Source: an uncultured Bacteroidia bacterium (GTDB taxonomy: Bacteria > Bacteroidota > Bacteroidia > Bacteroidales > UBA932). Taken from it: 64,000 bases of DNA. Made by a program: the position numbers and the translations under genes. This document shows, piece by piece, positions 1 to 64,000 of this stretch. The stretch lies in NCBI GenBank assembly GCA_902769525.1, contig CACXPG010000003.1:124001-188000 (forward strand), read 5' to 3'. Positions within the stretch are counted from its first letter, which is position 1. Each line of letters begins with the position of its first letter. The notes beneath the pieces were generated by a model. It made no database searches. It worked only from the letters and a program-made list of their open reading frames with translations, and was not told the DNA's origin.

Positions 1-630
1 CTTTTCGTCCTTCTCCCAGGCTCTGACAAAGGTCTTGGACGGTATCGGACAGTAAGCCTCCTCGATGATCTTCACTCCCTGGATGAACTTCTCGTCTCCG
101 GTCTCATCGGCGATTTTGCGGAGCTGGATGATGCGCTGCGCCTTGAGTGTACCCTTGGCATCCTTTGCCAGAAGCTTCATTACCATACCCACCAAAGCCT
201 GGCTCTTGGCATCAGTGGCCAGAGACTGGATATACTCCGTAATCATCTGGATTCCGTTCTCTGCGGTGTCCAGGTAATTGTCGTTCATATACTGGCCGAT
301 GGTGATCTTCTTGGTTCCCTCGGAGTTGGTGAACGTGTGGGAGTAGAAGTTCATGTCCTTGCCGTGGCGCTGGTTGAACATCTCGCCTTTGATTGCCAGG
401 ATGGCCTTGAAGTTCTCCAGCACGGAGTCCTTGGCCACCTTGATGTCGTCGCTGAGCCCCTTGAGTTCCGGAATGGCCGCAGCAATCTCATCATCCACCA
501 TCTGGCGGTAGGTCTGACGCTGCTCCTGGGCTTTCTGTTCCGCAGCTTTCTTCTCTTTTTCGGCCTTGAAAGCTGCAAATTCGGCCTGCTCTTCTGCTGT
601 CATTACAACAGATTTCGTCTGATTTTCCAT
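1..630 (-). CDS. DUF3164-like Mu-type phage protein (partial, C-terminus beyond the window)
   Basis: The frame is open from the ATG at 630 down to base 1 with no stop, so the C-terminus lies outside the window. The first 45 residues are charged and likely helical (many Glu, Lys and Gln). A folded region follows with YSHTFTNSEGTKKITIG at about residues 96-112. The pattern resembles the DUF3164 family of early genes in Mu-like phages, whose role is not well defined; that assignment is from memory. It starts 4 bp after the preceding gene and is the last visible cistron of the leftward transposition operon. Confidence 0.7.
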   Translation of the reverse strand, partial: MENQTKSVVMTAEEQAEFAAFKAEKEKKAAEQKAQEQRQTYRQMVDDEIAAAIPELKGLSDDIKVAKDSVLENFKAILAIKGEMFNQRHGKDMNFYSHTFTNSEGTKKITIGQYMNDNYLDTAENGIQMITEYIQSLATDAKSQALVGMVMKLLAKDAKGTLKAQRIIQLRKIADETGDEKFIQGVKIIEEAYCPIPSKTFVRAWEKDEK

Positions 631-634
631 ATTC

Positions 635-892
635 CTAGTTCTTTGTGATTCCGTTCTTGAGTTGTCTAAGTTCAGCCTCCGCAACCATCAGTTCTCTGCG
701 GATCTGGTTGGTGGATTCAATGAGTTTCTGGGTTGCCTGAGACAGTTCTGCGCTCTCCTTGTTGCGCTTCTCGATGATGAGCTCTCTGCGCTTGAGGATG
801 GCCTTGAAAGACCTTACTTCAATTTCCTTGATCCCGATCTGAGCAGCAGGAGATAGCTTGCTGGTGTCGGTGATAACGATAATGCTTGCCAT
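635..892 (-). CDS. Small helical phage protein of unknown function
   Basis: An 85-residue ORF begins with a short beta-like stretch (MASIIVITDT) and continues as a long charged helix from about residue 20 to 80, with heptad-like spacing that suggests a coiled coil. No catalytic motif or signal peptide is visible. It sits between two phage cistrons with 4 bp on one side and 12 bp on the other, so it is almost certainly co-transcribed with the transposition genes. I do not recognise the family. A structural or accessory early phage role is inference from position only. Confidence 0.6.
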   Translation of the reverse strand: MASIIVITDTSKLSPAAQIGIKEIEVRSFKAILKRRELIIEKRNKESAELSQATQKLIESTNQIRRELMVAEAELRQLKNGITKN

Positions 893-904
893 TGTATCAG
901 TTTT

Positions 905-1480
905 TTAATTGTTGATTGATTCAGTTTTTATGTTGTTGGATTCTAAGGCCCTTTGAACAGCCTGGTTCCATTCCTTTGCAGTTGCGTCCATATAGCCCTT
1001 GCTGTCCAGGGCTGCCTCGTCTTTCTTCAGGAAGCCGAAAGTGTTGTACACCCTGCGCAAAGCCGTTACGGAAATCTTGTTGAAGCTCTTGCAGTTGGCA
1101 CTCCTGCACGCCATGGTGATGGCATAGGAGATTTTCTTGCCCTTGGAGTCAAAACGTCTTCCTGTTGCGTCCAGGTAGCTGCAGATGGCGGCTATGACAC
1201 GTCTTCTCCAGGTCTCTCCCTCGTTGGTGTAGGCCGCTCTCGTCTGCTGGCCCTTGAGCCACTCCATCATCCGGAAGTATTCCTGAGGATAATCTTCGTA
1301 GATGGTCTTCAGAGAAGTGGTCCTTCCACCGCTGAACTCGGAGATAATGCTGCACTTGAGGTCGTCAGCATAATCCTTGCTGTAGTTCTCAAGCCCCTGG
1401 AGGTACCGGTAGAACGCTCCGAAGGCTGATTTGCCGCTTCTTTTCCTGATTGTTCTGCTCTTTTCCATACTATTGTTCAT
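905..1480 (-). CDS. Mu-like phage early protein, possibly GemA/Gp16-related
   Basis: This soluble basic protein has 191 residues if started at the ATG at 1480, which overlaps the upstream stop by 11 bp. A second in-frame ATG at 1468 lies just past that stop and is equally possible. Visible blocks are an FSGGRTTSL segment near residue 47 and a C-terminal region rich in Arg/Lys with SYAITMACRS and SVTALRRVYNTFGFLKK. The position after the transposition ATPases and the C-terminal pattern recall the GemA/Gp16 group of transposable phages, but this is a weak resemblance. No DNA-binding motif can be named with confidence. Confidence 0.6.
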   Translation of the reverse strand: MNNSMEKSRTIRKRSGKSAFGAFYRYLQGLENYSKDYADDLKCSIISEFSGGRTTSLKTIYEDYPQEYFRMMEWLKGQQTRAAYTNEGETWRRRVIAAICSYLDATGRRFDSKGKKISYAITMACRSANCKSFNKISVTALRRVYNTFGFLKKDEAALDSKGYMDATAKEWNQAVQRALESNNIKTESINN

Positions 1481-2102
1481 TTTCACCCCAATACCTTCTG
1501 GCACCCTCATCCCAGACTGTGATGTAGTTCTGTCCTTGATAATCAGCCTTGAAACGGCTGTTGACGTATGCCCTGTAGCCTTCCACTCGGATCTTGACCA
1601 TAGCGTCATACCTGACACGGTTGGCTAGACGGCCTTCAGGAAGCCTGCCTTCCGCCTGGCTGATCCAGATCCAGAGGATATCGTTGAACTTCCGCTTGAT
1701 TTCTTTGTATTGAGCATAGTTGATTCCGCTGTACTGGATGCTGTCCATGATCACAATCTTGGGGTGCTTCTTGGCGGAGAGCCTCTGGACAAGGTCTTCT
1801 ATGTTCTCGCAGTCCAGAAGGTTGAACCTCCTTGCCACAGAAGACATGTCTGTCCTCTCGATGGCAACCTGGATACTGCGTCCTATGCCTTCCTCCATGC
1901 TGTTGTAAAGCACCTTGCCGAACCGGCACAGGTACTTGGCCAGCTGCATGGCAAAGGCTGTCTTGCCGTTGAAACTCTGACCCCAAATGATCCAGCTGCC
2001 GCAAGCTGCCGGATTTCCTATGGCATCTTTCCAGATGCCGTCAAAGGAAAGGGTGTCGTTTCTGGAAGAAAGCACCTGGTATATGCTCAAAGCCTTGTTC
2101 AT
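1470..2102 (-). CDS. RecA/DnaB-like P-loop ATPase of the prophage
   Basis: The 210-residue protein has a Walker A motif GQSFNGKT at about residues 41-48 and a Walker B strand KIVIMDS near residues 115-121. The compact core resembles the RecA/DnaB/RadA ATPases that many phages encode. The N-terminal 35 residues look like a short linker. It overlaps the MuB-like gene by 4 bp (ATGA), which suggests translational coupling and a joint role in transposition or replication. It lacks the DNA-binding domains of a full DnaB or RecA. What it acts on is unknown; a helper or loader role is inference. Confidence 0.7.
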   Translation of the reverse strand: MNKALSIYQVLSSRNDTLSFDGIWKDAIGNPAACGSWIIWGQSFNGKTAFAMQLAKYLCRFGKVLYNSMEEGIGRSIQVAIERTDMSSVARRFNLLDCENIEDLVQRLSAKKHPKIVIMDSIQYSGINYAQYKEIKRKFNDILWIWISQAEGRLPEGRLANRVRYDAMVKIRVEGYRAYVNSRFKADYQGQNYITVWDEGARRYWGENEQ

Positions 2103-2980
2103 ACCGCCTCCTTCAGCTGCTGCTCATGCTTTATCTTCAGGGAATGGATTCTTCGACGAACCCTTCTGAGGTCTCCTTCGCTGTCTTCTATCACATCCCT
2201 GATATCATCCGTGTCTTCCAGTCCGTTGGCCTGGCATACCATAGTGATGTCTCTGTTGGAGACCCCATTCAGAGGGATGAACCTCCGGCAGATACGGCTG
2301 TAGATCTCGTTGTAACCTTTCTTGTTGAGCTTCACGCCTCGGTTGATCCTCTTCTCCAGGAACGAGGTGGCCTGAAGGATGAGGCCGCAGCGCAGAGTAC
2401 CCAGGTGATCTTCAAGTGAGTTGTAAATCGTGATGAAGAAGTAGAGCAGGTTGTCGTTCAGCTTGTCAGCTTCATCCAGGATAAGCAGAGGATGGTCAAT
2501 GCTCTTGATCTTCTTTACGATGGCATACATCATGTCTGCTGTCGTATAACCGCTCCAGTCACTTCCCATGACAGCCAGCAGCTCCTGCAGGAACATCTTC
2601 TTGTTCCAGTATTCGTTGCAGCAGAGGATAAACGCTGTTTTATTGCCCCTGCAATACTGTTTTCCGGCCAGAGTCTTGCCGGTTCCGGCCTTGCCTGTGA
2701 TGGCCATGGCCGTTCCGTTGTTCTGGGCATCTTCATAGAGGTAATGCAGCGTCTGAAGATCCCTGGTCTCAACGATGTTCCAGGTGGCGGAAGAGTAACC
2801 GCATCCGGAGGCCACTTTCCTCCACATCTCATCCTTGATAAGGTTCCAGTCCCCTTTGAGCATCCTGCTTACGAGGGCAGGAGACACCCCCAGGGCTACG
2901 GCAGCCTTGTTCTGGCTGCCCATCTTGGCACAGAACTCCGAGAGAGCTCCTACCACGTTCTGCTTTTCTGTCTGGTTCAT
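2099..2980 (-). CDS. MuB-like AAA+ transposition ATPase with N-terminal HTH
   Basis: This 293-residue protein has an N-terminal helix-turn-helix like that of MuB at about residues 10-45 (QNKAAVALGVSPALVSRML). An AAA+ core follows, with Walker A GKAGTGKT at 96-103 and Walker B LLILDEADK. In Mu, MuB binds ATP and target DNA non-specifically, delivers targets to the MuA transposome and gives target immunity. The length, the HTH plus AAA+ layout and the position 30 bp downstream of the transposase all match. It ends in a 4-bp overlap with the next ATPase gene. Confidence 0.88.
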   Translation of the reverse strand: MNQTEKQNVVGALSEFCAKMGSQNKAAVALGVSPALVSRMLKGDWNLIKDEMWRKVASGCGYSSATWNIVETRDLQTLHYLYEDAQNNGTAMAITGKAGTGKTLAGKQYCRGNKTAFILCCNEYWNKKMFLQELLAVMGSDWSGYTTADMMYAIVKKIKSIDHPLLILDEADKLNDNLLYFFITIYNSLEDHLGTLRCGLILQATSFLEKRINRGVKLNKKGYNEIYSRICRRFIPLNGVSNRDITMVCQANGLEDTDDIRDVIEDSEGDLRRVRRRIHSLKIKHEQQLKEAV

Positions 2981-3010
2981 AATAAGTCGGATTTATAATG
3001 AGTCATTTGT

Positions 3011-5044
3011 TTACATCTTGGCTATCACCTCCAGAGGGTCAAAGTCTTCATCCTCCACGGCATTGCTTTCTGCCTTGGAGACTGCGCCGATGCTGACAGG
3101 CACAAGCTCCTTGGCCTTGGCAGCACCTTTTTTCTTGGCCGTCCTGTTGCTTTCAATGCCTGCAAGTGCAGGGGAGACCATACCATAATCTTCGTTGGAG
3201 GTGCCGAACTCTTTCTGCAGAGCCTCCATCCTCTCCTTCCTCTCAATCCTCTTGGCCTTGTTGGCAAGCTCAACCTTCTTGATGAACGCAGCCTCCCACT
3301 CATCCTGCTCCTGCTTGCCTCGGTGGATCACGGTCTTGGTCTTGGCTATAGCGGCCAGACGGAGAGATCCGTCACTGGCGTGGTCATACAGGAACACCTG
3401 CTCCATATCGTCCGGATCAAACTTCACAACGAAGCTCTTGCCTATATTTTCCTCCAACCAGTCCAGATCCGGCATCCCTTCCCCGTCAACAACCATATAG
3501 TCATAGCGGATGTTCTGCTCCCTGAAGCTGATTCCAGCAGCCGTGCAGCTTACCTCTCTTGGTCTGGTGACGGCAAACAGCTCTACCATATCCATTATGC
3601 TCAGCTTGACTGTCTGAGGGTTGGAACTGGAAAGGTAGTTTTCCATCCTGGTCTTTCCGGTAGAGGTCATGGCGTTGTTCCACTCGGTCCTGCGTTCTGT
3701 ATATCTCTTGATTATTTCGTCTTTGGTCGGAAGATTTTCCTTGTTGGCCAGTATATATTCCATATTGGCCTTGCTTTCCGCTTTCCTGGCTGTGATGTTC
3801 TGCCCCGTGAAGTACCAGTCTTTCTTCAGATACTGGCTCTGGAAGCGGTTGAAAGCGCTCTCTATGGTCTTGGATTTACCGTTGTAAGGCTGCGTGTGAA
3901 TGGCCAGATGGGCCAGTTTGTTGAGAAAATCACTGCTTTCAAGCTTCTTGTGGCCGCCCTGGTTGTCGAATGTAATCTGATATGGCTTGTAGCCGGAGGT
4001 CTGGAGGGCCATCTTGTATGCCTGGTACTGCGCTTTGAAGTCTTCTTTGTCGCTGATGCAGAATCCCAGCAGCACCTCAGAGTAAGCGTCCATAACCTCA
4101 TATACCTGAAGGGTTCCAACCTGACGCTTGCCAGCCTTGTCCAGATACTGATAATAGTAGTTGAGCTTGGTTCCGTCGCTGTACCAGAGGCTGTCTCTCA
4201 TGCCAGGGAGCTTGGTCTTGTGCTGGTAGCTGAACTTCTCCTTGCTCTTGAGCTCTCCATATCTGTAAGCCCACCAGTCTGCCACAATCTTCTCATCATA
4301 TATGAAGTTGTATATGGTCTTCGGAGAGGAGATGAGCTTCCATCCGTTCATCGTCATGGCCTTGGTCAGGTATTCGTCATAGAGCTGCTCTATAGACGCA
4401 ACCTTGTTCACCTGGTCTGTCCAGCGGCTCAGAAGCCATTCCTTGGCTCTCTCGGTGAGAAGAGCCTTGTTGCTGTTGCTGATCTTACCGCTTACAAGAG
4501 CCGCATAACCTTTCGTCTCAAACTCTTCTAACTTCTGCTTCAACCTCCTTGGATTCTCCGGAAGAGAATGTTGAACTTTATTTCTTAAACAACTAACAAT
4601 GGCAGATACGTTCTTCCAGAGTCCACTTGTGCTGCCTCCACGGCTCTTGATGTATGTAAAGCGGTAATTATAGTATTTGCGCAACGCAATGAGTACACTC
4701 GCATTGACGGTATATTCTTCAATGAGTTTGTCACTCAGGCGCAGATCTTCTGTAGTCTTCCAGTTCCTGTAGAACTCCAGGGCTTCCTGAGAAAGTTTAT
4801 AGAAACCCTCCAGGCTGTCCGTCTCAGCTGCTTTGTCGAAGTTATCTCCATACTTTTCACGCAGCTTGCTCAGGATCTTCTCCGGAAGAGAAGCCACCTC
4901 AATCAAAGCCGGTGACTCAAAGCTGGCTCTGCGAACACGGTTGATCTTGCCACGCTCATAACTATGTCTATACATAGATTGAGTCATTAAAGCTGGCACC
5001 AGCTCCTGATAACCAATGCACAATATGTTGTTATACACTTGCAT
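3011..5044 (-). CDS. MuA-like DDE transposase of a transposable prophage
   Basis: This 677-residue protein has an RNase-H-fold DDE core with D290 in WYSDGTKLN, D360 in ITFDNQGGHK and E395 in KTIESAFNRF. Before it come about 250 residues of likely end-binding domains, after it a beta-barrel-like region and a basic tail. That is the layout of MuA-type transposases, which cut and join the phage ends during integration and replicative transposition. The start is chosen because ATG overlaps the stop of the small HTH gene by one base (TAATG), implying coupled translation; M20 is an alternative. All three catalytic acids are present, so the enzyme looks intact. Confidence 0.92.
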   Translation of the reverse strand: MQVYNNILCIGYQELVPALMTQSMYRHSYERGKINRVRRASFESPALIEVASLPEKILSKLREKYGDNFDKAAETDSLEGFYKLSQEALEFYRNWKTTEDLRLSDKLIEEYTVNASVLIALRKYYNYRFTYIKSRGGSTSGLWKNVSAIVSCLRNKVQHSLPENPRRLKQKLEEFETKGYAALVSGKISNSNKALLTERAKEWLLSRWTDQVNKVASIEQLYDEYLTKAMTMNGWKLISSPKTIYNFIYDEKIVADWWAYRYGELKSKEKFSYQHKTKLPGMRDSLWYSDGTKLNYYYQYLDKAGKRQVGTLQVYEVMDAYSEVLLGFCISDKEDFKAQYQAYKMALQTSGYKPYQITFDNQGGHKKLESSDFLNKLAHLAIHTQPYNGKSKTIESAFNRFQSQYLKKDWYFTGQNITARKAESKANMEYILANKENLPTKDEIIKRYTERRTEWNNAMTSTGKTRMENYLSSSNPQTVKLSIMDMVELFAVTRPREVSCTAAGISFREQNIRYDYMVVDGEGMPDLDWLEENIGKSFVVKFDPDDMEQVFLYDHASDGSLRLAAIAKTKTVIHRGKQEQDEWEAAFIKKVELANKAKRIERKERMEALQKEFGTSNEDYGMVSPALAGIESNRTAKKKGAAKAKELVPVSIGAVSKAESNAVEDEDFDPLEVIAKM

Positions 5045-5217
5045 TACTTGTTCTGGATTTCAACGCCACCTCTCTTTATGGCCATCTTCCTTATCTTGAC
5101 GGCCAAGTCTGTCTTGGTCTTCCCCTGCAAAGCATGTATAACCGTAGGTTCCGATACTCCCATCAGGTGCCGGAGAGCCTTTACTTCACCTCTTTTAGTC
5201 AGAATTTCGCCTGCCAT
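5044..5217 (-). CDS. Ner/Cro-like small helix-turn-helix protein, first gene of the lytic operon
   Basis: This is a 57-codon ORF. The sequence VKALRHLMGVSEPTVIHAL at about residues 12-30 reads as a helix-turn-helix, followed by a conserved-looking basic helix (LAVKIRKMAIKRGG). It is the first gene of the leftward operon, divergent from the repressor and coupled by TAATG to the transposase. That is the position of Ner in Mu, which limits early transcription and represses the repressor gene. Bacteroidota transposable phages commonly carry such a small HTH gene here (from memory). The function is inferred from position and fold. Confidence 0.78.
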   Translation of the reverse strand: MAGEILTKRGEVKALRHLMGVSEPTVIHALQGKTKTDLAVKIRKMAIKRGGVEIQNK

Positions 5218-5296
5218 AATCAAAAAGTCTTAACTTTGCTTTAGTTTTCTAAATCGAATACAAAGTAAGGTCAAAATTTAGACATTTACAAGAGTT
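5218..5296. promoter_or_regulatory. Divergent control region between repressor and lytic operon
   Basis: This 79-bp AT-rich gap separates divergent starts. A 7-bp inverted repeat, TCTAAAT at 5248-5254 and ATTTAGA at 5276-5282, has arms 28 bp apart and could be a repressor or Ner operator. TAACTTTG at 5231-5238 matches the Bacteroidota -7 element TAnnTTTG and would serve the repressor, although no clear TTTG lies upstream. The lytic promoter is not obvious. The operator assignment is inference. Confidence 0.5.
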
Positions 5297-5962
5297 ATGG
5301 ACAAAATTTTAGCCCCAATTAAACAAAGGATATTAGATTATATTGAAAACGAGGGTTTTGTGAAGAAGGAATTTTTTGCAAAGACAGATTTATCCCCCTC
5401 GAATTTTAAGGGAGAAGGTAGAAAAAGCGAACTTGGAGGAGATAAAATAGCTAAAATTTTGACCTTATGCCCAAATATTAATTCGGATTGGCTTCTGACA
5501 GGTAGAGGAGAAATGCTGGTATCAGAGAAACCCGATGCTCAGCCTGTCAAAAATTACCAAAAACTGGGTTGTCCTTATTTCAATGTGGATTTTCAGGGAG
5601 GATTTGACCTGTTTTACAACAATCAGACGGCTATACCTGAGTATTTTATAGATTTCAGCCCATATAATAAGGATGGAGCTCTATGGTGCAACGTTTCCGG
5701 AAAGTCAATGGAGCCGGAAATCAGCAATGGAGATATGGTTCTTATCAAAGAAGTACCTGCCTGGCAAGATTATATCGACTTCGATGATATATACGGTATA
5801 GTTACCAGCAATGGTTTCAGAACCATTAAAAGAGTCAAGAAAGGCTCTTCAAATGCCACTTTTACACTTGTTCCGGCTAATCCGGACTATGAATCTCAGG
5901 AGATTTTGAAGACAATGATAATGCACATATTCAAGGTTCTTTGTGCCGTCAAAAAATTCTAA
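5297..5962 (+). CDS. Prophage repressor with LexA/S24-type C-terminal domain
   Basis: The 221-residue protein has an N-terminal DNA-binding region, with an HTH-like stretch at about residues 20-65 followed by the phage-repressor signature NSDWLLTGRGEM. The C-terminal S24 domain has S137 in SGKSMEP and K178 in RTIKRV, the expected Ser-Lys dyad. Such repressors hold the prophage silent and often self-cleave in response to RecA. No clear Ala-Gly cleavage site is visible, so self-cleavage is unproven. It faces away from the Ner-like and transposase operon, as expected for the lysogeny switch. Its composition is more AT-rich than the host genes. Confidence 0.9.
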   Translation: MDKILAPIKQRILDYIENEGFVKKEFFAKTDLSPSNFKGEGRKSELGGDKIAKILTLCPNINSDWLLTGRGEMLVSEKPDAQPVKNYQKLGCPYFNVDFQGGFDLFYNNQTAIPEYFIDFSPYNKDGALWCNVSGKSMEPEISNGDMVLIKEVPAWQDYIDFDDIYGIVTSNGFRTIKRVKKGSSNATFTLVPANPDYESQEILKTMIMHIFKVLCAVKKF

Positions 5963-5966
5963 ACAT

Positions 5967-6083
5967 ATGGCAGACAATAACAAACAGCCGGCACCTCAGA
6001 AGCCTAATACTTTGCCGCCGAGCAAAGGCAAGATTGGAACTTTATCAAGCCAAACACCAAAAGTTAAGGCTGTTAAAAGATAG
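5967..6083 (+). CDS. 38-residue Pro/Lys-rich ORF after the repressor
   Basis: A short ORF begins 4 bp after the repressor stop and encodes a hydrophilic, basic peptide starting MADNNKQPAPQKPN and ending KVKAVKR. It has no recognisable motif. The tight spacing suggests co-transcription with the repressor. Its end overlaps the 3' end of the convergent membrane-protein gene by 11 bp. It may be a real small phage protein or a chance frame; codon evidence is too short to decide. Confidence 0.4.
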   Translation: MADNNKQPAPQKPNTLPPSKGKIGTLSSQTPKVKAVKR

Positions 6084-6678
6084 CACTTATAGCCGTAAGT
6101 ATCAAGATTAGTGAGAGCAAAACTAATAGGCTGATTTTTACAGCCTCAAGCCTGTTTGCTATTCGCTCATTGAGAGATGCTTCATACCTTATGTCTCTAT
6201 TGCAGTTCTCCAGCTCAAACAGCTTATAGCTTTGCTTGGAATCGGGATATTCGCCTTGAATCCAATCGAATATATCTTTCCTAAGGGCATCTTCCGGAGC
6301 ATAGCCTTTATAGAAAATCTTGTTGGATCTTAAAAGGAAGAAAGATAGTACGCACACTATCAGAAAGCATACAAGAATTGCCGCCAACACAATCTTTGCT
6401 AACCCTGAAGCAGTATTGATGCCGATAGCAGATAAAATAGTAGCAATGAGCAGCATAAACTCTATAAACTTATATCCTCTCTCCGTTAGCTTTGCAGTCC
6501 TGTCAATCACATCATCCCTCATTTTCTCTGCATTTGTAAGGTAAAGGTCTAGCATTTGAGGATTGTCTATGAGTTTCTGCTTCCATTCATCAGAAATGAT
6601 GAAGCCCGGAGTTGTTTCTTTTGTCTTCATAAAATCACTGTTTTGGACAAAAATAAACCATTCTCCGCACTTTTCCAA
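6073..6678 (-). CDS. Three-helix membrane protein at the prophage edge, unknown function
   Basis: The ORF has 201 codons; a likelier start is MKTKETT at residue 17 (base 6630). Two hydrophobic helices lie at about residues 69-87 and 92-115, and a third closes the protein at 176-200. Between them is a charged soluble segment of about 60 residues. The layout loosely recalls SLATT-type membrane proteins, but no signature motif is visible. It lies between the repressor and the presumed phage end, facing the repressor, where transposable phages often carry lysogen-expressed accessory genes. A superinfection-exclusion or defence role is only a hypothesis. Confidence 0.65.
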   Translation of the reverse strand: MEKCGEWFIFVQNSDFMKTKETTPGFIISDEWKQKLIDNPQMLDLYLTNAEKMRDDVIDRTAKLTERGYKFIEFMLLIATILSAIGINTASGLAKIVLAAILVCFLIVCVLSFFLLRSNKIFYKGYAPEDALRKDIFDWIQGEYPDSKQSYKLFELENCNRDIRYEASLNERIANRLEAVKISLLVLLSLILILTAISAIF

Positions 6679-6734
6679 CCTGAAATCCTCATAAATCCTT
6701 ATTATAATGCTTGTTATATTGCCGTTTAGGTGGT

Positions 6735-6945
6735 CTTAATGGGGTGCGAATCCGTCAAAAATGCCGTTTTTCAACCCATTTTTGGCTCTTAATGGGTAGC
6801 AAAAGCACCCATTTTTAACGCTGAGATGGGCATCCATCTGGGCACCCATCTGGGCACCCATCTCCAATTTTTGAGATGGTGGAGTATAACAAAAGGCCCA
6901 GGTGCAAGTGTTGCTACTTGGCACCTGTTTGCACCTATTTAAACT
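6735..6945. repeat. Cluster of GGTGC direct and inverted repeats, possible prophage end sites
   Basis: Seven GGTGC/GCACC cores occur at 6743, 6805, 6842, 6854, 6901, 6921 and 6931. Three tandem 12-bp units (GGGCAYCCATCT) run from 6828 to 6863. A further pair shares TCTTAATGGG at about 6735 and 6788. No convincing gene overlaps. Repeated transposase-binding sites are expected near the ends of Mu-like phages, and this cluster lies outside the repressor where that end should be. The link to the transposase is inference. Confidence 0.5.
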
Positions 6946-7239
6946 TAGAGAGGATAGGTGAAATAAGCCTGAAAAGGCCTTGAAAAGCCGCTAAAATGGC
7001 TATATTTGCTACTGGTTAAAGAAGTATGCCTCAAAAATAAAGCACGGATAAAGAAAGGATATGTGATGTGGACGGAAAGTTAAAGATGAATTAAAGCAAA
7101 TTAAACTTTTTGCACATTTGGATTTTCTCAAGAATCAAGGCAACAATGAAGGCAACTCACTGAAAAACTGAAGATTATTCAAGTTTAACCCATTTTATCA
7201 AATTGTACATCTCTATATTCCGCCCTTAAATAGAAAATT
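6946..7239. other. AT-rich non-coding stretch, prophage-host junction probably here
   Basis: About 290 bp hold no convincing ORF, RNA gene or terminator. The sequence is A-rich and lies between the repeat cluster and the terminator of the host outer-membrane gene. The prophage boundary is therefore likely within or just left of it. Without the other prophage end, the exact terminal bases and target duplication cannot be set. Confidence 0.4.
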
Positions 7240-7273
7240 CCCCCCACCATACAGCATTAGTACGATGAGGGGG
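7240..7273 (-). terminator. Probable terminator of the beta-barrel gene
   Basis: Read on the minus strand, a CCCCC...GGGGG stem with an inner CAT/ATG pairing and a long loop is followed by AATTTTC. It lies 34 bp beyond the stop of the outer-membrane gene. The stem is imperfect, so confidence is moderate. Confidence 0.5.
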
Positions 7274-7306
7274 ATGATTCTTAATATCCCGATGGAAGCT
7301 TTCATT

Positions 7307-10129
7307 CTATCTTCTTCTTCCGCCGCCAGGAGGAGGGCCCCATCCGCCAGGACCGCCACCGCGCCTTACATCACGCATATTCACTCCGCCAAATGAACCG
7401 AAGCGGTAAGTGAGCGTGAACATCACGTAACGGCCGAGAGTGTTGTTGGTAACATCCTCAAAGTAGTTCTCGGATGTTGTCCTGTAGGTGTTTCTGGACT
7501 TGTTGAGTATATCGTAAACCCTAACCTTGAAGGTGAATGCGTTTCTGAAGAATGTCTTGGAAACCTCGCCGTTCCAGATGGTCTGGCTCTGGCCGAAGCC
7601 TGAAGAGTAACCGTTGTAGAACCTGCGGGTAATGTCGGTTGTGATGTTGAAGGTCTTCAGGAATGTCCAGTTGACGCTTGCGGAAACTCTGTTGGACCAG
7701 GTCTGCACGTCATCCAGGCTCTTTACGCTGTACCAGGCATTGCGGAAATTGGTTCCGCCGCCAATCCTTGCCTCAAAGTTGTCAATCCTGTAGGTCAGGC
7801 CGAGATTCAGCATGACATTCAGGTTCTTGGTCTCGTTCTCGGCAAAGTCTCCTGCGGTTGCAACATAGCTGATTCCGTTTCCAAAACTGAACCTTGAGAA
7901 CACGTTGATGGAAAAGTCGCTCTTTGCAATCTTGGAGTTGTAGAAAATTCCGCCGGAGAAATTATAGATTCCCTTGTCAGCATTAATATACTTGCTGTGC
8001 TGGACTCCATCTTCGTCGTATCTCTTCTGGTTGATGATGCTCTTTGTGGTGTAAGAGGTCTCGAAGTTGAATCCAAGGAAGCTGAAGTTCTTGCGGTTGT
8101 TGGTCCTGTACTCTCCGCCTATACGGTGTGAGAATGAAGGGTTCAGCTTGTCGTTTCCTTCCTGAACGTACAACGGGTTGGAGTTATCAGGAATAGGAAG
8201 CAACTGGTTCAGACTCGGCTGGTTGGTTCTTCCCCAGTAGTAGAGCCTGAGGAACCTGTCCTGGGAAATCCTGTAGTCGAACCTTGCGCTTGGGGCAAAG
8301 TTGGTTACAGAATAGGAAGTGTCCCTGCCTCGGCCAATGGTAGTAGTCTTTGCCGGAGACGCGCTGAAACCGAACATGAAGTTGTACTTCTCCTCCTGCT
8401 TCCTCAAGGCGATTTCCGCTCTCTGAGTCTGGAAGTTGCTTGAATAGCGGCTGGAATACTCGTCGTTGTGGATGGAATATGTGTCGGTTACAGGATCGTA
8501 GTCATTGGTCTCCTTAACAGCGTTGGAGTGGTTGAGGCTGTAGCGGTAAGAACCCTGGATGAAGTAGTTCTTTCCCAGTGGCTCTGTATAGGTGGCTGCA
8601 AGACCGAACTGGTTTGACCTCTGGTTCTGGTGATAGTTCTGGTTGATTCCGTCTATCCTGGAAATCTCGCCACCGGTAAAGTAATTGGTCTCGGAGATGT
8701 TGTATCCGTCGGAAGAGTTGTTGGAGAACGCATAGTTAACTCTGAAAGTCAGCGTTCTGCCCGGTTTCCACAGTCTCTGCCTCCACATCAGTCTTCCGCC
8801 TACCTGCAGGGAGTTGTTGTCTCCGAAGGATGAATTGAAACCACGGTTGGTGGAGTCTGCGCCCCTGAGGGTGTAGAAACGGTTCCTCTGGTCAAAGTCT
8901 CCGTTTCCTATTCTCAGATAAGGACGGAAAACGAAAGAAGTGGCGTCTGACGGGTTGTACTCGACTTCGCTGTCGAACCTGTGGCCGTGAGCCACCGTGT
9001 TCTGCTTTCCGTCAGACCAGTTGTTCTGGTTGAGAGTCTCGGACAGAATGGTTGTACGGTCCTTGGTCTCTACAACATCCTTGTCTGAAGTGGAATACAG
9101 GTAGCTGGCGTTAACTTTGAGTTTCTTGTCGGTAGACTGGTAGTTGACGTTGCTTCCCAGCATCTTGGAGGCTGTGATTCCGTTTCCGGTCCATCCGAAT
9201 CCGCCGCCACGGCCCATTCCACCTCCCATTCCCATTCCGCCACCGGACATCATCACGCTCATCATGGAGCCTGCCATATCGTTGAAGCCGCGGTTGTTGG
9301 TGTTGTTGGCGTTGCCGATGAAGCTGACCTGGAGCTTTGGAGTGAACCTTCCAACCATAAACGAACCTTCATATCTCTTCTTGGTTCCGTAGCCGCCGCC
9401 AACGTTTCCGATCCATCCGTCTGCCATACCTCTCTTGAGGCTGAGGTCGAGAACGGTTTCCTCTTCTCCGTCGTCGATGCCAGTGAAACGGGCCTCGTCA
9501 GATTTGCGCTCCACTACCCTCACCTTATCTATGATCTTCGCAGGAAGGTTCTTGGATGCCAGCTGAGGGTCATCCATAAAGAACACCTTGCCGTCTATCA
9601 TTATCTTGGTGATCTCCTTGCCGTTCTGGGTGATCTTGCCGTTCTCGTCAATCTCCACGCCAGGAAGCTTCTTCAGCAGCTCCTCCAGCATATCGGTCTC
9701 GTTGGTCTTGAAAGAAGATGCATTGTATTCTATGGTATCCTTCTTGACCACAATCTGGTTTCCGGCTGCGGTAACCACAATACCCTTAAGGGTGTTCTGG
9801 CCGTTCAGGTAAACGACTCCTATATCATTCGCGCCCTTGTGGACATCAAAAACCTGGGTATGCTGCCTGTAGCCCACGCACTCGATGAGCACGTTGGCCC
9901 TTCCCACAGGAACCGGCTTTATTATCGCGACACCGGTAGAGTCGGTCAAGGCGTAACGCTTGGCCTGGGCCTCGCCGATATACTTGATTGACATCGTTGC
10001 AAACTCGACTGGCGCCTTGGAAGCGCTGTCCAGAACCATCACTTTCAACGTGTTCTGGGAATAACCTTCAGTCAGGCCCATCAGAAGGGCTATTATGACC
10101 AAAGTAAGGATTGTATATATCTTCTTCAT
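7307..10129 (-). CDS. Outer-membrane beta-barrel protein of the TonB-receptor superfamily
   Basis: This 940-residue protein has a Sec signal peptide (about residues 1-25, ending YSQN) and a carboxypeptidase-regulatory-like beta domain at about 25-110. A reduced plug follows (GVEIDENGKITQNGKEITKIMIDGK), then a long C-terminal barrel rich in aromatic/Asn strands. This is the layout of Bacteroidota outer-membrane beta-barrel proteins related to TonB-dependent receptors, with unknown substrate. A Met/Gly-rich loop (MMSGGGMGMGGGMGRGGG) sits near residue 300 and the C-terminus is a Gly/Pro/Arg tail. No SusD partner adjoins, and it stands alone between the prophage junction and ruvC. Confidence 0.85.
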   Translation of the reverse strand: MKKIYTILTLVIIALLMGLTEGYSQNTLKVMVLDSASKAPVEFATMSIKYIGEAQAKRYALTDSTGVAIIKPVPVGRANVLIECVGYRQHTQVFDVHKGANDIGVVYLNGQNTLKGIVVTAAGNQIVVKKDTIEYNASSFKTNETDMLEELLKKLPGVEIDENGKITQNGKEITKIMIDGKVFFMDDPQLASKNLPAKIIDKVRVVERKSDEARFTGIDDGEEETVLDLSLKRGMADGWIGNVGGGYGTKKRYEGSFMVGRFTPKLQVSFIGNANNTNNRGFNDMAGSMMSVMMSGGGMGMGGGMGRGGGFGWTGNGITASKMLGSNVNYQSTDKKLKVNASYLYSTSDKDVVETKDRTTILSETLNQNNWSDGKQNTVAHGHRFDSEVEYNPSDATSFVFRPYLRIGNGDFDQRNRFYTLRGADSTNRGFNSSFGDNNSLQVGGRLMWRQRLWKPGRTLTFRVNYAFSNNSSDGYNISETNYFTGGEISRIDGINQNYHQNQRSNQFGLAATYTEPLGKNYFIQGSYRYSLNHSNAVKETNDYDPVTDTYSIHNDEYSSRYSSNFQTQRAEIALRKQEEKYNFMFGFSASPAKTTTIGRGRDTSYSVTNFAPSARFDYRISQDRFLRLYYWGRTNQPSLNQLLPIPDNSNPLYVQEGNDKLNPSFSHRIGGEYRTNNRKNFSFLGFNFETSYTTKSIINQKRYDEDGVQHSKYINADKGIYNFSGGIFYNSKIAKSDFSINVFSRFSFGNGISYVATAGDFAENETKNLNVMLNLGLTYRIDNFEARIGGGTNFRNAWYSVKSLDDVQTWSNRVSASVNWTFLKTFNITTDITRRFYNGYSSGFGQSQTIWNGEVSKTFFRNAFTFKVRVYDILNKSRNTYRTTSENYFEDVTNNTLGRYVMFTLTYRFGSFGGVNMRDVRRGGGPGGWGPPPGGGRRR

Positions 10130-10186
10130 AAAATCAAATTACGCTTTTTTAGACGCTCTGACATCCTCAAAGTAAAATTCCGGCAT

Positions 10187-10870
10187 CTATTTTTTAGTGC
10201 TTTTTATGCTATGTATGGTCCTGGACGGATTAGACTTCACATAATCGTTCCAGCTGGCCTTGTGGCCGGAACTTTTTATGTTTTCAAGCCCGCCTTTTCC
10301 TACTCTCATGCTGGTTGCAGAACCCTTTCTCACCGATGCGGGAGAAAGGCTCAGCAGAACATCCACACTGGCACTCTTCCCTGCAATGCTCCCCTGGGTG
10401 TAATGGTGGCACAAGGCAATGGCGACTGCATCTGTGGCATCGAGATACTTGACATCGCAGTTGAAGCTGAGGATACTCTGCACCATCGCCGAAACCTGCT
10501 CCTTGGAGGCGGAACCCTTGCCCGTGACTGCCAGCTTTACGCTGGTTGGGGCATACTCATATATAGGTATGTCTTTCAGCAGGCCTGCGGCAATAGCCGC
10601 TCCCTGGGCCCTTCCGAGCTTGAGCATCGTCTGGGGATTCTTTCCGTAGAAAGGAGCCTCAATGGCCATCACGTCCGGCTTATACTTGCGCACAAGCTTG
10701 GACACCTCCAGCAAAATTCTCTGAAGAACAAGAAAATGGCTCTCTTCTTTCTTGAGGTTGATTACCCCCAGTTCCTTGAGCTTAGGCTTCTTGCCAATTA
10801 TGGAAACAACCCCAAAACCAAGAATTCTGGTTCCGGGGTCTATTCCTAATATTGTCTTGTGTTCTGTCAT
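10187..10870 (-). CDS. ruvC: RuvC Holliday-junction endonuclease
   Basis: RuvC cuts four-way junctions symmetrically during recombination repair, acting with RuvAB. The metal-binding acids are visible: D11 in GIDPGTRILG, E71 in IEAPFYGKN, and D144/D147 in YLDATDAVA. At 227 residues it is about 40 longer than typical RuvC. The extra part is a basic Ser/Lys-rich tail from about residue 165, ending near a WNDYVKSNPSR block that I recall from other Bacteroidota RuvC proteins. It is 44 bp from serS on the same strand. Confidence 0.95.
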   Translation of the reverse strand: MTEHKTILGIDPGTRILGFGVVSIIGKKPKLKELGVINLKKEESHFLVLQRILLEVSKLVRKYKPDVMAIEAPFYGKNPQTMLKLGRAQGAAIAAGLLKDIPIYEYAPTSVKLAVTGKGSASKEQVSAMVQSILSFNCDVKYLDATDAVAIALCHHYTQGSIAGKSASVDVLLSLSPASVRKGSATSMRVGKGGLENIKSSGHKASWNDYVKSNPSRTIHSIKSTKK

Positions 10871-10913
10871 CTGGCCAAAGATAGTGCAAATTATCTTATC
10901 CGACGGCAGGAAA

Positions 10914-12188
10914 TCAGTCTATGTAGTCAAATCCGGTGAACTCCCTCAGGCATTCAGGCACTCTGATTCGGCCGTCTTCCATCTGGTTGTCCTCCAAAAT
11001 GGATGCCAGGATTCTCGGAAGAGCAAGCGAGCTGCCGTTCAGAGTGTGGGCGAGCTTCATCTTGCCGTCATCATCCTTATATCTGAGCTTGAGCCTGTTA
11101 GCCTGGTAGGTCTCGAAGTTGGAAACGGAGCTTACTTCCAGCCAGCGGCCCTGGGCCTGGCTGTAAACCTCAAAGTCGTAGGTAATCGCAGAGGTAAAGC
11201 TCATGTCTCCACCGCAAAGGCGGAGAATCCTGTAAGGAAGACCGAGCTCCTGAACCAGACTCTCCACGTGAGCCACCATTCCGTCCAGAGCCTTGTAGGA
11301 CTCTTCCGGAAGAGCGAGCTGGACGATTTCCACCTTGTCGAACTGGTGAAGGCGGTTAAGGCCCCTTACGTCCTTGCCGTAAGACCCGGCCTCGCGCCTG
11401 AAGCACTGGGTATAGGCGGTCATCTTTATCGGGAAGTTCTTCTTGGGAACTATGCAGTCTCTGTAAATATTGGTAACAGGAACCTCAGCGGTAGGAATCA
11501 TGTAGAACTTGTCCAGCCCTACATAGTACATCTGCTCTCCCTTGTCAGGAAGCTGGCCGGTTGCAAAGGCGGAATCCTCGTTTACCACCAGCGGCGGCTG
11601 GACTTCAAGGTATCCGGCCTTGGTGTTGCGGGCCAGGAAATAGGAAATCAGTGCCCTCTGTATCTTGGCACCCTTGCCTATATATACAGGGAATCCTGCA
11701 CCGGTAAGCTTTACTCCAAGGTCAAAGTCGATTATGCCCAAATCCTTTGCCAGTTCCCAGTGAGGCTTTGCGTTAGCCGGAAGAACGGCCTTGTGCCCGC
11801 CCTCTTTCACTACTACGTTGTCCTCGGCGGTCTTTCCCTGTGGAACGATGCTGCAAGGCAGGTTAGGGAGAAGAACCAGGTTATCCAGCTGTTCTTTCTG
11901 AAGGCTGTCCAGCTTCTGCTGAAGTTCGGCTGAAGAGTTCTTGAGACTGGCGACCTCTTTCTTGGCAGCCTCGGCCTCCTCTTTCTTTCCTTCCTTCATC
12001 AGCATTCCGATACTCTTGGCGGCCTTGTTCTGCTGAGAAAGGTTAGCGTCAAGCTGGGTCTGGATGCTGCGCCTCTGGGCGTCGATTTCCAGGATTCTGG
12101 AGACGATCTCCCTGGCGTCGAAATTCTTTACTGCAAGCCTCTCGATAACAAATTCAGGCTTTTCGCGCAATATTTTCAGTTCAAGCAT
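10914..12188 (-). CDS. serS: Seryl-tRNA synthetase
   Basis: This class II synthetase charges tRNA-Ser. It has the N-terminal coiled-coil arm (about residues 30-110, rich in Gln/Lys/Glu), motif 2 with FRREAGSYGKDVRGLNRLHQF and motif 3 NGSSLALPRILASILE near the C-terminus. The start at 12188 (MLELKILREKP) gives 424 residues, the normal length and N-terminus; the frame is open a further 10 codons upstream but those do not fit the family. It follows the rpmA terminator, so it may have its own promoter. Confidence 0.97.
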   Translation of the reverse strand: MLELKILREKPEFVIERLAVKNFDAREIVSRILEIDAQRRSIQTQLDANLSQQNKAAKSIGMLMKEGKKEEAEAAKKEVASLKNSSAELQQKLDSLQKEQLDNLVLLPNLPCSIVPQGKTAEDNVVVKEGGHKAVLPANAKPHWELAKDLGIIDFDLGVKLTGAGFPVYIGKGAKIQRALISYFLARNTKAGYLEVQPPLVVNEDSAFATGQLPDKGEQMYYVGLDKFYMIPTAEVPVTNIYRDCIVPKKNFPIKMTAYTQCFRREAGSYGKDVRGLNRLHQFDKVEIVQLALPEESYKALDGMVAHVESLVQELGLPYRILRLCGGDMSFTSAITYDFEVYSQAQGRWLEVSSVSNFETYQANRLKLRYKDDDGKMKLAHTLNGSSLALPRILASILEDNQMEDGRIRVPECLREFTGFDYID

Positions 12189-12216
12189 GTCAAATATGAT
12201 GTTATACTGTGATTTC

Positions 12217-12254
12217 AAAATAAAAGGCGCCCTGTGGCAAGCAAAGGACGCCTC
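12217..12254 (-). terminator. Terminator after rpmA
   Basis: On the minus strand GGCGTCC and GGGCGCC form a 7-bp stem with one G-T pair around a 13-base loop. A TTTTATTTT tract follows. It lies about 30 bp past the rpmA stop and before serS. Confidence 0.75.
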
Positions 12255-12284
12255 TCAGATTCAAACTATTCGGTAAACCCGGGA

Positions 12285-12554
12285 TTAGCTCTTTGCCTCT
12301 TCCTTAGGAAGTACCGATACATAGGACTTGCCTTCAGCCTTCACTTTGAAGGTGACAATTCCGTCTGTCAAAGCAAAAAGAGTATGGTCTTTACCCATTC
12401 CCACGTTCTTGCCCGGATAGTGAACTGTACCTCTCTGGCGAACCAGAATGTTACCGGCTTTGCACTCCTGGCCTCCGAATATCTTCAGGCCAAGTCTTTT
12501 GCTCTGTGATTCACGGCCGTTCTTGGAACTACCTACACCTTTTTTGTGTGCCAT
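12285..12554 (-). CDS. rpmA: Ribosomal protein bL27
   Basis: The 89-residue protein starts [17 protein letters not shown], the typical bL27 N-terminus that reaches the peptidyl-transferase centre, followed by the basic core [11 protein letters not shown]. It lies 11 bp downstream of rplU in the usual rplU-rpmA pair. There is no extra cleavable N-terminal peptide of the Firmicutes type. Confidence 0.97.
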
Positions 12555-12565
12555 AACTTTTTACT

Positions 12566-12874
12566 TTAAGCTATTGATTCAATTTCCAGTCTGGTAAGAT
12601 ACTGACGGTGACCGTTCTTCTTGTCGAAGCCTTTGTGGGCGATCTTCTTGAAAACGATAACCTTGTTACCTTTCAGGTGCTCAAGTACCTTTGCCTTTAC
12701 GGCTGCACCCTCTACATACGGAGTTCCGACTGTAACCGCTCCGTCGTTGTCTGTCAGCAGAACTTTGTCAAAAGTAACGGTAGAACCTACCTCGTCTGCA
12801 AGACGATGAACGTAGATTTTCTTGCCTGCCTCTACTTTAAACTGCTGACCAGCAATGTCTACAATTGCGTACAT
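12566..12874 (-). CDS. rplU: Ribosomal protein bL21
   Basis: This 102-residue protein starts [19 protein letters not shown], the family N-terminus. It ends with the bL21 rRNA-binding signature [14 protein letters not shown]. The start at 12874 is preferred over an in-frame ATG four codons upstream because it gives the conserved length. A good Bacteroidota promoter lies about 90 bp upstream. The leader between holds short GC-rich self-complementary stretches (around 12900-12940), which could be an autoregulatory leader but are not a recognised class. Confidence 0.96.
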
Positions 12875-12963
12875 AAATAAAAACACATTTTGGTTTTGAC
12901 AGCAAGCGGCCTGACTTGCAGGCTCTTATAACGAGCTCCACTGCCTTCTTTCATTTGGGGATG

Positions 12964-12995
12964 CAAAAGTAGTGTATTTGGAAGGAAAAAACAAA
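12964..12995 (-). promoter_or_regulatory. Bacteroidota-type promoter for rplU-rpmA
   Basis: On the minus strand TTTG (12992-12995) is followed after 20 bp by TACTTTTG (12964-12971). This matches the Bacteroidota housekeeping consensus TTTG-N19/21-TAnnTTTG. It implies a leader of about 80 nt for rplU. Confidence 0.8.
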
Positions 12996-13004
12996 ATTTT
13001 TGAT

Positions 13005-13012
13005 TAAATTTG
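13005..13012 (+). promoter_or_regulatory. Probable -7 element for the 13038 operon
   Basis: TAAATTTG matches the Bacteroidota -7 consensus exactly and lies 25 bp before the ATPase start. The nearest upstream TTTG (12977-12980) is 24 bp away, a little far. The element lies back to back with the rplU promoter. Confidence 0.55.
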
Positions 13013-13037
13013 TGCGCTTATGCGTTAATATTTTGAC

Positions 13038-14141
13038 ATGAACTACCTGTCGCCATTTGAGTACAACGGAATTGTAACCGGCATGAGGTTTGTCGGCCGA
13101 GAAAAAGAGGTCGCCAAGCTCCAGAAGCTCATTTCGGCTCACAAGAACGCCCTTTTGTACGGCCCTCCTAAAATCGGGAAGAGGTCTATAGTCCACAATG
13201 CCCTAAAGGGAATGGACCTGGAGGCAGAAGGGATTGCGGTATGCATGCTCGACCTATTCAACATCCGCCATCTGGACAAGCTTCTCAGAAAAATAGCCAG
13301 GGAGGTTGCCAAAGTTCTGCTCCAGAGTGGAGAAGAGCAGAAGACATTCTCGACCTGCCTCAAGGGCATTGTGATCGAGCCTTCCTCCAAACAGCCCCTG
13401 ACCGACAAGCAGGTCAAGGCACTTCTGAGATTCCCCCAGTCCCTGGCCCACGTCAAGAAGAAGCATCTCGTGCTGTATTTCCAGCAGTTTCAGGACATAT
13501 TGCTGTTCGACAAGCCAATGAAGGTTCTGGGAATGCTCGAGAGTGCATTCGCCGAGTCAAAGGACGTATCGCTGATAATTACCGGAGACAAGAGGAACGC
13601 GATGTTCTCCATATTTGAAGAAATGCATTTCTTCCGCAACATCGTCACAGAGATTCCGGTAAAGCCGATAAACAGGAAAGTATTTGCCGAGTTCATAATA
13701 AAGTGCTTTGACCAGGGCGGCAAGCAGGCATCTATGAAAGACGCGTTGCTCATCTATGACACCCTGGAGGGAGACCCTTGGTATGCCCAGCACCTGGCCG
13801 AAATATGCTACCTGCTCACAGACAAGGTTCTGGACCAGGACGTTATCCAGAGGAGTGTAAAGCATCTTCTGAACATGTACGACTATGAACTCCACAACAC
13901 CATATATGGGCTAAGCACACACCAGCTGCAGCTTATCAGAGCCATCCTCGACGGGGAAAGGCGTTTTTCCAAGACCGAGGTGCTGGAAAAGTACGGCCTC
14001 AACTCGTCTGCCAACGTCAACAGGCTGAAAGAGGCCCTCACGAAGAAGGAAGTCGTGACCTTCGTTTCCAAGAACACCATCGAGTTCAACGACTCCCTGC
14101 TAAAGCTGTGGTTCAGGAATTATTTCTTCAACGACCAATAA
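13038..14141 (+). CDS. AAA/STAND-like ATPase with degenerate Walker B
   Basis: The 367-residue protein begins with an FVGREKEVAKLQ motif and a Walker A GPPKIGKRS at about residues 42-50, as in archaeal-type STAND/AAA ATPases. The expected Walker B acid pair (usually DEFQ) reads FQQFQ here, near residues 147-151, so hydrolysis may be lost. After the ATPase core comes a winged-helix-like region (about 290-340, STHQLQLIRAIL...). The C-terminus LWFRNYFFND resembles that of the DUF234-bearing ATPases. It is 9 bp before the sirtuin gene, so the two are probably co-transcribed. Its cellular role is unknown. Confidence 0.75.
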   Translation: MNYLSPFEYNGIVTGMRFVGREKEVAKLQKLISAHKNALLYGPPKIGKRSIVHNALKGMDLEAEGIAVCMLDLFNIRHLDKLLRKIAREVAKVLLQSGEEQKTFSTCLKGIVIEPSSKQPLTDKQVKALLRFPQSLAHVKKKHLVLYFQQFQDILLFDKPMKVLGMLESAFAESKDVSLIITGDKRNAMFSIFEEMHFFRNIVTEIPVKPINRKVFAEFIIKCFDQGGKQASMKDALLIYDTLEGDPWYAQHLAEICYLLTDKVLDQDVIQRSVKHLLNMYDYELHNTIYGLSTHQLQLIRAILDGERRFSKTEVLEKYGLNSSANVNRLKEALTKKEVVTFVSKNTIEFNDSLLKLWFRNYFFNDQ

Positions 14142-14150
14142 ACCGAGTTT

Positions 14151-14837
14151 ATGAAAAAGATAGTTGTTCTGAGCGGAGCGGGAATAAGTGCTGAAAGCGG
14201 TATCAAGACTTTCAGGGACAGCGACGGGCTGTGGGAGAATTATCCCGTAGAGGAAGTTGCCACGTACGACAGCTGGTACGCCTACGGCCGCAAGGCTCTT
14301 ATGCTTAAATTCTACAACGAGAGGCGCACAGACCTTCAGACCAGAGAGCCTAACCTGGCTCACAAGATTGTCGCGGAGCTGGAAAAGGATTTTGAAGTTA
14401 CCGTTGTAACCCAGAACATAGACGATCTCCATGAGAGGGCCGGGTCATCCCGCATCATACACCTTCACGGGGAACTGACCAAGGCCAGGGGAGAGTATGC
14501 AGACTACTATACAGCCACATCCATTGGCTACAACGATATTAAACTGGGCGACAAGACTCCGGAAGGAGATCAGCTCAGACCGCACATAGTCTGGTTCGGG
14601 GAAGCCGTTCCGGAACTCGAAAAGGCGGCTGCCGCAGTCCAGAAAGCAGACATACTTATTATTATAGGAACATCTCTTGTAGTATATCCTGCAGCGGGAC
14701 TTGTACACTATGCCAAGGCAGGGGCCGACATTTACCTTGTAGACCCTAAAGACGTGGCATCTTCCGCAAGATTCACCCATATCAAGGAAAAGGCCACTGT
14801 CGGGATGCAGAAACTGAAAGACATCCTCAAGCCCTGA
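14151..14837 (+). CDS. cobB: SIR2-family NAD-dependent protein deacylase (CobB-like)
   Basis: Sirtuins remove acyl groups from lysines using NAD. The 228-residue protein has GAGISAESGI at 9-18, TQNIDDLHERAG at 88-98, and the catalytic His in HLHGEL (H106). Y55 and R58 form the YxxR motif linked to desuccinylase/demalonylase activity in CobB/SIRT5. The four zinc-binding cysteines usually found after the HG motif are absent, since residues 107-145 contain no Cys. It follows the ATPase by 9 bp and precedes the nuclease locus by 49 bp without a clear promoter between. Confidence 0.9.
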   Translation: MKKIVVLSGAGISAESGIKTFRDSDGLWENYPVEEVATYDSWYAYGRKALMLKFYNERRTDLQTREPNLAHKIVAELEKDFEVTVVTQNIDDLHERAGSSRIIHLHGELTKARGEYADYYTATSIGYNDIKLGDKTPEGDQLRPHIVWFGEAVPELEKAAAAVQKADILIIIGTSLVVYPAAGLVHYAKAGADIYLVDPKDVASSARFTHIKEKATVGMQKLKDILKP

Positions 14838-14886
14838 TGCTGAAATTACCGGAACAAATAGATAATAAAATATAACACACACACTT

Positions 14887-17415
14887 ATGAGACTAAAAGC
14901 ATTAATTCTGACGATCATGGCCGGTGCCTTCATGTTTGCCGGCTGTGCTCAGGAAGACCATCAGGACATGCCGTACATCGACCTTGACGGCATTTCTTCT
15001 GATGCTGTCCTGTCTTTTGAAGCCGGGGCGTCTTCCCAGACTTTCACCATTACCTGCAACAGGTTCTGGCACATCGAATACGACGCTGAATGGCTGCACA
15101 TTGAGCCTACCGTCGGTACTGCCACTGAAACGCCTCAGGTAATAACCGTCACTGTCCTCAACAATGACTCATTTGACAGGAGCATTCCTGTAAAGGTTTC
15201 CATGGATTATGATTACAAGACCGTTACCGTCAAGCAGAAAGGAGAGTGGGGAGATCCTGAAGACCTGGTCATCTACAAGAACAACTTTGACAAGGAAGCT
15301 GCCACCCAGACCTACGGAACCGGAACAAGCTGGCCTTACACAGACCAGAGCGACTGCTGGAAGAACGAGACCGGAAGCGGAATCGAAAACGTGGAGTACA
15401 CAGCCTCCGGAATCAGTATCAGGAACAACTCCAATTCCAACGGCAACTATTCCGATTACGAGGGATCCGGAACCAACAATCTCTTCTTCGGTTCAAAGGG
15501 AGCCTTCAAGATCGCGAACATAGACATTACAGGAAAGGGTGTAAATTACGAGCTGAGCTTCGGTTCCGAGAAGTATCTCAACCAGGGTTCTTCCGTATTT
15601 GCCCCTTCTGAATTCCACGTATGGATCGGCTCGGATCCTGACCATATGGTAGAAGTTGAATATGCCTTCCCTAACGGCTATAAGGACGGAAGATGGGACA
15701 AGGCCAATACCGTGTTCACCGTTCCTGACGGCACAGCAAGCCTTTGCGTTTACTACAAGGTGGACGTTGCAAGCGCATACCGTCTGGATGACGTCAACCT
15801 TAGCGTATCCACAACCGCCGGCACTCCTCTCAACTTTGAGGAAGGAGTCAATCCGGACAGGGATCCTAGCGTTGGAACTGTTATCTACTATAACAACTTC
15901 GACAAGGAAAAGGCAACCCAGACCTACGGAAGCGGCAACAGCTGGCCATTCACAGACCAGAGCGACTGCTGGATCAACCACGAGGGTGAGGGTTCAGCCA
16001 ACGTCACATATTTCAACAAGGGTATAACCGTAAGGGCCAACAGCGCTTCAGACGGCACATACTCAGACTATTCAGGCTCCGGCGTGAACAACCTGTTCTT
16101 CGGAAACGAAGGAATGTTCAAAATCAAGGGCATCCAGACCAAGGCTGAGTACGCAAACTACAAGATTACCTTCGGCAGCGAGAAATACCTCAACCAGGGA
16201 GACTCCAACTTCAACCCTCAGGAATTCCACGTTTATGTCGGAAAGGATACCATCAAGTGGGTGGAACTCACCTACAACTTCCCTAACGGCCTGAAGAGCG
16301 GAAGATGGGACGAGGCTTCTACAGTCATCACGATACCTCAGGGAACAAGTGAACTGTTCTTCCGCATCCAGGCAGACGTTGCAAGCGCATACCGTCTGGA
16401 TGACTTCAAGGTTGTAGTTTCCGAAGAGGCCGGAACAAGCATTGACTTCAACCAGGGTGTTATCCTCGACGATGACACTCCTCCGGTTCCTGGAGAGGAA
16501 TACAAGTACAAGAAGGTTCAAAGGATAACCAGCGGCAAGGCTTATCTGATCGTCACCACCGACGGAAAGGTTGCAGCCGGTCCGGTTCCGGCAAACAAGA
16601 CCTTCGGCTATCTGCCTAAGGTTGTCGTGAATGCCGTCAATGACGAAATCACTTTAACCACAGACGCCAACGAGTTTGTATTTGAGGAGGCATCTGTTGC
16701 AGGATCAACCGCTCCTGTTTACAAGATCAAGCAGAAAGACGGAAGATATCTCTACATGTCCGGAACATACACCAGTCCTAATGTGGATGCAAATCCGTCA
16801 TCTGGCCAGTACTGGAATGTAAGCGAGTGGAACCTGGGTATGGGTATTGTCAACACCTCCAACAACAAGTATATGCAGTACAGCACAACCCACTCTTCCT
16901 GGGGAGTTTACGACTCAGCCCAGGACGGAGCCCTGATGCCTGAATTGTACGAAAGAGTTGACGGAGATGATCCTGATCCAGGTGGAGACGACGACCCTAC
17001 AGGCGATGAAATCGTATGGAACGTAGGTTCCAATTTCCAGACCTGGTATGCCGAAACCGACGGCACATACGGAGCCGGCTTCTACGCAACAGACACAACC
17101 AGCATAAAGGTAGCTTACTACAAGCACACCAGCAGTTCTACACCTGTAACTGCCAGTCAAGACCATATAAGGGTTTACAAGTACTCGGTACTTGTGATTA
17201 CTCCTCTGGACCAGAGCAAGAAGATCAAGAAAGTGATTCTGGAAACTACCGCAGCTGCCAACACTTCGGATATGCCTATCCTCGCACCTGGTTCTGGAAC
17301 GGCAACAGCTTCAGGCACAACAATTACCTGGACGGGCACAGCCGTAACTCCGTGGATTGCCTATGCTGCCAACGGACAGGTAAGGGTGAAGAAACTAACT
17401 GTAGAACTGGAATAA
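14887..17415 (+). CDS. Surface lipoprotein with BACON domain and two large repeats
   Basis: An 842-residue lipoprotein with a lipobox ending in C20 (FAGC). A BACON domain spans about residues 35-118. Two near-identical ~200-residue repeats start at about 126 and 330; both carry NNFDKE, TDQSDCW, FGSEKYLNQG and VDVASAYRLDD. The region 535-695 has a YLY/KYMQY rhythm like carbohydrate- or ligand-binding beta folds, and an Asp-rich linker precedes a final beta domain. No catalytic motif is seen, so a binding role at the cell surface is likely. It is 1 bp from the nuclease gene, which also has a BACON domain. Ligand unknown; nucleic acid is inferred from neighbours. Confidence 0.8.
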   Translation: MRLKALILTIMAGAFMFAGCAQEDHQDMPYIDLDGISSDAVLSFEAGASSQTFTITCNRFWHIEYDAEWLHIEPTVGTATETPQVITVTVLNNDSFDRSIPVKVSMDYDYKTVTVKQKGEWGDPEDLVIYKNNFDKEAATQTYGTGTSWPYTDQSDCWKNETGSGIENVEYTASGISIRNNSNSNGNYSDYEGSGTNNLFFGSKGAFKIANIDITGKGVNYELSFGSEKYLNQGSSVFAPSEFHVWIGSDPDHMVEVEYAFPNGYKDGRWDKANTVFTVPDGTASLCVYYKVDVASAYRLDDVNLSVSTTAGTPLNFEEGVNPDRDPSVGTVIYYNNFDKEKATQTYGSGNSWPFTDQSDCWINHEGEGSANVTYFNKGITVRANSASDGTYSDYSGSGVNNLFFGNEGMFKIKGIQTKAEYANYKITFGSEKYLNQGDSNFNPQEFHVYVGKDTIKWVELTYNFPNGLKSGRWDEASTVITIPQGTSELFFRIQADVASAYRLDDFKVVVSEEAGTSIDFNQGVILDDDTPPVPGEEYKYKKVQRITSGKAYLIVTTDGKVAAGPVPANKTFGYLPKVVVNAVNDEITLTTDANEFVFEEASVAGSTAPVYKIKQKDGRYLYMSGTYTSPNVDANPSSGQYWNVSEWNLGMGIVNTSNNKYMQYSTTHSSWGVYDSAQDGALMPELYERVDGDDPDPGGDDDPTGDEIVWNVGSNFQTWYAETDGTYGAGFYATDTTSIKVAYYKHTSSSTPVTASQDHIRVYKYSVLVITPLDQSKKIKKVILETTAAANTSDMPILAPGSGTATASGTTITWTGTAVTPWIAYAANGQVRVKKLTVELE

Positions 17416-17416
17416 C

Positions 17417-18574
17417 GTGAAAACTACCAGATACATACTGCTCGCGACGCTACTGGCGGCAACACTGCTGCTGGCGGCAGCCTGCGGCGGTGGTAGCGGC
17501 AAAGGCGGGGACAAACCCATTACGCCAGACGCCGTGCTGTCCGTTACATTCCAGTTCCCAGCTGTAGATGCAGCAAAAGGAAGCCAGTTTGTAACGGTTT
17601 CAGCAACCGGCGCCTGGAAAGTCAGTTCATCTGCTGCCTGGCTGAAGCCAAGTACCGATGGAGGAAACGGGAGCACGACTATCTCTGTTTCGTACGAGGC
17701 GAACACTTCTTCTTCGCCGAGGACGGCAAACATCACGATAAACTGCTCCGGAAGAACCGCCACCGCGACCCTGACCCAGAAAGGAAAGGAAGACACACCG
17801 GTAGTTGTCGTGTCTGAATGGCTGGAACTTCCTGCAATTCAGACAGGAACCGGACACAAGTTCGTGTCCCACAACTTTACCGGCAAGAGTCTCCGAAGCT
17901 TCTCATACGACTGGAACTCCACAGACCAGGTCGCAAACTGGGTGGCCTACCCGCTGAACAGAGGCCTGATGGGATCCGGCAGCAGGACTGACAACTGGGG
18001 CTATGACCCTAAACTGACCTCAGCCGAGCAGCCTACCCTTTTCTCCGGATATAAGGGGACTTACGACAGAGGCCATCAGCTTCCAAGCGCGGACCGTCTC
18101 ACCTACGCTGAAAACGTGAAGACCTTCTACTTTACCAACATGACTCCCCAGATGAATGCCTTCAACAGCAAGATCTGGGCAACAGCCGAGAGTATGGTAA
18201 GGGGTTGGTCCACCAGCTGTGACACTCTCTATGTTGTGACAGGATGCATTGTCAGGGGCAGTTCCAAGAAAGCCTATGACAACAACGGAAGGTCGGTTAC
18301 GGTTCCTGTGGCTTATTACAAGGCCGTTCTCCGCTATATGAAAGGAAGCACCATCGGCTACAGCGGATATATGGGCCTGGCCATGTACTTTGAGCACAAG
18401 GCTTACAGCTACTCAAACATCAGCAAGACCAACACTGAAATCGTGATGAGCATAGACGCGCTGGAGGCCAAGATTGGACTTGACCTTTTCCCTAACCTGG
18501 AGAAGGTTGCGGGAAAGAGTGTTTCTGACAAGGTTGAAGCCGAAGACCCTACTAAAGTATCTTACTGGTGGTAA
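17417..18574 (+). CDS. Secreted DNA/RNA non-specific endonuclease lipoprotein (DRGH family) with BACON domain
   Basis: The gene starts with GTG one base after the previous stop. It encodes a lipobox ending in C23 (LAAAC), a BACON domain at about residues 38-122 and a NUC1/Serratia-type nuclease domain at about 135-380. The active site YDRGH has H220 as general base, and the metal-binding Asn is likely N241 in YFTNMTPQMN. Enzymes of this family degrade DNA and RNA in a Mg-dependent way. The lipoprotein signal places it outside the cytoplasm, which fits feeding on external nucleic acid. At 385 residues it is longer than the bare enzyme because of the BACON domain. Confidence 0.92.
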   Translation: MKTTRYILLATLLAATLLLAAACGGGSGKGGDKPITPDAVLSVTFQFPAVDAAKGSQFVTVSATGAWKVSSSAAWLKPSTDGGNGSTTISVSYEANTSSSPRTANITINCSGRTATATLTQKGKEDTPVVVVSEWLELPAIQTGTGHKFVSHNFTGKSLRSFSYDWNSTDQVANWVAYPLNRGLMGSGSRTDNWGYDPKLTSAEQPTLFSGYKGTYDRGHQLPSADRLTYAENVKTFYFTNMTPQMNAFNSKIWATAESMVRGWSTSCDTLYVVTGCIVRGSSKKAYDNNGRSVTVPVAYYKAVLRYMKGSTIGYSGYMGLAMYFEHKAYSYSNISKTNTEIVMSIDALEAKIGLDLFPNLEKVAGKSVSDKVEAEDPTKVSYWW

Positions 18575-18585
18575 AAAATTGCTTT

Positions 18586-19668
18586 ATGAAGAAACTACTT
18601 GCATACACTTTTCTGGCCCTGTTGCTGTCTGTAGGCGGCAACTGCCTGGCCCAGAACAAGGTAAAGACATACGTCATCGGATTCTACAATCTGGAGAACC
18701 TGTTTGACACCTATCACGACGACGGCAAGAACGATTTTGAATACCTGCCTGACGGAGCGAACGAGTGGACAGAAGTAAAGTACCAGAAAAAACTGCACAA
18801 CATGGCTAAGGTCATAAAGGCCATGAAAGAGGAAAACCATGTTTACCACGCAGTTCTGGGAGTGAGCGAGATTGAGAACAGGCACGTTCTGGAAGATTTG
18901 GTCAACGATCCTCAGATCGCTGATGCAGGCTATATGATAGCTCATTTCGACGGCCCGGATTTCCGTGGAGTGGACGTGGCCCTTCTGTATCAGCCGACAA
19001 AATTCGAGGTGCTGGACGAGGAGAGCCTTCCGTTCAACTTCAATTCCCCAACCATCGTATTTGATATGGATTCCACTCAACAGGCCAACTTCCACACCAG
19101 AGACATACTGATGGTCAGAGGCTTGCTGGGCGGAGAGATGTTCGCCTTCTTTGTGGCTCACCTTCCTTCCAGAATCGGAGGCAAGGGCGGAGACCTCAGA
19201 AGCCGCGGAGCGGAAATCATCTACAAGAGGGCCGACGAACTGATGAAAGAGTTCCCGGGAATCAAGATTGTGGTGATGGGAGACATGAATGACAATCCTA
19301 CAGACGAGAGCATGACCGTATTTATGCACGGAAAGGAAAACATCGACGATGTTCAGGAAGGAGACTTTTTCTCTCCTTTCATCTCGATGCTCAAGGCCGG
19401 ATACGGTTCTCTTGCCTACCAGGGAGCCTGGAACATATATGACCTTCTTCTGGTTAACCATAGCCTGGCTAAAGCAGAAAAAGGAACATTGAGGATTGTA
19501 CCTATCGTCCGCAAAAAATTCTACGGGAGGATATTCCACAAACCTTTCATGACAACCCAAGAGGGGCAGTACAAAGACGTGCCTTACAGAACTTTTTCCA
19601 ATGGTTCGTTCGTGGGAGGTTTCAGCGACCACTACCCTACCTATATAGTTGTAACAAATAAAGATTAA
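18586..19668 (+). CDS. Exported endonuclease/exonuclease/phosphatase-family protein
   Basis: The start MKKLL at 18586 gives a 360-residue protein with a Sec signal peptide ending near NCLAQ. The metal-hydrolase motifs are complete and in order: NLENLFD, VSEIEN, RGVDVALLY, HLPSR, GDMNDNP and SDHYP. The family includes DNases, phosphodiesterases and sphingomyelinases. Next to the DRGH nuclease it probably trims nucleic-acid fragments outside the inner membrane. It starts 11 bp after the nuclease and ends 4 bp before the receptor gene. Exact substrate cannot be read from sequence. Confidence 0.9.
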   Translation: MKKLLAYTFLALLLSVGGNCLAQNKVKTYVIGFYNLENLFDTYHDDGKNDFEYLPDGANEWTEVKYQKKLHNMAKVIKAMKEENHVYHAVLGVSEIENRHVLEDLVNDPQIADAGYMIAHFDGPDFRGVDVALLYQPTKFEVLDEESLPFNFNSPTIVFDMDSTQQANFHTRDILMVRGLLGGEMFAFFVAHLPSRIGGKGGDLRSRGAEIIYKRADELMKEFPGIKIVVMGDMNDNPTDESMTVFMHGKENIDDVQEGDFFSPFISMLKAGYGSLAYQGAWNIYDLLLVNHSLAKAEKGTLRIVPIVRKKFYGRIFHKPFMTTQEGQYKDVPYRTFSNGSFVGGFSDHYPTYIVVTNKD

Positions 19669-19672
19669 AGAT

Positions 19673-22612
19673 ATGCTAAAGAAAATTTCCCTGATTTTAG
19701 CCGTTACGCTGTGCTCGGTTCTGGCCTGGGCCCAGACACCTACCGGCGGCGTTAAGGGAACGGTAATCAACCGTACGGACCGTTCAGCGGTCTACAACGC
19801 GAGGCTGACACTCCTCAGTGGCTCGACTCAGGTTGCCACCGCAAACACTGACTCGGACGGAAACTTTATGATTCCCGGCCTCAAAGACGGAGTTTACACT
19901 TTGGTCATAGCCTCTGACAACTATGTCACCACAAGAGTAAACGTCACCGTCGTCAAAGGATATGTCAAGGACATGTTCACGATTTCCGTTTATCCGGTTA
20001 TCCGCCAGAGCGAGGTCACGTCCGACGAAGAAACAGTAGACTTCGACCTGGAAGATTCCGGCTACCAGGACAGCCCTACAATCTTGTATGGCCAGAACGA
20101 CGTGTTCAACAACCAGGCCGGATACAAATTCTCGGCCATCAGGTTCAAGACCAGAGGTTTCAACAGCGAGGCCCAGGACGTTTACCTTGCCGGCATCAAG
20201 ATGAACGACGCCATCACAGGCTATTCTCCTTTCTCGCTCTGGAGCGGACTTAACGAGGCCACCAGAACCAAGTACACCGTAAACGGCGGAGAAATCTCCG
20301 ATTACGGGTTCGGCGGCTACAACGGCCTGACCAACATTCCGGCAAACGCCTCCAACGTGCGCAAGGGCTGGAGAGCAAGCGTTATGACCAACAGCAGCCT
20401 CTACAGGCTCAGGCTAATGCTCACCTACGCTTCCGGAGTTCTGGACAACGGATGGAGCTACGCTTTCAACGTGTCTGCAAGAATGGGCGGAAACGACTGG
20501 ATTAACGGAGTGTTCTACCGCTCTTTCGGCTATTACTTCAGTGTGGAGAAGAGCTTCGGGAAGCATCACAAGATCGGAGCCACCTTTATGGGAACTCCTG
20601 GCACGAGAGGAGCCCAGAACGCGTCCACCCAGGAAGTGTATGACCTCAGAAAAGACAACATGTACAACTCCAACTGGGGATGGCAGCGCGGAAAAAGGCG
20701 CAACGCCAGGGAGAGAAGGGTTCACGAGCCAATCGCGATACTCAAATATGACTTCACTCCTTCAGACCGCTTCAAGGCTTCCCTGACAACTCTGTACAGG
20801 TTCGGAAAGAACGGATACACAGCCCTGGACTGGTACGATGCGGCAGACCCTAGGCCTGACTACTACCGTAATCTCCCGTCCTACTTCCTGATGGACAACC
20901 AGGACTACAACCGTATCAACCTCCAGAAGTACCTGTGGGCCCAGGACATGTGGAAGCAGAACGAAAAGACCATCACCCAGATCAACTGGGACAGGCTCTA
21001 CGATGTGAACAGGAACAGCAGGACCGCAGACGGCCTCCGTTCCAAGTATGTCCAGGAGGAAAGAAGAGTTGACCAGAAAGACCTCAACGTAGGCCTGAAT
21101 TTCAAATGGAACGTGTTCAAGTGGTGGGATATCTCCGCAGGCGCAAACGCCAAGTGGAACAGGACCGAGAACTACAAGAAGATCGCGGACCTTCTCGGCG
21201 GAGAATACTTTGTGAACATAGACAACTTCGCGGAAAGAGACTATGCCACAAACGAGGCCAAGATCCAGAACGACCTCAACTACTTCTTCAAGAACGGCCA
21301 CGCCCAGATCCTGCACAAGGGAGACAAATACGGATACGACTATTATGCCCACATCCAGAATTACACGGGATGGATGAACTGGACTTTCAGGTTCGGCGGA
21401 TTCAGGGCTGACTTTGCAGGACAGGTGAAAAAAAGCAAATTCTGGAGAGAAGGTCTCTACAGAAAAGGAATGTTCGCAGGACAGGATGAAAACGGCAACG
21501 ACATCTACTACAACGGGGAAAACCTGACTATCTACAGTCACGGAGATGTAGTGTCATCCTACGGCAACAGTGAAAAGTGCGATTTCACCACTTATTCCGG
21601 CAAGGCAGTTTTGAGCTACAGCCTGCTCGGAGGCCACAGGTTCTCCGCAAGCGCAGGCTACTTCAGGGAAGCCCCTATGTTCAACAAGGCTTTCATATCG
21701 CCGAGAACAAGAAACACCATCATCCCTTATCTGGACAAGACAAAAATTTTTGCGGCAGATGTTACTTACTCCCTGAACAACAACCACGTGAACTTCAGGG
21801 TCACCGGTTTCTACGCTACCATCAAGGACCAGACGGATGTGATGAGCCTTTACGACGACAGCCAGAACACCTTCACCAACTTCGCGATGAGCGGAATCGA
21901 CGAAAGGCATATCGGAGTTGAAATGGGATTTAAGGCTCCTCTGTTCCTCAGAGGACTTTTCCTGGTTGGAGCGGCAAGCTACGGCGAGTATATATATACT
22001 TCCAACCCGTACATGACCCAGACCTTTGACAACACCACCGAGATTATCTACGACAATGTAAAGATACCTTACTGGATGAGCCACCCTACATTCAAGATGG
22101 GTACCGACGGAGAGTATATCAAGGACGATAAAGGACATTATGTTGTGGACAAGTACAAGCAGCACTATGTTCCTTCCACTCCTCAGCTGGCTTCCACTCT
22201 GGGCCTTTCCTACAACAGGAACTACTGGTTCCTGGATGCCAACGTGAATTTCTTCGACAAGTCCTACCTTGCAATGAACCCTCTCTACAGGACCGATATG
22301 GCTACAGCCGGTCCTGACAAGACCATCACTCCGTGGGAAGTCGAGTATATGACCACACAGGAGAAGTTCAAGAGAGCGTTTATTGTCAACCTGAGCATCG
22401 GCAAGAGCTGGTACATCCAGCGCAAATATCAGCTGGGATTCAACCTCAACGTCAACAACGTCCTCAACAACAAGAACGTGAAGACCGGAGGATTTGAGCA
22501 GAGCCGTATGGTGGACAACACCAGAAGCAAGGAGTGCTACTACAAGTTTGACCCTAAGTACTACTATATGCCGGGTCTGAACTACATGATTAATATTTAT
22601 GTCAGATTCTAA
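19673..22612 (+). CDS. TonB-dependent outer-membrane receptor (SusC-like, no SusD)
   Basis: This 979-residue receptor has a signal peptide ending WAQ at about residue 21, a carboxypeptidase-regulatory-like domain at about 24-105, a plug at about 120-230 (SAIRFKTRGFNSEAQDVYLAGI) and a barrel to the C-terminus ending YMINIYVRF. Such receptors import bulky ligands using ExbB/ExbD/TonB energy. It lies between the exported hydrolase and the DUF5689 lipoprotein with gaps of 4 and 12 bp. No SusD gene is present, so the DUF5689 protein may act as the substrate-binding lid (inference). Confidence 0.92.
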   Translation: MLKKISLILAVTLCSVLAWAQTPTGGVKGTVINRTDRSAVYNARLTLLSGSTQVATANTDSDGNFMIPGLKDGVYTLVIASDNYVTTRVNVTVVKGYVKDMFTISVYPVIRQSEVTSDEETVDFDLEDSGYQDSPTILYGQNDVFNNQAGYKFSAIRFKTRGFNSEAQDVYLAGIKMNDAITGYSPFSLWSGLNEATRTKYTVNGGEISDYGFGGYNGLTNIPANASNVRKGWRASVMTNSSLYRLRLMLTYASGVLDNGWSYAFNVSARMGGNDWINGVFYRSFGYYFSVEKSFGKHHKIGATFMGTPGTRGAQNASTQEVYDLRKDNMYNSNWGWQRGKRRNARERRVHEPIAILKYDFTPSDRFKASLTTLYRFGKNGYTALDWYDAADPRPDYYRNLPSYFLMDNQDYNRINLQKYLWAQDMWKQNEKTITQINWDRLYDVNRNSRTADGLRSKYVQEERRVDQKDLNVGLNFKWNVFKWWDISAGANAKWNRTENYKKIADLLGGEYFVNIDNFAERDYATNEAKIQNDLNYFFKNGHAQILHKGDKYGYDYYAHIQNYTGWMNWTFRFGGFRADFAGQVKKSKFWREGLYRKGMFAGQDENGNDIYYNGENLTIYSHGDVVSSYGNSEKCDFTTYSGKAVLSYSLLGGHRFSASAGYFREAPMFNKAFISPRTRNTIIPYLDKTKIFAADVTYSLNNNHVNFRVTGFYATIKDQTDVMSLYDDSQNTFTNFAMSGIDERHIGVEMGFKAPLFLRGLFLVGAASYGEYIYTSNPYMTQTFDNTTEIIYDNVKIPYWMSHPTFKMGTDGEYIKDDKGHYVVDKYKQHYVPSTPQLASTLGLSYNRNYWFLDANVNFFDKSYLAMNPLYRTDMATAGPDKTITPWEVEYMTTQEKFKRAFIVNLSIGKSWYIQRKYQLGFNLNVNNVLNNKNVKTGGFEQSRMVDNTRSKECYYKFDPKYYYMPGLNYMINIYVRF

Positions 22613-22624
22613 CAAATACAGGCT

Positions 22625-23647
22625 ATGAAAAAGATATTGAACATTGCATATATTCTGGTTGCGGCATCTGTTCTGGCAGCTTCCTGCTCAGAATGGGACC
22701 CTGTAGTGAATCTTGGCTATGACCAGCCGGAAGAATACGAAGTGCCGGATATAAGGGCCAACATCTCTATCGCTGCTTTAAAGGCCATGTACAAGGACAA
22801 GCCTGTACACATCGAGAAAGACCTGATCATCGGAGGCCAGGTTACCACTTCTGACCAAAGCGGCAACATCTATCTGTACATGTACCTTCAGGATGCGACC
22901 GGAGCCATTGAAGTTAGAATCGGAAAAACTTCTCTTTACAACGATTACCGCCCTGGGCAGTGGGTGTTTGTCAAGCTTAACGGCCTTACTCTCGGAGCCT
23001 ACGAGGGCATGCTCCAGATTGGTCTGGAAGACCCTTCCGGAGAATATGAGACAGCCACCATCGATGTGCAGAGAATGATCAACCTTCACATTATTAAGGG
23101 AATGATGGACTCTCCTGTAGCCCCTGCTGTTCTTTCGGAAAACGAACTGACCCTGACTCAGAACATGGGAAGGCTCGTCACCCTGAACGGGCTCAGCTAC
23201 GCCAACGAGGCCTTCGCTCTTTTATATCCTGACCCTTACGGAGACAAGAAGAGCACCGCCAACAGAGTATTCCTCAGCGACAAGACCTGGGGCATCACCA
23301 CCTGGGCTATGAGCAAGAACAAGATGCAGGCATATCTGGATTCCGGCATTTGGGATTCAGCCGTCACTGCAGACGGATCAAAGACAGTAGAGCAGCTCCG
23401 GAAGGAAAATGCCATCGAACCGTCCGCTACCTATGTCAGCCAGTACTTCAGGATGGGGCAGACCGAAATCCAGATCAGAACCAGCGGCTACGCCAAGTTT
23501 GCAGACGTTGACCTGGACGAAGAAGTGCTCAACGGCTCCAAGATGATCAACGTTACAGGCATTTTGACAAACTACCGCGGCGCTCCTCAGTTCACCATCA
23601 TAGACCTTGACGGGGTCCAGGTAGTCGATCCGCAGAATCAGCCATAA
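22625..23647 (+). CDS. DUF5689 (OB-fold-like) surface lipoprotein
   Basis: The 340-residue lipoprotein has a lipobox ending in C21 (LAASC). A beta-rich region at about 55-150 (IGGQVTTSDQSGNIYLYMYLQD, then GAIEVRIG) is typical of the OB-like fold of DUF5689. A second beta region near 290-335 repeats the theme. These proteins often neighbour extracellular nucleases in Bacteroidota (from memory), so nucleic-acid binding is plausible. It starts 12 bp after the receptor. No enzymatic motif is visible. Confidence 0.82.
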   Translation: MKKILNIAYILVAASVLAASCSEWDPVVNLGYDQPEEYEVPDIRANISIAALKAMYKDKPVHIEKDLIIGGQVTTSDQSGNIYLYMYLQDATGAIEVRIGKTSLYNDYRPGQWVFVKLNGLTLGAYEGMLQIGLEDPSGEYETATIDVQRMINLHIIKGMMDSPVAPAVLSENELTLTQNMGRLVTLNGLSYANEAFALLYPDPYGDKKSTANRVFLSDKTWGITTWAMSKNKMQAYLDSGIWDSAVTADGSKTVEQLRKENAIEPSATYVSQYFRMGQTEIQIRTSGYAKFADVDLDEEVLNGSKMINVTGILTNYRGAPQFTIIDLDGVQVVDPQNQP

Positions 23648-23663
23648 AAAACTCTAGTCACTT

Positions 23664-25682
23664 ATGAAAAAAGCACTGACATTAACTATACTGCTTATGG
23701 CACTGGCCTGCTGCACAGAACAGAATCCTTTCCTCAAATCCTGGGACACTCCTTACGGAATACCTCCGTTCGACCAGATAAAGACCGAGGACTATCTGCC
23801 GGCCATAAAGGAAGGCATCGCCGAGCATCAAAAGGAACTTTCAGCCATTATAGACAACGCGGAAGCTCCTACATTCGAGAATACGATTGCCGCTTACGAT
23901 CTTTCAGGACAGCTTCTTGCAAAGGTCAGCGGTGTACTGTTCAACCTGGCAGAAACCGATGCCGACTCCACTATGAACAAAGTCGAGGAGGAGGCAAACA
24001 AGCTTCTCACGGCCCATTCTGACGAGGTTTTCATGAACAAGAAATTCTTCGAGAGAGTGAAAGCCGTTTATCAAGCCGACCAGTCTAAGCTCACCCGCGA
24101 GCAGCAGATGGTGCTCAAGAGACTCTACCAGAGATTCACCCGCAACGGGGTTGACCTGGAAGAGGCCGCCCAGGAAGAGCTCAAGAAAATAAACCAGGAG
24201 CTTTCCGAGGCCCAGCACAAGTTCGGTGACCATCTGCTTGCAGAAAACAACGCCTTCAAGGAGAAATTCGGTATTCCGGTATCGGCTTATTCTGAAGAGA
24301 TGGGAAGCTGCCCGGACAGAGAAAGGCGCAAGGCCATGTTCGAGGCATATTCCAACAGGGCCAACCACAACGATTCTCTTGACAACAAGGCTATCTGTCT
24401 GCAGATACTCAAACTGAAGGCGAAAAAGGCGAAGCTTCTCGGTTTCGAGAACTTTGCAGCCTACCAGCTGGACGACAAGATGGCTCACGACCCTCAGACA
24501 GTTGATGTTTTCCTGGACGAAATAATGCAGGCTGCTAACAAGAAGAGCAAGGAAGAAGTTTACGATATGCAGAAGGTTATGGACCAGGACATCAAGGCCG
24601 GTCTTCTGCCTAAGGGCAGCAAGATAGAGCCATGGGACTGGTTCTACTATGCAGAGAGAGTCAGAAAGGCAAAATACGACCTCGACGAGGAGCAGACCAA
24701 GCCTTACTTCAAGATGGAAAACGTCAGGAAGGGAATCTTCTACGCAGCCAATCTCATCTATGGAATCAACGTGGAGCCTCTGGAAAACGCGCCTAAGTAC
24801 AACCCTGAGGTAGAAGTGTTCAAGGTCACCGACGCAGACGGCTCTCTTCTGGGAATATTCCTCACCGACTATTTCCCGAGAAGCACCAAGAGAGGCGGAG
24901 CCTGGATGAACAACTTCAGAGACCAGTTCATAGACAAGGACGGCAAGGAAGTCCGCCCTGTCATCGTGAACGTGGCTAACTTCAACGCCCCTACCGACTC
25001 TCTCCCTGGTCTTCTGACCATCGACCAGGTGGAGACTATGTTCCACGAGTTCGGACACGCCCTGCACGGCCTTCTTACCAAGTGCACCTATCCTTCTGTC
25101 AGCGGAACAAGCGTTACCAGAGACTTTGTGGAGACATTCTCGCAGTTCAACGAGAACTGGGCTTTCCAGCCTGAGATTCTTGCCCAGTACGCAAAGCATT
25201 ACCAGAGTGGAGAGGTAATCCCTGATTCTCTTGTTTCAAAGATTATAGATGCCCGCAAGTTCAACCAGGGCTTTATGACAGCCGAGCTCTGCGCAGCTTC
25301 GATACTGGACATGAAGTGGCACGAACTCTCAGAGGAGCAACTCGACGGAATCGAGATAGACAAGTTCGAGCAGAAAGTCTGCCAGGACATGGGCCTGATC
25401 AAGGAAATCATCCCGAGATACCGCACTACCTATTTCAACCACATCTTCAACTCTGGCTACAACGCCGGATACTACGGCTATCTGTGGAGCGAAGTTCTGG
25501 ACAAGGATGCTTTCAGCTACTTTGAGCAGCAAGGCATCTACAGCAAGGAAGTTGCAGAAAAGTTCCGCAAGACCTTCCTGGAGAAAGGCGGAAGCGAGGA
25601 GCCAATGGTCCTGTACGAGATGTTCAAGGGCGGCCAGCCTGATCCTAAGGCGATGCTCAGGGCAAGAGGCCTGGCTGAATAG
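23664..25682 (+). CDS. dcp: M3-family metallopeptidase lipoprotein (peptidyl-dipeptidase Dcp-like)
   Basis: This 672-residue zinc peptidase has HEFGHALHG (HExxH) and a downstream conserved block FVETFSQFNENW supplying the third ligand region. It matches the length of oligopeptidase A/Dcp-type enzymes. The N-terminus has a lipobox (MALACC), so it acts in the periplasm, trimming short peptides. It begins 16 bp after the DUF5689 gene and ends the operon before a strong terminator. It may degrade protein carried with nucleic acid or be an unrelated passenger. Confidence 0.92.
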   Translation: MKKALTLTILLMALACCTEQNPFLKSWDTPYGIPPFDQIKTEDYLPAIKEGIAEHQKELSAIIDNAEAPTFENTIAAYDLSGQLLAKVSGVLFNLAETDADSTMNKVEEEANKLLTAHSDEVFMNKKFFERVKAVYQADQSKLTREQQMVLKRLYQRFTRNGVDLEEAAQEELKKINQELSEAQHKFGDHLLAENNAFKEKFGIPVSAYSEEMGSCPDRERRKAMFEAYSNRANHNDSLDNKAICLQILKLKAKKAKLLGFENFAAYQLDDKMAHDPQTVDVFLDEIMQAANKKSKEEVYDMQKVMDQDIKAGLLPKGSKIEPWDWFYYAERVRKAKYDLDEEQTKPYFKMENVRKGIFYAANLIYGINVEPLENAPKYNPEVEVFKVTDADGSLLGIFLTDYFPRSTKRGGAWMNNFRDQFIDKDGKEVRPVIVNVANFNAPTDSLPGLLTIDQVETMFHEFGHALHGLLTKCTYPSVSGTSVTRDFVETFSQFNENWAFQPEILAQYAKHYQSGEVIPDSLVSKIIDARKFNQGFMTAELCAASILDMKWHELSEEQLDGIEIDKFEQKVCQDMGLIKEIIPRYRTTYFNHIFNSGYNAGYYGYLWSEVLDKDAFSYFEQQGIYSKEVAEKFRKTFLEKGGSEEPMVLYEMFKGGQPDPKAMLRARGLAE

Positions 25683-25713
25683 ACTCATCACTTTTACATA
25701 ATTGTTTCAAATC

Positions 25714-25748
25714 GCAAGGGGTTGATTAGTCAATCCCTTGTATTTTTT
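25714..25748 (+). terminator. Strong rho-independent terminator closing the nuclease operon
   Basis: CAAGGGGTTGA and TCAATCCCTTG form an 11-bp stem with one G-T pair and a TTAG loop, followed by TATTTTTT. It begins 32 bp after the M3 peptidase stop and separates it from the hydrogenase operon. Confidence 0.9.
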
Positions 25749-25843
25749 CATAATATCGTTGAAAATAATTACGGAATTAAATAAATTTCTCTTATCTTTA
25801 CGGCCTGTTAAAAACCATTGAAAAGTATTACCAATAATAATCT

Positions 25844-27751
25844 ATGAAAGTATCGTCTATTGAGGATTTGAAGAAAATCCGAGAAAAAGCGAGTGTTCAT
25901 CTCAAGCCCAGAGAGCAGAGCGACCACCAGGACTCCTCTAAGAGCTGCGGACTGAAGAAAGGAACACCTCAGATGCAGATCCTGACCTGCGGGGGAACAG
26001 GATGCAAGGCTTCACAGAGCCATCTTATAGCCGAAAATTTCAAGAAACTGATAGCCCAGAACAATCTTGAAGGCAAGGTTGAAGTCATCACCACAGGATG
26101 CTTCGGTTTCTGCGAAAAAGGCCCTATCGTTAAAATCATTCCTGACAACACCTTCTACACAAAGGTAAAGCCTGAGGATGCGGAGGAGATTTTCAACACG
26201 CATATCGTAGAGGGAAAAAGAGTTGAAAGGCTGCTCTATGTAGACCCGAAGAAAAAAGCCACGGTTTCCGACTCCAAGCACATGGACTTCTACCGCAAGC
26301 AGGTCAGAATAGCCCTGAGAAACTGCGGACTGATCGATCCTGAGGATATTGAGGAATATATAGCTCGCGACGGATACTTTGCTCTTGCAGACTGCCTTCT
26401 GAACCGCAGCCCTAAAGCTGTAGTGGACGAAATAAAGAAATCCGGCCTCAGAGGACGCGGCGGAGGAGGATTCCCTACCGGACTGAAGTGGGAGATTGCC
26501 GCAAAGAACGTGGACAAGGAAAAGTATGTTGTCTGCAACGCAGACGAGGGAGACCCTGGAGCATTTATGGACCGCTCCATCATGGAAGGCGACCCTAACT
26601 CTATCGTTGAGGCAATGGCTATCTGCGGATACGCTACCGGAGCCTCCAACGGTCTGGTTTACATCAGGGCCGAATATCCTCTCGCAGTCGAGAGACTGAA
26701 GATCGCCATCAAGCAGGCGAGGGAACTCGGCCTTCTTGGAAAGAAAATCCTGGGAACCAAATTCTCTTTCGACATCAATATCAGATACGGTGCGGGAGCA
26801 TTCGTGTGCGGAGAGGAGACCGCTCTGATCCACTCTATGGAAGGAAGGAGAGGAGAGCCTACCCTCAAGCCACCGTTCCCTGCTGAAAGCGGCTACAACG
26901 GAAAACCGACCAACGTAAACAATGTCGAGACCTTTGCAAACGTTCCTATCATAATCAACAAGGGAGCTGACTGGTTCGCATCTTTCGGAAGCGACAAGTC
27001 AAAGGGAACCAAGGTGTTCGCCCTTGCAGGAAAGATCAACAACGTCGGCCTTATCGAAGTTCCTATGGGAACCACCCTCAGGGAGGTTATCTTCGATATC
27101 GGAGGCGGCATCAAGGGAGGAAAGCAGTTCAAGGCTGTCCAGACCGGAGGACCTTCCGGTGGCTGCCTGACTGAAAAGCACCTTGACACCCCTATCGACT
27201 TCGACACACTGACAGCCGCCGGCAGCATGATGGGTTCCGGAGGCATGATTGTAATGGACGAGGACAACTGTATGGTTTCAGTGGCCCGCTTCTATCTCGA
27301 CTTCATCGTGGGCGAGTCTTGCGGAAAATGCACTCCTTGCCGTATCGGAAACAAGAGGATGCTGGAAATCCTGGACAAGATTATCGCCGGAAACGGAACC
27401 ATGGAAGACCTGGAGAAACTCAAGACTCTTGCCGGAGTGATCAAGGATACAGCTCTTTGCGGACTCGGCCAGACTTCCCCTAACCCTGTGCTTTCCACTC
27501 TGAACAACTTCTGGGACGAATTTGTAGAGCACGTCAAGGACAAGAAGTGCCGCGCTAAGCAGTGCAAGGCCCTGCTCACTTACATGATCAATCCTGAGAA
27601 GTGCGTAGGCTGCCACGCCTGTGCGGTCAACTGCCCGGCAGAAGCCATCGAGGGAATGCCGAGAAAGCCTCACGCTATCATATTCTCCAAGTGCATCAAG
27701 TGCGGAATGTGCATGTCACGATGCAGGTTCAAAGCAGTAACAGTCAGATAA
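25844..27751 (+). CDS. hydB: [FeFe]-hydrogenase NuoF-like subunit HydB
   Basis: HydB binds FMN and NAD(P) and links the hydrogenase to pyridine nucleotide. In order the 635 residues show a thioredoxin-like [2Fe-2S] domain (CGGTGCKAS, TTGCFGFCEKG), the FMN/NADH site GRGGGGFPTGLKW and GDPGAFMDRS, an SLBB region, a [4Fe-4S] motif CGKCTPCRIG, and two C-terminal [4Fe-4S] motifs (CVGCHACAVNC, CIKCGMCMSRC). That is the NuoF-like subunit of trimeric and bifurcating hydrogenases, not a complex I subunit. A near-consensus -7 box TATCTTTA lies at 25793-25800. Confidence 0.94.
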   Translation: MKVSSIEDLKKIREKASVHLKPREQSDHQDSSKSCGLKKGTPQMQILTCGGTGCKASQSHLIAENFKKLIAQNNLEGKVEVITTGCFGFCEKGPIVKIIPDNTFYTKVKPEDAEEIFNTHIVEGKRVERLLYVDPKKKATVSDSKHMDFYRKQVRIALRNCGLIDPEDIEEYIARDGYFALADCLLNRSPKAVVDEIKKSGLRGRGGGGFPTGLKWEIAAKNVDKEKYVVCNADEGDPGAFMDRSIMEGDPNSIVEAMAICGYATGASNGLVYIRAEYPLAVERLKIAIKQARELGLLGKKILGTKFSFDINIRYGAGAFVCGEETALIHSMEGRRGEPTLKPPFPAESGYNGKPTNVNNVETFANVPIIINKGADWFASFGSDKSKGTKVFALAGKINNVGLIEVPMGTTLREVIFDIGGGIKGGKQFKAVQTGGPSGGCLTEKHLDTPIDFDTLTAAGSMMGSGGMIVMDEDNCMVSVARFYLDFIVGESCGKCTPCRIGNKRMLEILDKIIAGNGTMEDLEKLKTLAGVIKDTALCGLGQTSPNPVLSTLNNFWDEFVEHVKDKKCRAKQCKALLTYMINPEKCVGCHACAVNCPAEAIEGMPRKPHAIIFSKCIKCGMCMSRCRFKAVTVR

Positions 27752-27763
27752 CACAGAACCGAT

Positions 27764-29527
27764 ATGGAACACAATATTTCTTTGATTATAGATAACCACA
27801 AAGTTGTTGTACCGGAAGGCACAACTATACTTGATGCGGCAAAGAGCATTGGAATCATCATCCCGACACTTTGCCACATGAACCTCAAGGGAACCTGCGC
27901 CGACAACCATCCGGCTTCATGCCGAGTATGCGTTGTGGAAGTTAAGGGCAGAAGGAACCTGGCTCCGGCCTGCAGCACCAAGTGCACAGAAGGCATGGAG
28001 GTCAAGACCAGCTCCATTAGGGTAATCAGAGCCCGCAAGACAGTCATTGAGCTTATGCTCAGCGACCATCCTAACGAGTGCCTGACCTGCCCTAAGAGCG
28101 GAAAATGCGAGCTTCAGGCAGTTACCCAGCACCTTTCCATCAACGAGACTCCTTATGCAGGAGAACTGTCGCTCAGGAAGAAGGAGATGACAGCCTCTAT
28201 CGTGAGAAACATGGACAAGTGCATCTATTGCCGCAGATGCGAGACAATGTGCAACGTCTATCAGTCTGTAGGAGCTCTGGGAGCGGTAGGCAGAGGTTTC
28301 AACACAACCATCGCCCCTACTTTCAACAGGATGCTCAAGGACACCGACTGCACATATTGCGGCCAGTGCGTTGCAGTATGCCCGGTAGGAGCCCTCACTG
28401 AAAGGACTTACACAGACCAGCTCATAGACGACCTGGAGAACCCGGACAAGACCGTAATCGTTCAGGTTGCCCCTGCAGTCAGAGTTGCCCTCGGCGAAGA
28501 GTTCGGCAACGCCCCAGGCAGCATTGTGACCGGCAAGATGGTTGCAGCCCTGAAAGACCTCGGCTTCGACTATGTTTTCGATACCGACTTCTCGGCTGAC
28601 GCCACCATCATGGAGGAAGGCAGCGAGCTTCTTGAAAGACTGACCAAGTTCCTGGGCGGAGACAAGAGCGTTCCTATTCCTCTGATGACTTCCTGCTGCC
28701 CGGCCTGGGTTAACTTCTACGAGCACAACTTCCCTGATCTGCTCCAGTATCCGTCAACAGCCCGCTCTCCTCAGCAGATGTTCGGAGCCATTGCAAAGAA
28801 CTACTGGGCAGAAAAGATGAACATCCAGAGAGACAAACTCGTAGTGGTTTCAGTTATGCCTTGTCTTGCAAAGAAATTCGAGTGCCAGAGACCGGAATTC
28901 GCCACCAACGGAAATCCTGATGTGGACTATTCTATCACGACAAGGGAACTTGCAACTCTCATCCGCAGGGCAAACATCAACTTCGAGGCCCTGCCTCATA
29001 TGGATTTCGACAATCCTCTTGGAGAAAGCACCGGCGCCGCAGCCATCTTCGGCTCCACCGGAGGAGTTCTCGAGGCAGCGCTCAGGACCGCCTACGAGCT
29101 TTACACCAAGAAGCCTCTTCCTAAGATAGACTTCGAGGAAGTCAGGGGAATGGACAGTCTGAGAACCGCAACCATAGACTTCAACGGATTTGCCCTGAAC
29201 GTGGCTATCGCATACGGCCTTGGCAACGCCCGCAAGCTTATGGAAGAGATCAGAGCCGGAAAGTGCAAGTACCACGTTATCGAGATCATGGCCTGCCCAG
29301 GCGGCTGCATCGGCGGCGGCGGACAGCCTCTGCACCACGGAGACTTCGATATCATCAAGGCTCGCCAGAAGGCAATCTACGAAGAGGACAAGAACATGCC
29401 GCTTCGCAAGAGCCACGAGAACCACAGTATCATCGAGATGTACGAGAAGTATTTCGGCAAGCCTCTCAGCGAGAAGGCTCACGCCCTGCTCCACACTCAT
29501 TACTCAGACAAAACAATTAAGTACTAG
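27764..29527 (+). CDS. hydA: [FeFe]-hydrogenase catalytic subunit HydA (group A3-like)
   Basis: This 587-residue enzyme interconverts protons and H2. It has an N-terminal plant-type [2Fe-2S] domain (CADNHPASCRVC), a His-ligated cluster (HPNECLTCPKSGKCELQ), two [4Fe-4S] motifs (CIYCRRCETMC, CTYCGQCVAVC) and the H-cluster motifs L1 TSCCPAW, L2 MPCLAKKFE and L3 ACPGGCIGGGGQP. A small-subunit-like C-terminal domain follows. The cluster set is that of NAD-linked trimeric hydrogenases. All H-cluster cysteines are present. The maturases HydEFG are not in the window. Confidence 0.96.
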   Translation: MEHNISLIIDNHKVVVPEGTTILDAAKSIGIIIPTLCHMNLKGTCADNHPASCRVCVVEVKGRRNLAPACSTKCTEGMEVKTSSIRVIRARKTVIELMLSDHPNECLTCPKSGKCELQAVTQHLSINETPYAGELSLRKKEMTASIVRNMDKCIYCRRCETMCNVYQSVGALGAVGRGFNTTIAPTFNRMLKDTDCTYCGQCVAVCPVGALTERTYTDQLIDDLENPDKTVIVQVAPAVRVALGEEFGNAPGSIVTGKMVAALKDLGFDYVFDTDFSADATIMEEGSELLERLTKFLGGDKSVPIPLMTSCCPAWVNFYEHNFPDLLQYPSTARSPQQMFGAIAKNYWAEKMNIQRDKLVVVSVMPCLAKKFECQRPEFATNGNPDVDYSITTRELATLIRRANINFEALPHMDFDNPLGESTGAAAIFGSTGGVLEAALRTAYELYTKKPLPKIDFEEVRGMDSLRTATIDFNGFALNVAIAYGLGNARKLMEEIRAGKCKYHVIEIMACPGGCIGGGGQPLHHGDFDIIKARQKAIYEEDKNMPLRKSHENHSIIEMYEKYFGKPLSEKAHALLHTHYSDKTIKY

Positions 29528-29545
29528 CCTATAAACACAACAGAT

Positions 29546-30025
29546 ATGTCAGAAAAAATATGCAGCTCCGTAATCGGAAAGATTGAGGCTATTTGCGACA
29601 AGTTCGGCAACAAGCCTGGTGAGCTTATCAACATACTGCACGAAGCACAGCATACTGTAGGTTACCTTCCTATGGAAGTTCAGGCCGTAATAGCCCGCAA
29701 ACTCAATATCCCTGTAAACAGGGTATACGGAGTTGTAACCTTCTACGCTTTCTTCACCATGACTCCAAAAGGCAAGCACCCGATTTCAATCTGTCTGGGA
29801 ACTGCCTGCTATGTTAGAGGTTCCGAGAAGATTCTGGAAGAATTCAAGAGAACCCTGGGCATAGATGTAGGAGAGACAACAGCAGACGGCAAGTTCTCTC
29901 TCGACTGCCTCAGATGCGTCGGAGCCTGCGGACTTGCTCCTGTTGCTATGGTTGGCGAAAAGGTTTACGGCCACCTCAATCCTGCAGACATCAGGAAGAT
30001 TATCCAGGAGTTCTCCGAGAAATAG
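29546..30025 (+). CDS. hydC: [FeFe]-hydrogenase NuoE-like subunit HydC
   Basis: This 159-residue thioredoxin-fold [2Fe-2S] protein has ligand cysteines in CLGTACYVRG and CLRCVGACGLAP, as in NuoE/HydC. It relays electrons between HydB and HydA. It begins 18 bp after hydA, so hydB-hydA-hydC form one operon. In better-known clusters hydC usually comes first, so the order here differs. It ends 10 bp from the convergent metallophosphatase gene with no obvious terminator. Confidence 0.94.
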   Translation: MSEKICSSVIGKIEAICDKFGNKPGELINILHEAQHTVGYLPMEVQAVIARKLNIPVNRVYGVVTFYAFFTMTPKGKHPISICLGTACYVRGSEKILEEFKRTLGIDVGETTADGKFSLDCLRCVGACGLAPVAMVGEKVYGHLNPADIRKIIQEFSEK

Positions 30026-30035
30026 AAACTCCTTC

Positions 30036-32021
30036 CTAATACTCCAGCAACGCCACTATGCCGTCCATCGTGCTTACCAGAAGCTGATGATCCCCTATCG
30101 GGAGGGCATAGTTGACAAGAGCCTCCGACATATAGTGCTGCCAGGCGACAGAACCGTCTGAGCAGTTGAGCGCAAATATGCTTCCTTTGGAAGTCGAGAC
30201 GAACAGGAGTCCCTTGCCGTCCTTTCCGGCTTTGTCCTTGACGGTTATAGGTGTAGGCCCTATCTCGTACCTGTATTCGGTGACAGTCTGCCACTTGGTA
30301 TCAAAACTGTCTGTTGAATAAGCCCTTACGGTATCCTTCATGGATTTTATGTAGTACTCGTTCCTGTCAGGGGAAAGACCGATGGCCTCCCTGCCGCCAT
30401 AGTTTCTTCCTATCTGCTCTCCTGTCCTGGAATCCAGGATGTAGCTGAAGCGGTCAGCAGTCACTATGAAAATCTTTCCCCTGGACTTGACAGGCCATAC
30501 CTGAGCCGGAGACATGTTCCTGACAGGATTCGGAGTTTTCCACTCCCACTGAAGCTTTCCGGTTTTAGGATTGAAGGAATACAGGCGGTTGCCCCAGTCG
30601 CCAATAACAGCCTGTTCCTTGTCTGCATAAGGGCGGCTGACAACAAAGCTTCTGAGCTTGTCATAGCTCCATTTCAACTTTCCGGTTTTAAGGTCTATGG
30701 CACGGAAAACTCCGTCAGAAGCCCCGATATAGACCGTTCCTTTGAAGATATTGGCACTGCCGAGCACAGACTTGGAGCAAGGGAATTTCCACAGCAACTT
30801 GCCGTTTTCCGGGTTTAGGCAGTAGATGTTGTTGTCAGAACTGCCGGTTACCACATATTTTCCGCTGACGGCAGGAGTGGAGAAGGTCTTGCCCTCTGTC
30901 CTGAACTCCCAGATCTTCTTTCCGCTCAGCGCATCCAGGCCGTAGATCATTCCCGCCTCATCGGCGAAGATTACCACATCTCCCTTTTCAACCTTGTTCT
31001 TCAGCGATGGAAGAGCGTTGAACCCCTCGGCCGGATAGACCTGGCCCTTAGGACTGTAAATCGCTGCGGCAGAGCCTATGTCAGCGTTGTTTTCATATCT
31101 CCATACTTCTCTGACCTGCGGGAAACGTGAGTTGAAATCATTCTTTGGGTGATTATAGACCATATTGTCCGGATAAGGCTTGCCGTTGCTAAGACGGACG
31201 GTGTACCAGATGTCGCCCGGATTCTTTTTCCCCACTACCTTGTCCCTGAAGGTTATTATGGAACCTTTCAGCTCGGCGATTACATAGCCTATCTCCTTCT
31301 TGGCGGTGGCAAGCGTGGAGCGGATAATCACTCCCGGAACACCCTCGTACTCCATTGCCTTGTCCACGTGCCAGTGTCCGGAGAACACCAGCTGGATGTT
31401 CTTCCTCTTGATCAGTTCCAGCACATTGTCGTATTTTAGAAGCGAGGTGTCCAGCGGATAATGGTTCACAAAGAACAGCGGCTGCTCTTTTGGCATCTTG
31501 TCTATCTGCTCCTCGAGCCAGAGCATGCTTTCCCTCGGCACCAGTGCCGGAGCCATCCTTATGTTAGGTCCGCAAGGCGTTCCAAGAAACTTGATTCCTC
31601 CAGCCTCAAACTCAAATCTCTCGTATCCGAATATACGGGTAAAGGAATTTGTTCCGCTCTCGCTCCAGGTGGCATCGTGATTGCCGGGAATGATGAACCA
31701 CGGAACCCTGAGGCGGTCGAAAATGTCTTTTGCAATCTGGATTTCGTCGTCGGAGCCGAAATTGGCTATGTCGCCGGTAATCATCACAAACTGTATATCG
31801 GGGTTGCTGTTGATATCCTCAACGCATTTCTCTGTTCCCTTTACAGCCGGAGCCCCGACTGAAATATGCACATCGCTGAGCACGGCAAACTTGAGGCTTC
31901 CGTCTTCCTTCAAAGGAATCCTGACACCGGAATAAGTCCCGTCCTTAACCTGCTGAGCACATAAAACGCCGGCAGCCGCCACAAGGACGGCTACTGCAAA
32001 AATCCATTTTCTGAAATACAT
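30036..32021 (-). CDS. Exported metallophosphatase fused to a PQQ-like beta-propeller
   Basis: The 661-residue protein has a signal peptide (to about residue 22) and a calcineurin-like phosphoesterase domain at about 40-280 with all metal motifs: LSDVHIS, TGDIANFG, PGNHDATW, VNHYP and SGHWH. From about 340 to the end are PQQ/WD-like propeller blades with repeated GKxxWxF/Y units (for example SGKKIWEF, NGKLLWKF, TGKLKWSY, TGKLQWEW). The phosphatase probably acts on a periplasmic phosphoester, and the propeller may bind a partner or ligand. It follows batE by 12 bp on the same strand and might be transcribed with it. Confidence 0.85.
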   Translation of the reverse strand: MYFRKWIFAVAVLVAAAGVLCAQQVKDGTYSGVRIPLKEDGSLKFAVLSDVHISVGAPAVKGTEKCVEDINSNPDIQFVMITGDIANFGSDDEIQIAKDIFDRLRVPWFIIPGNHDATWSESGTNSFTRIFGYERFEFEAGGIKFLGTPCGPNIRMAPALVPRESMLWLEEQIDKMPKEQPLFFVNHYPLDTSLLKYDNVLELIKRKNIQLVFSGHWHVDKAMEYEGVPGVIIRSTLATAKKEIGYVIAELKGSIITFRDKVVGKKNPGDIWYTVRLSNGKPYPDNMVYNHPKNDFNSRFPQVREVWRYENNADIGSAAAIYSPKGQVYPAEGFNALPSLKNKVEKGDVVIFADEAGMIYGLDALSGKKIWEFRTEGKTFSTPAVSGKYVVTGSSDNNIYCLNPENGKLLWKFPCSKSVLGSANIFKGTVYIGASDGVFRAIDLKTGKLKWSYDKLRSFVVSRPYADKEQAVIGDWGNRLYSFNPKTGKLQWEWKTPNPVRNMSPAQVWPVKSRGKIFIVTADRFSYILDSRTGEQIGRNYGGREAIGLSPDRNEYYIKSMKDTVRAYSTDSFDTKWQTVTEYRYEIGPTPITVKDKAGKDGKGLLFVSTSKGSIFALNCSDGSVAWQHYMSEALVNYALPIGDHQLLVSTMDGIVALLEY

Positions 32022-32033
32022 ATTTATCTGATA

Positions 32034-32828
32034 TTAAATAACTTCTATATCCGAAGCCTTGATCCATCCCTGTCTTCCGTCTGATATCTCCACACGGCAC
32101 CAGTCCTGAACCTTTTCCAGAATCTTGACCTTGGTCCCCTCGTGAAGGACAAAGATGCTGTTTCCGCCTGCGGAAGGAGAACTCTTGACGCTTCCGATAT
32201 TCTCCACAACTATCGCGGTGTCCGTGCTGTTGGCCTGCCTTGCAAGAGAGAAAGAGAACATCCAGCAGAAAAAGGCTGTCAAGAAGCATATCATCGCGAT
32301 AATGAAAAAGATCCTGCGGGAAGAAGACCTTCTGGAGAAACGGAAAAGCAGAAGAATCGCGACGCCGGCCGCCAGAAGCACCAGGGAAATCACGGCCCAG
32401 GTATTTGAAGACAGACTCGCCTTGAGGTTCTTTATCCAGCTGAAGAAGATGAACTCCGGCACATTGTCTATCTTGTCCAGAGTATGGGCCCTGGCCAGTT
32501 CGAGGTTATGCCTTGCGTCGGCGTCGGAAGGATCTAGCTTGAGGGCTCTCTCGTAGTTGAGGACAGACTTTCCTATATTTCCTCCGCGATAATAGGCATT
32601 GCCCAGATTGTAGAACAGGGAAGGAGAGCTGGCCCCGGAAGAAACCAGAGACTCATAATGCCTTGCAGCACCGGCGAAATCGCCTGTGGCATACGCTTCC
32701 TCGGCGCTTTTCCAGATAGAGGCAAGTCCCCTCGGCTCCTGGATATCCTGAGTCAGGCCGTCATCTTGAGCAAATGAAAGGCTGAAGGCAAAAACTGAAA
32801 CCGCAAATGCAAGCAATATCTTTTTCAT
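32034..32828 (-). CDS. batE: BatE: TPR and SH3-like membrane protein of the Bat operon
   Basis: The start at 32828 is chosen because AGGAGG lies 8 bp upstream of that ATG, and only 2 bp from an alternative ATG two codons earlier. The 264-residue protein has a signal peptide, TPR units at about 35-115, two membrane helices at about 143-162 and 170-195, and a C-terminal SH3-like domain (RVEISDGRQGWIKASDIEVI). BatE belongs to the aerotolerance (Bat) system of Bacteroidota, though its biochemical role is unsettled. Confidence 0.88.
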   Translation of the reverse strand: MKKILLAFAVSVFAFSLSFAQDDGLTQDIQEPRGLASIWKSAEEAYATGDFAGAARHYESLVSSGASSPSLFYNLGNAYYRGGNIGKSVLNYERALKLDPSDADARHNLELARAHTLDKIDNVPEFIFFSWIKNLKASLSSNTWAVISLVLLAAGVAILLLFRFSRRSSSRRIFFIIAMICFLTAFFCWMFSFSLARQANSTDTAIVVENIGSVKSSPSAGGNSIFVLHEGTKVKILEKVQDWCRVEISDGRQGWIKASDIEVI

Positions 32829-32840
32829 GACCATTTCCTC

Positions 32841-34727
32841 CTACAATTTGTTCTCGAATCTTGAAATCAGTTCCACAGCTTTCCTGTACTGTGCGTCCAT
32901 AGCCCCGGCCGCTCCTTCAGGAGAATAGCGGACCATCTCGCAGTCGTCCAGAAGTGAAATCAGGCTGGAGATATCCTCGGCAGGAACTTGCTTGGACAGC
33001 AGCGTATCCTGAATAATGTCTCTCTGCAGGTCAGACCGCTGGATAGAAAGCTTGTCGGCCGTGTAGCCCAACAGCGCCTTGTGCATCTCCTCGTAAAACT
33101 CCTGGACCTTGTTCTGCGACAAGAATGACTGGGCAAGCTTGAGCCTCTGCCGGGCCACCTTGTTGGCCTTGCGGTTTCGGCTGCGGACAATATCTTTTTC
33201 TAGGGCTATCTTGTTGGCCATAAGCTTCTTGATTGCAAAGTACGCCGCAACCAGAAGAGCTGCTATCAGGTAGTAGATCCAGCTGACAGAAAGGAAATCC
33301 CCGCCTCCGACTGACGGAACAGAAGTCTTCAGATAACGGATATCCTCGCCCAGATTGTTCACCGACCTCTGTGCAGGCGGAACATACATTCCTCCGGTAT
33401 TGGAAGGAGCAGAGCCCTTTCCCACCTTTACTGTAATGGTATCTGAGGTCAGAGTGTGGTATCTTCTCTGCGACAGGTCGAAATACGAATACTGCACAGG
33501 AGGTATCTGGTAAACACCCTCGCCTCTTGGAATGAACGGATACTCGATTGTCTTCTTTCCGGAATAGCCCTCGGCACCCATCGAGAAATTGTTGGTACTC
33601 TTGGCATCATATCTCTCAAAATCAGGAGGAAGCACAACTACCGGATTCTCCAGCAAGTTGAGGTTTCCGCTTCCTGAAAGTTCAACGATGATTGAGGCGG
33701 CCTCGTTTGCATTCAGGCTGTCTTTGGTAAGGCGGACATTCATCGACAGTTTTCCGATACCGCCGCCGAAACTTGACGGGGCTCCGGAAGGTATGTCGGA
33801 AACGTGAACCGTAATCTTGCCGGTAGAAAGACGCTTGCGGACAGTCGTGTATGAATCCATGTCAAAGAAGTCGTCCAGAATGCTGCGGCTTCTCTGAGGA
33901 TGGTTAAGCACCTCCACAAGGCAAACCATCTCGGAAGGATCTATAGTGAGCGTGCCTGTCTGCTGAGGCATAAGCATATATCTGCGGATGACAGCGCTCT
34001 GGTAAATCTGGTTCCCTACTTTTTCCCTGGTGAAGTTAAGGTTCTGCGGAGCCTCTGTCTCCTGGCTCCAGAAACCGTTGAACACAGGCCACTTGATATC
34101 TTCAAAAGCCCTTATGTTAGACCTGGTGTAAATCTTGAGGGTGGCCACAATCGGCTCTCCCCTGACAACCTTGGTCTTGTTGAGCGACATTCTCAGGAAC
34201 AGGTCTGCCTTGCCGTAAGAGACGGCAGCCTCGTCGCTGGAAGAAAAGGCGGAGCCTTGCTGCTGGCTCTGCTGAGAGTTCTGCTGGGAAGCCTGGCCGG
34301 TCTGCTGAGCCTGCTGGCTCTGGGTGGTCTGTCCGGACGCATTCTCCACAATCTCGATAGACAGAGGCCTGGTGGAGTAAGTGTTCCCCTCTATCTCCGC
34401 GCTGGCCTCGGAAATATTCACAGATCCGCTTGCGGCAGCTTCCAGAACATAGGTGAAAGTGACGGTATAAGAACTGGTCCGCTTGCCGTTTATGATGGTG
34501 GTGGATGAGGATATTCCCTTGGAAGGTCCGGCAATTATATCAGCACCCGAAAAAGACGGACGGTTGAAAACATCAACATCACCGTTGGCGATGAACTTTA
34601 CAAGAAAACGTTCTCCTTGCCCCACAACATTTGGGGCTTCCACTTTGAAACTGTTCTGCGCCCAGCCGAAAGCCGAAGCCGCAAGCAAGGCAAACAACAG
34701 TGCTATTTTCATTAATCCGCTTTTCAT
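32841..34727 (-). CDS. batD: BatD-like exported membrane protein
   Basis: This 628-residue protein has a signal peptide ending GWAQ and several beta-sandwich domains to about residue 460, with a Gln-rich linker around 130-165. One membrane helix lies near 487-505, followed by a basic cytoplasmic helical domain. This is the BatD (oxygen-tolerance) layout: a large periplasmic part and a short cytoplasmic tail. It lies between the BatB-BatC fusion and batE with short gaps and is part of the same operon. Confidence 0.9.
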   Translation of the reverse strand: MKSGLMKIALLFALLAASAFGWAQNSFKVEAPNVVGQGERFLVKFIANGDVDVFNRPSFSGADIIAGPSKGISSSTTIINGKRTSSYTVTFTYVLEAAASGSVNISEASAEIEGNTYSTRPLSIEIVENASGQTTQSQQAQQTGQASQQNSQQSQQQGSAFSSSDEAAVSYGKADLFLRMSLNKTKVVRGEPIVATLKIYTRSNIRAFEDIKWPVFNGFWSQETEAPQNLNFTREKVGNQIYQSAVIRRYMLMPQQTGTLTIDPSEMVCLVEVLNHPQRSRSILDDFFDMDSYTTVRKRLSTGKITVHVSDIPSGAPSSFGGGIGKLSMNVRLTKDSLNANEAASIIVELSGSGNLNLLENPVVVLPPDFERYDAKSTNNFSMGAEGYSGKKTIEYPFIPRGEGVYQIPPVQYSYFDLSQRRYHTLTSDTITVKVGKGSAPSNTGGMYVPPAQRSVNNLGEDIRYLKTSVPSVGGGDFLSVSWIYYLIAALLVAAYFAIKKLMANKIALEKDIVRSRNRKANKVARQRLKLAQSFLSQNKVQEFYEEMHKALLGYTADKLSIQRSDLQRDIIQDTLLSKQVPAEDISSLISLLDDCEMVRYSPEGAAGAMDAQYRKAVELISRFENKL

Positions 34728-34749
34728 ATCCTGTATCGAATACGCAAAT

Positions 34750-36726
34750 TTACCAATTCTTGTCCTTTTTCTTGTTCTTTGCCGCAGCCGCCTTTGCTTT
34801 CTTCACCTTCTCCTGGGTCTGCTTTTCCTTGTCCTGGATAGCCTGAAGCATCTGGGCTGCAGCCTGAGAGCTTATCTTCTGCTCTGAACCTCCGCCCTGA
34901 GGCTGCTGGTTTTGATTCTGGTCCTGGTTCTGATCTTTGTTCTGGTCTTTATTCTGGTCCTGGTTCTGGTCTTTGTTCTGGTCCTGATTCTGATCTTTAT
35001 TCTGATCCTGGTTCTGGTCTTTGTTCTGGTCCTGATTCTGATCTTTATTCTGATCCTGATTCTGGTCTTTGTTCTGATCCTGATTCTGATCTTTGTTCTG
35101 ATCCTGATTCTGGTCTTTGTTCTGATCCTGATTTTGGTCTTTGTTCTGATCCTGATTTTGGTTCTGATTCTGCTGGTTCTGGTTTTGCTGTTGCTGCTGG
35201 TTCTGGAGCATCTTCTGCGCGTATGCCAGATTTGCCTTTGCCGTCAGATCGGCAGGATTCCTGACCAGAGACTGCTTGTAAGCCTCTATCGCCTTGTCAT
35301 ACTGCTTCATGGAAAGGAAGGAGTTGCCCAGGTTGAAGAAGTACTTAGAAGCGGCTGTGCCCTTGCCCTGATGCTTGAGCATAGGGTCCTCCTTTTTGAT
35401 CTTCTCCTTTGTGGTCTGCTCTGGAAGCGTGCTTGCAGTCCCCCTCCAGTCAGGAGCAAAAGGTATCCTGGCAACTGTGTCTGCTATCCCGGCATAAACC
35501 TTCATCGAGCCCTCAATGTCCTGCTGGCGGTAGAGGGTGTTTCCGAGATTGTAGTTGCCTTTGACCGAAAGCGAGTCCTTCAGAAGACCCTTGCGGTACT
35601 CCACCTCGGATTTCTTGAAGTCATTGTCCTTGAAGTAGCGGTTTCCTTTCCTGACCTCTTTCTTGTCTGCCTGGGCAAAAACCTGGGCTGAAGAAACAAT
35701 CAGAATGAAGCAAACCGCAAACAGTTTCTTTTTCATTTTCTTGTCGCCGATCAAAAATTCCAGGAACAGGAAAAAGAGCGCTATTCCCAGAAAGTACATG
35801 AACTGCTCATTGTATTCTTCAAACGCAACTTCCTGATATGAAGTCTTTTTAAGCTCTCTTATCTTCTCAACGATGTCTCCCAGGCCAAAGTTTGTGTCTG
35901 AAGCCCTGACATAGATTCCGCCTCCGGCCTCAGCAATGTTCTTGAGGGTTTCCTCGTCAAGCTTGGTAACCACTATCTGGCCGTCCTTGTCTTTCATAAG
36001 TCCGCCTCCGTCGTCCGGAATCGGTTCTCCGGCCGGAGTGCCAACTCCAATGGTATACACGTTAATGCCGGCATCCTTGGCGGCTGCGGCTGCCTGGACT
36101 GCATCGTCTTCGTGGTTTTCACCGTCGCTGATGACAATGATGGCCTTGTTGCCCTTCTCCTGCATTCCTTCCATAGAGAAGCTCTGGGCGCAGGTGATTA
36201 TAGCCTCACCGATGGCTGTTCCCTGAACCGGTATAGAAGATGTGTTTATTCCGGAAAGGAACAGTTTTGCGGAAACATAGTCTGCCGTAATAGGAACCTG
36301 GACAAAAGACTCTCCGGCAAATATCACCAGTCCAACCCTGTCGCTGTGGAGCTTGTCCATCAGACGGGAAAGGTCCATCTTGGCCCTTTCCAGGCGGTTA
36401 GGAGAATAATCCTTGGCCTTCATGGAGTTTGAAACGTCCAGGGCTATCATAATCTCGGAACCGGTGTTGCTGCTCTCCTTGAGTTTGGCTCCAATCTGAG
36501 GGCGGGAAAGGCCTATCATCAGGAACAGCCACGCCAGGCTGAAGCAAGTCAGGCGGAGCCATCCCTTGGACTTGGACCTTTCAGGCATCAGCTCGTCCAC
36601 AAGCTTAGGATCGCCAAAACGGCGGAGCCTGCGGTTTCTTCCCCTGCGCCAAAGGGCATAGAACAGGTAGAAGAAAGGTATCGCGAATATGAAAAGAAGA
36701 AATATAGGTCTTGCAAACTGTATCAT
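34750..36726 (-). CDS. BatB-BatC fusion: VWA membrane protein joined to TPR protein
   Basis: Residues 1-330 are BatB: two N-terminal membrane helices, a von Willebrand A domain with MIDAS motif DVSNSMKAKD, and a C-terminal helix FMYFLGIALFFLFLEFLIG. At M331, in frame, a complete BatC begins with its own signal-like MKKKLFAVCFILIVSSAQVFAQ, then TPR units (about 355-530) and a Gln/Asn/Asp repeat tail. In most Bacteroidota these are two genes. Here no stop separates them, so either the fusion is real or a sequence error joined them. An internal start at 35736 could still make separate BatC. Confidence 0.88.
   Translation of the reverse strand: MIQFARPIFLLFIFAIPFFYLFYALWRRGRNRRLRRFGDPKLVDELMPERSKSKGWLRLTCFSLAWLFLMIGLSRPQIGAKLKESSNTGSEIMIALDVSNSMKAKDYSPNRLERAKMDLSRLMDKLHSDRVGLVIFAGESFVQVPITADYVSAKLFLSGINTSSIPVQGTAIGEAIITCAQSFSMEGMQEKGNKAIIVISDGENHEDDAVQAAAAAKDAGINVYTIGVGTPAGEPIPDDGGGLMKDKDGQIVVTKLDEETLKNIAEAGGGIYVRASDTNFGLGDIVEKIRELKKTSYQEVAFEEYNEQFMYFLGIALFFLFLEFLIGDKKMKKKLFAVCFILIVSSAQVFAQADKKEVRKGNRYFKDNDFKKSEVEYRKGLLKDSLSVKGNYNLGNTLYRQQDIEGSMKVYAGIADTVARIPFAPDWRGTASTLPEQTTKEKIKKEDPMLKHQGKGTAASKYFFNLGNSFLSMKQYDKAIEAYKQSLVRNPADLTAKANLAYAQKMLQNQQQQQNQNQQNQNQNQDQNKDQNQDQNKDQNQDQNKDQNQDQNKDQNQDQNKDQNQDQNKDQNQDQNKDQNQDQNKDQNQDQNKDQNKDQNQDQNQNQQPQGGGSEQKISSQAAAQMLQAIQDKEKQTQEKVKKAKAAAAKNKKKDKNW
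34912..35215. repeat. 24-bp minisatellite in the BatC tail
   Basis: A tandem array of 24-bp units encodes NQDQNKDQ about nine times, with synonymous drift between units. It continues a Gln/Asn-rich linker on both sides. Such arrays change copy number by slippage without shifting the frame, because 24 is a multiple of three. Confidence 0.85.
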
Positions 36727-36739
36727 AATCTTCCTCCTC

Positions 36740-37717
36740 CTAATCTGGCAAATGCCTTGTAAACAATCTCATAAGAACCTCCAAAAGAATAGCCGCAAAA
36801 GCCAGCAGCGCAAATCGCATGAACAGTTCCTTGTACTGCGGGTAAGAATCCACAATGGTTCTGGTCTTTTCCATCTTGTTGATTTCGGCATAGATTTCAG
36901 CCAGCTTTGTGTTGTCTGTAGCGCGGAAATACTTGCCTCCGGTATCGGCTGCAATCTGCTTCATAAGCGGCTCGTCGATATCGACTTTCACCATCTGGAC
37001 TCCGTATTCGGTAGGATAAGGAGCCTCGCCCATAGCGCCTATTCCGATAGTGTAAATCCTCACGCCGTAGGTCTTGGCTATCTCTGTTGCCATTTGAGGC
37101 GAAATCTCTCCGGTGTTGTTCACTCCGTCTGTAAGAAGTATCACAACGCGGCTCTTGGCGTCAGACTCCTTGAGCCTGGCAACAGCAGTGGCTATTCCGT
37201 TGCCGATGGCCGTTCCGTCGTCGATGATGCCGCAGTTGATGTCTTTCATCATATTGATAAGCGTCTGGCGGTCAGTGGTAAGAGGGCACTGGGTGTAACT
37301 CTCTCCCGCAAACACTACAACTCCCATCCTGTCGGCCGGCCTCTGGGCCACGAACTCAATCGCTATCTGCTTGGCGGCATTGATTCTGTCGGGCTTGAAG
37401 TCCATTGCCAGCATACTGGTGGAAACATCTATTCCCAGGACAATGTCTATACCCTCGGTAGAAACTTTTTCCAGTTCTGAAGCCGAACGTGGACGAGCGA
37501 TGGCAAGAATCAGAGCCGCAAGAGCTATACATCTGAGAACGAATGGAATATGGCGGGCAATACGCTTGAACCACCCGTCCTTCCCCTCTTGCCACGGAGT
37601 TATAGTTGATACCGTAATATATGGATGCCTGCCCTTGATCTCCCTCCAGACATAGATAAGAATTGCCAGGGGAACCAAAAGCAGGAGCCAGAGCAGTTTC
37701 GGATATTCGAAGAACAT
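36740..37717 (-). CDS. batA: BatA-like von Willebrand A membrane protein
   Basis: The 325-residue protein has N-terminal membrane helices (about 7-25 and 57-75), a VWA domain with MIDAS DVSTSMLAMD and the second motif LTDGVNN, and a C-terminal helix before LFTRHLPD. It lies 13 bp upstream of the batB-batC fusion, in the order batA-batB usual for Bacteroidota. VWA proteins of this operon work with the MoxR ATPase as membrane-bound partners. Confidence 0.92.
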   Translation of the reverse strand: MFFEYPKLLWLLLLVPLAILIYVWREIKGRHPYITVSTITPWQEGKDGWFKRIARHIPFVLRCIALAALILAIARPRSASELEKVSTEGIDIVLGIDVSTSMLAMDFKPDRINAAKQIAIEFVAQRPADRMGVVVFAGESYTQCPLTTDRQTLINMMKDINCGIIDDGTAIGNGIATAVARLKESDAKSRVVILLTDGVNNTGEISPQMATEIAKTYGVRIYTIGIGAMGEAPYPTEYGVQMVKVDIDEPLMKQIAADTGGKYFRATDNTKLAEIYAEINKMEKTRTIVDSYPQYKELFMRFALLAFAAILLEVLMRLFTRHLPD

Positions 37718-38701
37718 TTACTTACCCTCCTTTTCTTTAGCTGCCTGTGATGCGGTCTCGCTCTGCTGGAGCTGCTGCATATAGGCAAAGTTCACAAAGT
37801 TTACGGCTACAGGAATGGCCTTCTCGTTCTCTTCGGGAGCCGGATTGTGCTTGGCAAACTTCACAAGGTCTGCGGTTGAGAACATCTGCCCCAAGTCGCC
37901 TAGCACTTTCTCGTCTATCTGCTTGTCTTTCAGCTCATCCATAATCTCGGAAGAAGTCTTTTCCATTGCGCCGAAACTATATCTTGTCTCGATGTACTCC
38001 CTTATGGCATCCGTGATTCCGGTATAGTAAGCCTTCTGCTTTCCGCTCTGCCAAAGCTTCTCGGAGCGTATCTTCTCCAGCTTCTTCAGGGCTGCGATGT
38101 GAGGAGGGTCCACCGGAATCTTCTTCCCGAAGAAGTTGCGGTTCTTCTTTTTCATCGCGATGTACCTGAAAATGCCCCAGATTATCAGCAGTGCCAGAAT
38201 TCCGAGAAGAATCCACGGCAGCACTTCGCTGAAAGTCACTGGATAGGTCTCCTGCCCCTTGATGTCGTATGGTTGGAATGATGCTGTATCTATAGGAATT
38301 GTATTGACATACAGAGACGGGCGGTCTATCTTCAAGGTATCTGTCTTCCCGTTTGCGGAATAAACTATAATCGGAGAAGGAAGCACATACGAGCCGCTGT
38401 CAAACGAAGTCAGAAGCACCTTTGCCCTAAGGTTGGCCAGGCCGTTCTTAACGCTCAGCGAATCGAGCTGGATTTCACTCACTGCCTCAACTGATCCGCG
38501 GACAGAAGTGTCTCTGGCCAGTATTTCGGAATACTGTCCGATGCCAATCGGGCTGTTTTCCGGAACCGTGAAATCGAATGACCATACAACCTGGTCGCCG
38601 ATGAGCACGGAATCTGCAGAAAGCTTTGAATTTGTCACCTTCTGCCCCCATGCAGCGGACCCGAACGCCAATGCCAATATCAATAATGTCTTTCTCAACA
38701 T
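37718..38701 (-). CDS. Bat-operon exported membrane protein of unknown function
   Basis: The start at 38701 gives 327 residues with a signal peptide MLRKTLLILALAFGSAAWGQ. The frame is open 44 codons upstream inside the DUF58 gene, but those do not fit. A beta-rich periplasmic part (about 20-170) is followed by a membrane helix near 178-197 (LLGILALLIIWGIF). A helical cytoplasmic domain with YYTGITDAIREYIETRYSFGAMEKTSSEIM comes next. The layout resembles the DUF4381-like or BatD-like protein often found at this place in Bat operons. Function unknown. Confidence 0.8.
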   Translation of the reverse strand: MLRKTLLILALAFGSAAWGQKVTNSKLSADSVLIGDQVVWSFDFTVPENSPIGIGQYSEILARDTSVRGSVEAVSEIQLDSLSVKNGLANLRAKVLLTSFDSGSYVLPSPIIVYSANGKTDTLKIDRPSLYVNTIPIDTASFQPYDIKGQETYPVTFSEVLPWILLGILALLIIWGIFRYIAMKKKNRNFFGKKIPVDPPHIAALKKLEKIRSEKLWQSGKQKAYYTGITDAIREYIETRYSFGAMEKTSSEIMDELKDKQIDEKVLGDLGQMFSTADLVKFAKHNPAPEENEKAIPVAVNFVNFAYMQQLQQSETASQAAKEKEGK

Positions 38702-38709
38702 ATCTCTCT

Positions 38710-39588
38710 TTACTTGTTTTTGAAAAAGCCAATAAGGCTCTTTACGTAATCGTCCTCGGTAGAGATGCTTACAGTATCCACCTTGTAGCGGTTGAAAAGC
38801 CGCTGGGCGGACGCAAGCACCTTTTGCCCCCACTGACGGTAGCTGTCCCTAACGCTGCGGCTGGAAGTGTCGATCCAAGCATCCGCACCGCTCTCGGCAT
38901 CTCTCACCCTTACAAGACCAAGATCAGGAATCTCCCTCTCTCGCGGGTCATAGATGTTGATGGCGGATATCTCGTGGCGGTTGGCGGCCAGCTTCAGGGC
39001 TTCCTCATAACGAGGGTTGCCGCTGGAGTCCACGTCTAAAAGGTCGCTGAGCAAAAAGGCGGTGCACCTTTTCTTGATAGCCCTCGAGAGGAACCTCAGT
39101 GCCTCGGAAATGTCTGTCCCGGGCTCGGAAGGCTTGAATTCCAGTAGCTCGGAGATTATCCTCAGCAGATGGCTTCTGCCCTTTTTCGGCGGAATGAACT
39201 TCTCCACCTTGGAAGAGAAGAACAAGGCTCCTACCTTGTCGTTGTTGATGGACGCCGAGAAAGAAAGCACGGCGGCTATCTCGGCCACCAGATCTCTCTT
39301 GGTCTTGGATGATGTTCCGAAAACGCTGGAAGAAGACACGTCCACCAGCAGGACAACCGTAAGCTCTCTCTCCTCTTCATAGACCTTTATGTACGGAGAA
39401 CGCAGCCTGGCGGTAACGTTCCAGTCCATGTTGCGCACGTCGTCTCCGAACTGGTACTCTCTCACCTCGGAGAAAGCCATTCCCCTGCCCTTGAAGGCGG
39501 AGTGGTATTCTCCGGCAAAAATCTGGTGCGACAGACTACGGGTCCGGATCTCAATCTTTCGTACTTTCTTTAGAAGACTGTTGTCCAT
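38710..39588 (-). CDS. DUF58 (VWA-like) protein of the MoxR/Bat operon
   Basis: This 292-residue cytoplasmic protein has the DUF58 signature EVREYQFGDDVRNMDWNVTAR at about 40-60, then a VWA-like fold with LVDVSSSSVFG (a DxSxS-like MIDAS). DUF58 proteins accompany MoxR ATPases and are thought to act as adaptors or substrates. It lies 11 bp after moxR and 8 bp before the next gene. Confidence 0.93.
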   Translation of the reverse strand: MDNSLLKKVRKIEIRTRSLSHQIFAGEYHSAFKGRGMAFSEVREYQFGDDVRNMDWNVTARLRSPYIKVYEEERELTVVLLVDVSSSSVFGTSSKTKRDLVAEIAAVLSFSASINNDKVGALFFSSKVEKFIPPKKGRSHLLRIISELLEFKPSEPGTDISEALRFLSRAIKKRCTAFLLSDLLDVDSSGNPRYEEALKLAANRHEISAINIYDPREREIPDLGLVRVRDAESGADAWIDTSSRSVRDSYRQWGQKVLASAQRLFNRYKVDTVSISTEDDYVKSLIGFFKNK

Positions 39589-39599
39589 AATGCCTCCGG

Positions 39600-40592
39600 T
39601 TAAGGAACTGCAACTACGTTTACGATTTCGGTGATGAGGTTTTCGGTGGTTATATCCTCAGCCTCAGCCTCGTATGTCAGGCCGATACGGTGTCTGAGAA
39701 CCTCGTAGCATACGGCTCTCACGTCCTCAGGAATCACATATCCCCTTCTCTTTATGAAAGCGAAAGCCTTGGCGGCCTTTGCAAGGGAGATGCTGGCTCT
39801 TGGTGATGCTCCGTACTGGATCATTCCCTTGATCTTGTTCAGGCCGTATTCTTCAGGAGTACGGGTAGCATATACAATGTCAACTATGTACCTCTCGATC
39901 TTCTCGTCCATATACACGTCCTTGACCACGCTTCTTGCCCTGATGATGTCTTCCGGCTTGAGAACGGTGCTGGCCTTAGGGAATTCCTGGGCGTTGTGCA
40001 TCTTGATGATCTGCTTCTCCTCGTCCTTCTTAGGATAGTTCACGATAACCTTGAGCATGAAACGGTCCATCTGCGCTTCAGGCAGCGGATAGGTTCCTTC
40101 CTGCTCGATCGGGTTCTGGGTTGCCATTACCAGGAACGGCTTAGGAAGCTCGTAAGTCTGGTCGCCAATTGTAACGGCTCTTTCCTGCATCGCCTCCAGA
40201 AGGGCGCTCTGCACCTTTGCCGGAGAACGGTTGATTTCATCCGCCAGAACGAAGTTGGCGAAAACCGGGCCCTTCTTCACCTGGAACTGCTCGTTCTTCT
40301 GGCTGTAGATCATAGTTCCCACAATATCGGAAGGGAGCAGGTCAGGAGTAAACTGAATCCTCTGGAACTTGGCATCTATAATATCGCTGAGAGTACTGAT
40401 AGCCAAAGTCTTTGCCAGACCTGGCATACCTTCCAGCAGAAGATGTCCGTCTGCCAGCAGGCCAATCAGAAGATCCTCGATCAGATGCTTCTGTCCAACA
40501 ATCACCTTGTTCATCTCCATCTGGATGATGTCCACAAAGGCACTCTCTTTCTGAATCCTGTCGTTCAGTTCTTTAATGTTGATGTTCTCCAT
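39600..40592 (-). CDS. moxR: MoxR-family AAA+ ATPase, first gene of the Bat operon
   Basis: This 330-residue AAA+ protein has Walker A EGMPGLAKT, Walker B VLADEINRSPA and the MoxR block ATQNPIEQEGTYPLPEAQMDRF. MoxR ATPases act as chaperones for VWA-containing complexes, here BatA/BatB and the DUF58 protein. It is the first gene of a minus-strand run of seven genes ending with batE. The 69-bp gap to truA has no convincing minus-strand promoter of the usual form. Confidence 0.95.
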   Translation of the reverse strand: MENINIKELNDRIQKESAFVDIIQMEMNKVIVGQKHLIEDLLIGLLADGHLLLEGMPGLAKTLAISTLSDIIDAKFQRIQFTPDLLPSDIVGTMIYSQKNEQFQVKKGPVFANFVLADEINRSPAKVQSALLEAMQERAVTIGDQTYELPKPFLVMATQNPIEQEGTYPLPEAQMDRFMLKVIVNYPKKDEEKQIIKMHNAQEFPKASTVLKPEDIIRARSVVKDVYMDEKIERYIVDIVYATRTPEEYGLNKIKGMIQYGASPRASISLAKAAKAFAFIKRRGYVIPEDVRAVCYEVLRHRIGLTYEAEAEDITTENLITEIVNVVAVP

Positions 40593-40626
40593 AACTGAAA
40601 TTAACTTTTATATCTTTTGTTTTTCT

Positions 40627-40657
40627 TTTGCTCAACGCCTTTATCTTCGTACTTTTG
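40627..40657 (+). promoter_or_regulatory. Bacteroidota promoter directly abutting truA (leaderless type)
   Basis: TTTG (40627-40630), a 19-bp spacer and TACTTTTG (40650-40657) match the consensus exactly. The truA start codon begins at 40662, only four bases after the -7 box, so transcription should begin at or next to the ATG. Confidence 0.8.
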
Positions 40658-40661
40658 CAAT

Positions 40662-41456
40662 ATGAAATACTTCATCAAGCTTTCATACGACGGTGCCCCT
40701 TTCAGCGGCTGGCAGATCCAGAAGAACGCCCCGAGCGTCCAGGAGGAACTCCAGAAGGCTTTTTCACTTTTGCTCAAGGAAGATATCGAGATTACCGGAT
40801 GCGGCAGGACAGACAGTGGAGTGAATGCCGTCAACTATTTCGCCCACACTGAAATCACTTCCAAGACAGCTTTGAGTGGAAAATCCAGGCAGCAATTCTT
40901 ATACAAAATAAATGCCATTCTGCCCAAATCCATAAAGGTTTTTGGGGTATATAAAATGCACCCCGAAGCCCACGCGAGATTTGACGCCGTCAGCCGTACC
41001 TACAAGTATTTTCTGACCACCGTTCCATCCCCTTTTGACGGCCCTTACGTATGGTATCTGAAGTGCCGCAGCCTTGATATCGAGGCGATGAACAGGGCCG
41101 CTCAAAGTTTTCTTGGGACCAAGGATTTCACAAGCCTGCAGAAACTTGGGAGCGACGCTACCTCCCCCATCTGCACCGTGAGTGAAGCCATCTGGAAAAA
41201 AGCCCCGATGCCCGCTCCCCTCTCAAAGGAAAACAAGGGCTGCCGGTATGTGTTCACCGTAACCGCCAACCGGTTCCTCAGGAATATGGTAAGGGCTATG
41301 GTAGGCTCTCTGCTGGAAGTCGGCCTTCACAAGAGGGAGCCGGAGTGGATCGCCGAGATGCTTAAGGCCAAAGACCGGTGCGCAGCCGGAGCCAGCGTTC
41401 CGGGAGAGGCCCTTTTCCTCTGCGATGTAAAATACCCTTATCCGATAAAGCAGTAA
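40662..41456 (+). CDS. truA: tRNA pseudouridine synthase A
   Basis: TruA makes pseudouridine 38-40 in tRNA anticodon arms. The start at MKYFIKLSYDGAPFSGW is the family N-terminus, although the frame is open 15 codons further upstream through the promoter. The catalytic Asp lies in GCGRTDSGVNA, and the later block NRFLRNMVRAMVGSLLEVG is typical. At 264 residues the length is normal. Confidence 0.96.
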   Translation: MKYFIKLSYDGAPFSGWQIQKNAPSVQEELQKAFSLLLKEDIEITGCGRTDSGVNAVNYFAHTEITSKTALSGKSRQQFLYKINAILPKSIKVFGVYKMHPEAHARFDAVSRTYKYFLTTVPSPFDGPYVWYLKCRSLDIEAMNRAAQSFLGTKDFTSLQKLGSDATSPICTVSEAIWKKAPMPAPLSKENKGCRYVFTVTANRFLRNMVRAMVGSLLEVGLHKREPEWIAEMLKAKDRCAAGASVPGEALFLCDVKYPYPIKQ

Positions 41457-41527
41457 GCAACACTTGCACAGTTTTTGCTTACAGATAAACCGTCGCTGAA
41501 TAAAGAAATTATATAAAAACCAACAAT

Positions 41528-42238
41528 ATGACACTGCTCACATTTCTTCTCCAGGCAGACACTTCTGAGGCCATCAGCCAGGCCGCAGCTGCCGTAGCAA
41601 CACAGGAAAAGGTTTCTATGTCAATGATTGACATGGCCGTAAAGGGAGGCTGGCTTATGATCCCTCTGATTATACTCTCGATTCTGACACTTTACATCTT
41701 CGGAATGAAGTGGTGGACAATCAGCCGCGCCTCCAAAATCGACCCTAATTTCATGAAAGACATCCGCGACTATATCCACGACGGAAAGATTGCCGCCGCC
41801 CAGAACCTGTGCAAGCAGCACGACACTCCTGTCTCTCACCTGATCGAGAAAGGCATCGAGAGAATGGGAAGACCGCTGACAGACATCCAGGCAGCTGTGG
41901 AGAACATGGGAAACATAGAGGTTGCAAGGCTTGAGAAAGGACTTCCTACCCTGGCTTCCATCGCCGGCGGCGCGCCTATGATTGGATTCCTGGGTACGGT
42001 GCTCGGTATGGTGCAGGCATTCTTCAACATGAGCCAGGCCGGAAACAACATAGACATCACCCTTCTTTCCGAAGGTATCTACACAGCAATGATCACCACC
42101 GTAGCCGGTCTCATCGTGGGTATCCTTGCCTACTTCGGATACAACTACCTCACATCCAAGGTATCAGACCTAGTATTCTCACTTCAGAGCAACACTATCG
42201 AGTTTATGGACCTTCTCCACGAACCTGCAAAAAAGTAA
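41528..42238 (+). CDS. exbB: ExbB/TolQ-family proton channel subunit
   Basis: The 236-residue protein has three membrane helices: about 42-60 (WLMIPLIILSILTLYIFGM), about 140-165 (the GGAPMIGFLGTVLGMVQAF signature) and about 185-208 (TAMITTVAGLIVGILAYFGY). ExbB and ExbD form the motor that powers TonB. It is followed by exbD after 3 bp and by tonB, and together these would energise the outer-membrane receptors in the window. Confidence 0.93.
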   Translation: MTLLTFLLQADTSEAISQAAAAVATQEKVSMSMIDMAVKGGWLMIPLIILSILTLYIFGMKWWTISRASKIDPNFMKDIRDYIHDGKIAAAQNLCKQHDTPVSHLIEKGIERMGRPLTDIQAAVENMGNIEVARLEKGLPTLASIAGGAPMIGFLGTVLGMVQAFFNMSQAGNNIDITLLSEGIYTAMITTVAGLIVGILAYFGYNYLTSKVSDLVFSLQSNTIEFMDLLHEPAKK

Positions 42239-42241
42239 GTT

Positions 42242-42655
42242 ATGGCAATTAAACAGAGGAACAAGATAAATGCAGCATTCAGCATGTCCTCGATGACGGA
42301 CGTGGTGTTCCTGTTGCTGATATTCTTTCTTGTTACATCCACACTCATAAACCCTAACGCCCTGAAGCTTCTTTTGCCCAAGAGCACCAACCAGATTTCG
42401 GCCAAGCCTCAGGTGAGCGTCTCCATAAAGCACTACCAGGAAACAAACACCTTCTCCTACCACATCAACGGAATGAAGCAGGAGACTCCTTTCGAGCAGG
42501 TGGAAGTTTCCATCCAGGCCCTCCTCCAGAACACGGACGAGCCCACCTTCACCATTCTCGCGGACCAGACCGTCCCTATCGAGAAAGTGGTTGAACTTAT
42601 GAACATTGCAAAGCGCAACCAATACAAGGTTATTCTTGCCACATCGCCTGAATAA
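42242..42655 (+). CDS. exbD: ExbD-family biopolymer transport protein
   Basis: This 137-residue protein has a short cytoplasmic start, one membrane helix (MTDVVFLLLIFFLVTSTL, containing the conserved membrane Asp) and a periplasmic domain with the conserved pattern PIEKVVELMNIAKRNQYKVILAT. It lies 3 bp after exbB and 17 bp before tonB. Confidence 0.94.
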   Translation: MAIKQRNKINAAFSMSSMTDVVFLLLIFFLVTSTLINPNALKLLLPKSTNQISAKPQVSVSIKHYQETNTFSYHINGMKQETPFEQVEVSIQALLQNTDEPTFTILADQTVPIEKVVELMNIAKRNQYKVILATSPE

Positions 42656-42672
42656 CAGAAAAGCCAAACAGC

Positions 42673-43434
42673 ATGTACTCCCTTACCAAGCAGCAGCGGC
42701 AAGCCAAGGAAGGCAAGAAGATAGGCGTGGTACTTACCATAGCCTTCCACGTCGTGCTGCTGTTTGTGCTAGGAGTCACCGGTTTCAAGCTAATCTATCC
42801 ACCTCCTGCTGAAAAGGGCATATTGCTTGAAATCCCGATTGAGGAAGTGCCTCAGAAAGCCGTCCAGAGAAAGTCTCCCGAGCCAAGAGCTCCGGAGGCT
42901 GACCCTACCAAGGAAGTTAACATCGTCCAGAAGGCCAAAGCCCCTTTGCAGAGCGACAAGTCCAACGCAGGGAAGCCGCAGACCACCCAGGGCAAGGGAG
43001 ATGTCGAAATCCCTGAGCCTAAGCGGGAAATAGACAAGAGGGCCCTCTTCCCAAGCGCAGACAACAAGAAAGATAGCGGCAAACCTCAAACCGCCGATGA
43101 AGCCTCAAATGACCTCAAGGCCGGCCACTCAAAAGGCAACACAGAACACGGAAAACTCAACGGCATACCATCCGTAAGGCTTGAAGGAAGATCCACTCTG
43201 GGCTCCCTTCCTCTACCAGCCTATACCGTTAACGAAAGCGGTACAGTAGTAGTCAAAATCGTGGTAAACGAACAAGGCGTCGTAACCAACGCCATCCCTG
43301 GCCAGAAAGGCACAACCACAAACAACTCAACTCTTTGGAATGCAGCAAAGCAGGCCGCTCTCAAGGCCCGCTTCTCCCCTTCCAACGCCCCTACCCAGGT
43401 AGGCTACATCACCTACGTTTTCACCCTCCAGTAG
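42673..43434 (+). CDS. tonB: TonB-like energy transducer
   Basis: This 253-residue protein has one N-terminal membrane helix (about 18-40), a long Pro/Lys/Glu-rich periplasmic spacer (about 45-165) and a C-terminal TonB domain with ESGTVVVKIVVNEQGVVTNA and ALKARFSPSNAPTQVGYITY. It carries proton-motive force from ExbB/ExbD to receptor plugs. It closes the exbB-exbD-tonB run and is 1 bp from the next small gene. Confidence 0.9.
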   Translation: MYSLTKQQRQAKEGKKIGVVLTIAFHVVLLFVLGVTGFKLIYPPPAEKGILLEIPIEEVPQKAVQRKSPEPRAPEADPTKEVNIVQKAKAPLQSDKSNAGKPQTTQGKGDVEIPEPKREIDKRALFPSADNKKDSGKPQTADEASNDLKAGHSKGNTEHGKLNGIPSVRLEGRSTLGSLPLPAYTVNESGTVVVKIVVNEQGVVTNAIPGQKGTTTNNSTLWNAAKQAALKARFSPSNAPTQVGYITYVFTLQ

Positions 43435-43435
43435 A

Positions 43436-43714
43436 ATGAACGAGAAAACACGCAAGGAGATAACGGTTTTCATAACTGTACTGGAACTGCTCATAATATT
43501 CGACCTGTGTATTCTGCTTCGCGAGGTCTATAGAACTTCCTCGCCATGTGGAATGCCCTTCTCTTCTTTGGTTGTCTTTGTCCTCGGGATAAGTGTTGGT
43601 GCCGGAGCTGTCTTATTGGCCAACAAGCAAAAAGGTGCAGGATTTGCTGTTTTCCTGAACGCAGTTCTTTTTATAGCAGGAATATTTCTAGTTGCTTCAG
43701 CAAATAACGTCTAG
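43436..43714 (+). CDS. Small membrane protein after tonB, unknown
   Basis: The 92-residue protein has three hydrophobic segments (about 8-28, 42-62 and 68-88) with short polar loops. It starts 1 bp after the tonB stop, so it is co-transcribed and perhaps coupled. No family is recognised. The TGA-free short length and the lack of conserved polar residues in the helices argue against a transporter. Confidence 0.65.
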   Translation: MNEKTRKEITVFITVLELLIIFDLCILLREVYRTSSPCGMPFSSLVVFVLGISVGAGAVLLANKQKGAGFAVFLNAVLFIAGIFLVASANNV

Positions 43715-43762
43715 CAAGAACCGCAGATACTATCAAAGGTCTCAGGGAAGAGCCTCTTGTAA

Positions 43763-43791
43763 TGGAAAGGATGATTTGATTATTTGTTGGG
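43763..43791. repeat. Left copy of a 29-bp direct repeat
   Basis: This copy matches 45629-45657 at 27 of 29 bases, starting TGGAAAGGA and ending TTATTTGTTGGG. It overlaps the last codons of the minus-strand exported-protein gene. The two copies are 1,866 bp apart. Confidence 0.85.
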
Positions 43792-44388
43792 AAAGCTTAC
43801 TAGACCATCATCACGGAACTTTTCCGGAATGTTGTAATTATACATTTCAAGAGGAAAAGCTTTTCGTTCAACGCTAAATAATTGAATTACATCTTTGCGA
43901 TAATACAGAGAAGTATCGTGCTCGCTAATGTATATGCCTGAAACAAAAGGCTCTCCATTCACAATCACAACACCGGTACGATACATAAACTTATACCCTT
44001 GTCCACCATAGAAAAAGAGGACAAAATCACTTCTTCTTAGGATAACAGAATCTGGAGATGTGGATATGACATCGTGGTTGCGTTCGTCGGAATAATCATT
44101 TTCCCCTTTTTCAAGCCATACAGACGATATTGGAGGAAAAGAAACCGCCACACTATCATAAACCTTTGTTCTTCCGCGATAATCGATTAGAAGAGAATAA
44201 TAAATATTCAAAAAATCGTGAATTTCAGGATTCTGCCTAATCAGCGCTATTTTGCATGAAGAATCAATAGCCAAACTGTCAGTTATTTCATATCCAGAAG
44301 GTATAGCATATCCGTGCCAAGTATTCTGGTTTTGAGCCAGAACCAAAACCGGAAACAAAATAAATATTAATGCAGCAGCCTTTTTCAT
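43780..44388 (-). CDS. Exported protein of unknown function
   Basis: The start at 44388 gives 202 residues with a signal peptide MKKAAALIFILFPVLVLAQ. The frame is open 28 codons upstream inside the XRE gene, but those lack a plausible start context. The rest is a soluble, aromatic-rich beta-type sequence with no known motif. It follows the XRE gene by 38 bp on the same strand, so the regulator may control it. Its last codons lie in the left direct repeat. Confidence 0.7.
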   Translation of the reverse strand: MKKAAALIFILFPVLVLAQNQNTWHGYAIPSGYEITDSLAIDSSCKIALIRQNPEIHDFLNIYYSLLIDYRGRTKVYDSVAVSFPPISSVWLEKGENDYSDERNHDVISTSPDSVILRRSDFVLFFYGGQGYKFMYRTGVVIVNGEPFVSGIYISEHDTSLYYRKDVIQLFSVERKAFPLEMYNYNIPEKFRDDGLVSFPNK

Positions 44389-44426
44389 ATCAATCACTAA
44401 AACATCAGAATAAGCAAAGTATACAA

Positions 44427-44630
44427 TTACATTGTTGAACGTAATAGCTCTTTGATATCTACCTCCAAACATTTTGCTATCTGGACAAGAGTTTCCAGAT
44501 TAGGCTGAGCTTTGTTTGTACACCATTTTGAGACCGTGGCAGGGTCTTTACCTAGTTGCTCGGCGAGCCACTTGTTGGTACGCTTTTTATCGGCAAGGAC
44601 AACCTTAAGCCGATTAATGTCTTGACTCAT
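44427..44630 (-). CDS. XRE-family helix-turn-helix regulator
   Basis: This 67-residue protein is a single HTH domain, with RTNKWLAEQLGKDPATVSKW as the recognition region and LETLVQIAKCLEVDIKELL as the closing helices. It resembles the small XRE regulators next to restriction or stress genes. It is divergent from dinD and has a consensus promoter in the gap, which it may autoregulate. Confidence 0.9.
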   Translation of the reverse strand: MSQDINRLKVVLADKKRTNKWLAEQLGKDPATVSKWCTNKAQPNLETLVQIAKCLEVDIKELLRSTM

Positions 44631-44655
44631 TTAGGATATTTATTTGCTGCAAACG

Positions 44656-44687
44656 CAAATTTAATGAATATAGTTTCATTTTACAAA
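44656..44687 (-). promoter_or_regulatory. Bacteroidota promoter for the XRE gene
   Basis: On the minus strand TTTG (44684-44687), a 20-bp spacer and TAAATTTG (44656-44663) match the consensus. It lies 26 bp before the XRE start and within the divergent gap to dinD. For dinD only a weak TATCTTAG at 44696-44703 is seen. Confidence 0.75.
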
Positions 44688-44737
44688 TTAATCCGTATCT
44701 TAGTACCGCAATTATTGAAAACAAATAAAAGTGACTT

Positions 44738-45604
44738 ATGGACAAGCAAAGTATCATACAGTATAAGTCTGCATTCGATGCCATAGCAACCTACATAGAA
44801 AGTGATAACGGACAAGAAAAGGTTGAGGTGTGGTTTGCCAGGGAGCTTCAGACAGTTCTTGGGTATGCTCGATGGGATAATTTCCTATCTGCAATCAATA
44901 GAGCTGTAGATTCCTGTAATACGCAGGGTATCAATGTGGATGATCATTTTCGCGAGGTCACGAAAATGATCAGTATAGCCAAAGGAGCCATGCGAGAAGT
45001 CAAAGACTATATGCTTACCCGTTATGCCTGCTACTTGATTGCTCAAAACGGAGATCCTAAGAAAGAGCCTGTCGCTTTTGCCCAAAGTTATTTCGCTGTT
45101 CAGACACGAAAGATTGAACTGATAGAAGAAAGAATCAATTACCTTGCCCGCCTGGAATCAAGAGACCGTCTTCGCATTTCTGAGAAGCAATTGTCGCAGA
45201 ACATTTATGAACGTGGCGTTGATGATAAAGGTTTTGGACGAATCCGTTCAAAGGGTGACACCGTTTTATTTGGCGGGCACACAACGGAAGATATGAAAAA
45301 GCGTTTGGGAGTGAAAGACAACAGACCTCTGGCTGATTTTCTTCCAACGCTTACTATTGCCGCAAAGAATCTTGCTACTGAAATGACAAATTACAATGTT
45401 GAGGGCAAGAATCTATATGGAGAACCGGTAATTACACGTGAGCATATGCAAAATAACCAAAGTGTGCGAGATATGCTTGGCAAAAGGGGAATTCGCCCTG
45501 AGGAATTACCTCCGGCAGAAGATATCAAGAAATTGGAAAGAAAAGTCGCCTCAGAAGAAAAGAAACTCGTAAAAACAACATCCAAATTACCTAAAAAGAA
45601 GTAA
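44738..45604 (+). CDS. dinD: DinD-like DNA-damage-inducible protein
   Basis: The 288-residue protein has an N-terminal BRO-N-like region (KVEVWFARELQTVLGYARWDNF) and the DinD pattern MLTRYACYLIAQNGDPKKEPVAFAQSYFAVQTR. In E. coli DinD is SOS-induced and has been reported to modulate RecA filaments. The C-terminus is Lys-rich. It is divergent from the XRE gene, with no host operon partner on the same strand. I saw no clear LexA box. It looks like an accessory gene. Confidence 0.88.
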   Translation: MDKQSIIQYKSAFDAIATYIESDNGQEKVEVWFARELQTVLGYARWDNFLSAINRAVDSCNTQGINVDDHFREVTKMISIAKGAMREVKDYMLTRYACYLIAQNGDPKKEPVAFAQSYFAVQTRKIELIEERINYLARLESRDRLRISEKQLSQNIYERGVDDKGFGRIRSKGDTVLFGGHTTEDMKKRLGVKDNRPLADFLPTLTIAAKNLATEMTNYNVEGKNLYGEPVITREHMQNNQSVRDMLGKRGIRPEELPPAEDIKKLERKVASEEKKLVKTTSKLPKKK

Positions 45605-45628
45605 AAGATGGCCTTGTATAAGATGTAG

Positions 45629-45657
45629 TGGAAAGGAGGATCTGATTATTTGTTGGG
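45629..45657. repeat. Right copy of the 29-bp direct repeat
   Basis: The same orientation and spacing to a minus-strand gene end as the left copy: it lies 11 bp beyond the 3' end of the next gene. It differs from the left copy at two positions only. Confidence 0.85.
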
Positions 45658-45668
45658 GTAAACTATCC

Positions 45669-46565
45669 CTAACGAATCAGGATATTCTGTGGATAGAGTT
45701 CTTTAACTTCTTTCTGGTGAGAATGATCCAGTCTGCCAAATGGTTTACCATAAGTTTTCAGGCAGTAGTCATTCCGATGCTTATGCACTATCTTAATGTA
45801 TTCGTAAACTACTGATACATAGTCTTCAAATGTCATCCCTTCAATATTTACAACCACAACATAGGAATTAGGGTTAGGGTAGGAAAAAAGTGTATCAAAG
45901 AAATTTTCAAGGTTTTCTACAAGACTCCCAGCATCTACTTCAAATACCTCAAAAGTGTTAGAGCGATACTTTGAAATCTGAATTCGTTTGTAGTAAGGAA
46001 AAGAATTGTAGGCTTCCACTGTGGAGCTGGAATCGTCTATCCGGTAATAACAATAAATGTAATCAGATGTACCTCTGTCGCGGAGGACAAAAGCGACTTT
46101 AGGACGATAAGGACGGATTTTGTACAAGACATTTAAAACATCCTTCATAGGCATATCCTTGTCTACAAAAGTCCTCAAAGGATACATAATCAATTCATCA
46201 GAACCAGCCATCCAGCCCGCGGCCTTGTCCAGTTTGTCACCGATTTCAGATAAGTTTATCAGTTCGTACTTGTATCCTTTTCTCAGGTTGTCATCCTCTT
46301 TGAATGTCGCGAAAAACGTTGAATCTTTCTTCAGAAAAACAGAGCCGTAATCATCATCATATTGTCCTGTCAACCACTTTTGAGCATTGTCATAACAATT
46401 GACAGACGGAATCTCAATCCTTGTCTTGCTCAAAAAATTGTTAAAAGACATCTTGGACAGAACTCCCGAATTGCTGAAAAGGACTAACAAATAGCAACAA
46501 ATAGGAATAACGATAATAGCTATTCCTATAGTAATCAAAATGTTGCTATTGCCAATTCTTCTCAT
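45669..46565 (-). CDS. Membrane-anchored extracytoplasmic protein, unknown
   Basis: The 298-residue protein has one N-terminal helix (about 8-32) and a long soluble part. Two segments, MPMKDVLNVLYKIRPYRPKVAFVL and YVVVVNIEGMTFEDYVSVVYEYIKIV, have a weak ExbD-like rhythm (a repeated helix-strand unit as in ExbD periplasmic domains). There is no catalytic motif. It lies beside the right direct repeat. The ExbD comparison is tentative. Confidence 0.6.
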   Translation of the reverse strand: MRRIGNSNILITIGIAIIVIPICCYLLVLFSNSGVLSKMSFNNFLSKTRIEIPSVNCYDNAQKWLTGQYDDDYGSVFLKKDSTFFATFKEDDNLRKGYKYELINLSEIGDKLDKAAGWMAGSDELIMYPLRTFVDKDMPMKDVLNVLYKIRPYRPKVAFVLRDRGTSDYIYCYYRIDDSSSTVEAYNSFPYYKRIQISKYRSNTFEVFEVDAGSLVENLENFFDTLFSYPNPNSYVVVVNIEGMTFEDYVSVVYEYIKIVHKHRNDYCLKTYGKPFGRLDHSHQKEVKELYPQNILIR

Positions 46566-46590
46566 TTTCCTGTTCTTGTTTACACCTCAA

Positions 46591-47883
46591 TTATTCTGGG
46601 AGCTGAATTGTCTGGTAGTCAATCATGCGGGAGATGGCACGTTGGCAGACAGGGCAGAAGAGAGGGTATGTGTTGTCTCTCATCCTGCAGGTAGGGAACG
46701 GGCGGTAGATGCCCTCGGAGAGGTAGCCGCCGCCTTCATAAATGCCTACCTTATAGTCAGATTCTACAAGGGTAGTGTAGGCCGGAAATTTCTGGTCTGA
46801 CTTTGTTACAATTTCTTTCTTTTCGATCATATCCTCCCACTTGGATTTAAAGCCTATCAAGGTGGTGATGTTTGGTTCCCACGGCTCGGTGTTCAGGTCA
46901 TACTGGTCTGTGCCGTCATCGTAGAAGTACTCGTCTGCCAATCCGGCGAAGCTGTGGCCGAACTCGTGCACTACCACCGGCATCGCCCAGCGGTTATGGG
47001 CGGCTGTCAGAACGTATGAATTGAGTATGCCGCCACCGCCGTAGTTATCTGTGTTGGCGAGAATTATGATATGCTCGTAAGGCACGCTGGCCAAAGCGTC
47101 GTGAAGGTCGAAAAGATGCAGAGTAGTAAGGTAACGGTCAGAGTAGAAGGTGCTGAAATGAGAAGAGAAGGCCGTCTGCTTCCACTCCCCTTTCAGAGGA
47201 ATGCTCACCCCGCTTTCCTTACTCTCGACAGGCACGGCGATGAAGTTCAGTTTATCTGCCTTGCCCTTGAAAGGCTCGTAACTCAGAATCTGGTCTGCAG
47301 TTTCCTTTGCATCGCGATAGAAAACCTCCATCTCTTCTTTTGTGTAGCCTTCTCCCACAATCGCGATGTCTATGGCATCCTTACTGTCCCCGCCCTTGTG
47401 AACATACCGGCATTTGTCTAAGGTATAAGGAGATGCGGCTGGGCGGATGAGAATGTCATCAGGATGGACAATATGAGTCATGGAAGCCGTTATGCTGTCT
47501 CTCTTGTCCAGGATATTCACGGTTACATAAGCGGTAGCCTGAGGCATCGGCACCAGATAGACGTTCTCGAAAGCCTTGCGGGTATGAAGGGCTTCCGGAG
47601 TGCACTGCCACTCGGAGAAAAGCGTGGAGAAAGATGTGCAGTAGAGAACCTGGCTGGTAGCAGAATCCCTGAGGATTATCTGCCCGTTCCCCCTGAGCAG
47701 CAGATTGTCCATATTGACAGTCCTGCCCCACCAGCCCTCCAGCCTACCCATCTTGGCAAGGGAAATCTCCGTATGAGTTGCATCGCCGGAAAATATGTAG
47801 TCCAGCCTCAGCGTATAGTCTGCAGAAAATACATAACTAATGGAAAGGACCAATGCCGCTAAAAAAGAAAAAAGTGTTTTCAT
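46591..47883 (-). CDS. M64-family metallopeptidase
   Basis: This 430-residue exported protein has a signal peptide ending VFSA, an N-terminal beta domain (about 20-135) and the peptidase domain with HEFGHSFAGLADEY, the zinc motif of M64 (IgA-peptidase-like). The third ligand is likely in the C-terminal Cys-rich block with CRMRDN and CPVCQRA. Family members are secreted and may degrade host or dietary proteins. It ends 5 bp before era. Confidence 0.9.
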   Translation of the reverse strand: MKTLFSFLAALVLSISYVFSADYTLRLDYIFSGDATHTEISLAKMGRLEGWWGRTVNMDNLLLRGNGQIILRDSATSQVLYCTSFSTLFSEWQCTPEALHTRKAFENVYLVPMPQATAYVTVNILDKRDSITASMTHIVHPDDILIRPAASPYTLDKCRYVHKGGDSKDAIDIAIVGEGYTKEEMEVFYRDAKETADQILSYEPFKGKADKLNFIAVPVESKESGVSIPLKGEWKQTAFSSHFSTFYSDRYLTTLHLFDLHDALASVPYEHIIILANTDNYGGGGILNSYVLTAAHNRWAMPVVVHEFGHSFAGLADEYFYDDGTDQYDLNTEPWEPNITTLIGFKSKWEDMIEKKEIVTKSDQKFPAYTTLVESDYKVGIYEGGGYLSEGIYRPFPTCRMRDNTYPLFCPVCQRAISRMIDYQTIQLPE

Positions 47884-47888
47884 AAGGC

Positions 47889-48791
47889 CTACTGGATGTA
47901 GCCGAAGCGCTTCAGCTCCTTCTTGTTCTCTCTCCAGGAAGGGTCTACCTTGACGAAGATCTTGAGGAATACCTTCTTCTGGAAGAAATTCTCCATCTCC
48001 TTTCGGGCCTGAGTGCCTACCCTCTTCAGGGCGGCGCCTTTCTTTCCGATGATGATGCCCTTCTGGGACTCCCTGACAACGTTTATTATGGCTTCAATGG
48101 AATACATCTCTTCTTCCTCGATGAACTGCTCAATCACCACCTCTGCGCAGTATGGAATCTCCTTGCTGTAGTTCTCGAGAATCTTCTCCCTGAGGATTTC
48201 GGAGGCGAAGAAGCGGAGATTCTTGTCGGTGAACACATCCCTGTCGTACCAGGCCGGCTGCTTTGGAAGAAGGGATACGATTTTCTTCAGCAGTATATCA
48301 GTGTTGATCTTGTTCAGGGCGCTCATCGGGAGGATGTCAGCCTTTGGAACAAGACCGTGCCACTTCTCGACAAGAGCCTCAATAGTCTGAGACCCGGCAT
48401 CGCTGACGAGCTTGTCTATCTTGTTCACCACGACAATTACCGGAACGGAGAGAAGATTGAGCTTGTCCACGTACTCCTTGTTCTTTTCGGAGGACTCGTA
48501 GACATCGGTGACATAGATGATTATGTCGGCATCGCCGATGGCGGTGTCCACAAAGTTCATCATTGCCTCCTGAAGCTCGTAGGAAGGCTTGAGTATGCCG
48601 GGGGTGTCGGAGAACACTATCTGGTAGTCATCTCCGTTGACAATGCCCATAATCCTGTGTCGGGTGGTCTGGGCCTTGGCGGTCACTATGGAAAGTTTCT
48701 CCCCCACAAGGGCGTTCATCAGAGTGGACTTGCCCACGTTAGGGTTACCGATGATGTTAACGAAGCCGGAGCGGATTATCTTGTCTTCCAT
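47889..48791 (-). CDS. era: Era GTPase
   Basis: Era binds 16S rRNA and aids 30S assembly. The 300-residue protein has G1 GNPNVGKST, G3 DTPG, G4 NKID and a C-terminal KH domain (KGIIIGKKGAALKRVGTQARKEME). It lies between the M64 gene and the rluB-type gene with gaps of 5 and 15 bp. Confidence 0.97.
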   Translation of the reverse strand: MEDKIIRSGFVNIIGNPNVGKSTLMNALVGEKLSIVTAKAQTTRHRIMGIVNGDDYQIVFSDTPGILKPSYELQEAMMNFVDTAIGDADIIIYVTDVYESSEKNKEYVDKLNLLSVPVIVVVNKIDKLVSDAGSQTIEALVEKWHGLVPKADILPMSALNKINTDILLKKIVSLLPKQPAWYDRDVFTDKNLRFFASEILREKILENYSKEIPYCAEVVIEQFIEEEEMYSIEAIINVVRESQKGIIIGKKGAALKRVGTQARKEMENFFQKKVFLKIFVKVDPSWRENKKELKRFGYIQ

Positions 48792-48806
48792 ACGGTCAGA
48801 GGATTG

Positions 48807-50066
48807 TTATTCGTAAGATCCCATCTTGAGGATGGCCAGTTCCTTGTCTGTGAGGAAACGCCACTGTCCCCTTCTGAGATTTTTCTTAGTAAGGCCGGCG
48901 AAGTAAACCCTGTCGAGCTTAACAACCTTGTAGCCAAGGCTCTCGAAGATTCTCCTCACGATACGGTTTCTTCCGCTGTGAATCTCGATGCCGAGCTGAC
49001 TCTGGTCCCCGTCTATGTATGACAGAGCGTCAGCGTTAATCAGCCCGTCATCCAGATAAATGCCCTTGAGTATCTTGTCAAAGTCTTTCTGGTTCAGATT
49101 TGAATCCAGGAACACGTGATAGATCTTCTTCTTGTTGTATGAAGGATGAGTCAGTTTCTCGGTAAGTTCGCCGTCGTTGGTAAGAAGCAGCACTCCTGTA
49201 GTGTCACGGTCCAGTCGGCCAACCGGATAAACCCTCTGAGGGCACTTTCCGGCTACAAGGTCCAGAACCGTCTTGCGGTCGTGCTCGTCATCTGTTGTGG
49301 TAACGCAGTTCTTAGGCTTGTTCATCAGGATGTAAACTTTCTCCTCGCCCTTAAGGATCTTGTCGTCGAAACGCACTTCGTCGTTGCTGAAGACTTTGGT
49401 TCCCAGTTCGGTGACAACCTGACCGTTGACTGTAACCACGCCCTGGAGGATGTACTGGTCAGCCTCTCTGCGGGAGCATATTCCTGAATTTGCTATGAAA
49501 CGGTTGAGGCGGATGCCCTCCTCTCCGCTTGCCTTAGGCTTGCGAGGCTTCGGGGAGTAGGCCTCTGCACGAGGTTTCCTGCCCGTGGAAACGGCCTCGC
49601 GGCCTTCCAGCTGGCTTCTGACATTCTCAAAATCTCCTCTCGTACGCTTGATTCTGGTTTCTTTTGCCGGAGTTTCCTGACGGCGGGAGAATGATCTTTT
49701 TGGAGCATCAGAATCTGAGCGTCTTGCGTATGACCTCTTAGGAGCATCAGAATCTGAACGCCTTGAGTATGACCTCTTAGGAGCGTCGGAATCTGAGCGC
49801 CTTGAGTATGACCTCTTAGGAGCGTCGGAATCTGAGCGCCTTGAGTATGACCTCTTAGGAGCTGAGTATGTCCTCTTTGGAGCGTCAGAATCTGAGCGCC
49901 TTGAGTATGACCTCTTAGGAGCGTCGGAATCAGAATTCCTTGAGAATCCTCTTTTTGGAGCGGCAGACCTTCTGCCCTCAGATTTTGATCTTGATGAACG
50001 GCCGGCGGATGCAGCCATTGATGCAGGCTTGCGGCCCGTCTTTTTAGTATTTGTATTGCGTATCAT
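48807..50066 (-). CDS. rluB: RluB-type pseudouridine synthase with repeat-rich basic N-terminus
   Basis: The enzyme core starts with an S4 RNA-binding domain (IRLNRFIANSGICSRREAD, about 185-203). The catalytic block GRLDRDTTGVLLLTNDGEL has D286 as the likely catalytic Asp. The first 180 residues are disordered, very basic and Ser-rich, with six full copies of SDSDAPKR inside a 13-residue unit. RluB/RsuA-type enzymes modify 23S or 16S rRNA. The 419-residue length is far above a bare enzyme because of this tail. The rRNA target is not decided by sequence. Confidence 0.9.
   Translation of the reverse strand: MIRNTNTKKTGRKPASMAASAGRSSRSKSEGRRSAAPKRGFSRNSDSDAPKRSYSRRSDSDAPKRTYSAPKRSYSRRSDSDAPKRSYSRRSDSDAPKRSYSRRSDSDAPKRSYARRSDSDAPKRSFSRRQETPAKETRIKRTRGDFENVRSQLEGREAVSTGRKPRAEAYSPKPRKPKASGEEGIRLNRFIANSGICSRREADQYILQGVVTVNGQVVTELGTKVFSNDEVRFDDKILKGEEKVYILMNKPKNCVTTTDDEHDRKTVLDLVAGKCPQRVYPVGRLDRDTTGVLLLTNDGELTEKLTHPSYNKKKIYHVFLDSNLNQKDFDKILKGIYLDDGLINADALSYIDGDQSQLGIEIHSGRNRIVRRIFESLGYKVVKLDRVYFAGLTKKNLRRGQWRFLTDKELAILKMGSYE
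49680..49958. repeat. 39-bp minisatellite coding 13-residue basic repeats
   Basis: Six full units plus a partial one encode SDSDAPKRSYSRR-like blocks. Unit copies differ by a few bases. The 39-bp period keeps the frame when copies are gained or lost. Confidence 0.9.
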
Positions 50067-50085
50067 ATCTGTTTACTTTCAATGG

Positions 50086-50093
50086 CAAATATA
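50086..50093 (-). promoter_or_regulatory. -7 element for the rluB-era run
   Basis: TATATTTG on the minus strand matches TAnnTTTG and lies 19 bp before the rluB start. No TTTG is found at the expected upstream spacing, so the promoter is partial. Confidence 0.5.
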
Positions 50094-50142
50094 CCCCATT
50101 TGAACTATTTTTCCTACATTTACCCGTCTAAAGTTTAGGGCT

Positions 50143-51405
50143 ATGGATAGAACGAGAAAAGCGAAGTGGTCGCCAGTGACGAGAGAGAATGTGAAGGTTG
50201 CCCTCAGGTCAATAAAGAGCAACAAGCTGAGAAGTGTGCTTACGATACTTATGATAGCCGTAGGTATCACTTCCCTTTTGGGAATACTTACCGCAACTGA
50301 AGCCCTGAAGCATCAGGTCAATGAGAGTTTCGCCTCCATTGGCAGCCAGTCGTTCTACATAATGCCCGAGTTCAGGTCTACCGGTGAAAGATCGGGAAGA
50401 ATAAGGAACAACCCTGGTATAAGTTACTTTCAGGCAACTTCCTTCAAGGATATTTTCAAACCTGAGGTCCCGTGCGTGGTGACCGTGTTCGCCAGAAACA
50501 ACGGAACTTCCATAAAAAGAGGCGAGAAGACAACAAATCCGAATTCCTCGGTTATTATGGTGGACGAAGACTATTCGCTGTTCAACAATCTCACCGTATC
50601 AAAAGGCCGGGACCTCAGCGGCAAGGATATCAAAGACGCGTCGTTCGTGTGTCTTCTTGGAAGCGGAGTCTCTTCCACCCTGTTTGACCCGAAAGAGAAT
50701 CCTGTAGGCAGCAGCATAACCGCAAACGGCAATTCCTACAGGGTCATAGGTGTTTTGGACAAGACTTCCGCCGGCGGAATGTACCAGAGCGTGGACCAGG
50801 GAATCCTGATCCCGATAACAAACGGAAGGCTAAGGTTCTCACCTGGTTCTTTCTCCATAGGCATCAGGCCGCGTTCCGCACAGTCAAAAACGGAAGACCT
50901 CTACGCCCAGGCCGAAAGCTCTTTCCGCTCCATCCGGAGGCTCGCCCCTTCTGACCAGTCGGACTTCTACATCAGCTTCAACGAGACAATGGTCAAAGAG
51001 GCCGACAAGACACTGGGAACCATAACCCTGATTGCCGGAATAATCGGACTGATAACCTTGCTGGGGGCGGCTGTAGGACTGATGAACATAATGCTGGTGA
51101 GCGTTAAGGAAAGAACGGCGGAAATCGGCATCAGAAAAGCAATTGGAGCTTCCTCAAGCATCATAAGGCAGCAGTTTCTGGTGGAGTCCGTTTCCATTGC
51201 CCAGATAGGATGCATCATAGGAATCATTTTGGGAATTATAGCCGGAAACCTTGTGGCAAAACTGATGAACGCTCCTTTGTTCATCCCTTGGATGTGGATG
51301 CTGGTGGCAGTGATAACCTGCGTGATAGTAGGAGTTGCAAGTGGTTATCTGCCAGCCAAGAAAGCGGCGGCTTTAGATCCTATCGAGGCTCTGCGATACG
51401 AATAG
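50143..51405 (+). CDS. MacB/FtsX-family ABC transporter permease, no ATPase adjacent
   Basis: The 420-residue protein has one N-terminal membrane helix (about 34-54), a large periplasmic MacB_PCD domain and three C-terminal helices with the FtsX core [17 protein letters not shown] and [19 protein letters not shown]. This is the MacB/LolE-like permease layout, used for lipoprotein or small-molecule export. No nucleotide-binding subunit lies next to it, so the partner is encoded elsewhere. It is divergent from rluB and has no clear promoter match. Confidence 0.88.
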
Positions 51406-51472
51406 AGATCATTTAGAAAACACATAAAAGCATCATAATGTCCCACAGACTGCACCTCGGAAAAGCAATAAC

Positions 51473-51502
51473 TTGCTTTTCGCTCGGTTTTCATTATCTT
51501 TG
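51473..51502 (+). promoter_or_regulatory. Bacteroidota promoter for the parC-aroK run
   Basis: TTG (51473-51475), a 19-bp spacer and TATCTTTG (51495-51502) match the consensus, 24 bp before the parC start. Confidence 0.8.
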
Positions 51503-51526
51503 CCTGGTTAGTTTAAAACAAGGAAA

Positions 51527-54295
51527 ATGTCAGATATCGAGAGGGAAGACAATTACACAGAAGATCCGCAGGAAGAGATGAATGAGGGGAGTCAGGGGCA
51601 GAATACGGTTGCTGCTCCTGAAGGCAAATTCACAAGACTCATAAAAGACGGAGACAACAAGTACAGGCTGTCCGGAATGTACAAGAACTGGTTCCTGGAC
51701 TATGCCTCCTATGTCATACTGGACCGTGCCGTGCCGCACATTGAAGACGGTCTGAAACCGGTGCAGAGAAGGATTCTGCACGCTATGCGCACAATCCACG
51801 ACGGTTCGCTGATCAAAGTGGCCACCATTGTGGGAGAGGCCATGAAATACCATCCTCACAGCGACGCCTCAATCAAGGACGCTCTGGTTCAGATGGGCCA
51901 GAAGAACCTGCTTATAGACTGCCAGGGAAACTGGGGAAACACTATCACCGGAGATGACGCTGCAGCCGGAAGGTACATAGAGGGAAGGCTTTCCACGTTT
52001 TCTATGGAAGTTGTCTTCAACCCTAAGACTACCGAGTGGATGAACTCCTATGACGGGAGGAAGAAAGAGCCTGTAACCCTTCCTGTCAAGTTCCCGCTCG
52101 TGCTTCAGCAGGGAGCGGACGGTATCGCCGTAGGTCTGAACTGCAAGATTCTTCCGCACAATTTCAACGAACTTCTGGACGCCTCAATCTCCTACCTGAG
52201 GGGCGAATCCTACCGTCTTTATCCTGATTTCCCTTCTGGAGGAATAATCGACGTGAGCCGATACGCTGACGGAAAGCGAGGCGGACAGGTAACTGTCAGG
52301 GCAAGAATCGTCAAGACAGACAAAAAGACACTCAAAATCGTGGAGCTTCCTTTCGGAAAGACTTCAGAAGATATAAGAAAGAGCATCGTAGCCGCCAACG
52401 AAAAGGGCAAGATAAAGGTCAGAAAAGTGGAGGAGCTTTCAGGAAAGAAAGTTGAAATTGTAGTGACTCTGGCCGCAGGAGAATCTCCAGACAAGACCAT
52501 CGACGCTCTCTACGCCTTTACCGACTGCCAGGTTTCCATAAACCCGAACACCTGTGTCATCAAGGATAACAAGCCGCACTTTCTGACTGTATCCGAGGTT
52601 CTGGAATACAGTACACTCAGGACAAGAGACCTTATCAGAAGGGAACTGGAAATCAGGCTCGAAGAGCTTGAAACCACCTGGCATTCTCTCTCTCTTGAAA
52701 AGATATTCTTTGAAGAAGGCAAGTACAAGCTTCTGGAAGACAAGAAAACCAGAAGCTGGGACAGCCAGGTCAACGAAATCCACAAGGCATTGAAGGCTTA
52801 CGAGCCGCTTCTTCACCAGAAGGTGACCAAGGATGATGTTCTCAAGCTCGTGGAAAAGCCTGTAAGGAAAATCTCCCGCTTCGACATAAAAGAGTGCAAC
52901 GCCAAGATAGACAATGTTGAGAAAGAGATTGCCAAAGTCCACAAAGATCTGGAGAACCTGACCGAAGTCACCATCGAATACTTCCAGCACCTTAAGGAAA
53001 AATACGGAGAGGCCTTCCCTCGCCTGACTGAGATTTCAAACCTGGAAACCATCCAGGTATCCAGGGTGGCAGTGGCAAACGCCAAGCTGTACGCCAACTT
53101 TGAGGAGGGTTTCATTGGAATGGACCTCAAGAAAGACGACAACGCGGAATTTGTCTGCAACTGTTCAGACATAGACGACATTATTGTCTTCCTGCAGAAC
53201 GGCAAGTATCTGGTGACCAAGATTTCCGAAAAGGCCTTCGTGGGCAAGGGCATCATCTACGCAGGAGTGTTCATAAAGAACAATCTCAGAACAATTTACA
53301 ATGTCATCTACAGAGACGGAAAGGGCGGCAACAGCTATGTGAAGAGATTTGCCGTGACCTCCGTTACCAGAGACAAGGAGTACGACGTTACCAGCGGAAC
53401 TCCTGACAGCAAGATTCTCTGGTTCACAGCCAACCCTAACGGCGAGGCAGAAACCGTGAGAGTACAGCTCCGCCCGAAGCTCAAGCTCAAGAAGCTGATG
53501 TTCGACTACGATTTTGCCTCACTGGCGATTAAGGGCAGGACATCCAGAGGCAACCTGATCAGCAAGAACCCTATCAGCAAGATAACCCTCAAGTCCAAGG
53601 GCGGCTCAACCATCGGCGACAAGCCTCTGTGGTTCGACAACGACGTGAACCGCCTCAACGAAGACAAGAGAGGCACATACCTTGGCAAGTTCAAAGACGA
53701 GGACAAGATACTGGCAGTCTACAAGAACGGAACTTACGCTACCACAACCCAGGATTTGAACAACCACTATGAGGGAGAGCTTCTCAAGATAGAGAAATTC
53801 GATCCTGCAAAGGTCTTTGCTGCAGTCTATTATGATGCCGAATCGCAGAAATTCTACCTGAAGAGGTTCAAGTTTGAGGCAAACAACAATCCTACCAACA
53901 TTTTCATCAGCGAAGCTGAAGGCTCATACCTTGTGGACATTACCGGCAAGAGCGAAAGCCAGGTTGTAATCCAGTTCGGAGGCAAGCACGAAGGAAGGCA
54001 GAACGAGGCTATAAGCGTAGACAGTTTCATCGCCGAGAAAGGATGGAAGGCCAAGGGAAAGAGACTTACCCAGTTCGAGGTGGAAAAGGTCGTGCTGATA
54101 GAGCCGCCGGTACTTGAGGAAGACGAGGAATTTGAGGAAAACGAGTCTCCGGAGACCGAGACTGCCAAGGCAAACGAGCCTTCGCCATCAGGCGGCAGCA
54201 CAAGTTCTGACATCGACTTCCCGGACATCGACTTCCCTGAAGAAGGAGACGAAGACACCCCTACCGACGAAGACGGAGAACCAACTCTCTTCTAG
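51527..54295 (+). CDS. parC: DNA topoisomerase IV subunit A (ParC-like)
   Basis: This type IIA subunit breaks and rejoins DNA for decatenation. The 922 residues include the N-terminal winged-helix/tower region, with the active Tyr in DDAAAGRYIEGRL (Y150) and the drug-pocket helix YHPHSDASIKDALVQM, a coiled coil (about 440-500), and a beta-pinwheel C-terminal domain. The last 60 residues are acidic (EEDEEFEENES). It is called ParC rather than GyrA from the overall pattern, but a search is needed to separate them. The aroK gene starts 2 bp after it. Confidence 0.88.
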   Translation: MSDIEREDNYTEDPQEEMNEGSQGQNTVAAPEGKFTRLIKDGDNKYRLSGMYKNWFLDYASYVILDRAVPHIEDGLKPVQRRILHAMRTIHDGSLIKVATIVGEAMKYHPHSDASIKDALVQMGQKNLLIDCQGNWGNTITGDDAAAGRYIEGRLSTFSMEVVFNPKTTEWMNSYDGRKKEPVTLPVKFPLVLQQGADGIAVGLNCKILPHNFNELLDASISYLRGESYRLYPDFPSGGIIDVSRYADGKRGGQVTVRARIVKTDKKTLKIVELPFGKTSEDIRKSIVAANEKGKIKVRKVEELSGKKVEIVVTLAAGESPDKTIDALYAFTDCQVSINPNTCVIKDNKPHFLTVSEVLEYSTLRTRDLIRRELEIRLEELETTWHSLSLEKIFFEEGKYKLLEDKKTRSWDSQVNEIHKALKAYEPLLHQKVTKDDVLKLVEKPVRKISRFDIKECNAKIDNVEKEIAKVHKDLENLTEVTIEYFQHLKEKYGEAFPRLTEISNLETIQVSRVAVANAKLYANFEEGFIGMDLKKDDNAEFVCNCSDIDDIIVFLQNGKYLVTKISEKAFVGKGIIYAGVFIKNNLRTIYNVIYRDGKGGNSYVKRFAVTSVTRDKEYDVTSGTPDSKILWFTANPNGEAETVRVQLRPKLKLKKLMFDYDFASLAIKGRTSRGNLISKNPISKITLKSKGGSTIGDKPLWFDNDVNRLNEDKRGTYLGKFKDEDKILAVYKNGTYATTTQDLNNHYEGELLKIEKFDPAKVFAAVYYDAESQKFYLKRFKFEANNNPTNIFISEAEGSYLVDITGKSESQVVIQFGGKHEGRQNEAISVDSFIAEKGWKAKGKRLTQFEVEKVVLIEPPVLEEDEEFEENESPETETAKANEPSPSGGSTSSDIDFPDIDFPEEGDEDTPTDEDGEPTLF

Positions 54296-54297
54296 AT

Positions 54298-54840
54298 ATG
54301 ATAATTGCTCTATGCGGTTTCATGACAAGCGGCAAGACTCTTGCCGGAGAAGCCCTGTCCAAAAAGACAGGCAAGAGGCTCATTGACCTTGACCAGTACA
54401 TAGAGCAGAAAGAAGGCCTGAAGATGGAGGACATCTTCAAGGAAAAAGGCGAGCCATACTTCAGAAAAAAAGAGGAAGAATGCCTTAAGCAAATCGTTGA
54501 AAAAGAAGATGATATCATCCTCTCCCTAGGCGGTGGAACTCCAATGAATCCTAATTGCTCCGCCGTTCTGAAAGAAAAGACAAGGTGCATATTTCTTACC
54601 TGCAGCCCAAAGGTTCTTGCCGCAAGGATGTTGCTTCTTCAGGACGGCAGACCGCTTGTCAAAAACCTTCTGGCAAACCACAAATCATCCACCCCTGAAG
54701 AAAAACTCCAGATCCTTGAACAGTGGGCAAAAGAAAAGCTTCAGGAACGGGAACCAATCTACAAAGCCTGCTCGGTAAAGACAGTCGACACCTCCGACTG
54801 GAACATTGAAAAAATACTGAAACAAATACTTAGAGGGTAG
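54298..54840 (+). CDS. aroK: Shikimate kinase
   Basis: This 180-residue kinase phosphorylates shikimate in aromatic amino-acid synthesis. It has Walker A GFMTSGKT (about 7-14), the shikimate Asp region LIDLDQYIE, and the LSLGGGTP signature. It follows parC by 2 bp. Its last 11 bp overlap the 3' end of the convergent recJ gene. Confidence 0.94.
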   Translation: MIIALCGFMTSGKTLAGEALSKKTGKRLIDLDQYIEQKEGLKMEDIFKEKGEPYFRKKEEECLKQIVEKEDDIILSLGGGTPMNPNCSAVLKEKTRCIFLTCSPKVLAARMLLLQDGRPLVKNLLANHKSSTPEEKLQILEQWAKEKLQEREPIYKACSVKTVDTSDWNIEKILKQILRG

Positions 54841-56593
54841 TGTCCTTGCCCTCGCGGATATCCTTGATCCTGAGCTGAATGTTGGCAATGCTGGAACGGT
54901 AGAAGTTCTCGGCGATGCTGTAGCAGATATCCACAGGCTCGCCTGCAGCCAGATGGTCGAAGTATTCGCTCATGTTGAAGGCGATGGCGCTCAAAGGACG
55001 GAATGAATCAGCCTCCTGGATAAGCTCAAGCTTGAGGTGACCGCCTCTTCCGCCTACAGGATTCCCGACTATCCTTCCGTTGCCGTTGTCATATACGCTT
55101 GTAGTCATGAATACCGGAGACTGGTTGCCCGGCCCGAACGGCTGGAACAAATTCAGAAGACGGAAAAATCTCGGAGTGATCTGCTTGAATTCCAGGAAGG
55201 CGTCTATGTTGATGATAGGAGTCAGAATCTCCTTTGTAATGTTCTTTGTTACAATCTCTTCAAACCGCCTGCGGAAAGAGTCCAGGTTTTCTTCCTTGAG
55301 AGTAAGGCCGGCGGCATAAGTATGTCCGCCGAAGTTTTCAAGCAAGTCTGAACAGCTCTCGATTGCATCATAAAGGTCGAATCCGGCGATGCTTCTTGCG
55401 GAACCTGAAATAAACCCGTTGGAAGATTTCGTAAGGACGATGGTAGGCCTGTAGAATGCCTCCACCAGACGGCTGGCAACGATTCCCACAACTCCCTTGT
55501 GCCACTCCGGATTGTAGACCACGGTGGAGTTCAAGGTGCTGAACTGCGGATGGTTTCTGACAATCTCTATAGCCTGCTGGGTGATGGCCCTGTCTATGCT
55601 CTTTCTTTCGTTGTTGTGGTCGTTGATCTGCTTGGCTATATGGTTAGCCTCCTGAATGTCGTTGGAAATGAGAAGGTCTACCGCCATTCTTCCGCTCTCC
55701 ATTCTTCCGGCGGCGTTGATTCTAGGGCCGATCTTGAAGACCACATCGTCTATGGTAATCTTGTGCTTCTCCAGTCCGGAGAGCTTTATCATGGAAAGAA
55801 GGCCCTTCCTCGGCGATTCGTTAAGCCGCTTCAGCCCATAGTAGGCCAGCACTCTGTTCTCTCCCGTAACCCCCACAAGGTCAGCCGCAATGCTTACTGC
55901 CACAAGGTCCAGAAGAGGCTCAATCTCCTCAAACGGAATACCGTATTTCTGAGCGTATGCCTGAACCAGCTTGAAGCCCACTCCGCAGCCGGAAAGATCG
56001 TCGTACGGGTAGTAGCAGTCTTCCCTCTTAGGGTCCAGAGTGGCCACAGCAGGCGGCAGCTCCTCGCCCGGAAGATGATGGTCGCAGATGATGAATTCAA
56101 TGCCTTTTGTCTTGGCATACCTTACGGCTTCCGCTTCCTTGATTCCGCAGTCCAGAGCAATTACCAGAGAGCATTTTCTCTGGGCAGCCCAGTCCACGCC
56201 GTAGAAAGATATGCCGTAGCCCTCGTCATATCTGTCTGGAATATAGTAGTCTATATTGCCAGTAAGCCTCCTCAGGAAAGAGAAAACCAAAGAGACGGCA
56301 GAGGTGCCGTCTACATCATAGTCTCCATAAACCAGAATCTTCTCCTTGCTCAGGACTGCCTTGTGGACTCTCTCCACAGCCACGTCCATATCCTTCATCA
56401 AGAAAGGATCGTGAAGAGCGTCCAGGGACGGATGGAAGAAGCGGCGGACTTCGTCTGAATTCTTGATACCCCTCTGGACCAAAAGGTTAGCCAGAACCTC
56501 GTCAATTCCGAGGTCCTGAACCAGCTGCCGGGTGTAAATCGGGTTGCCAGGTTCGCGGACTATCCACTGTTTCTCTCTGCTTTTAACAACCAT
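54830..56593 (-). CDS. recJ: Single-stranded-DNA exonuclease RecJ
   Basis: RecJ degrades 5' single-stranded ends in recombination and mismatch repair. The 587-residue protein has the DHH-family motifs YGDYDVDGTSAV, ALDCGI and CDHHLPGEELP, and a C-terminal DHHA1/OB region with GRINAAGRMESGR-like spacing (GPRINAAGRMESG). It is divergent from lysS and convergent with aroK. Confidence 0.95.
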   Translation of the reverse strand: MVVKSREKQWIVREPGNPIYTRQLVQDLGIDEVLANLLVQRGIKNSDEVRRFFHPSLDALHDPFLMKDMDVAVERVHKAVLSKEKILVYGDYDVDGTSAVSLVFSFLRRLTGNIDYYIPDRYDEGYGISFYGVDWAAQRKCSLVIALDCGIKEAEAVRYAKTKGIEFIICDHHLPGEELPPAVATLDPKREDCYYPYDDLSGCGVGFKLVQAYAQKYGIPFEEIEPLLDLVAVSIAADLVGVTGENRVLAYYGLKRLNESPRKGLLSMIKLSGLEKHKITIDDVVFKIGPRINAAGRMESGRMAVDLLISNDIQEANHIAKQINDHNNERKSIDRAITQQAIEIVRNHPQFSTLNSTVVYNPEWHKGVVGIVASRLVEAFYRPTIVLTKSSNGFISGSARSIAGFDLYDAIESCSDLLENFGGHTYAAGLTLKEENLDSFRRRFEEIVTKNITKEILTPIINIDAFLEFKQITPRFFRLLNLFQPFGPGNQSPVFMTTSVYDNGNGRIVGNPVGGRGGHLKLELIQEADSFRPLSAIAFNMSEYFDHLAAGEPVDICYSIAENFYRSSIANIQLRIKDIREGKDTTL

Positions 56594-56654
56594 AAATGAT
56601 CCACTTGTTCGGGGGATTGCAAATTTAGTTAATATTTATGTTATAAAAAAATGT

Positions 56655-56662
56655 TAACTTTG
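56655..56662 (+). promoter_or_regulatory. -7 element for lysS
   Basis: TAACTTTG matches TAnnTTTG and lies 19 bp before the lysS start. The upstream region is AT-rich without an exact TTTG at the expected spacing. Confidence 0.55.
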
Positions 56663-56681
56663 CCCAGTAATAGAAAAACCT

Positions 56682-58211
56682 ATGGAACTCAATCTTAACG
56701 AACAAGAACAGAATAGAAGGAACAGCCTTCAACAGATACGCAATCTGGGCATCAATCCTTACCCTGCCCCGGAGTATGAAATAACTGCAACATCCAGGCA
56801 GGTTCTCGAAGGTTTCAATCCGGATGCGCCAGAAAATGACCCGTCTCAGCAAGTGTTCAAGGCCGTTTCCATGGCCGGCAGGCTTATGAGCCGAAGGATT
56901 ATGGGCGCAGCTTCATTCATAGAACTGCAGGACAGCGAAGGCAGAATCCAGGCATACGTAAAAAGAGACGAAATCTGCCCGGGCGAGGACAAGACTCTGT
57001 ACAACACGGTTTTCAAGAAACTCCTCGATATCGGAGATATCATCGGAATCAAGGGTTTTGCATTCGTGACACAGACCGGTCAGAAGAGTATTCACGTGAA
57101 GGAACTGGTTGTACTGAGCAAGTCACTCAGGGTGCTTCCTATCGTCAAGGAAAAGGACGGAGAGGTGTTTGACGCCTTTGCAGATCCTGAGATGCGCTAC
57201 CGCCAGAGGTATGTGGACCTTATCGTGAATCCGGAAGTGAGAAAGGTGTTCGAGAAGAGGACCAAGATATACAACACTATGAGGGAGTTCTTCAACTCCC
57301 ACGGTTATCTGGAAGTTGAAACCCCTATCCTCCAGCCTATTCCGGGAGGAGCAAACGCACGTCCGTTTGTCACCCACCACAATGTGCTGGATATGGACCT
57401 GTATCTGAGGATTGCAGACGAGCTTTACCTGAAGAGGCTCATCGTGGGCGGTTTCCCTGGCGTTTACGAGTTCTCGAAGAACTTCCGCAACGAGGGTATG
57501 GACCGCACACACAACCCTGAGTTCACCTGCATGGAAATCTACGTGGCCTACAAAGACTACTACTGGATGATGAACTTCACGGAGAAGATGCTGGAAAAGA
57601 TAGCCGTAGCCGTGAACGGAACCACCAAGGCCACCATCGGCGACAAGGAAGTTGACTTTGCAGGCCCTTACAAGAGACTCCCTATGCTGGAAGCCATCAA
57701 GCAGTATGCAGGAGTGGACGTTACCGGAATGAACGTTGAACAGCTCAGGGAAACCTGCAAGAAGCTCAACGTTCCAATCCAGCCTAGCTTTGGAGAAGGC
57801 AAGCTTATAGACGCCATCTTCGGAGAGTATGTGGAGGGCAACCTCATCCAGCCTACTTTCATCATAGATTATCCGGTTTCTCTCTCTCCTCTTACCAAGC
57901 GCAAGAGAGACAATCCTGACCTGGTGGAAAGATTCGAGCTTTTCGTTTGCGGAAAGGAACTTGCCAACGCATACTCCGAGCTCAACGACCCTATCGACCA
58001 GCTCGGAAGGTTCCAGGACCAGCTGATGCTCAAGAATGGCGGAGACGACGAGGCGATGTACATCGACTACGACTTTGTCCGCGCCCTTGAGTACGGAATG
58101 CCGCCTACCAGCGGAATGGGCATCGGAATGGACCGTCTGGCAATGTTCATGACCAACCAGGTCTCAATCCAGGACGTGCTCTTCTTCCCGCAGATGAAAA
58201 GAGAGCAGTAG
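56682..58211 (+). CDS. lysS: Lysyl-tRNA synthetase, class II
   Basis: This 509-residue class II synthetase has an N-terminal OB-fold tRNA anticodon domain (about 60-160) and the catalytic domain with motif 2 FRNEGMDRTHNPEFTCMEIY and motif 3 GMGIGMDRLAMFM. It charges tRNA-Lys. The next gene starts 3 bp after it. Confidence 0.97.
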   Translation: MELNLNEQEQNRRNSLQQIRNLGINPYPAPEYEITATSRQVLEGFNPDAPENDPSQQVFKAVSMAGRLMSRRIMGAASFIELQDSEGRIQAYVKRDEICPGEDKTLYNTVFKKLLDIGDIIGIKGFAFVTQTGQKSIHVKELVVLSKSLRVLPIVKEKDGEVFDAFADPEMRYRQRYVDLIVNPEVRKVFEKRTKIYNTMREFFNSHGYLEVETPILQPIPGGANARPFVTHHNVLDMDLYLRIADELYLKRLIVGGFPGVYEFSKNFRNEGMDRTHNPEFTCMEIYVAYKDYYWMMNFTEKMLEKIAVAVNGTTKATIGDKEVDFAGPYKRLPMLEAIKQYAGVDVTGMNVEQLRETCKKLNVPIQPSFGEGKLIDAIFGEYVEGNLIQPTFIIDYPVSLSPLTKRKRDNPDLVERFELFVCGKELANAYSELNDPIDQLGRFQDQLMLKNGGDDEAMYIDYDFVRALEYGMPPTSGMGIGMDRLAMFMTNQVSIQDVLFFPQMKREQ

Positions 58212-58214
58212 AAT

Positions 58215-59036
58215 ATGAGCAACAATCTGTCGCAGAATAGAATAACCTCCTTGCAGAACCCTAAGGTCAAGGAGGTTGTCCTTTTACAGGAGAAGGCCCG
58301 TGAAAGGGAAAGGACCGGCCTGTTCCCTGTGGAGGGGACAAGGGAGGTTTCCGCCTGCATCGCAAACGGCTTCGGAATCGATTCGGTTTTCCTCTGCGAC
58401 GAGATACTTCAAACCTATCCTGACCTTGAAGGCATAAGTCCTGAAAGAATCTTCAGCGTGACTCCACAGGTATACGAAAAGATTGCCTACCGCTCTTCCA
58501 CAGAAGGCATACTGGCATTGGCCAAAGCCAGGCACACAACTCTTGAGGATTTGGGCAAAATGCTCAAAGACAATCCGCAAAACCCTCTGATACTAGTTGC
58601 CGAAGCCGTGGAAAAACCCGGCAACCTTGGAGCCATCCTCAGAACTGCGGATGCTGTGGGCGCCACGGCGGTAATATTCGCCAACCCGAGAACGGACCTT
58701 TACAATCCCAACCTCATACGCGCCAGCCTGGGCGGAGTCTTCACCCAGACCATCGTCTGCTGCAAGAGCGAGGATGCCATCGCTTTCCTTAAAGCCCACG
58801 ATATCAAGATCTACACCGCACAGCTCCAGGACAGCGTTCCATATTACGGTACAAATATGGCCGAGGCTTGCGCCATAGCCCTGGGCAGCGAAGCTGACGG
58901 CATCTCCGATATCTGGAGAAAGGCTTCCGACCGCAAGATAATGATCCCGATGCTCGGCCGCCTGGATTCTCTCAACGTTTCCGTTTCCGCCGCCATACTC
59001 TGCTACGAGGCACTTCGCCAAAGAACCGCAAAATGA
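58215..59036 (+). CDS. SPOUT-family RNA 2'-O-methyltransferase (TrmH/RlmB-like)
   Basis: This 273-residue protein has an N-terminal substrate-binding domain and a C-terminal SPOUT knot domain with the signature blocks VEKPGNLGAILRTADAVGA, NPNLIRASLGGVF, ALGSEADGISD and IPMLGRLDSLNVSVSAAI. Such enzymes methylate ribose in rRNA or tRNA. The specific target is not clear. It overlaps aroE by 4 bp (ATGA) and follows lysS by 3 bp. Confidence 0.92.
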   Translation: MSNNLSQNRITSLQNPKVKEVVLLQEKARERERTGLFPVEGTREVSACIANGFGIDSVFLCDEILQTYPDLEGISPERIFSVTPQVYEKIAYRSSTEGILALAKARHTTLEDLGKMLKDNPQNPLILVAEAVEKPGNLGAILRTADAVGATAVIFANPRTDLYNPNLIRASLGGVFTQTIVCCKSEDAIAFLKAHDIKIYTAQLQDSVPYYGTNMAEACAIALGSEADGISDIWRKASDRKIMIPMLGRLDSLNVSVSAAILCYEALRQRTAK

Positions 59037-59746
59037 AAAAGTTCGCTCTCATAGGGAAACCCATTTCACACTCCCAAAGCCCAAAGCTTTTCAAGGAGGC
59101 TTTTCCAGATGGCGACATGACATACGACCTGCTGGAAAGAGATACCGTGGAAGAATCCGTGGCGGAACTTAAAGCCAATGGCTACTGCGGAGCAAATGTC
59201 ACCTCCCCTTTCAAGGAGAGCGTAATGCAGTTTGTCACCAATCCGGACGAAACAACCAAAACCCTGAACGCCGCCAACCTCATCCTGTTCAAAAGCGATA
59301 AAGTCTTCAGCTACAACACTGATTATCTGGCCGTAAGAAGAATCGTCAGAGAGTGTGAAGGCATCCGTTCTGCCATTGTAACCGGTTGCGGGGGAGCCGC
59401 CAAGGCCGCAGCCCTGGCCTGCAGGGATGAAGGACTGGAAACCATCATTACCAACCGCACCCAGAAGAAAGCTGAAATCTTTGCAGAACGTATCGGGATC
59501 AAGGCAGTCAGCATCGCCGAGGCAGACATCCTCCTGAAAAAAACAGACAGAGACACTCTTGTAATCTACGCCATCCCTTCGCCTGACGGAATTCTCAGCG
59601 AAACTCTCGAAAACACAAAAAAGGACGGCAAAACCACTATCATAGAAGCCAACTACAAAAACCCGTGCCTTAACCCGGAAAGCGGACTGAAATGGCTTAA
59701 ATACCAGGCGGAAGAGAGTTTCCGGCTATTTGTAAATAACATATAA
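59033..59746 (+). CDS. aroE: Shikimate dehydrogenase
   Basis: This 237-residue enzyme reduces 3-dehydroshikimate with NADPH. It has SHSQSP, the catalytic Lys in NVTSPFKES (K61) and Asp in YNTDYLAV (D97), and a nucleotide-binding GCGGAAKA loop. Usual family members have NTDxxG; here the Gly is not at that spacing. Together with aroK 5 kb away this shows a scattered shikimate pathway. Confidence 0.9.
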   Translation: MKKFALIGKPISHSQSPKLFKEAFPDGDMTYDLLERDTVEESVAELKANGYCGANVTSPFKESVMQFVTNPDETTKTLNAANLILFKSDKVFSYNTDYLAVRRIVRECEGIRSAIVTGCGGAAKAAALACRDEGLETIITNRTQKKAEIFAERIGIKAVSIAEADILLKKTDRDTLVIYAIPSPDGILSETLENTKKDGKTTIIEANYKNPCLNPESGLKWLKYQAEESFRLFVNNI

Positions 59747-59759
59747 TTAGTTAAATTTG
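59729..59759 (+). promoter_or_regulatory. Bacteroidota promoter for the small ORF and fimbrillin-like gene
   Basis: TTTG (59729-59732), a 19-bp spacer and TAAATTTG (59752-59759) match the consensus exactly. The leader of about 70 nt contains a hairpin with TCCTCT paired to AGAGGA around 59776-59794. Confidence 0.8.
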
Positions 59760-59834
59760 TAAGCAGACAATTTTTCCTCTTTAGTTTTAGAGGAAGCAAC
59801 GCCCTGGCAATAAACTGTTTATAAACTCTACAAT

Positions 59835-59963
59835 ATGAAAAACAAGGCTTTTTACATCGCACCTGCGTGCGAACAGGAAGCACTGGAGCCGGAAAAATCC
59901 GTCCTCTCAGTAAGTAAAACCGAAGGGATAGACCTTCCTGATATCCCTGAAGAAGATTTCTAA
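59835..59963 (+). CDS. 42-residue acidic ORF before the fimbrillin-like gene
   Basis: The ORF encodes MKNKAFYIAPACEQEALEPE at its N-terminus and ends GIDLPDIPEEDF. It lacks a hydrophobic helix and is acidic. It has a consensus promoter upstream and lies 7 bp before the next gene, so it is likely translated. I do not recognise it. It could be a leader peptide or a short conserved Bacteroidales protein. Confidence 0.6.
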   Translation: MKNKAFYIAPACEQEALEPEKSVLSVSKTEGIDLPDIPEEDF

Positions 59964-59970
59964 CCTTTAA

Positions 59971-60873
59971 ATGCGCACAATTATGAAGATTACAAGATTT
60001 TTACTCGGAATTTGCTGCGCAGCCGCAGTTATTTCCTCTTGCAGCAAGGCAGAAAGAGTCACCAAGGAATCCCAGACTCATCCGATGACTATTACTCTCA
60101 ATTTAGATGAGGCTCTGACCAAAGTCGATATTACACATAGTGGCTCAAAGTATACCCCTGTTTGGAAAGAAGGGGATGCAATCTCTGTTATCAGTGTCAT
60201 AACTTACGGTTCGGAAGGATACAATGACAAATTTGAGTTGGTATCAGGTGCTGGAACAAAAACTGGTGTGTTCGAGTGCGGCGAGAGCCATATACCTTCA
60301 ACAGGAGAAGTTGATGCAAGAGTTCTTTATCCTTATTCTGATGTTATACAGCCTACTGATTGGCTGGAACGGTCAATTGCAAACCAGGGAACCGGATCTT
60401 TGGAGAATCTGGGCAATTATGCCTTGCTATTTGCACGCATGCGTTTTAAAGATGGTGTCTTTGATGGTTATTTCATCACAGAAAAACCACAATACTTAAT
60501 GTACTTCCTGAAAATGCCGGCCGACCTCCAGCTGGTAGGCAATTCCACCGGTAATGCCAGTGTTGACATTGTATTAAGCGCATCAGGTGAGACAAAGGTA
60601 TATTCAAGGAGATGGGACAGTATCACCCTTAAATCCGCTACATCCAAGGAAGGTAGCATTTCTCTTTCCGGTGTACCTCTTATAGACGGAAGACTTGTTC
60701 GTGACACCTATATTGCTTTTTGGACTAATTCTGGATCGGATAGAACCTTTGACATTAGTGTTAAACAAGGAGCCTCCAGCGTAACTTATAACCTCACTCA
60801 TTCAGGTTATTTTTCTAACGGAACGCTTTATAACCTCTCCCAGACCCAGTTTACTCCGGTTCAGAACTTCTAG
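59971..60873 (+). CDS. Fimbrillin-like surface lipoprotein
   Basis: The 300-residue protein has a lipobox with SSCSK (Cys near residue 24; M5 at 59983 is an alternative start). A beta-rich domain with WKEGDAISVISV and later TYNLTHSGYFSNGTLYNLSQ follows, as in the fimbrillin/Mfa-like families of Bacteroidales that form surface pili or adhesins. Its codon use is more AT-rich than the neighbours, suggesting transfer or fast evolution. Pilus function is inference from the family. Confidence 0.75.
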   Translation: MRTIMKITRFLLGICCAAAVISSCSKAERVTKESQTHPMTITLNLDEALTKVDITHSGSKYTPVWKEGDAISVISVITYGSEGYNDKFELVSGAGTKTGVFECGESHIPSTGEVDARVLYPYSDVIQPTDWLERSIANQGTGSLENLGNYALLFARMRFKDGVFDGYFITEKPQYLMYFLKMPADLQLVGNSTGNASVDIVLSASGETKVYSRRWDSITLKSATSKEGSISLSGVPLIDGRLVRDTYIAFWTNSGSDRTFDISVKQGASSVTYNLTHSGYFSNGTLYNLSQTQFTPVQNF

Positions 60874-60902
60874 TCGCTGAGTACATAAACTGTTCAAATA
60901 TT

Positions 60903-60931
60903 CCGGCAGGGCTTTCCCTGCCGGTTTTTTT
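60903..60931 (+). terminator. Strong terminator after the fimbrillin-like gene
   Basis: CCGGCAGGG and CCCTGCCGG form a perfect 9-bp stem with a CTTT loop, followed by seven T. It lies about 30 bp past the stop. Confidence 0.93.
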
Positions 60932-60938
60932 GTTTCCG

Positions 60939-60984
60939 TTTGCAGGTTATCTTTTTTTGGAGTAACTTTACTCGGTTAAATTTG
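60939..60984 (+). promoter_or_regulatory. Promoter region of ssb
   Basis: Two readings are possible: TTTG (60939-60942), 20 bp, TAACTTTA (60963-60970); or TTTG (60956-60959), 17 bp, TAAATTTG (60977-60984). In the second the transcript would start next to the ATG at 60992. The sequence does not decide between them. Confidence 0.55.
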
Positions 60985-60991
60985 ATTTATT

Positions 60992-61498
60992 ATGTCTTTC
61001 AACAAAGTATTGATTTTAGGGAACACCGCCGCAGCGCCTGAAGTTAGGCATCTTGACGGCGGAAGTGTGGTGGCAAATTTCAGGGTTGCTACATCAGAGG
61101 TTTTTACAGACAGAAGCGGCAACCGCACTGAGAGAACAGAGTGGCACAACATTGTGTGCTGGAGAAGATTGGCTGAGTTCGCCGAGAAGTACATTCAGAA
61201 GGGAACCCAGGTATTCGTGGAAGGAAGGATTACTACCCGTGAATATACAGACCAGACCGGTCAGAAAAGATACAGGACTGAGATTGTGGCTGACAACATC
61301 CAGCTGACCGGAAGAAGACCGGAAGGCCAGCAGGGCCAGCCTCAGCAGGGCGGCTTCCAGAGCCAGGGAGGATATTCGCAGCCGGCCAAGAATCCTGTTC
61401 AGCCCGCAGCTTCTCCATCTGTCCTGCCGGCTCCTCAGGATTTTCCTCCTGAAATGGATGAATTCAACAATGCCGAAGCCAACGACCTGCCGTTCTAA
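60992..61498 (+). CDS. ssb: Single-stranded DNA-binding protein
   Basis: SSB coats single-stranded DNA in replication and repair. The 168-residue protein has an OB fold (about 1-108) and a Gln/Gly/Pro-rich linker. It ends EANDLPF, an acidic tip with the final Pro-Phe that recruits partner proteins. It lies 36 bp before purA. Confidence 0.96.
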   Translation: MSFNKVLILGNTAAAPEVRHLDGGSVVANFRVATSEVFTDRSGNRTERTEWHNIVCWRRLAEFAEKYIQKGTQVFVEGRITTREYTDQTGQKRYRTEIVADNIQLTGRRPEGQQGQPQQGGFQSQGGYSQPAKNPVQPAASPSVLPAPQDFPPEMDEFNNAEANDLPF

Positions 61499-61534
61499 AA
61501 ACTTGATATTTATCGCGATTAAAACAGACACTAT

Positions 61535-62797
61535 ATGAAAGTTGATGTTGTATTGGGCCTTCAGTGGGGAGACGAAGGCAAGGGTAAAATTGTGGATGTA
61601 CTTGCCAGAAACTACCCTGTTATATGCAGATTCCAGGGAGGCCCCAACGCAGGACATTCCCTGCAGTTCTCAGGCAAAAGTTTTGTGCTTCATTCCGTTC
61701 CGGCGGGAGTTTTCCGCAAGAACACCGTGAACATTATCGGCAACGGCGTGGTGCTGGACCCGATTATCTTCCAGGAAGAGTGTCAGGCCATCGCCAAGAT
61801 GGGTGTTGACCCGACAAAGAACATTATCATTTCCAAGAGAGCCCATCTGATACTCCCTACCCACAGGATCATGGATGCCGCTTCCGAGGCAAGTCTGGGA
61901 AAGACCAAGATCGGTTCCACCCTCAAGGGCATAGGACCGACCTATATGGACAAGACCGGAAGAAACGGCCTCAGAGTGGGAGACGTTCTGTCAAAGGATT
62001 TCAAGAAGAAGTTCAACACCCTCAAGCAGAGGCACGCTTCCTATCTGAAACAGTTTGACTTTGAATACGATATCAACAAGAACGAGAAAGAGTGGTTCAA
62101 GGCTGTAGAGTATCTTAAAAAATTCAAGATCGTGGACAGCGAATATGAACTCAACAGTCTGCTCAAGACAAAGAAAGCTCTGGCGGAAGGAGCCCAGGGA
62201 ACAATGCTTGACGTGGACTTCGGAGCTTATCCGTTTGTGACCAGTTCTTCAACGATCTGCGCCGGAGCCTGCACCGGACTGGGAGTGGCCCCTACCAAGA
62301 TCGGCAAGGTGTTCGGAGTATTCAAGGCCTACTGCACCAGAGTCGGCAGCGGACCTTTCCCTACTGAGCTCAACGATGCTGTCGGAGAAGAACTCCGCCA
62401 GAAAGGACACGAGTTCGGGGCTACAACCGGAAGACCGAGAAGAACCGGATGGCTGGACCTTCCTGCCCTCAAGTTCGCGATTATGGTGGACGGCGTTACA
62501 GACCTGATTATGATGAAGGCAGATGTACTCGACAGCTTTGACACCATAAAGGTTGCAGTAGCCTACAAGGTGGACGGCAAGAAGACAGACCGCTATCCTT
62601 ACGAAGCCAGTGCCAAGATAGAGCCGGTTTACAAAGAATTCAAAGGCTGGAAGAAAGACCTGACCAAGTGCAAGACAGCCAAGGAGCTTCCGTCAGCCTT
62701 CAAACGCTACATAGCCTTCATTGAGAAAGAGTTGGGAGTAAAGGTCTCCTACGCTTCGGTAGGACCTGACCGCTCACAGACGATTAGGATGGATTAG
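61535..62797 (+). CDS. purA: Adenylosuccinate synthetase
   Basis: PurA joins IMP and aspartate with GTP in AMP synthesis. The 420-residue protein has GDEGKGKIVD and GGPNAGHS, and the normal length. It ends before a strong bidirectional terminator. Confidence 0.97.
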   Translation: MKVDVVLGLQWGDEGKGKIVDVLARNYPVICRFQGGPNAGHSLQFSGKSFVLHSVPAGVFRKNTVNIIGNGVVLDPIIFQEECQAIAKMGVDPTKNIIISKRAHLILPTHRIMDAASEASLGKTKIGSTLKGIGPTYMDKTGRNGLRVGDVLSKDFKKKFNTLKQRHASYLKQFDFEYDINKNEKEWFKAVEYLKKFKIVDSEYELNSLLKTKKALAEGAQGTMLDVDFGAYPFVTSSSTICAGACTGLGVAPTKIGKVFGVFKAYCTRVGSGPFPTELNDAVGEELRQKGHEFGATTGRPRRTGWLDLPALKFAIMVDGVTDLIMMKADVLDSFDTIKVAVAYKVDGKKTDRYPYEASAKIEPVYKEFKGWKKDLTKCKTAKELPSAFKRYIAFIEKELGVKVSYASVGPDRSQTIRMD

Positions 62798-62837
62798 GGC
62801 TATGGCGCATTGCAATGCACTCATTTTTAATCAGATG

Positions 62838-62874
62838 AAAAAAGCACCCCTCGGTTTTTGAGGGGTGCTTTTTT
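62838..62874. terminator. Bidirectional terminator between purA and the MFS gene
   Basis: A run of A, a 9-bp stem GCACCCCTC/GAGGGGTGC with a 7-base loop, and a run of T form a symmetrical structure. It can stop purA (+) and the convergent transporter (-). Confidence 0.93.
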
Positions 62875-62914
62875 GAATGCCTTATCTATCAGTTAGATAC
62901 GGAACACCATAGCC

Positions 62915-64000
62915 CTATTTCCTCTTATTCGGCAGGTCGAGCTCCAGCTGAGGGTTCTTCCTGGATGAAGCCTTGAGCAGGAGAGATACGATGACAGCAA
63001 CTATTCCAAGGCCGATGAAGATATATTCTGCCCTTACGGCAGCGGTAATCTCCTGGGCGTGGTTGCCGGCGTCAATCACATACTTCTTGAGCACTCCGCC
63101 AACGAAGATAGGAACCAGCAGCATACCCATGTTCTGGATCCAGTAGATCAGGGAGTAAGCCGTACCGAGGTTCTTCTCAGGAATAATCTTAGGAACGCTT
63201 GGCCACATTGCTGCCGGAACAAGGCTGTAGCCGATTCCGAGGATACCGATTGCGGCATAGCCGGAGAACTGGCTTCCCTCAGGTGCAAACGCGATGATAA
63301 GATGAGCGGCAAGTACCATGCAGCTTCCCAGAATCATCCAGGTAGTGGCCTTTCCGATCTTGTCAACCAGGATACCGAACAGAGGAGTTCCGATAACCGT
63401 GCAGAACGGAATCATTGAAACCATCCAGGCTGCGGTCTCCACATCCAGGCCGAAGCGAGGGATGATGATGGATGTTGCAAATTTCTTGAAGGAAATGATG
63501 CAGCAGTAGAAGAATACGCAAAGCAGGGAAATCAGGATGTAGTGCTTGTTGGTCAGAATCTTGAAGATGTCCGAGAACTTGAACTTGTCGTCCTCGCTGG
63601 TTTCCTTGGTGTCGGTCTCTCCGGTCTGCTTGTCGAACTTGGCGTCCATCGTGATGAATACGCTCCAGAGTATGATGCCCACAATCATTATTGCAAGGCC
63701 TACAAGAGCAGGACGGTTAGTCTCGGCGAATGTGTACAGAGCGTCCTTTGCGTGCTCGCCCACAAGAACAGGAGAAAGCACGAAGGCCATTGCAGTACCC
63801 AGTCTGGCGATAGCAAGCTGCGCTCCCATTGCAAAGGCCATTTCCTTGCCCTTGAACCATTTGGCAATGGAACGCGTAACTGCAACTCCGGCAATTTCAC
63901 TTCCCAGTCCGAACAGCATACAGCCCACATAGGCCAGCCATAGAGAAGGTTTGGCTATTCCAACTGAATTATGCATCCAGTTTGCCAGGCCGCTGCCGTT
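62915..64000 (-). CDS. MFS transporter (partial, N-terminus beyond the window)
   Basis: The frame is open to base 64000, so the true start lies outside. The visible 361 residues contain about 10 hydrophobic helices and an acidic loop (QTGETDTKETSEDDK) between the two halves. The MFS-like motif FGILVDKIGKATTW is seen in the second half. The family suggests a small-solute or anion transporter, but the substrate is not readable. Its length so far fits a 12-helix MFS protein missing the first one or two helices. Confidence 0.88.
   Translation of the reverse strand, partial: NGSGLANWMHNSVGIAKPSLWLAYVGCMLFGLGSEIAGVAVTRSIAKWFKGKEMAFAMGAQLAIARLGTAMAFVLSPVLVGEHAKDALYTFAETNRPALVGLAIMIVGIILWSVFITMDAKFDKQTGETDTKETSEDDKFKFSDIFKILTNKHYILISLLCVFFYCCIISFKKFATSIIIPRFGLDVETAAWMVSMIPFCTVIGTPLFGILVDKIGKATTWMILGSCMVLAAHLIIAFAPEGSQFSGYAAIGILGIGYSLVPAAMWPSVPKIIPEKNLGTAYSLIYWIQNMGMLLVPIFVGGVLKKYVIDAGNHAQEITAAVRAEYIFIGLGIVAVIVSLLLKASSRKNPQLELDLPNKRK

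Follow-up and report, generated by a model that had tools for sequence, protein, structure and literature searches.

How DNA crosses the outer membrane of Bacteroidota is unsettled, and the closest described system is that of the duck pathogen Riemerella anatipestifer, for which one study gave two unexplained genes (PMC8459023). There, markerless deletion of either RA0C_RS04915, an outer-membrane protein with a carboxypeptidase regulatory domain, or RA0C_RS04920, a DUF5689 plus DUF5017 protein, takes transformation below detection. The same report proposes that RS04920 binds DNA and that RS04915 carries it across, leaves the strand-degrading protein without assignment, mentions RS04910 as an upstream gene only, reports RS04915 homologues only from Flavobacteriaceae, and gives locus tags for RecA (RS04870) and ComEC (RS04895), then RS04915 and RS04920. 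Transformation is also reported to be reduced in tonBA and tonBB mutants of R. anatipestifer, of which tonBB alone is tied to iron uptake. Within the open-access literature searched (which takes in no preprints and few subscription journals), DUF5689 and RA0C_RS04915 are named in PMC8459023 alone. Exported nucleases are reported to be common in Bacteroidota that are said to degrade DNA (PMC8289736, PMC11495043), and according to a review, competent P. gingivalis may in addition use scavenged DNA as food (PMC5907639).

We compared this system with a locus in a 64,000-nucleotide stretch of DNA (the window, G000:C3:124001-188000) from a 2.23 Mb genome that is 92% complete and whose closest named relatives among the matches listed are Bacteroidales MAGs (transporter identity 87-89%, one from yak rumen), with Candidatus Cryptobacteroides more distant in the same comparison. 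Six open reading frames lie on the + strand at 14887-25682, where the initial annotation placed them. They encode a surface lipoprotein of 842 aa (gene 1, 14887..17415), a lipoprotein nuclease of 385 aa (gene 2, 17417..18574), an exported nuclease of the endonuclease/exonuclease/phosphatase (EEP) family (gene 3, 18568..19668), a TonB-dependent transporter of 979 aa (gene 4, 19673..22612), a DUF5689 lipoprotein of 340 aa (gene 5, 22625..23647) and an M3-family (Dcp-like) peptidase (gene 6, 23664..25682), followed by an intrinsic terminator on the same strand (25714..25741, 12 pairs plus a T run). A simple pattern called lipobox-like starts on genes 1, 2, 5 and 6. The positions, strand and terminator of the run thus stand as first described, and the 1-16 bp spacing given for it does not hold throughout: the intergenic gaps are 1, -7, 4, 12 and 16 bp, with genes 2 and 3 overlapping, unless, as may be, gene 3 starts at the internal ATG six codons in, in which case that gap becomes about +11 bp.

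Immediately upstream, AAA ATPase and Sir2 genes (13038..14837, + strand) are collinear with gene 1, with gaps of 9 and 49 bp. Because a TAAATTTG box lies shortly 5' of the AAA ATPase gene (13005-14837 region) and a pattern search found no TAnnTTTG in the 49-bp gap between Sir2 and gene 1, the transcription unit may begin upstream and take in both genes. Sigma-70 is not the promoter type of this phylum, and a sigma-70 scan of the locus was therefore set aside. Genes of similar size are present upstream in the closest relatives (L157, L159, L201 and partly L156).

Both nuclease assignments of the initial annotation held up. Gene 2, described as a DRGH non-specific nuclease lipoprotein with its own BACON domain, matched Endonuclease_NS (NS; 9e-34) plus BACON in Pfam, and its nuclease domain matched Anabaena NucA (1zm8, E 1e-17), with a YDRGHQ motif in which the catalytic RGH is kept. 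Among NS open reading frames of at least 280 aa, RGH occurs in 89 of 92 with the first D variable, and is missing in those of L123 and L124, both outside the window's clade, and in the second copy in L202. Gene 3, read as an exported EEP protein, matched Exo_endo_phos_3 (PF19580, 2e-87), with E43, N44, E103, H198, GDxND and SDH invariant across 24 members of its family, and an NCBIfam match to ExeM/NucH extracellular nucleases falls far under the cut-off.

For gene 4, Pfam returned CarboxypepD_reg and similar N-terminal domains only, with no Plug or barrel match on the protein itself and Plug matched in 11 of 28 members of the family. NCBIfam likewise gave only the N-terminal domain, far under the cut-off, and no SusC/RagA match up to E 0.05, while among solved-structure sequences only the N-terminal domain was matched. 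The structural model (pLDDT 83.9) matches PqqU, FecA, OprC and BtuB, and on this model gene 4 is predicted to have the TonB-dependent transporter fold, plug plus barrel, in keeping with its first designation as a TonB-dependent receptor; a viral fold library gave 2 matches at E <=0.001, which were uninformative.

Gene 5 matched DUF5689 (4e-45) in Pfam, with an OB match below the cut-off and no DUF5017 match on the 340-aa protein; it matched the 'M949_1556 family lipoprotein' of NCBIfam far under the cut-off and had no match among solved-structure sequences. Its model (pLDDT 91.9) has the DNA-binding proteins HIN-200, RPA and RADX as best Foldseek matches, and 32 PDB chains match at E <=0.001 with low TM-scores (0.21-0.30 of the query for the best 32), so the match is to OB-fold content and not to arrangement. 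The protein models as built of OB folds resembling DNA-binding proteins, which, with the sub-cut-off OB match and the lipobox-like start, agrees with the OB-like lipoprotein originally described. The window's genome gives two DUF5689 matches, the second possibly being another stretch of the same gene, and in two Bacteroidales loci a DUF6359 protein, possibly a further partner, directly follows the DUF5689 gene (L087:12899-14386 and L077:8940-11273).

Gene 1 departs from its first description as two BACON repeats: the repeats, at about aa 127-328 and 333-532, are DUF5017-like instead, and the protein has only one BACON domain (Pfam, 1e-7) along with two further C-terminal domains. In profile comparison, the repeats matched the C-terminal part of flavobacterial DUF5689 proteins with 98.2% probability (E 3.8e-14, a value that holds for one comparison, 24 of 32 flavobacterial loci having yielded a protein of suitable size), and the two other gene 1 domains gave 0.1 and 0.6% probability against the same profile. 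Judging from this match, the DUF5017-type domain that sits on the DUF5689 protein in Riemerella is carried by gene 1 in the window. The repeats were found in 21 to 24 open reading frames also matched by our DUF5689 profile; drift of that profile into the repeats was considered and rejected, as gene 1-type proteins of relatives carry DUF5689 over the Pfam cut-off in 8 of 8 tested (BACON in 5 of 8).

The last gene of the run is an M3 peptidase as first identified (Peptidase_M3, 5e-131) and adjoins gene 5, and only its place in the core of the unit fell: an M3 gene occurs in 42 of the 80 best named relatives and, by phmmer, in 1 of 60 order-wide loci, and we regard it as an optional passenger. 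The initial annotation was also right that the locus has no SusD, none having been matched by Pfam among the nine proteins scanned. A SusCD utilisation locus was rejected, with neither a SusD nor a SusC model match.

To place these genes beside the Riemerella pair, we used a genome (G775; 2,164,087 bp, one contig) in which locus L256 and its extension L316 follow the Riemerella gene order. Before ComEC come, in order, RecA, a DinB-like polymerase and three genes for succinate dehydrogenase (RecA, DinB and SdhB being named from their sequences); ComEC is followed in turn by a 145-aa gene, a carboxyltransferase and an EEP nuclease, and then by the transporter and a DUF5689 plus DUF5017 protein. 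Since the locus-tag spacing of PMC8459023 fits L256/L316 exactly, with the position of RecA predicted beforehand and then found, this genome is very probably R. anatipestifer, and RS04910, through its L256 counterpart at the same position, is very probably an EEP nuclease. The window's transporter aligns with that of L256 over its whole length (29% identity, 1008 columns, E 2e-114), the EEP nuclease at 28% (E 2e-52) and the DUF5689 protein at 31% over only 143 residues (E 5e-14), and within the window's genome the L256 transporter matches only gene 4. Taking L256 as the Riemerella locus, we read gene 4 as homologous to RA0C_RS04915 and gene 5 as homologous to the N-terminal part of RA0C_RS04920, so that, beside the earlier statement that no well-characterised system has this exact set, the receptor-DUF5689 pair does have a characterised counterpart in transformation. 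Just 3' of the uptake pair, the Riemerella-like genome has CRISPR cas1 and cas2 (L256:15490-16717).

Gene-order comparison across 160 loci (60 from the order, 80 named and 20 from a phylum sample, searched with profiles grown for the purpose) revealed an EEP-type gene in 140, a DUF5689 gene in 157, an NS nuclease in 89 and an M3 peptidase in 46. The 80 named loci are the best matches to the window among those listed and show depth of conservation rather than breadth: in these, EEP lies directly 5' of the transporter in 78 and NS next in 78 (two have no room), DUF5689 lies directly 3' of the transporter in 78 with M3 next in 42, and a gene 1-type lipoprotein, by a profile that includes the BACON domain, lies 5' of NS in 68 (six have no room). 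The nuclease/receptor/DUF5689 linkage, raised at first as something to be checked, is therefore conserved. Among the 95 loci outside the window's clade, EEP is found within 4 kb in 73 and within 8 kb in 76, mostly in divergent orientation, and 17 NS or Endonuclease I genes occur in 13 loci, all at most 3.3 kb from the transporter, with none in the 789 kb lying farther than 4 kb from it. These 13 loci are partly kin (L111, L116 and L118 belong to one genus; L123 and L124 are tree neighbours), and Pfam places Endonuclease I in L106 and L111 and OB-fold matches over the cut-off in L123 and L124. Across 44 control loci (207 kb, mostly around ComEC and partly overlapping) there was no NS or Endonuclease I, and the EEP profile matched one, L004, which had been chosen as a member of the wider EEP family. 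The linkage is far above chance.

The transporter family, counted among the matches listed, is present in 141 of 294 genomes of the order at E <=3e-53, the window's genome included. Of 198 genomes sampled from the phylum, the window's and 27 of the 48 others in the class give scores above 600 bits, against 0 of 149 outside the class, where the best score is 218 bits. At E 1e-150, 221 of 249 genomes of one flavobacterial family have the transporter, representing 182 of 202 genera, and at 1e-100 so do 68 of 70 of a second, with two matches in at least 2 and at least 3 genomes of the two families (copy number being a lower bound). The window's own family has the locus in only 24 of 59 genomes, and the genus in 1 of 5, a patchy spread. 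By these comparisons, the core of EEP, transporter and DUF5689 occurs across the class Bacteroidia. In a tree of 86 transporters and 2 outgroup rows, built by a quick method with no bootstrap, all 22 collinear NS-EEP rows form one fully supported clade nested in the wider family, and the window's version is best read as a single-origin derivative with a surface nuclease. Bacteroides rows stand among Alistipes rows within this clade, pointing to transfer between genera. A genome of the Weeksellaceae-like family (G785) has the module twice: L271 is ordinary, and in L272:6388-15948 an NS nuclease fused to fimbrillin runs in one direction with a fimbrillin-like protein, EEP and a clostripain-type peptidase; this second copy groups with Bacteroidales in the tree and again pairs a surface nuclease with an extra copy.

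Working from gene content, linkage, homology and domains, we propose a DNA substrate, an order of steps, locations and a nutritional use for the locus. Two BACON-bearing surface lipoproteins would hold extracellular DNA and one of the two, of NucA type, would cut it into pieces; the DUF5689 OB-fold lipoprotein would sit on the transporter and pass DNA to it, the transporter would draw the DNA into the periplasm with TonB energy, and the exported EEP nuclease would trim it either in the periplasm or on exit. The core of EEP, transporter and DUF5689 would match in kind the module on which transformation of R. anatipestifer depends, to which the window's lineage would have added a surface nuclease and a larger capture lipoprotein, the DNA being eaten for phosphate and nucleosides. 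A nucleic-acid substrate, as suggested at the outset, is supported by the recurrence of three secreted nuclease families beside the receptor and by the OB-fold model of DUF5689. We lean, with a little more belief than doubt, towards a nuclease-armed, TonB-powered outer-membrane module for DNA import that serves probably mainly feeding and not recombination. Surface digestion would suit feeding better than gene uptake, and against the feeding reading stand the sole tested function of the family, which is transformation, the Riemerella-like locus without an NS nuclease alongside, and the DprA present in the window's genome. The foraging unit first proposed is thus borne out in part: the linkage, the nucleic-acid substrate and the missing SusD remain, and what changes is the link to competence, which had been missed, and the peptidase, which is not core.

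DNA import for recombination is a serious alternative because of the homology of the receptor-DUF5689 pair to the Riemerella transformation pair. It would have DNA pass through the transporter, the nucleases make it single-stranded, the short ComEC give passage and DprA/RecA recombine it, and we consider this unlikely while giving it real weight. EndA, a DRGH-type nuclease, serves transformation in pneumococcus and counts for this alternative, against which a non-specific nuclease at the surface would be expected to destroy much donor DNA. The ComEC of the window's genome (L278:3512-4576) has 354 aa and lacks the core end, and those of two relatives are similar (373 aa at L279:4725-5846 and 365 aa at L280:4080-5177), with DUF4131 missing from all three in Pfam; in G207, comEC (L281:4367-7240) is split by a DDE transposase with DUF4372 while its uptake locus (L067) is whole. 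It is the reduced ComEC, this split gene beside a whole locus and the patchy presence of the locus in the family that make feeding the likelier use. The same short ComEC nonetheless keeps its core, and forms of about 354-375 aa occur also in L302, L313 and L314, with or without the uptake locus. In many of the family genomes compared, their ends fall at about one point of the core, which gives them the look of an inherited form rather than of recent decay, and they may retain activity.

Within the family, the length of ComEC is not tied to the presence of the locus, which weakens the argument for feeding: 7 of the 24 genomes that have the locus show frames of at least 650 aa, as do 13 of the 35 that lack it (a single one of these 13 frames contains an internal stop), so reduced ComEC is not special to carriers. 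ComEC reduction was accordingly set aside as proof of feeding; these data uncouple the module from a full ComEC and leave feeding unproven. For 71 hand-picked genomes, those with the transporter keep ComEC in 30 of 30 and DprA in 30 of 30, as recombination would have it, and those without keep ComEC in 32 of 41 and DprA in 33 of 41, most absences falling in genomes of around 2.2 Mb or less, and 'without' meaning, in the flavobacterial families, no match at 1e-150 or 1e-100. Given the hand-picking, the mostly small genomes with absences and the strict thresholds, this co-occurrence is weak, and most genomes without the module keep both genes as well. DUF1343 (RS09020) was uninformative as a co-occurrence marker, being NamZ_N and present in 69 of 71 genomes.

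Less probable still, indeed doubtful, is the strict form of the original proposal, by which digestion takes place outside and the transporter takes only short oligonucleotides or nucleotides, unrelated to competence import. The order of the window, with two exported nuclease genes preceding the transporter, agrees with it, as do the secreted nucleases common in DNA-degrading Bacteroidota (PMC8289736, PMC11495043), yet the transporter shares whole-length homology with one that transformation requires, and a core without surface nuclease is the wider state within which the collinear clade nests. That the nucleases serve another end, such as clearing biofilm or mucus DNA, while the transporter takes up some nutrient of another kind (peptide, metal complex) is very improbable, for although the window's unit and 42 of the 80 best relatives include the M3 peptidase and, among solved structures, the transporter model is best matched by small-ligand transporters, the transporter lies beside EEP or other nucleases class-wide, in two orientations and with three nuclease families, and just 1 of 60 order-wide loci has the peptidase.

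Building on the feeding reading, a broader scenario can be offered more tentatively, and we rate it somewhat short of even: a TonB transporter, OB lipoprotein and EEP nuclease found throughout Bacteroidia would carry DNA over the outer membrane, replacing the secretin and retracting pilus that serve other competent Gram-negatives, and a gut and rumen clade would have turned this machine to eating DNA, gaining a NucA-type nuclease while ComEC shrank. New here are a class-wide family for the pair, a candidate nuclease partner in RS04910, a modelled fold for DUF5689 and the nuclease-armed gut and rumen version, with which DNA feeding and gene uptake in these bacteria become directly testable.

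Set against known systems, the window resembles the SusC/SusD loci of Bacteroidota in uniting a TonB-dependent transporter with a carboxypeptidase-like N-terminus, surface lipoproteins and degrading enzymes, and differs in that a DUF5689 OB-fold protein stands where SusD would be and in being without SusD and SusC/RagA matches. Gene 2 shares its nuclease domain with Anabaena NucA and Serratia nuclease and differs from them by its lipobox, its BACON domain and its encoding alongside a transporter. DNA-feeding Bacteroidota of marine sediment are like the window in their exported nucleases and in DNA as nutrient, whereas the main text of that account never names TonB (PMC8289736) and the window has a TonB-dependent transporter. 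Closest is the Riemerella pair of RS04915 and RS04920, which likewise places a PF13620 transporter before DUF5689, with EEP adjoining the transporter in L256. There the EEP gene is divergent, DUF5689 has its own DUF5017 and comEC is four genes away, whereas the window is collinear, with no DUF5017 on gene 5; and where L256 has no NS nuclease, BACON lipoprotein or M3 gene alongside, the window has all three.
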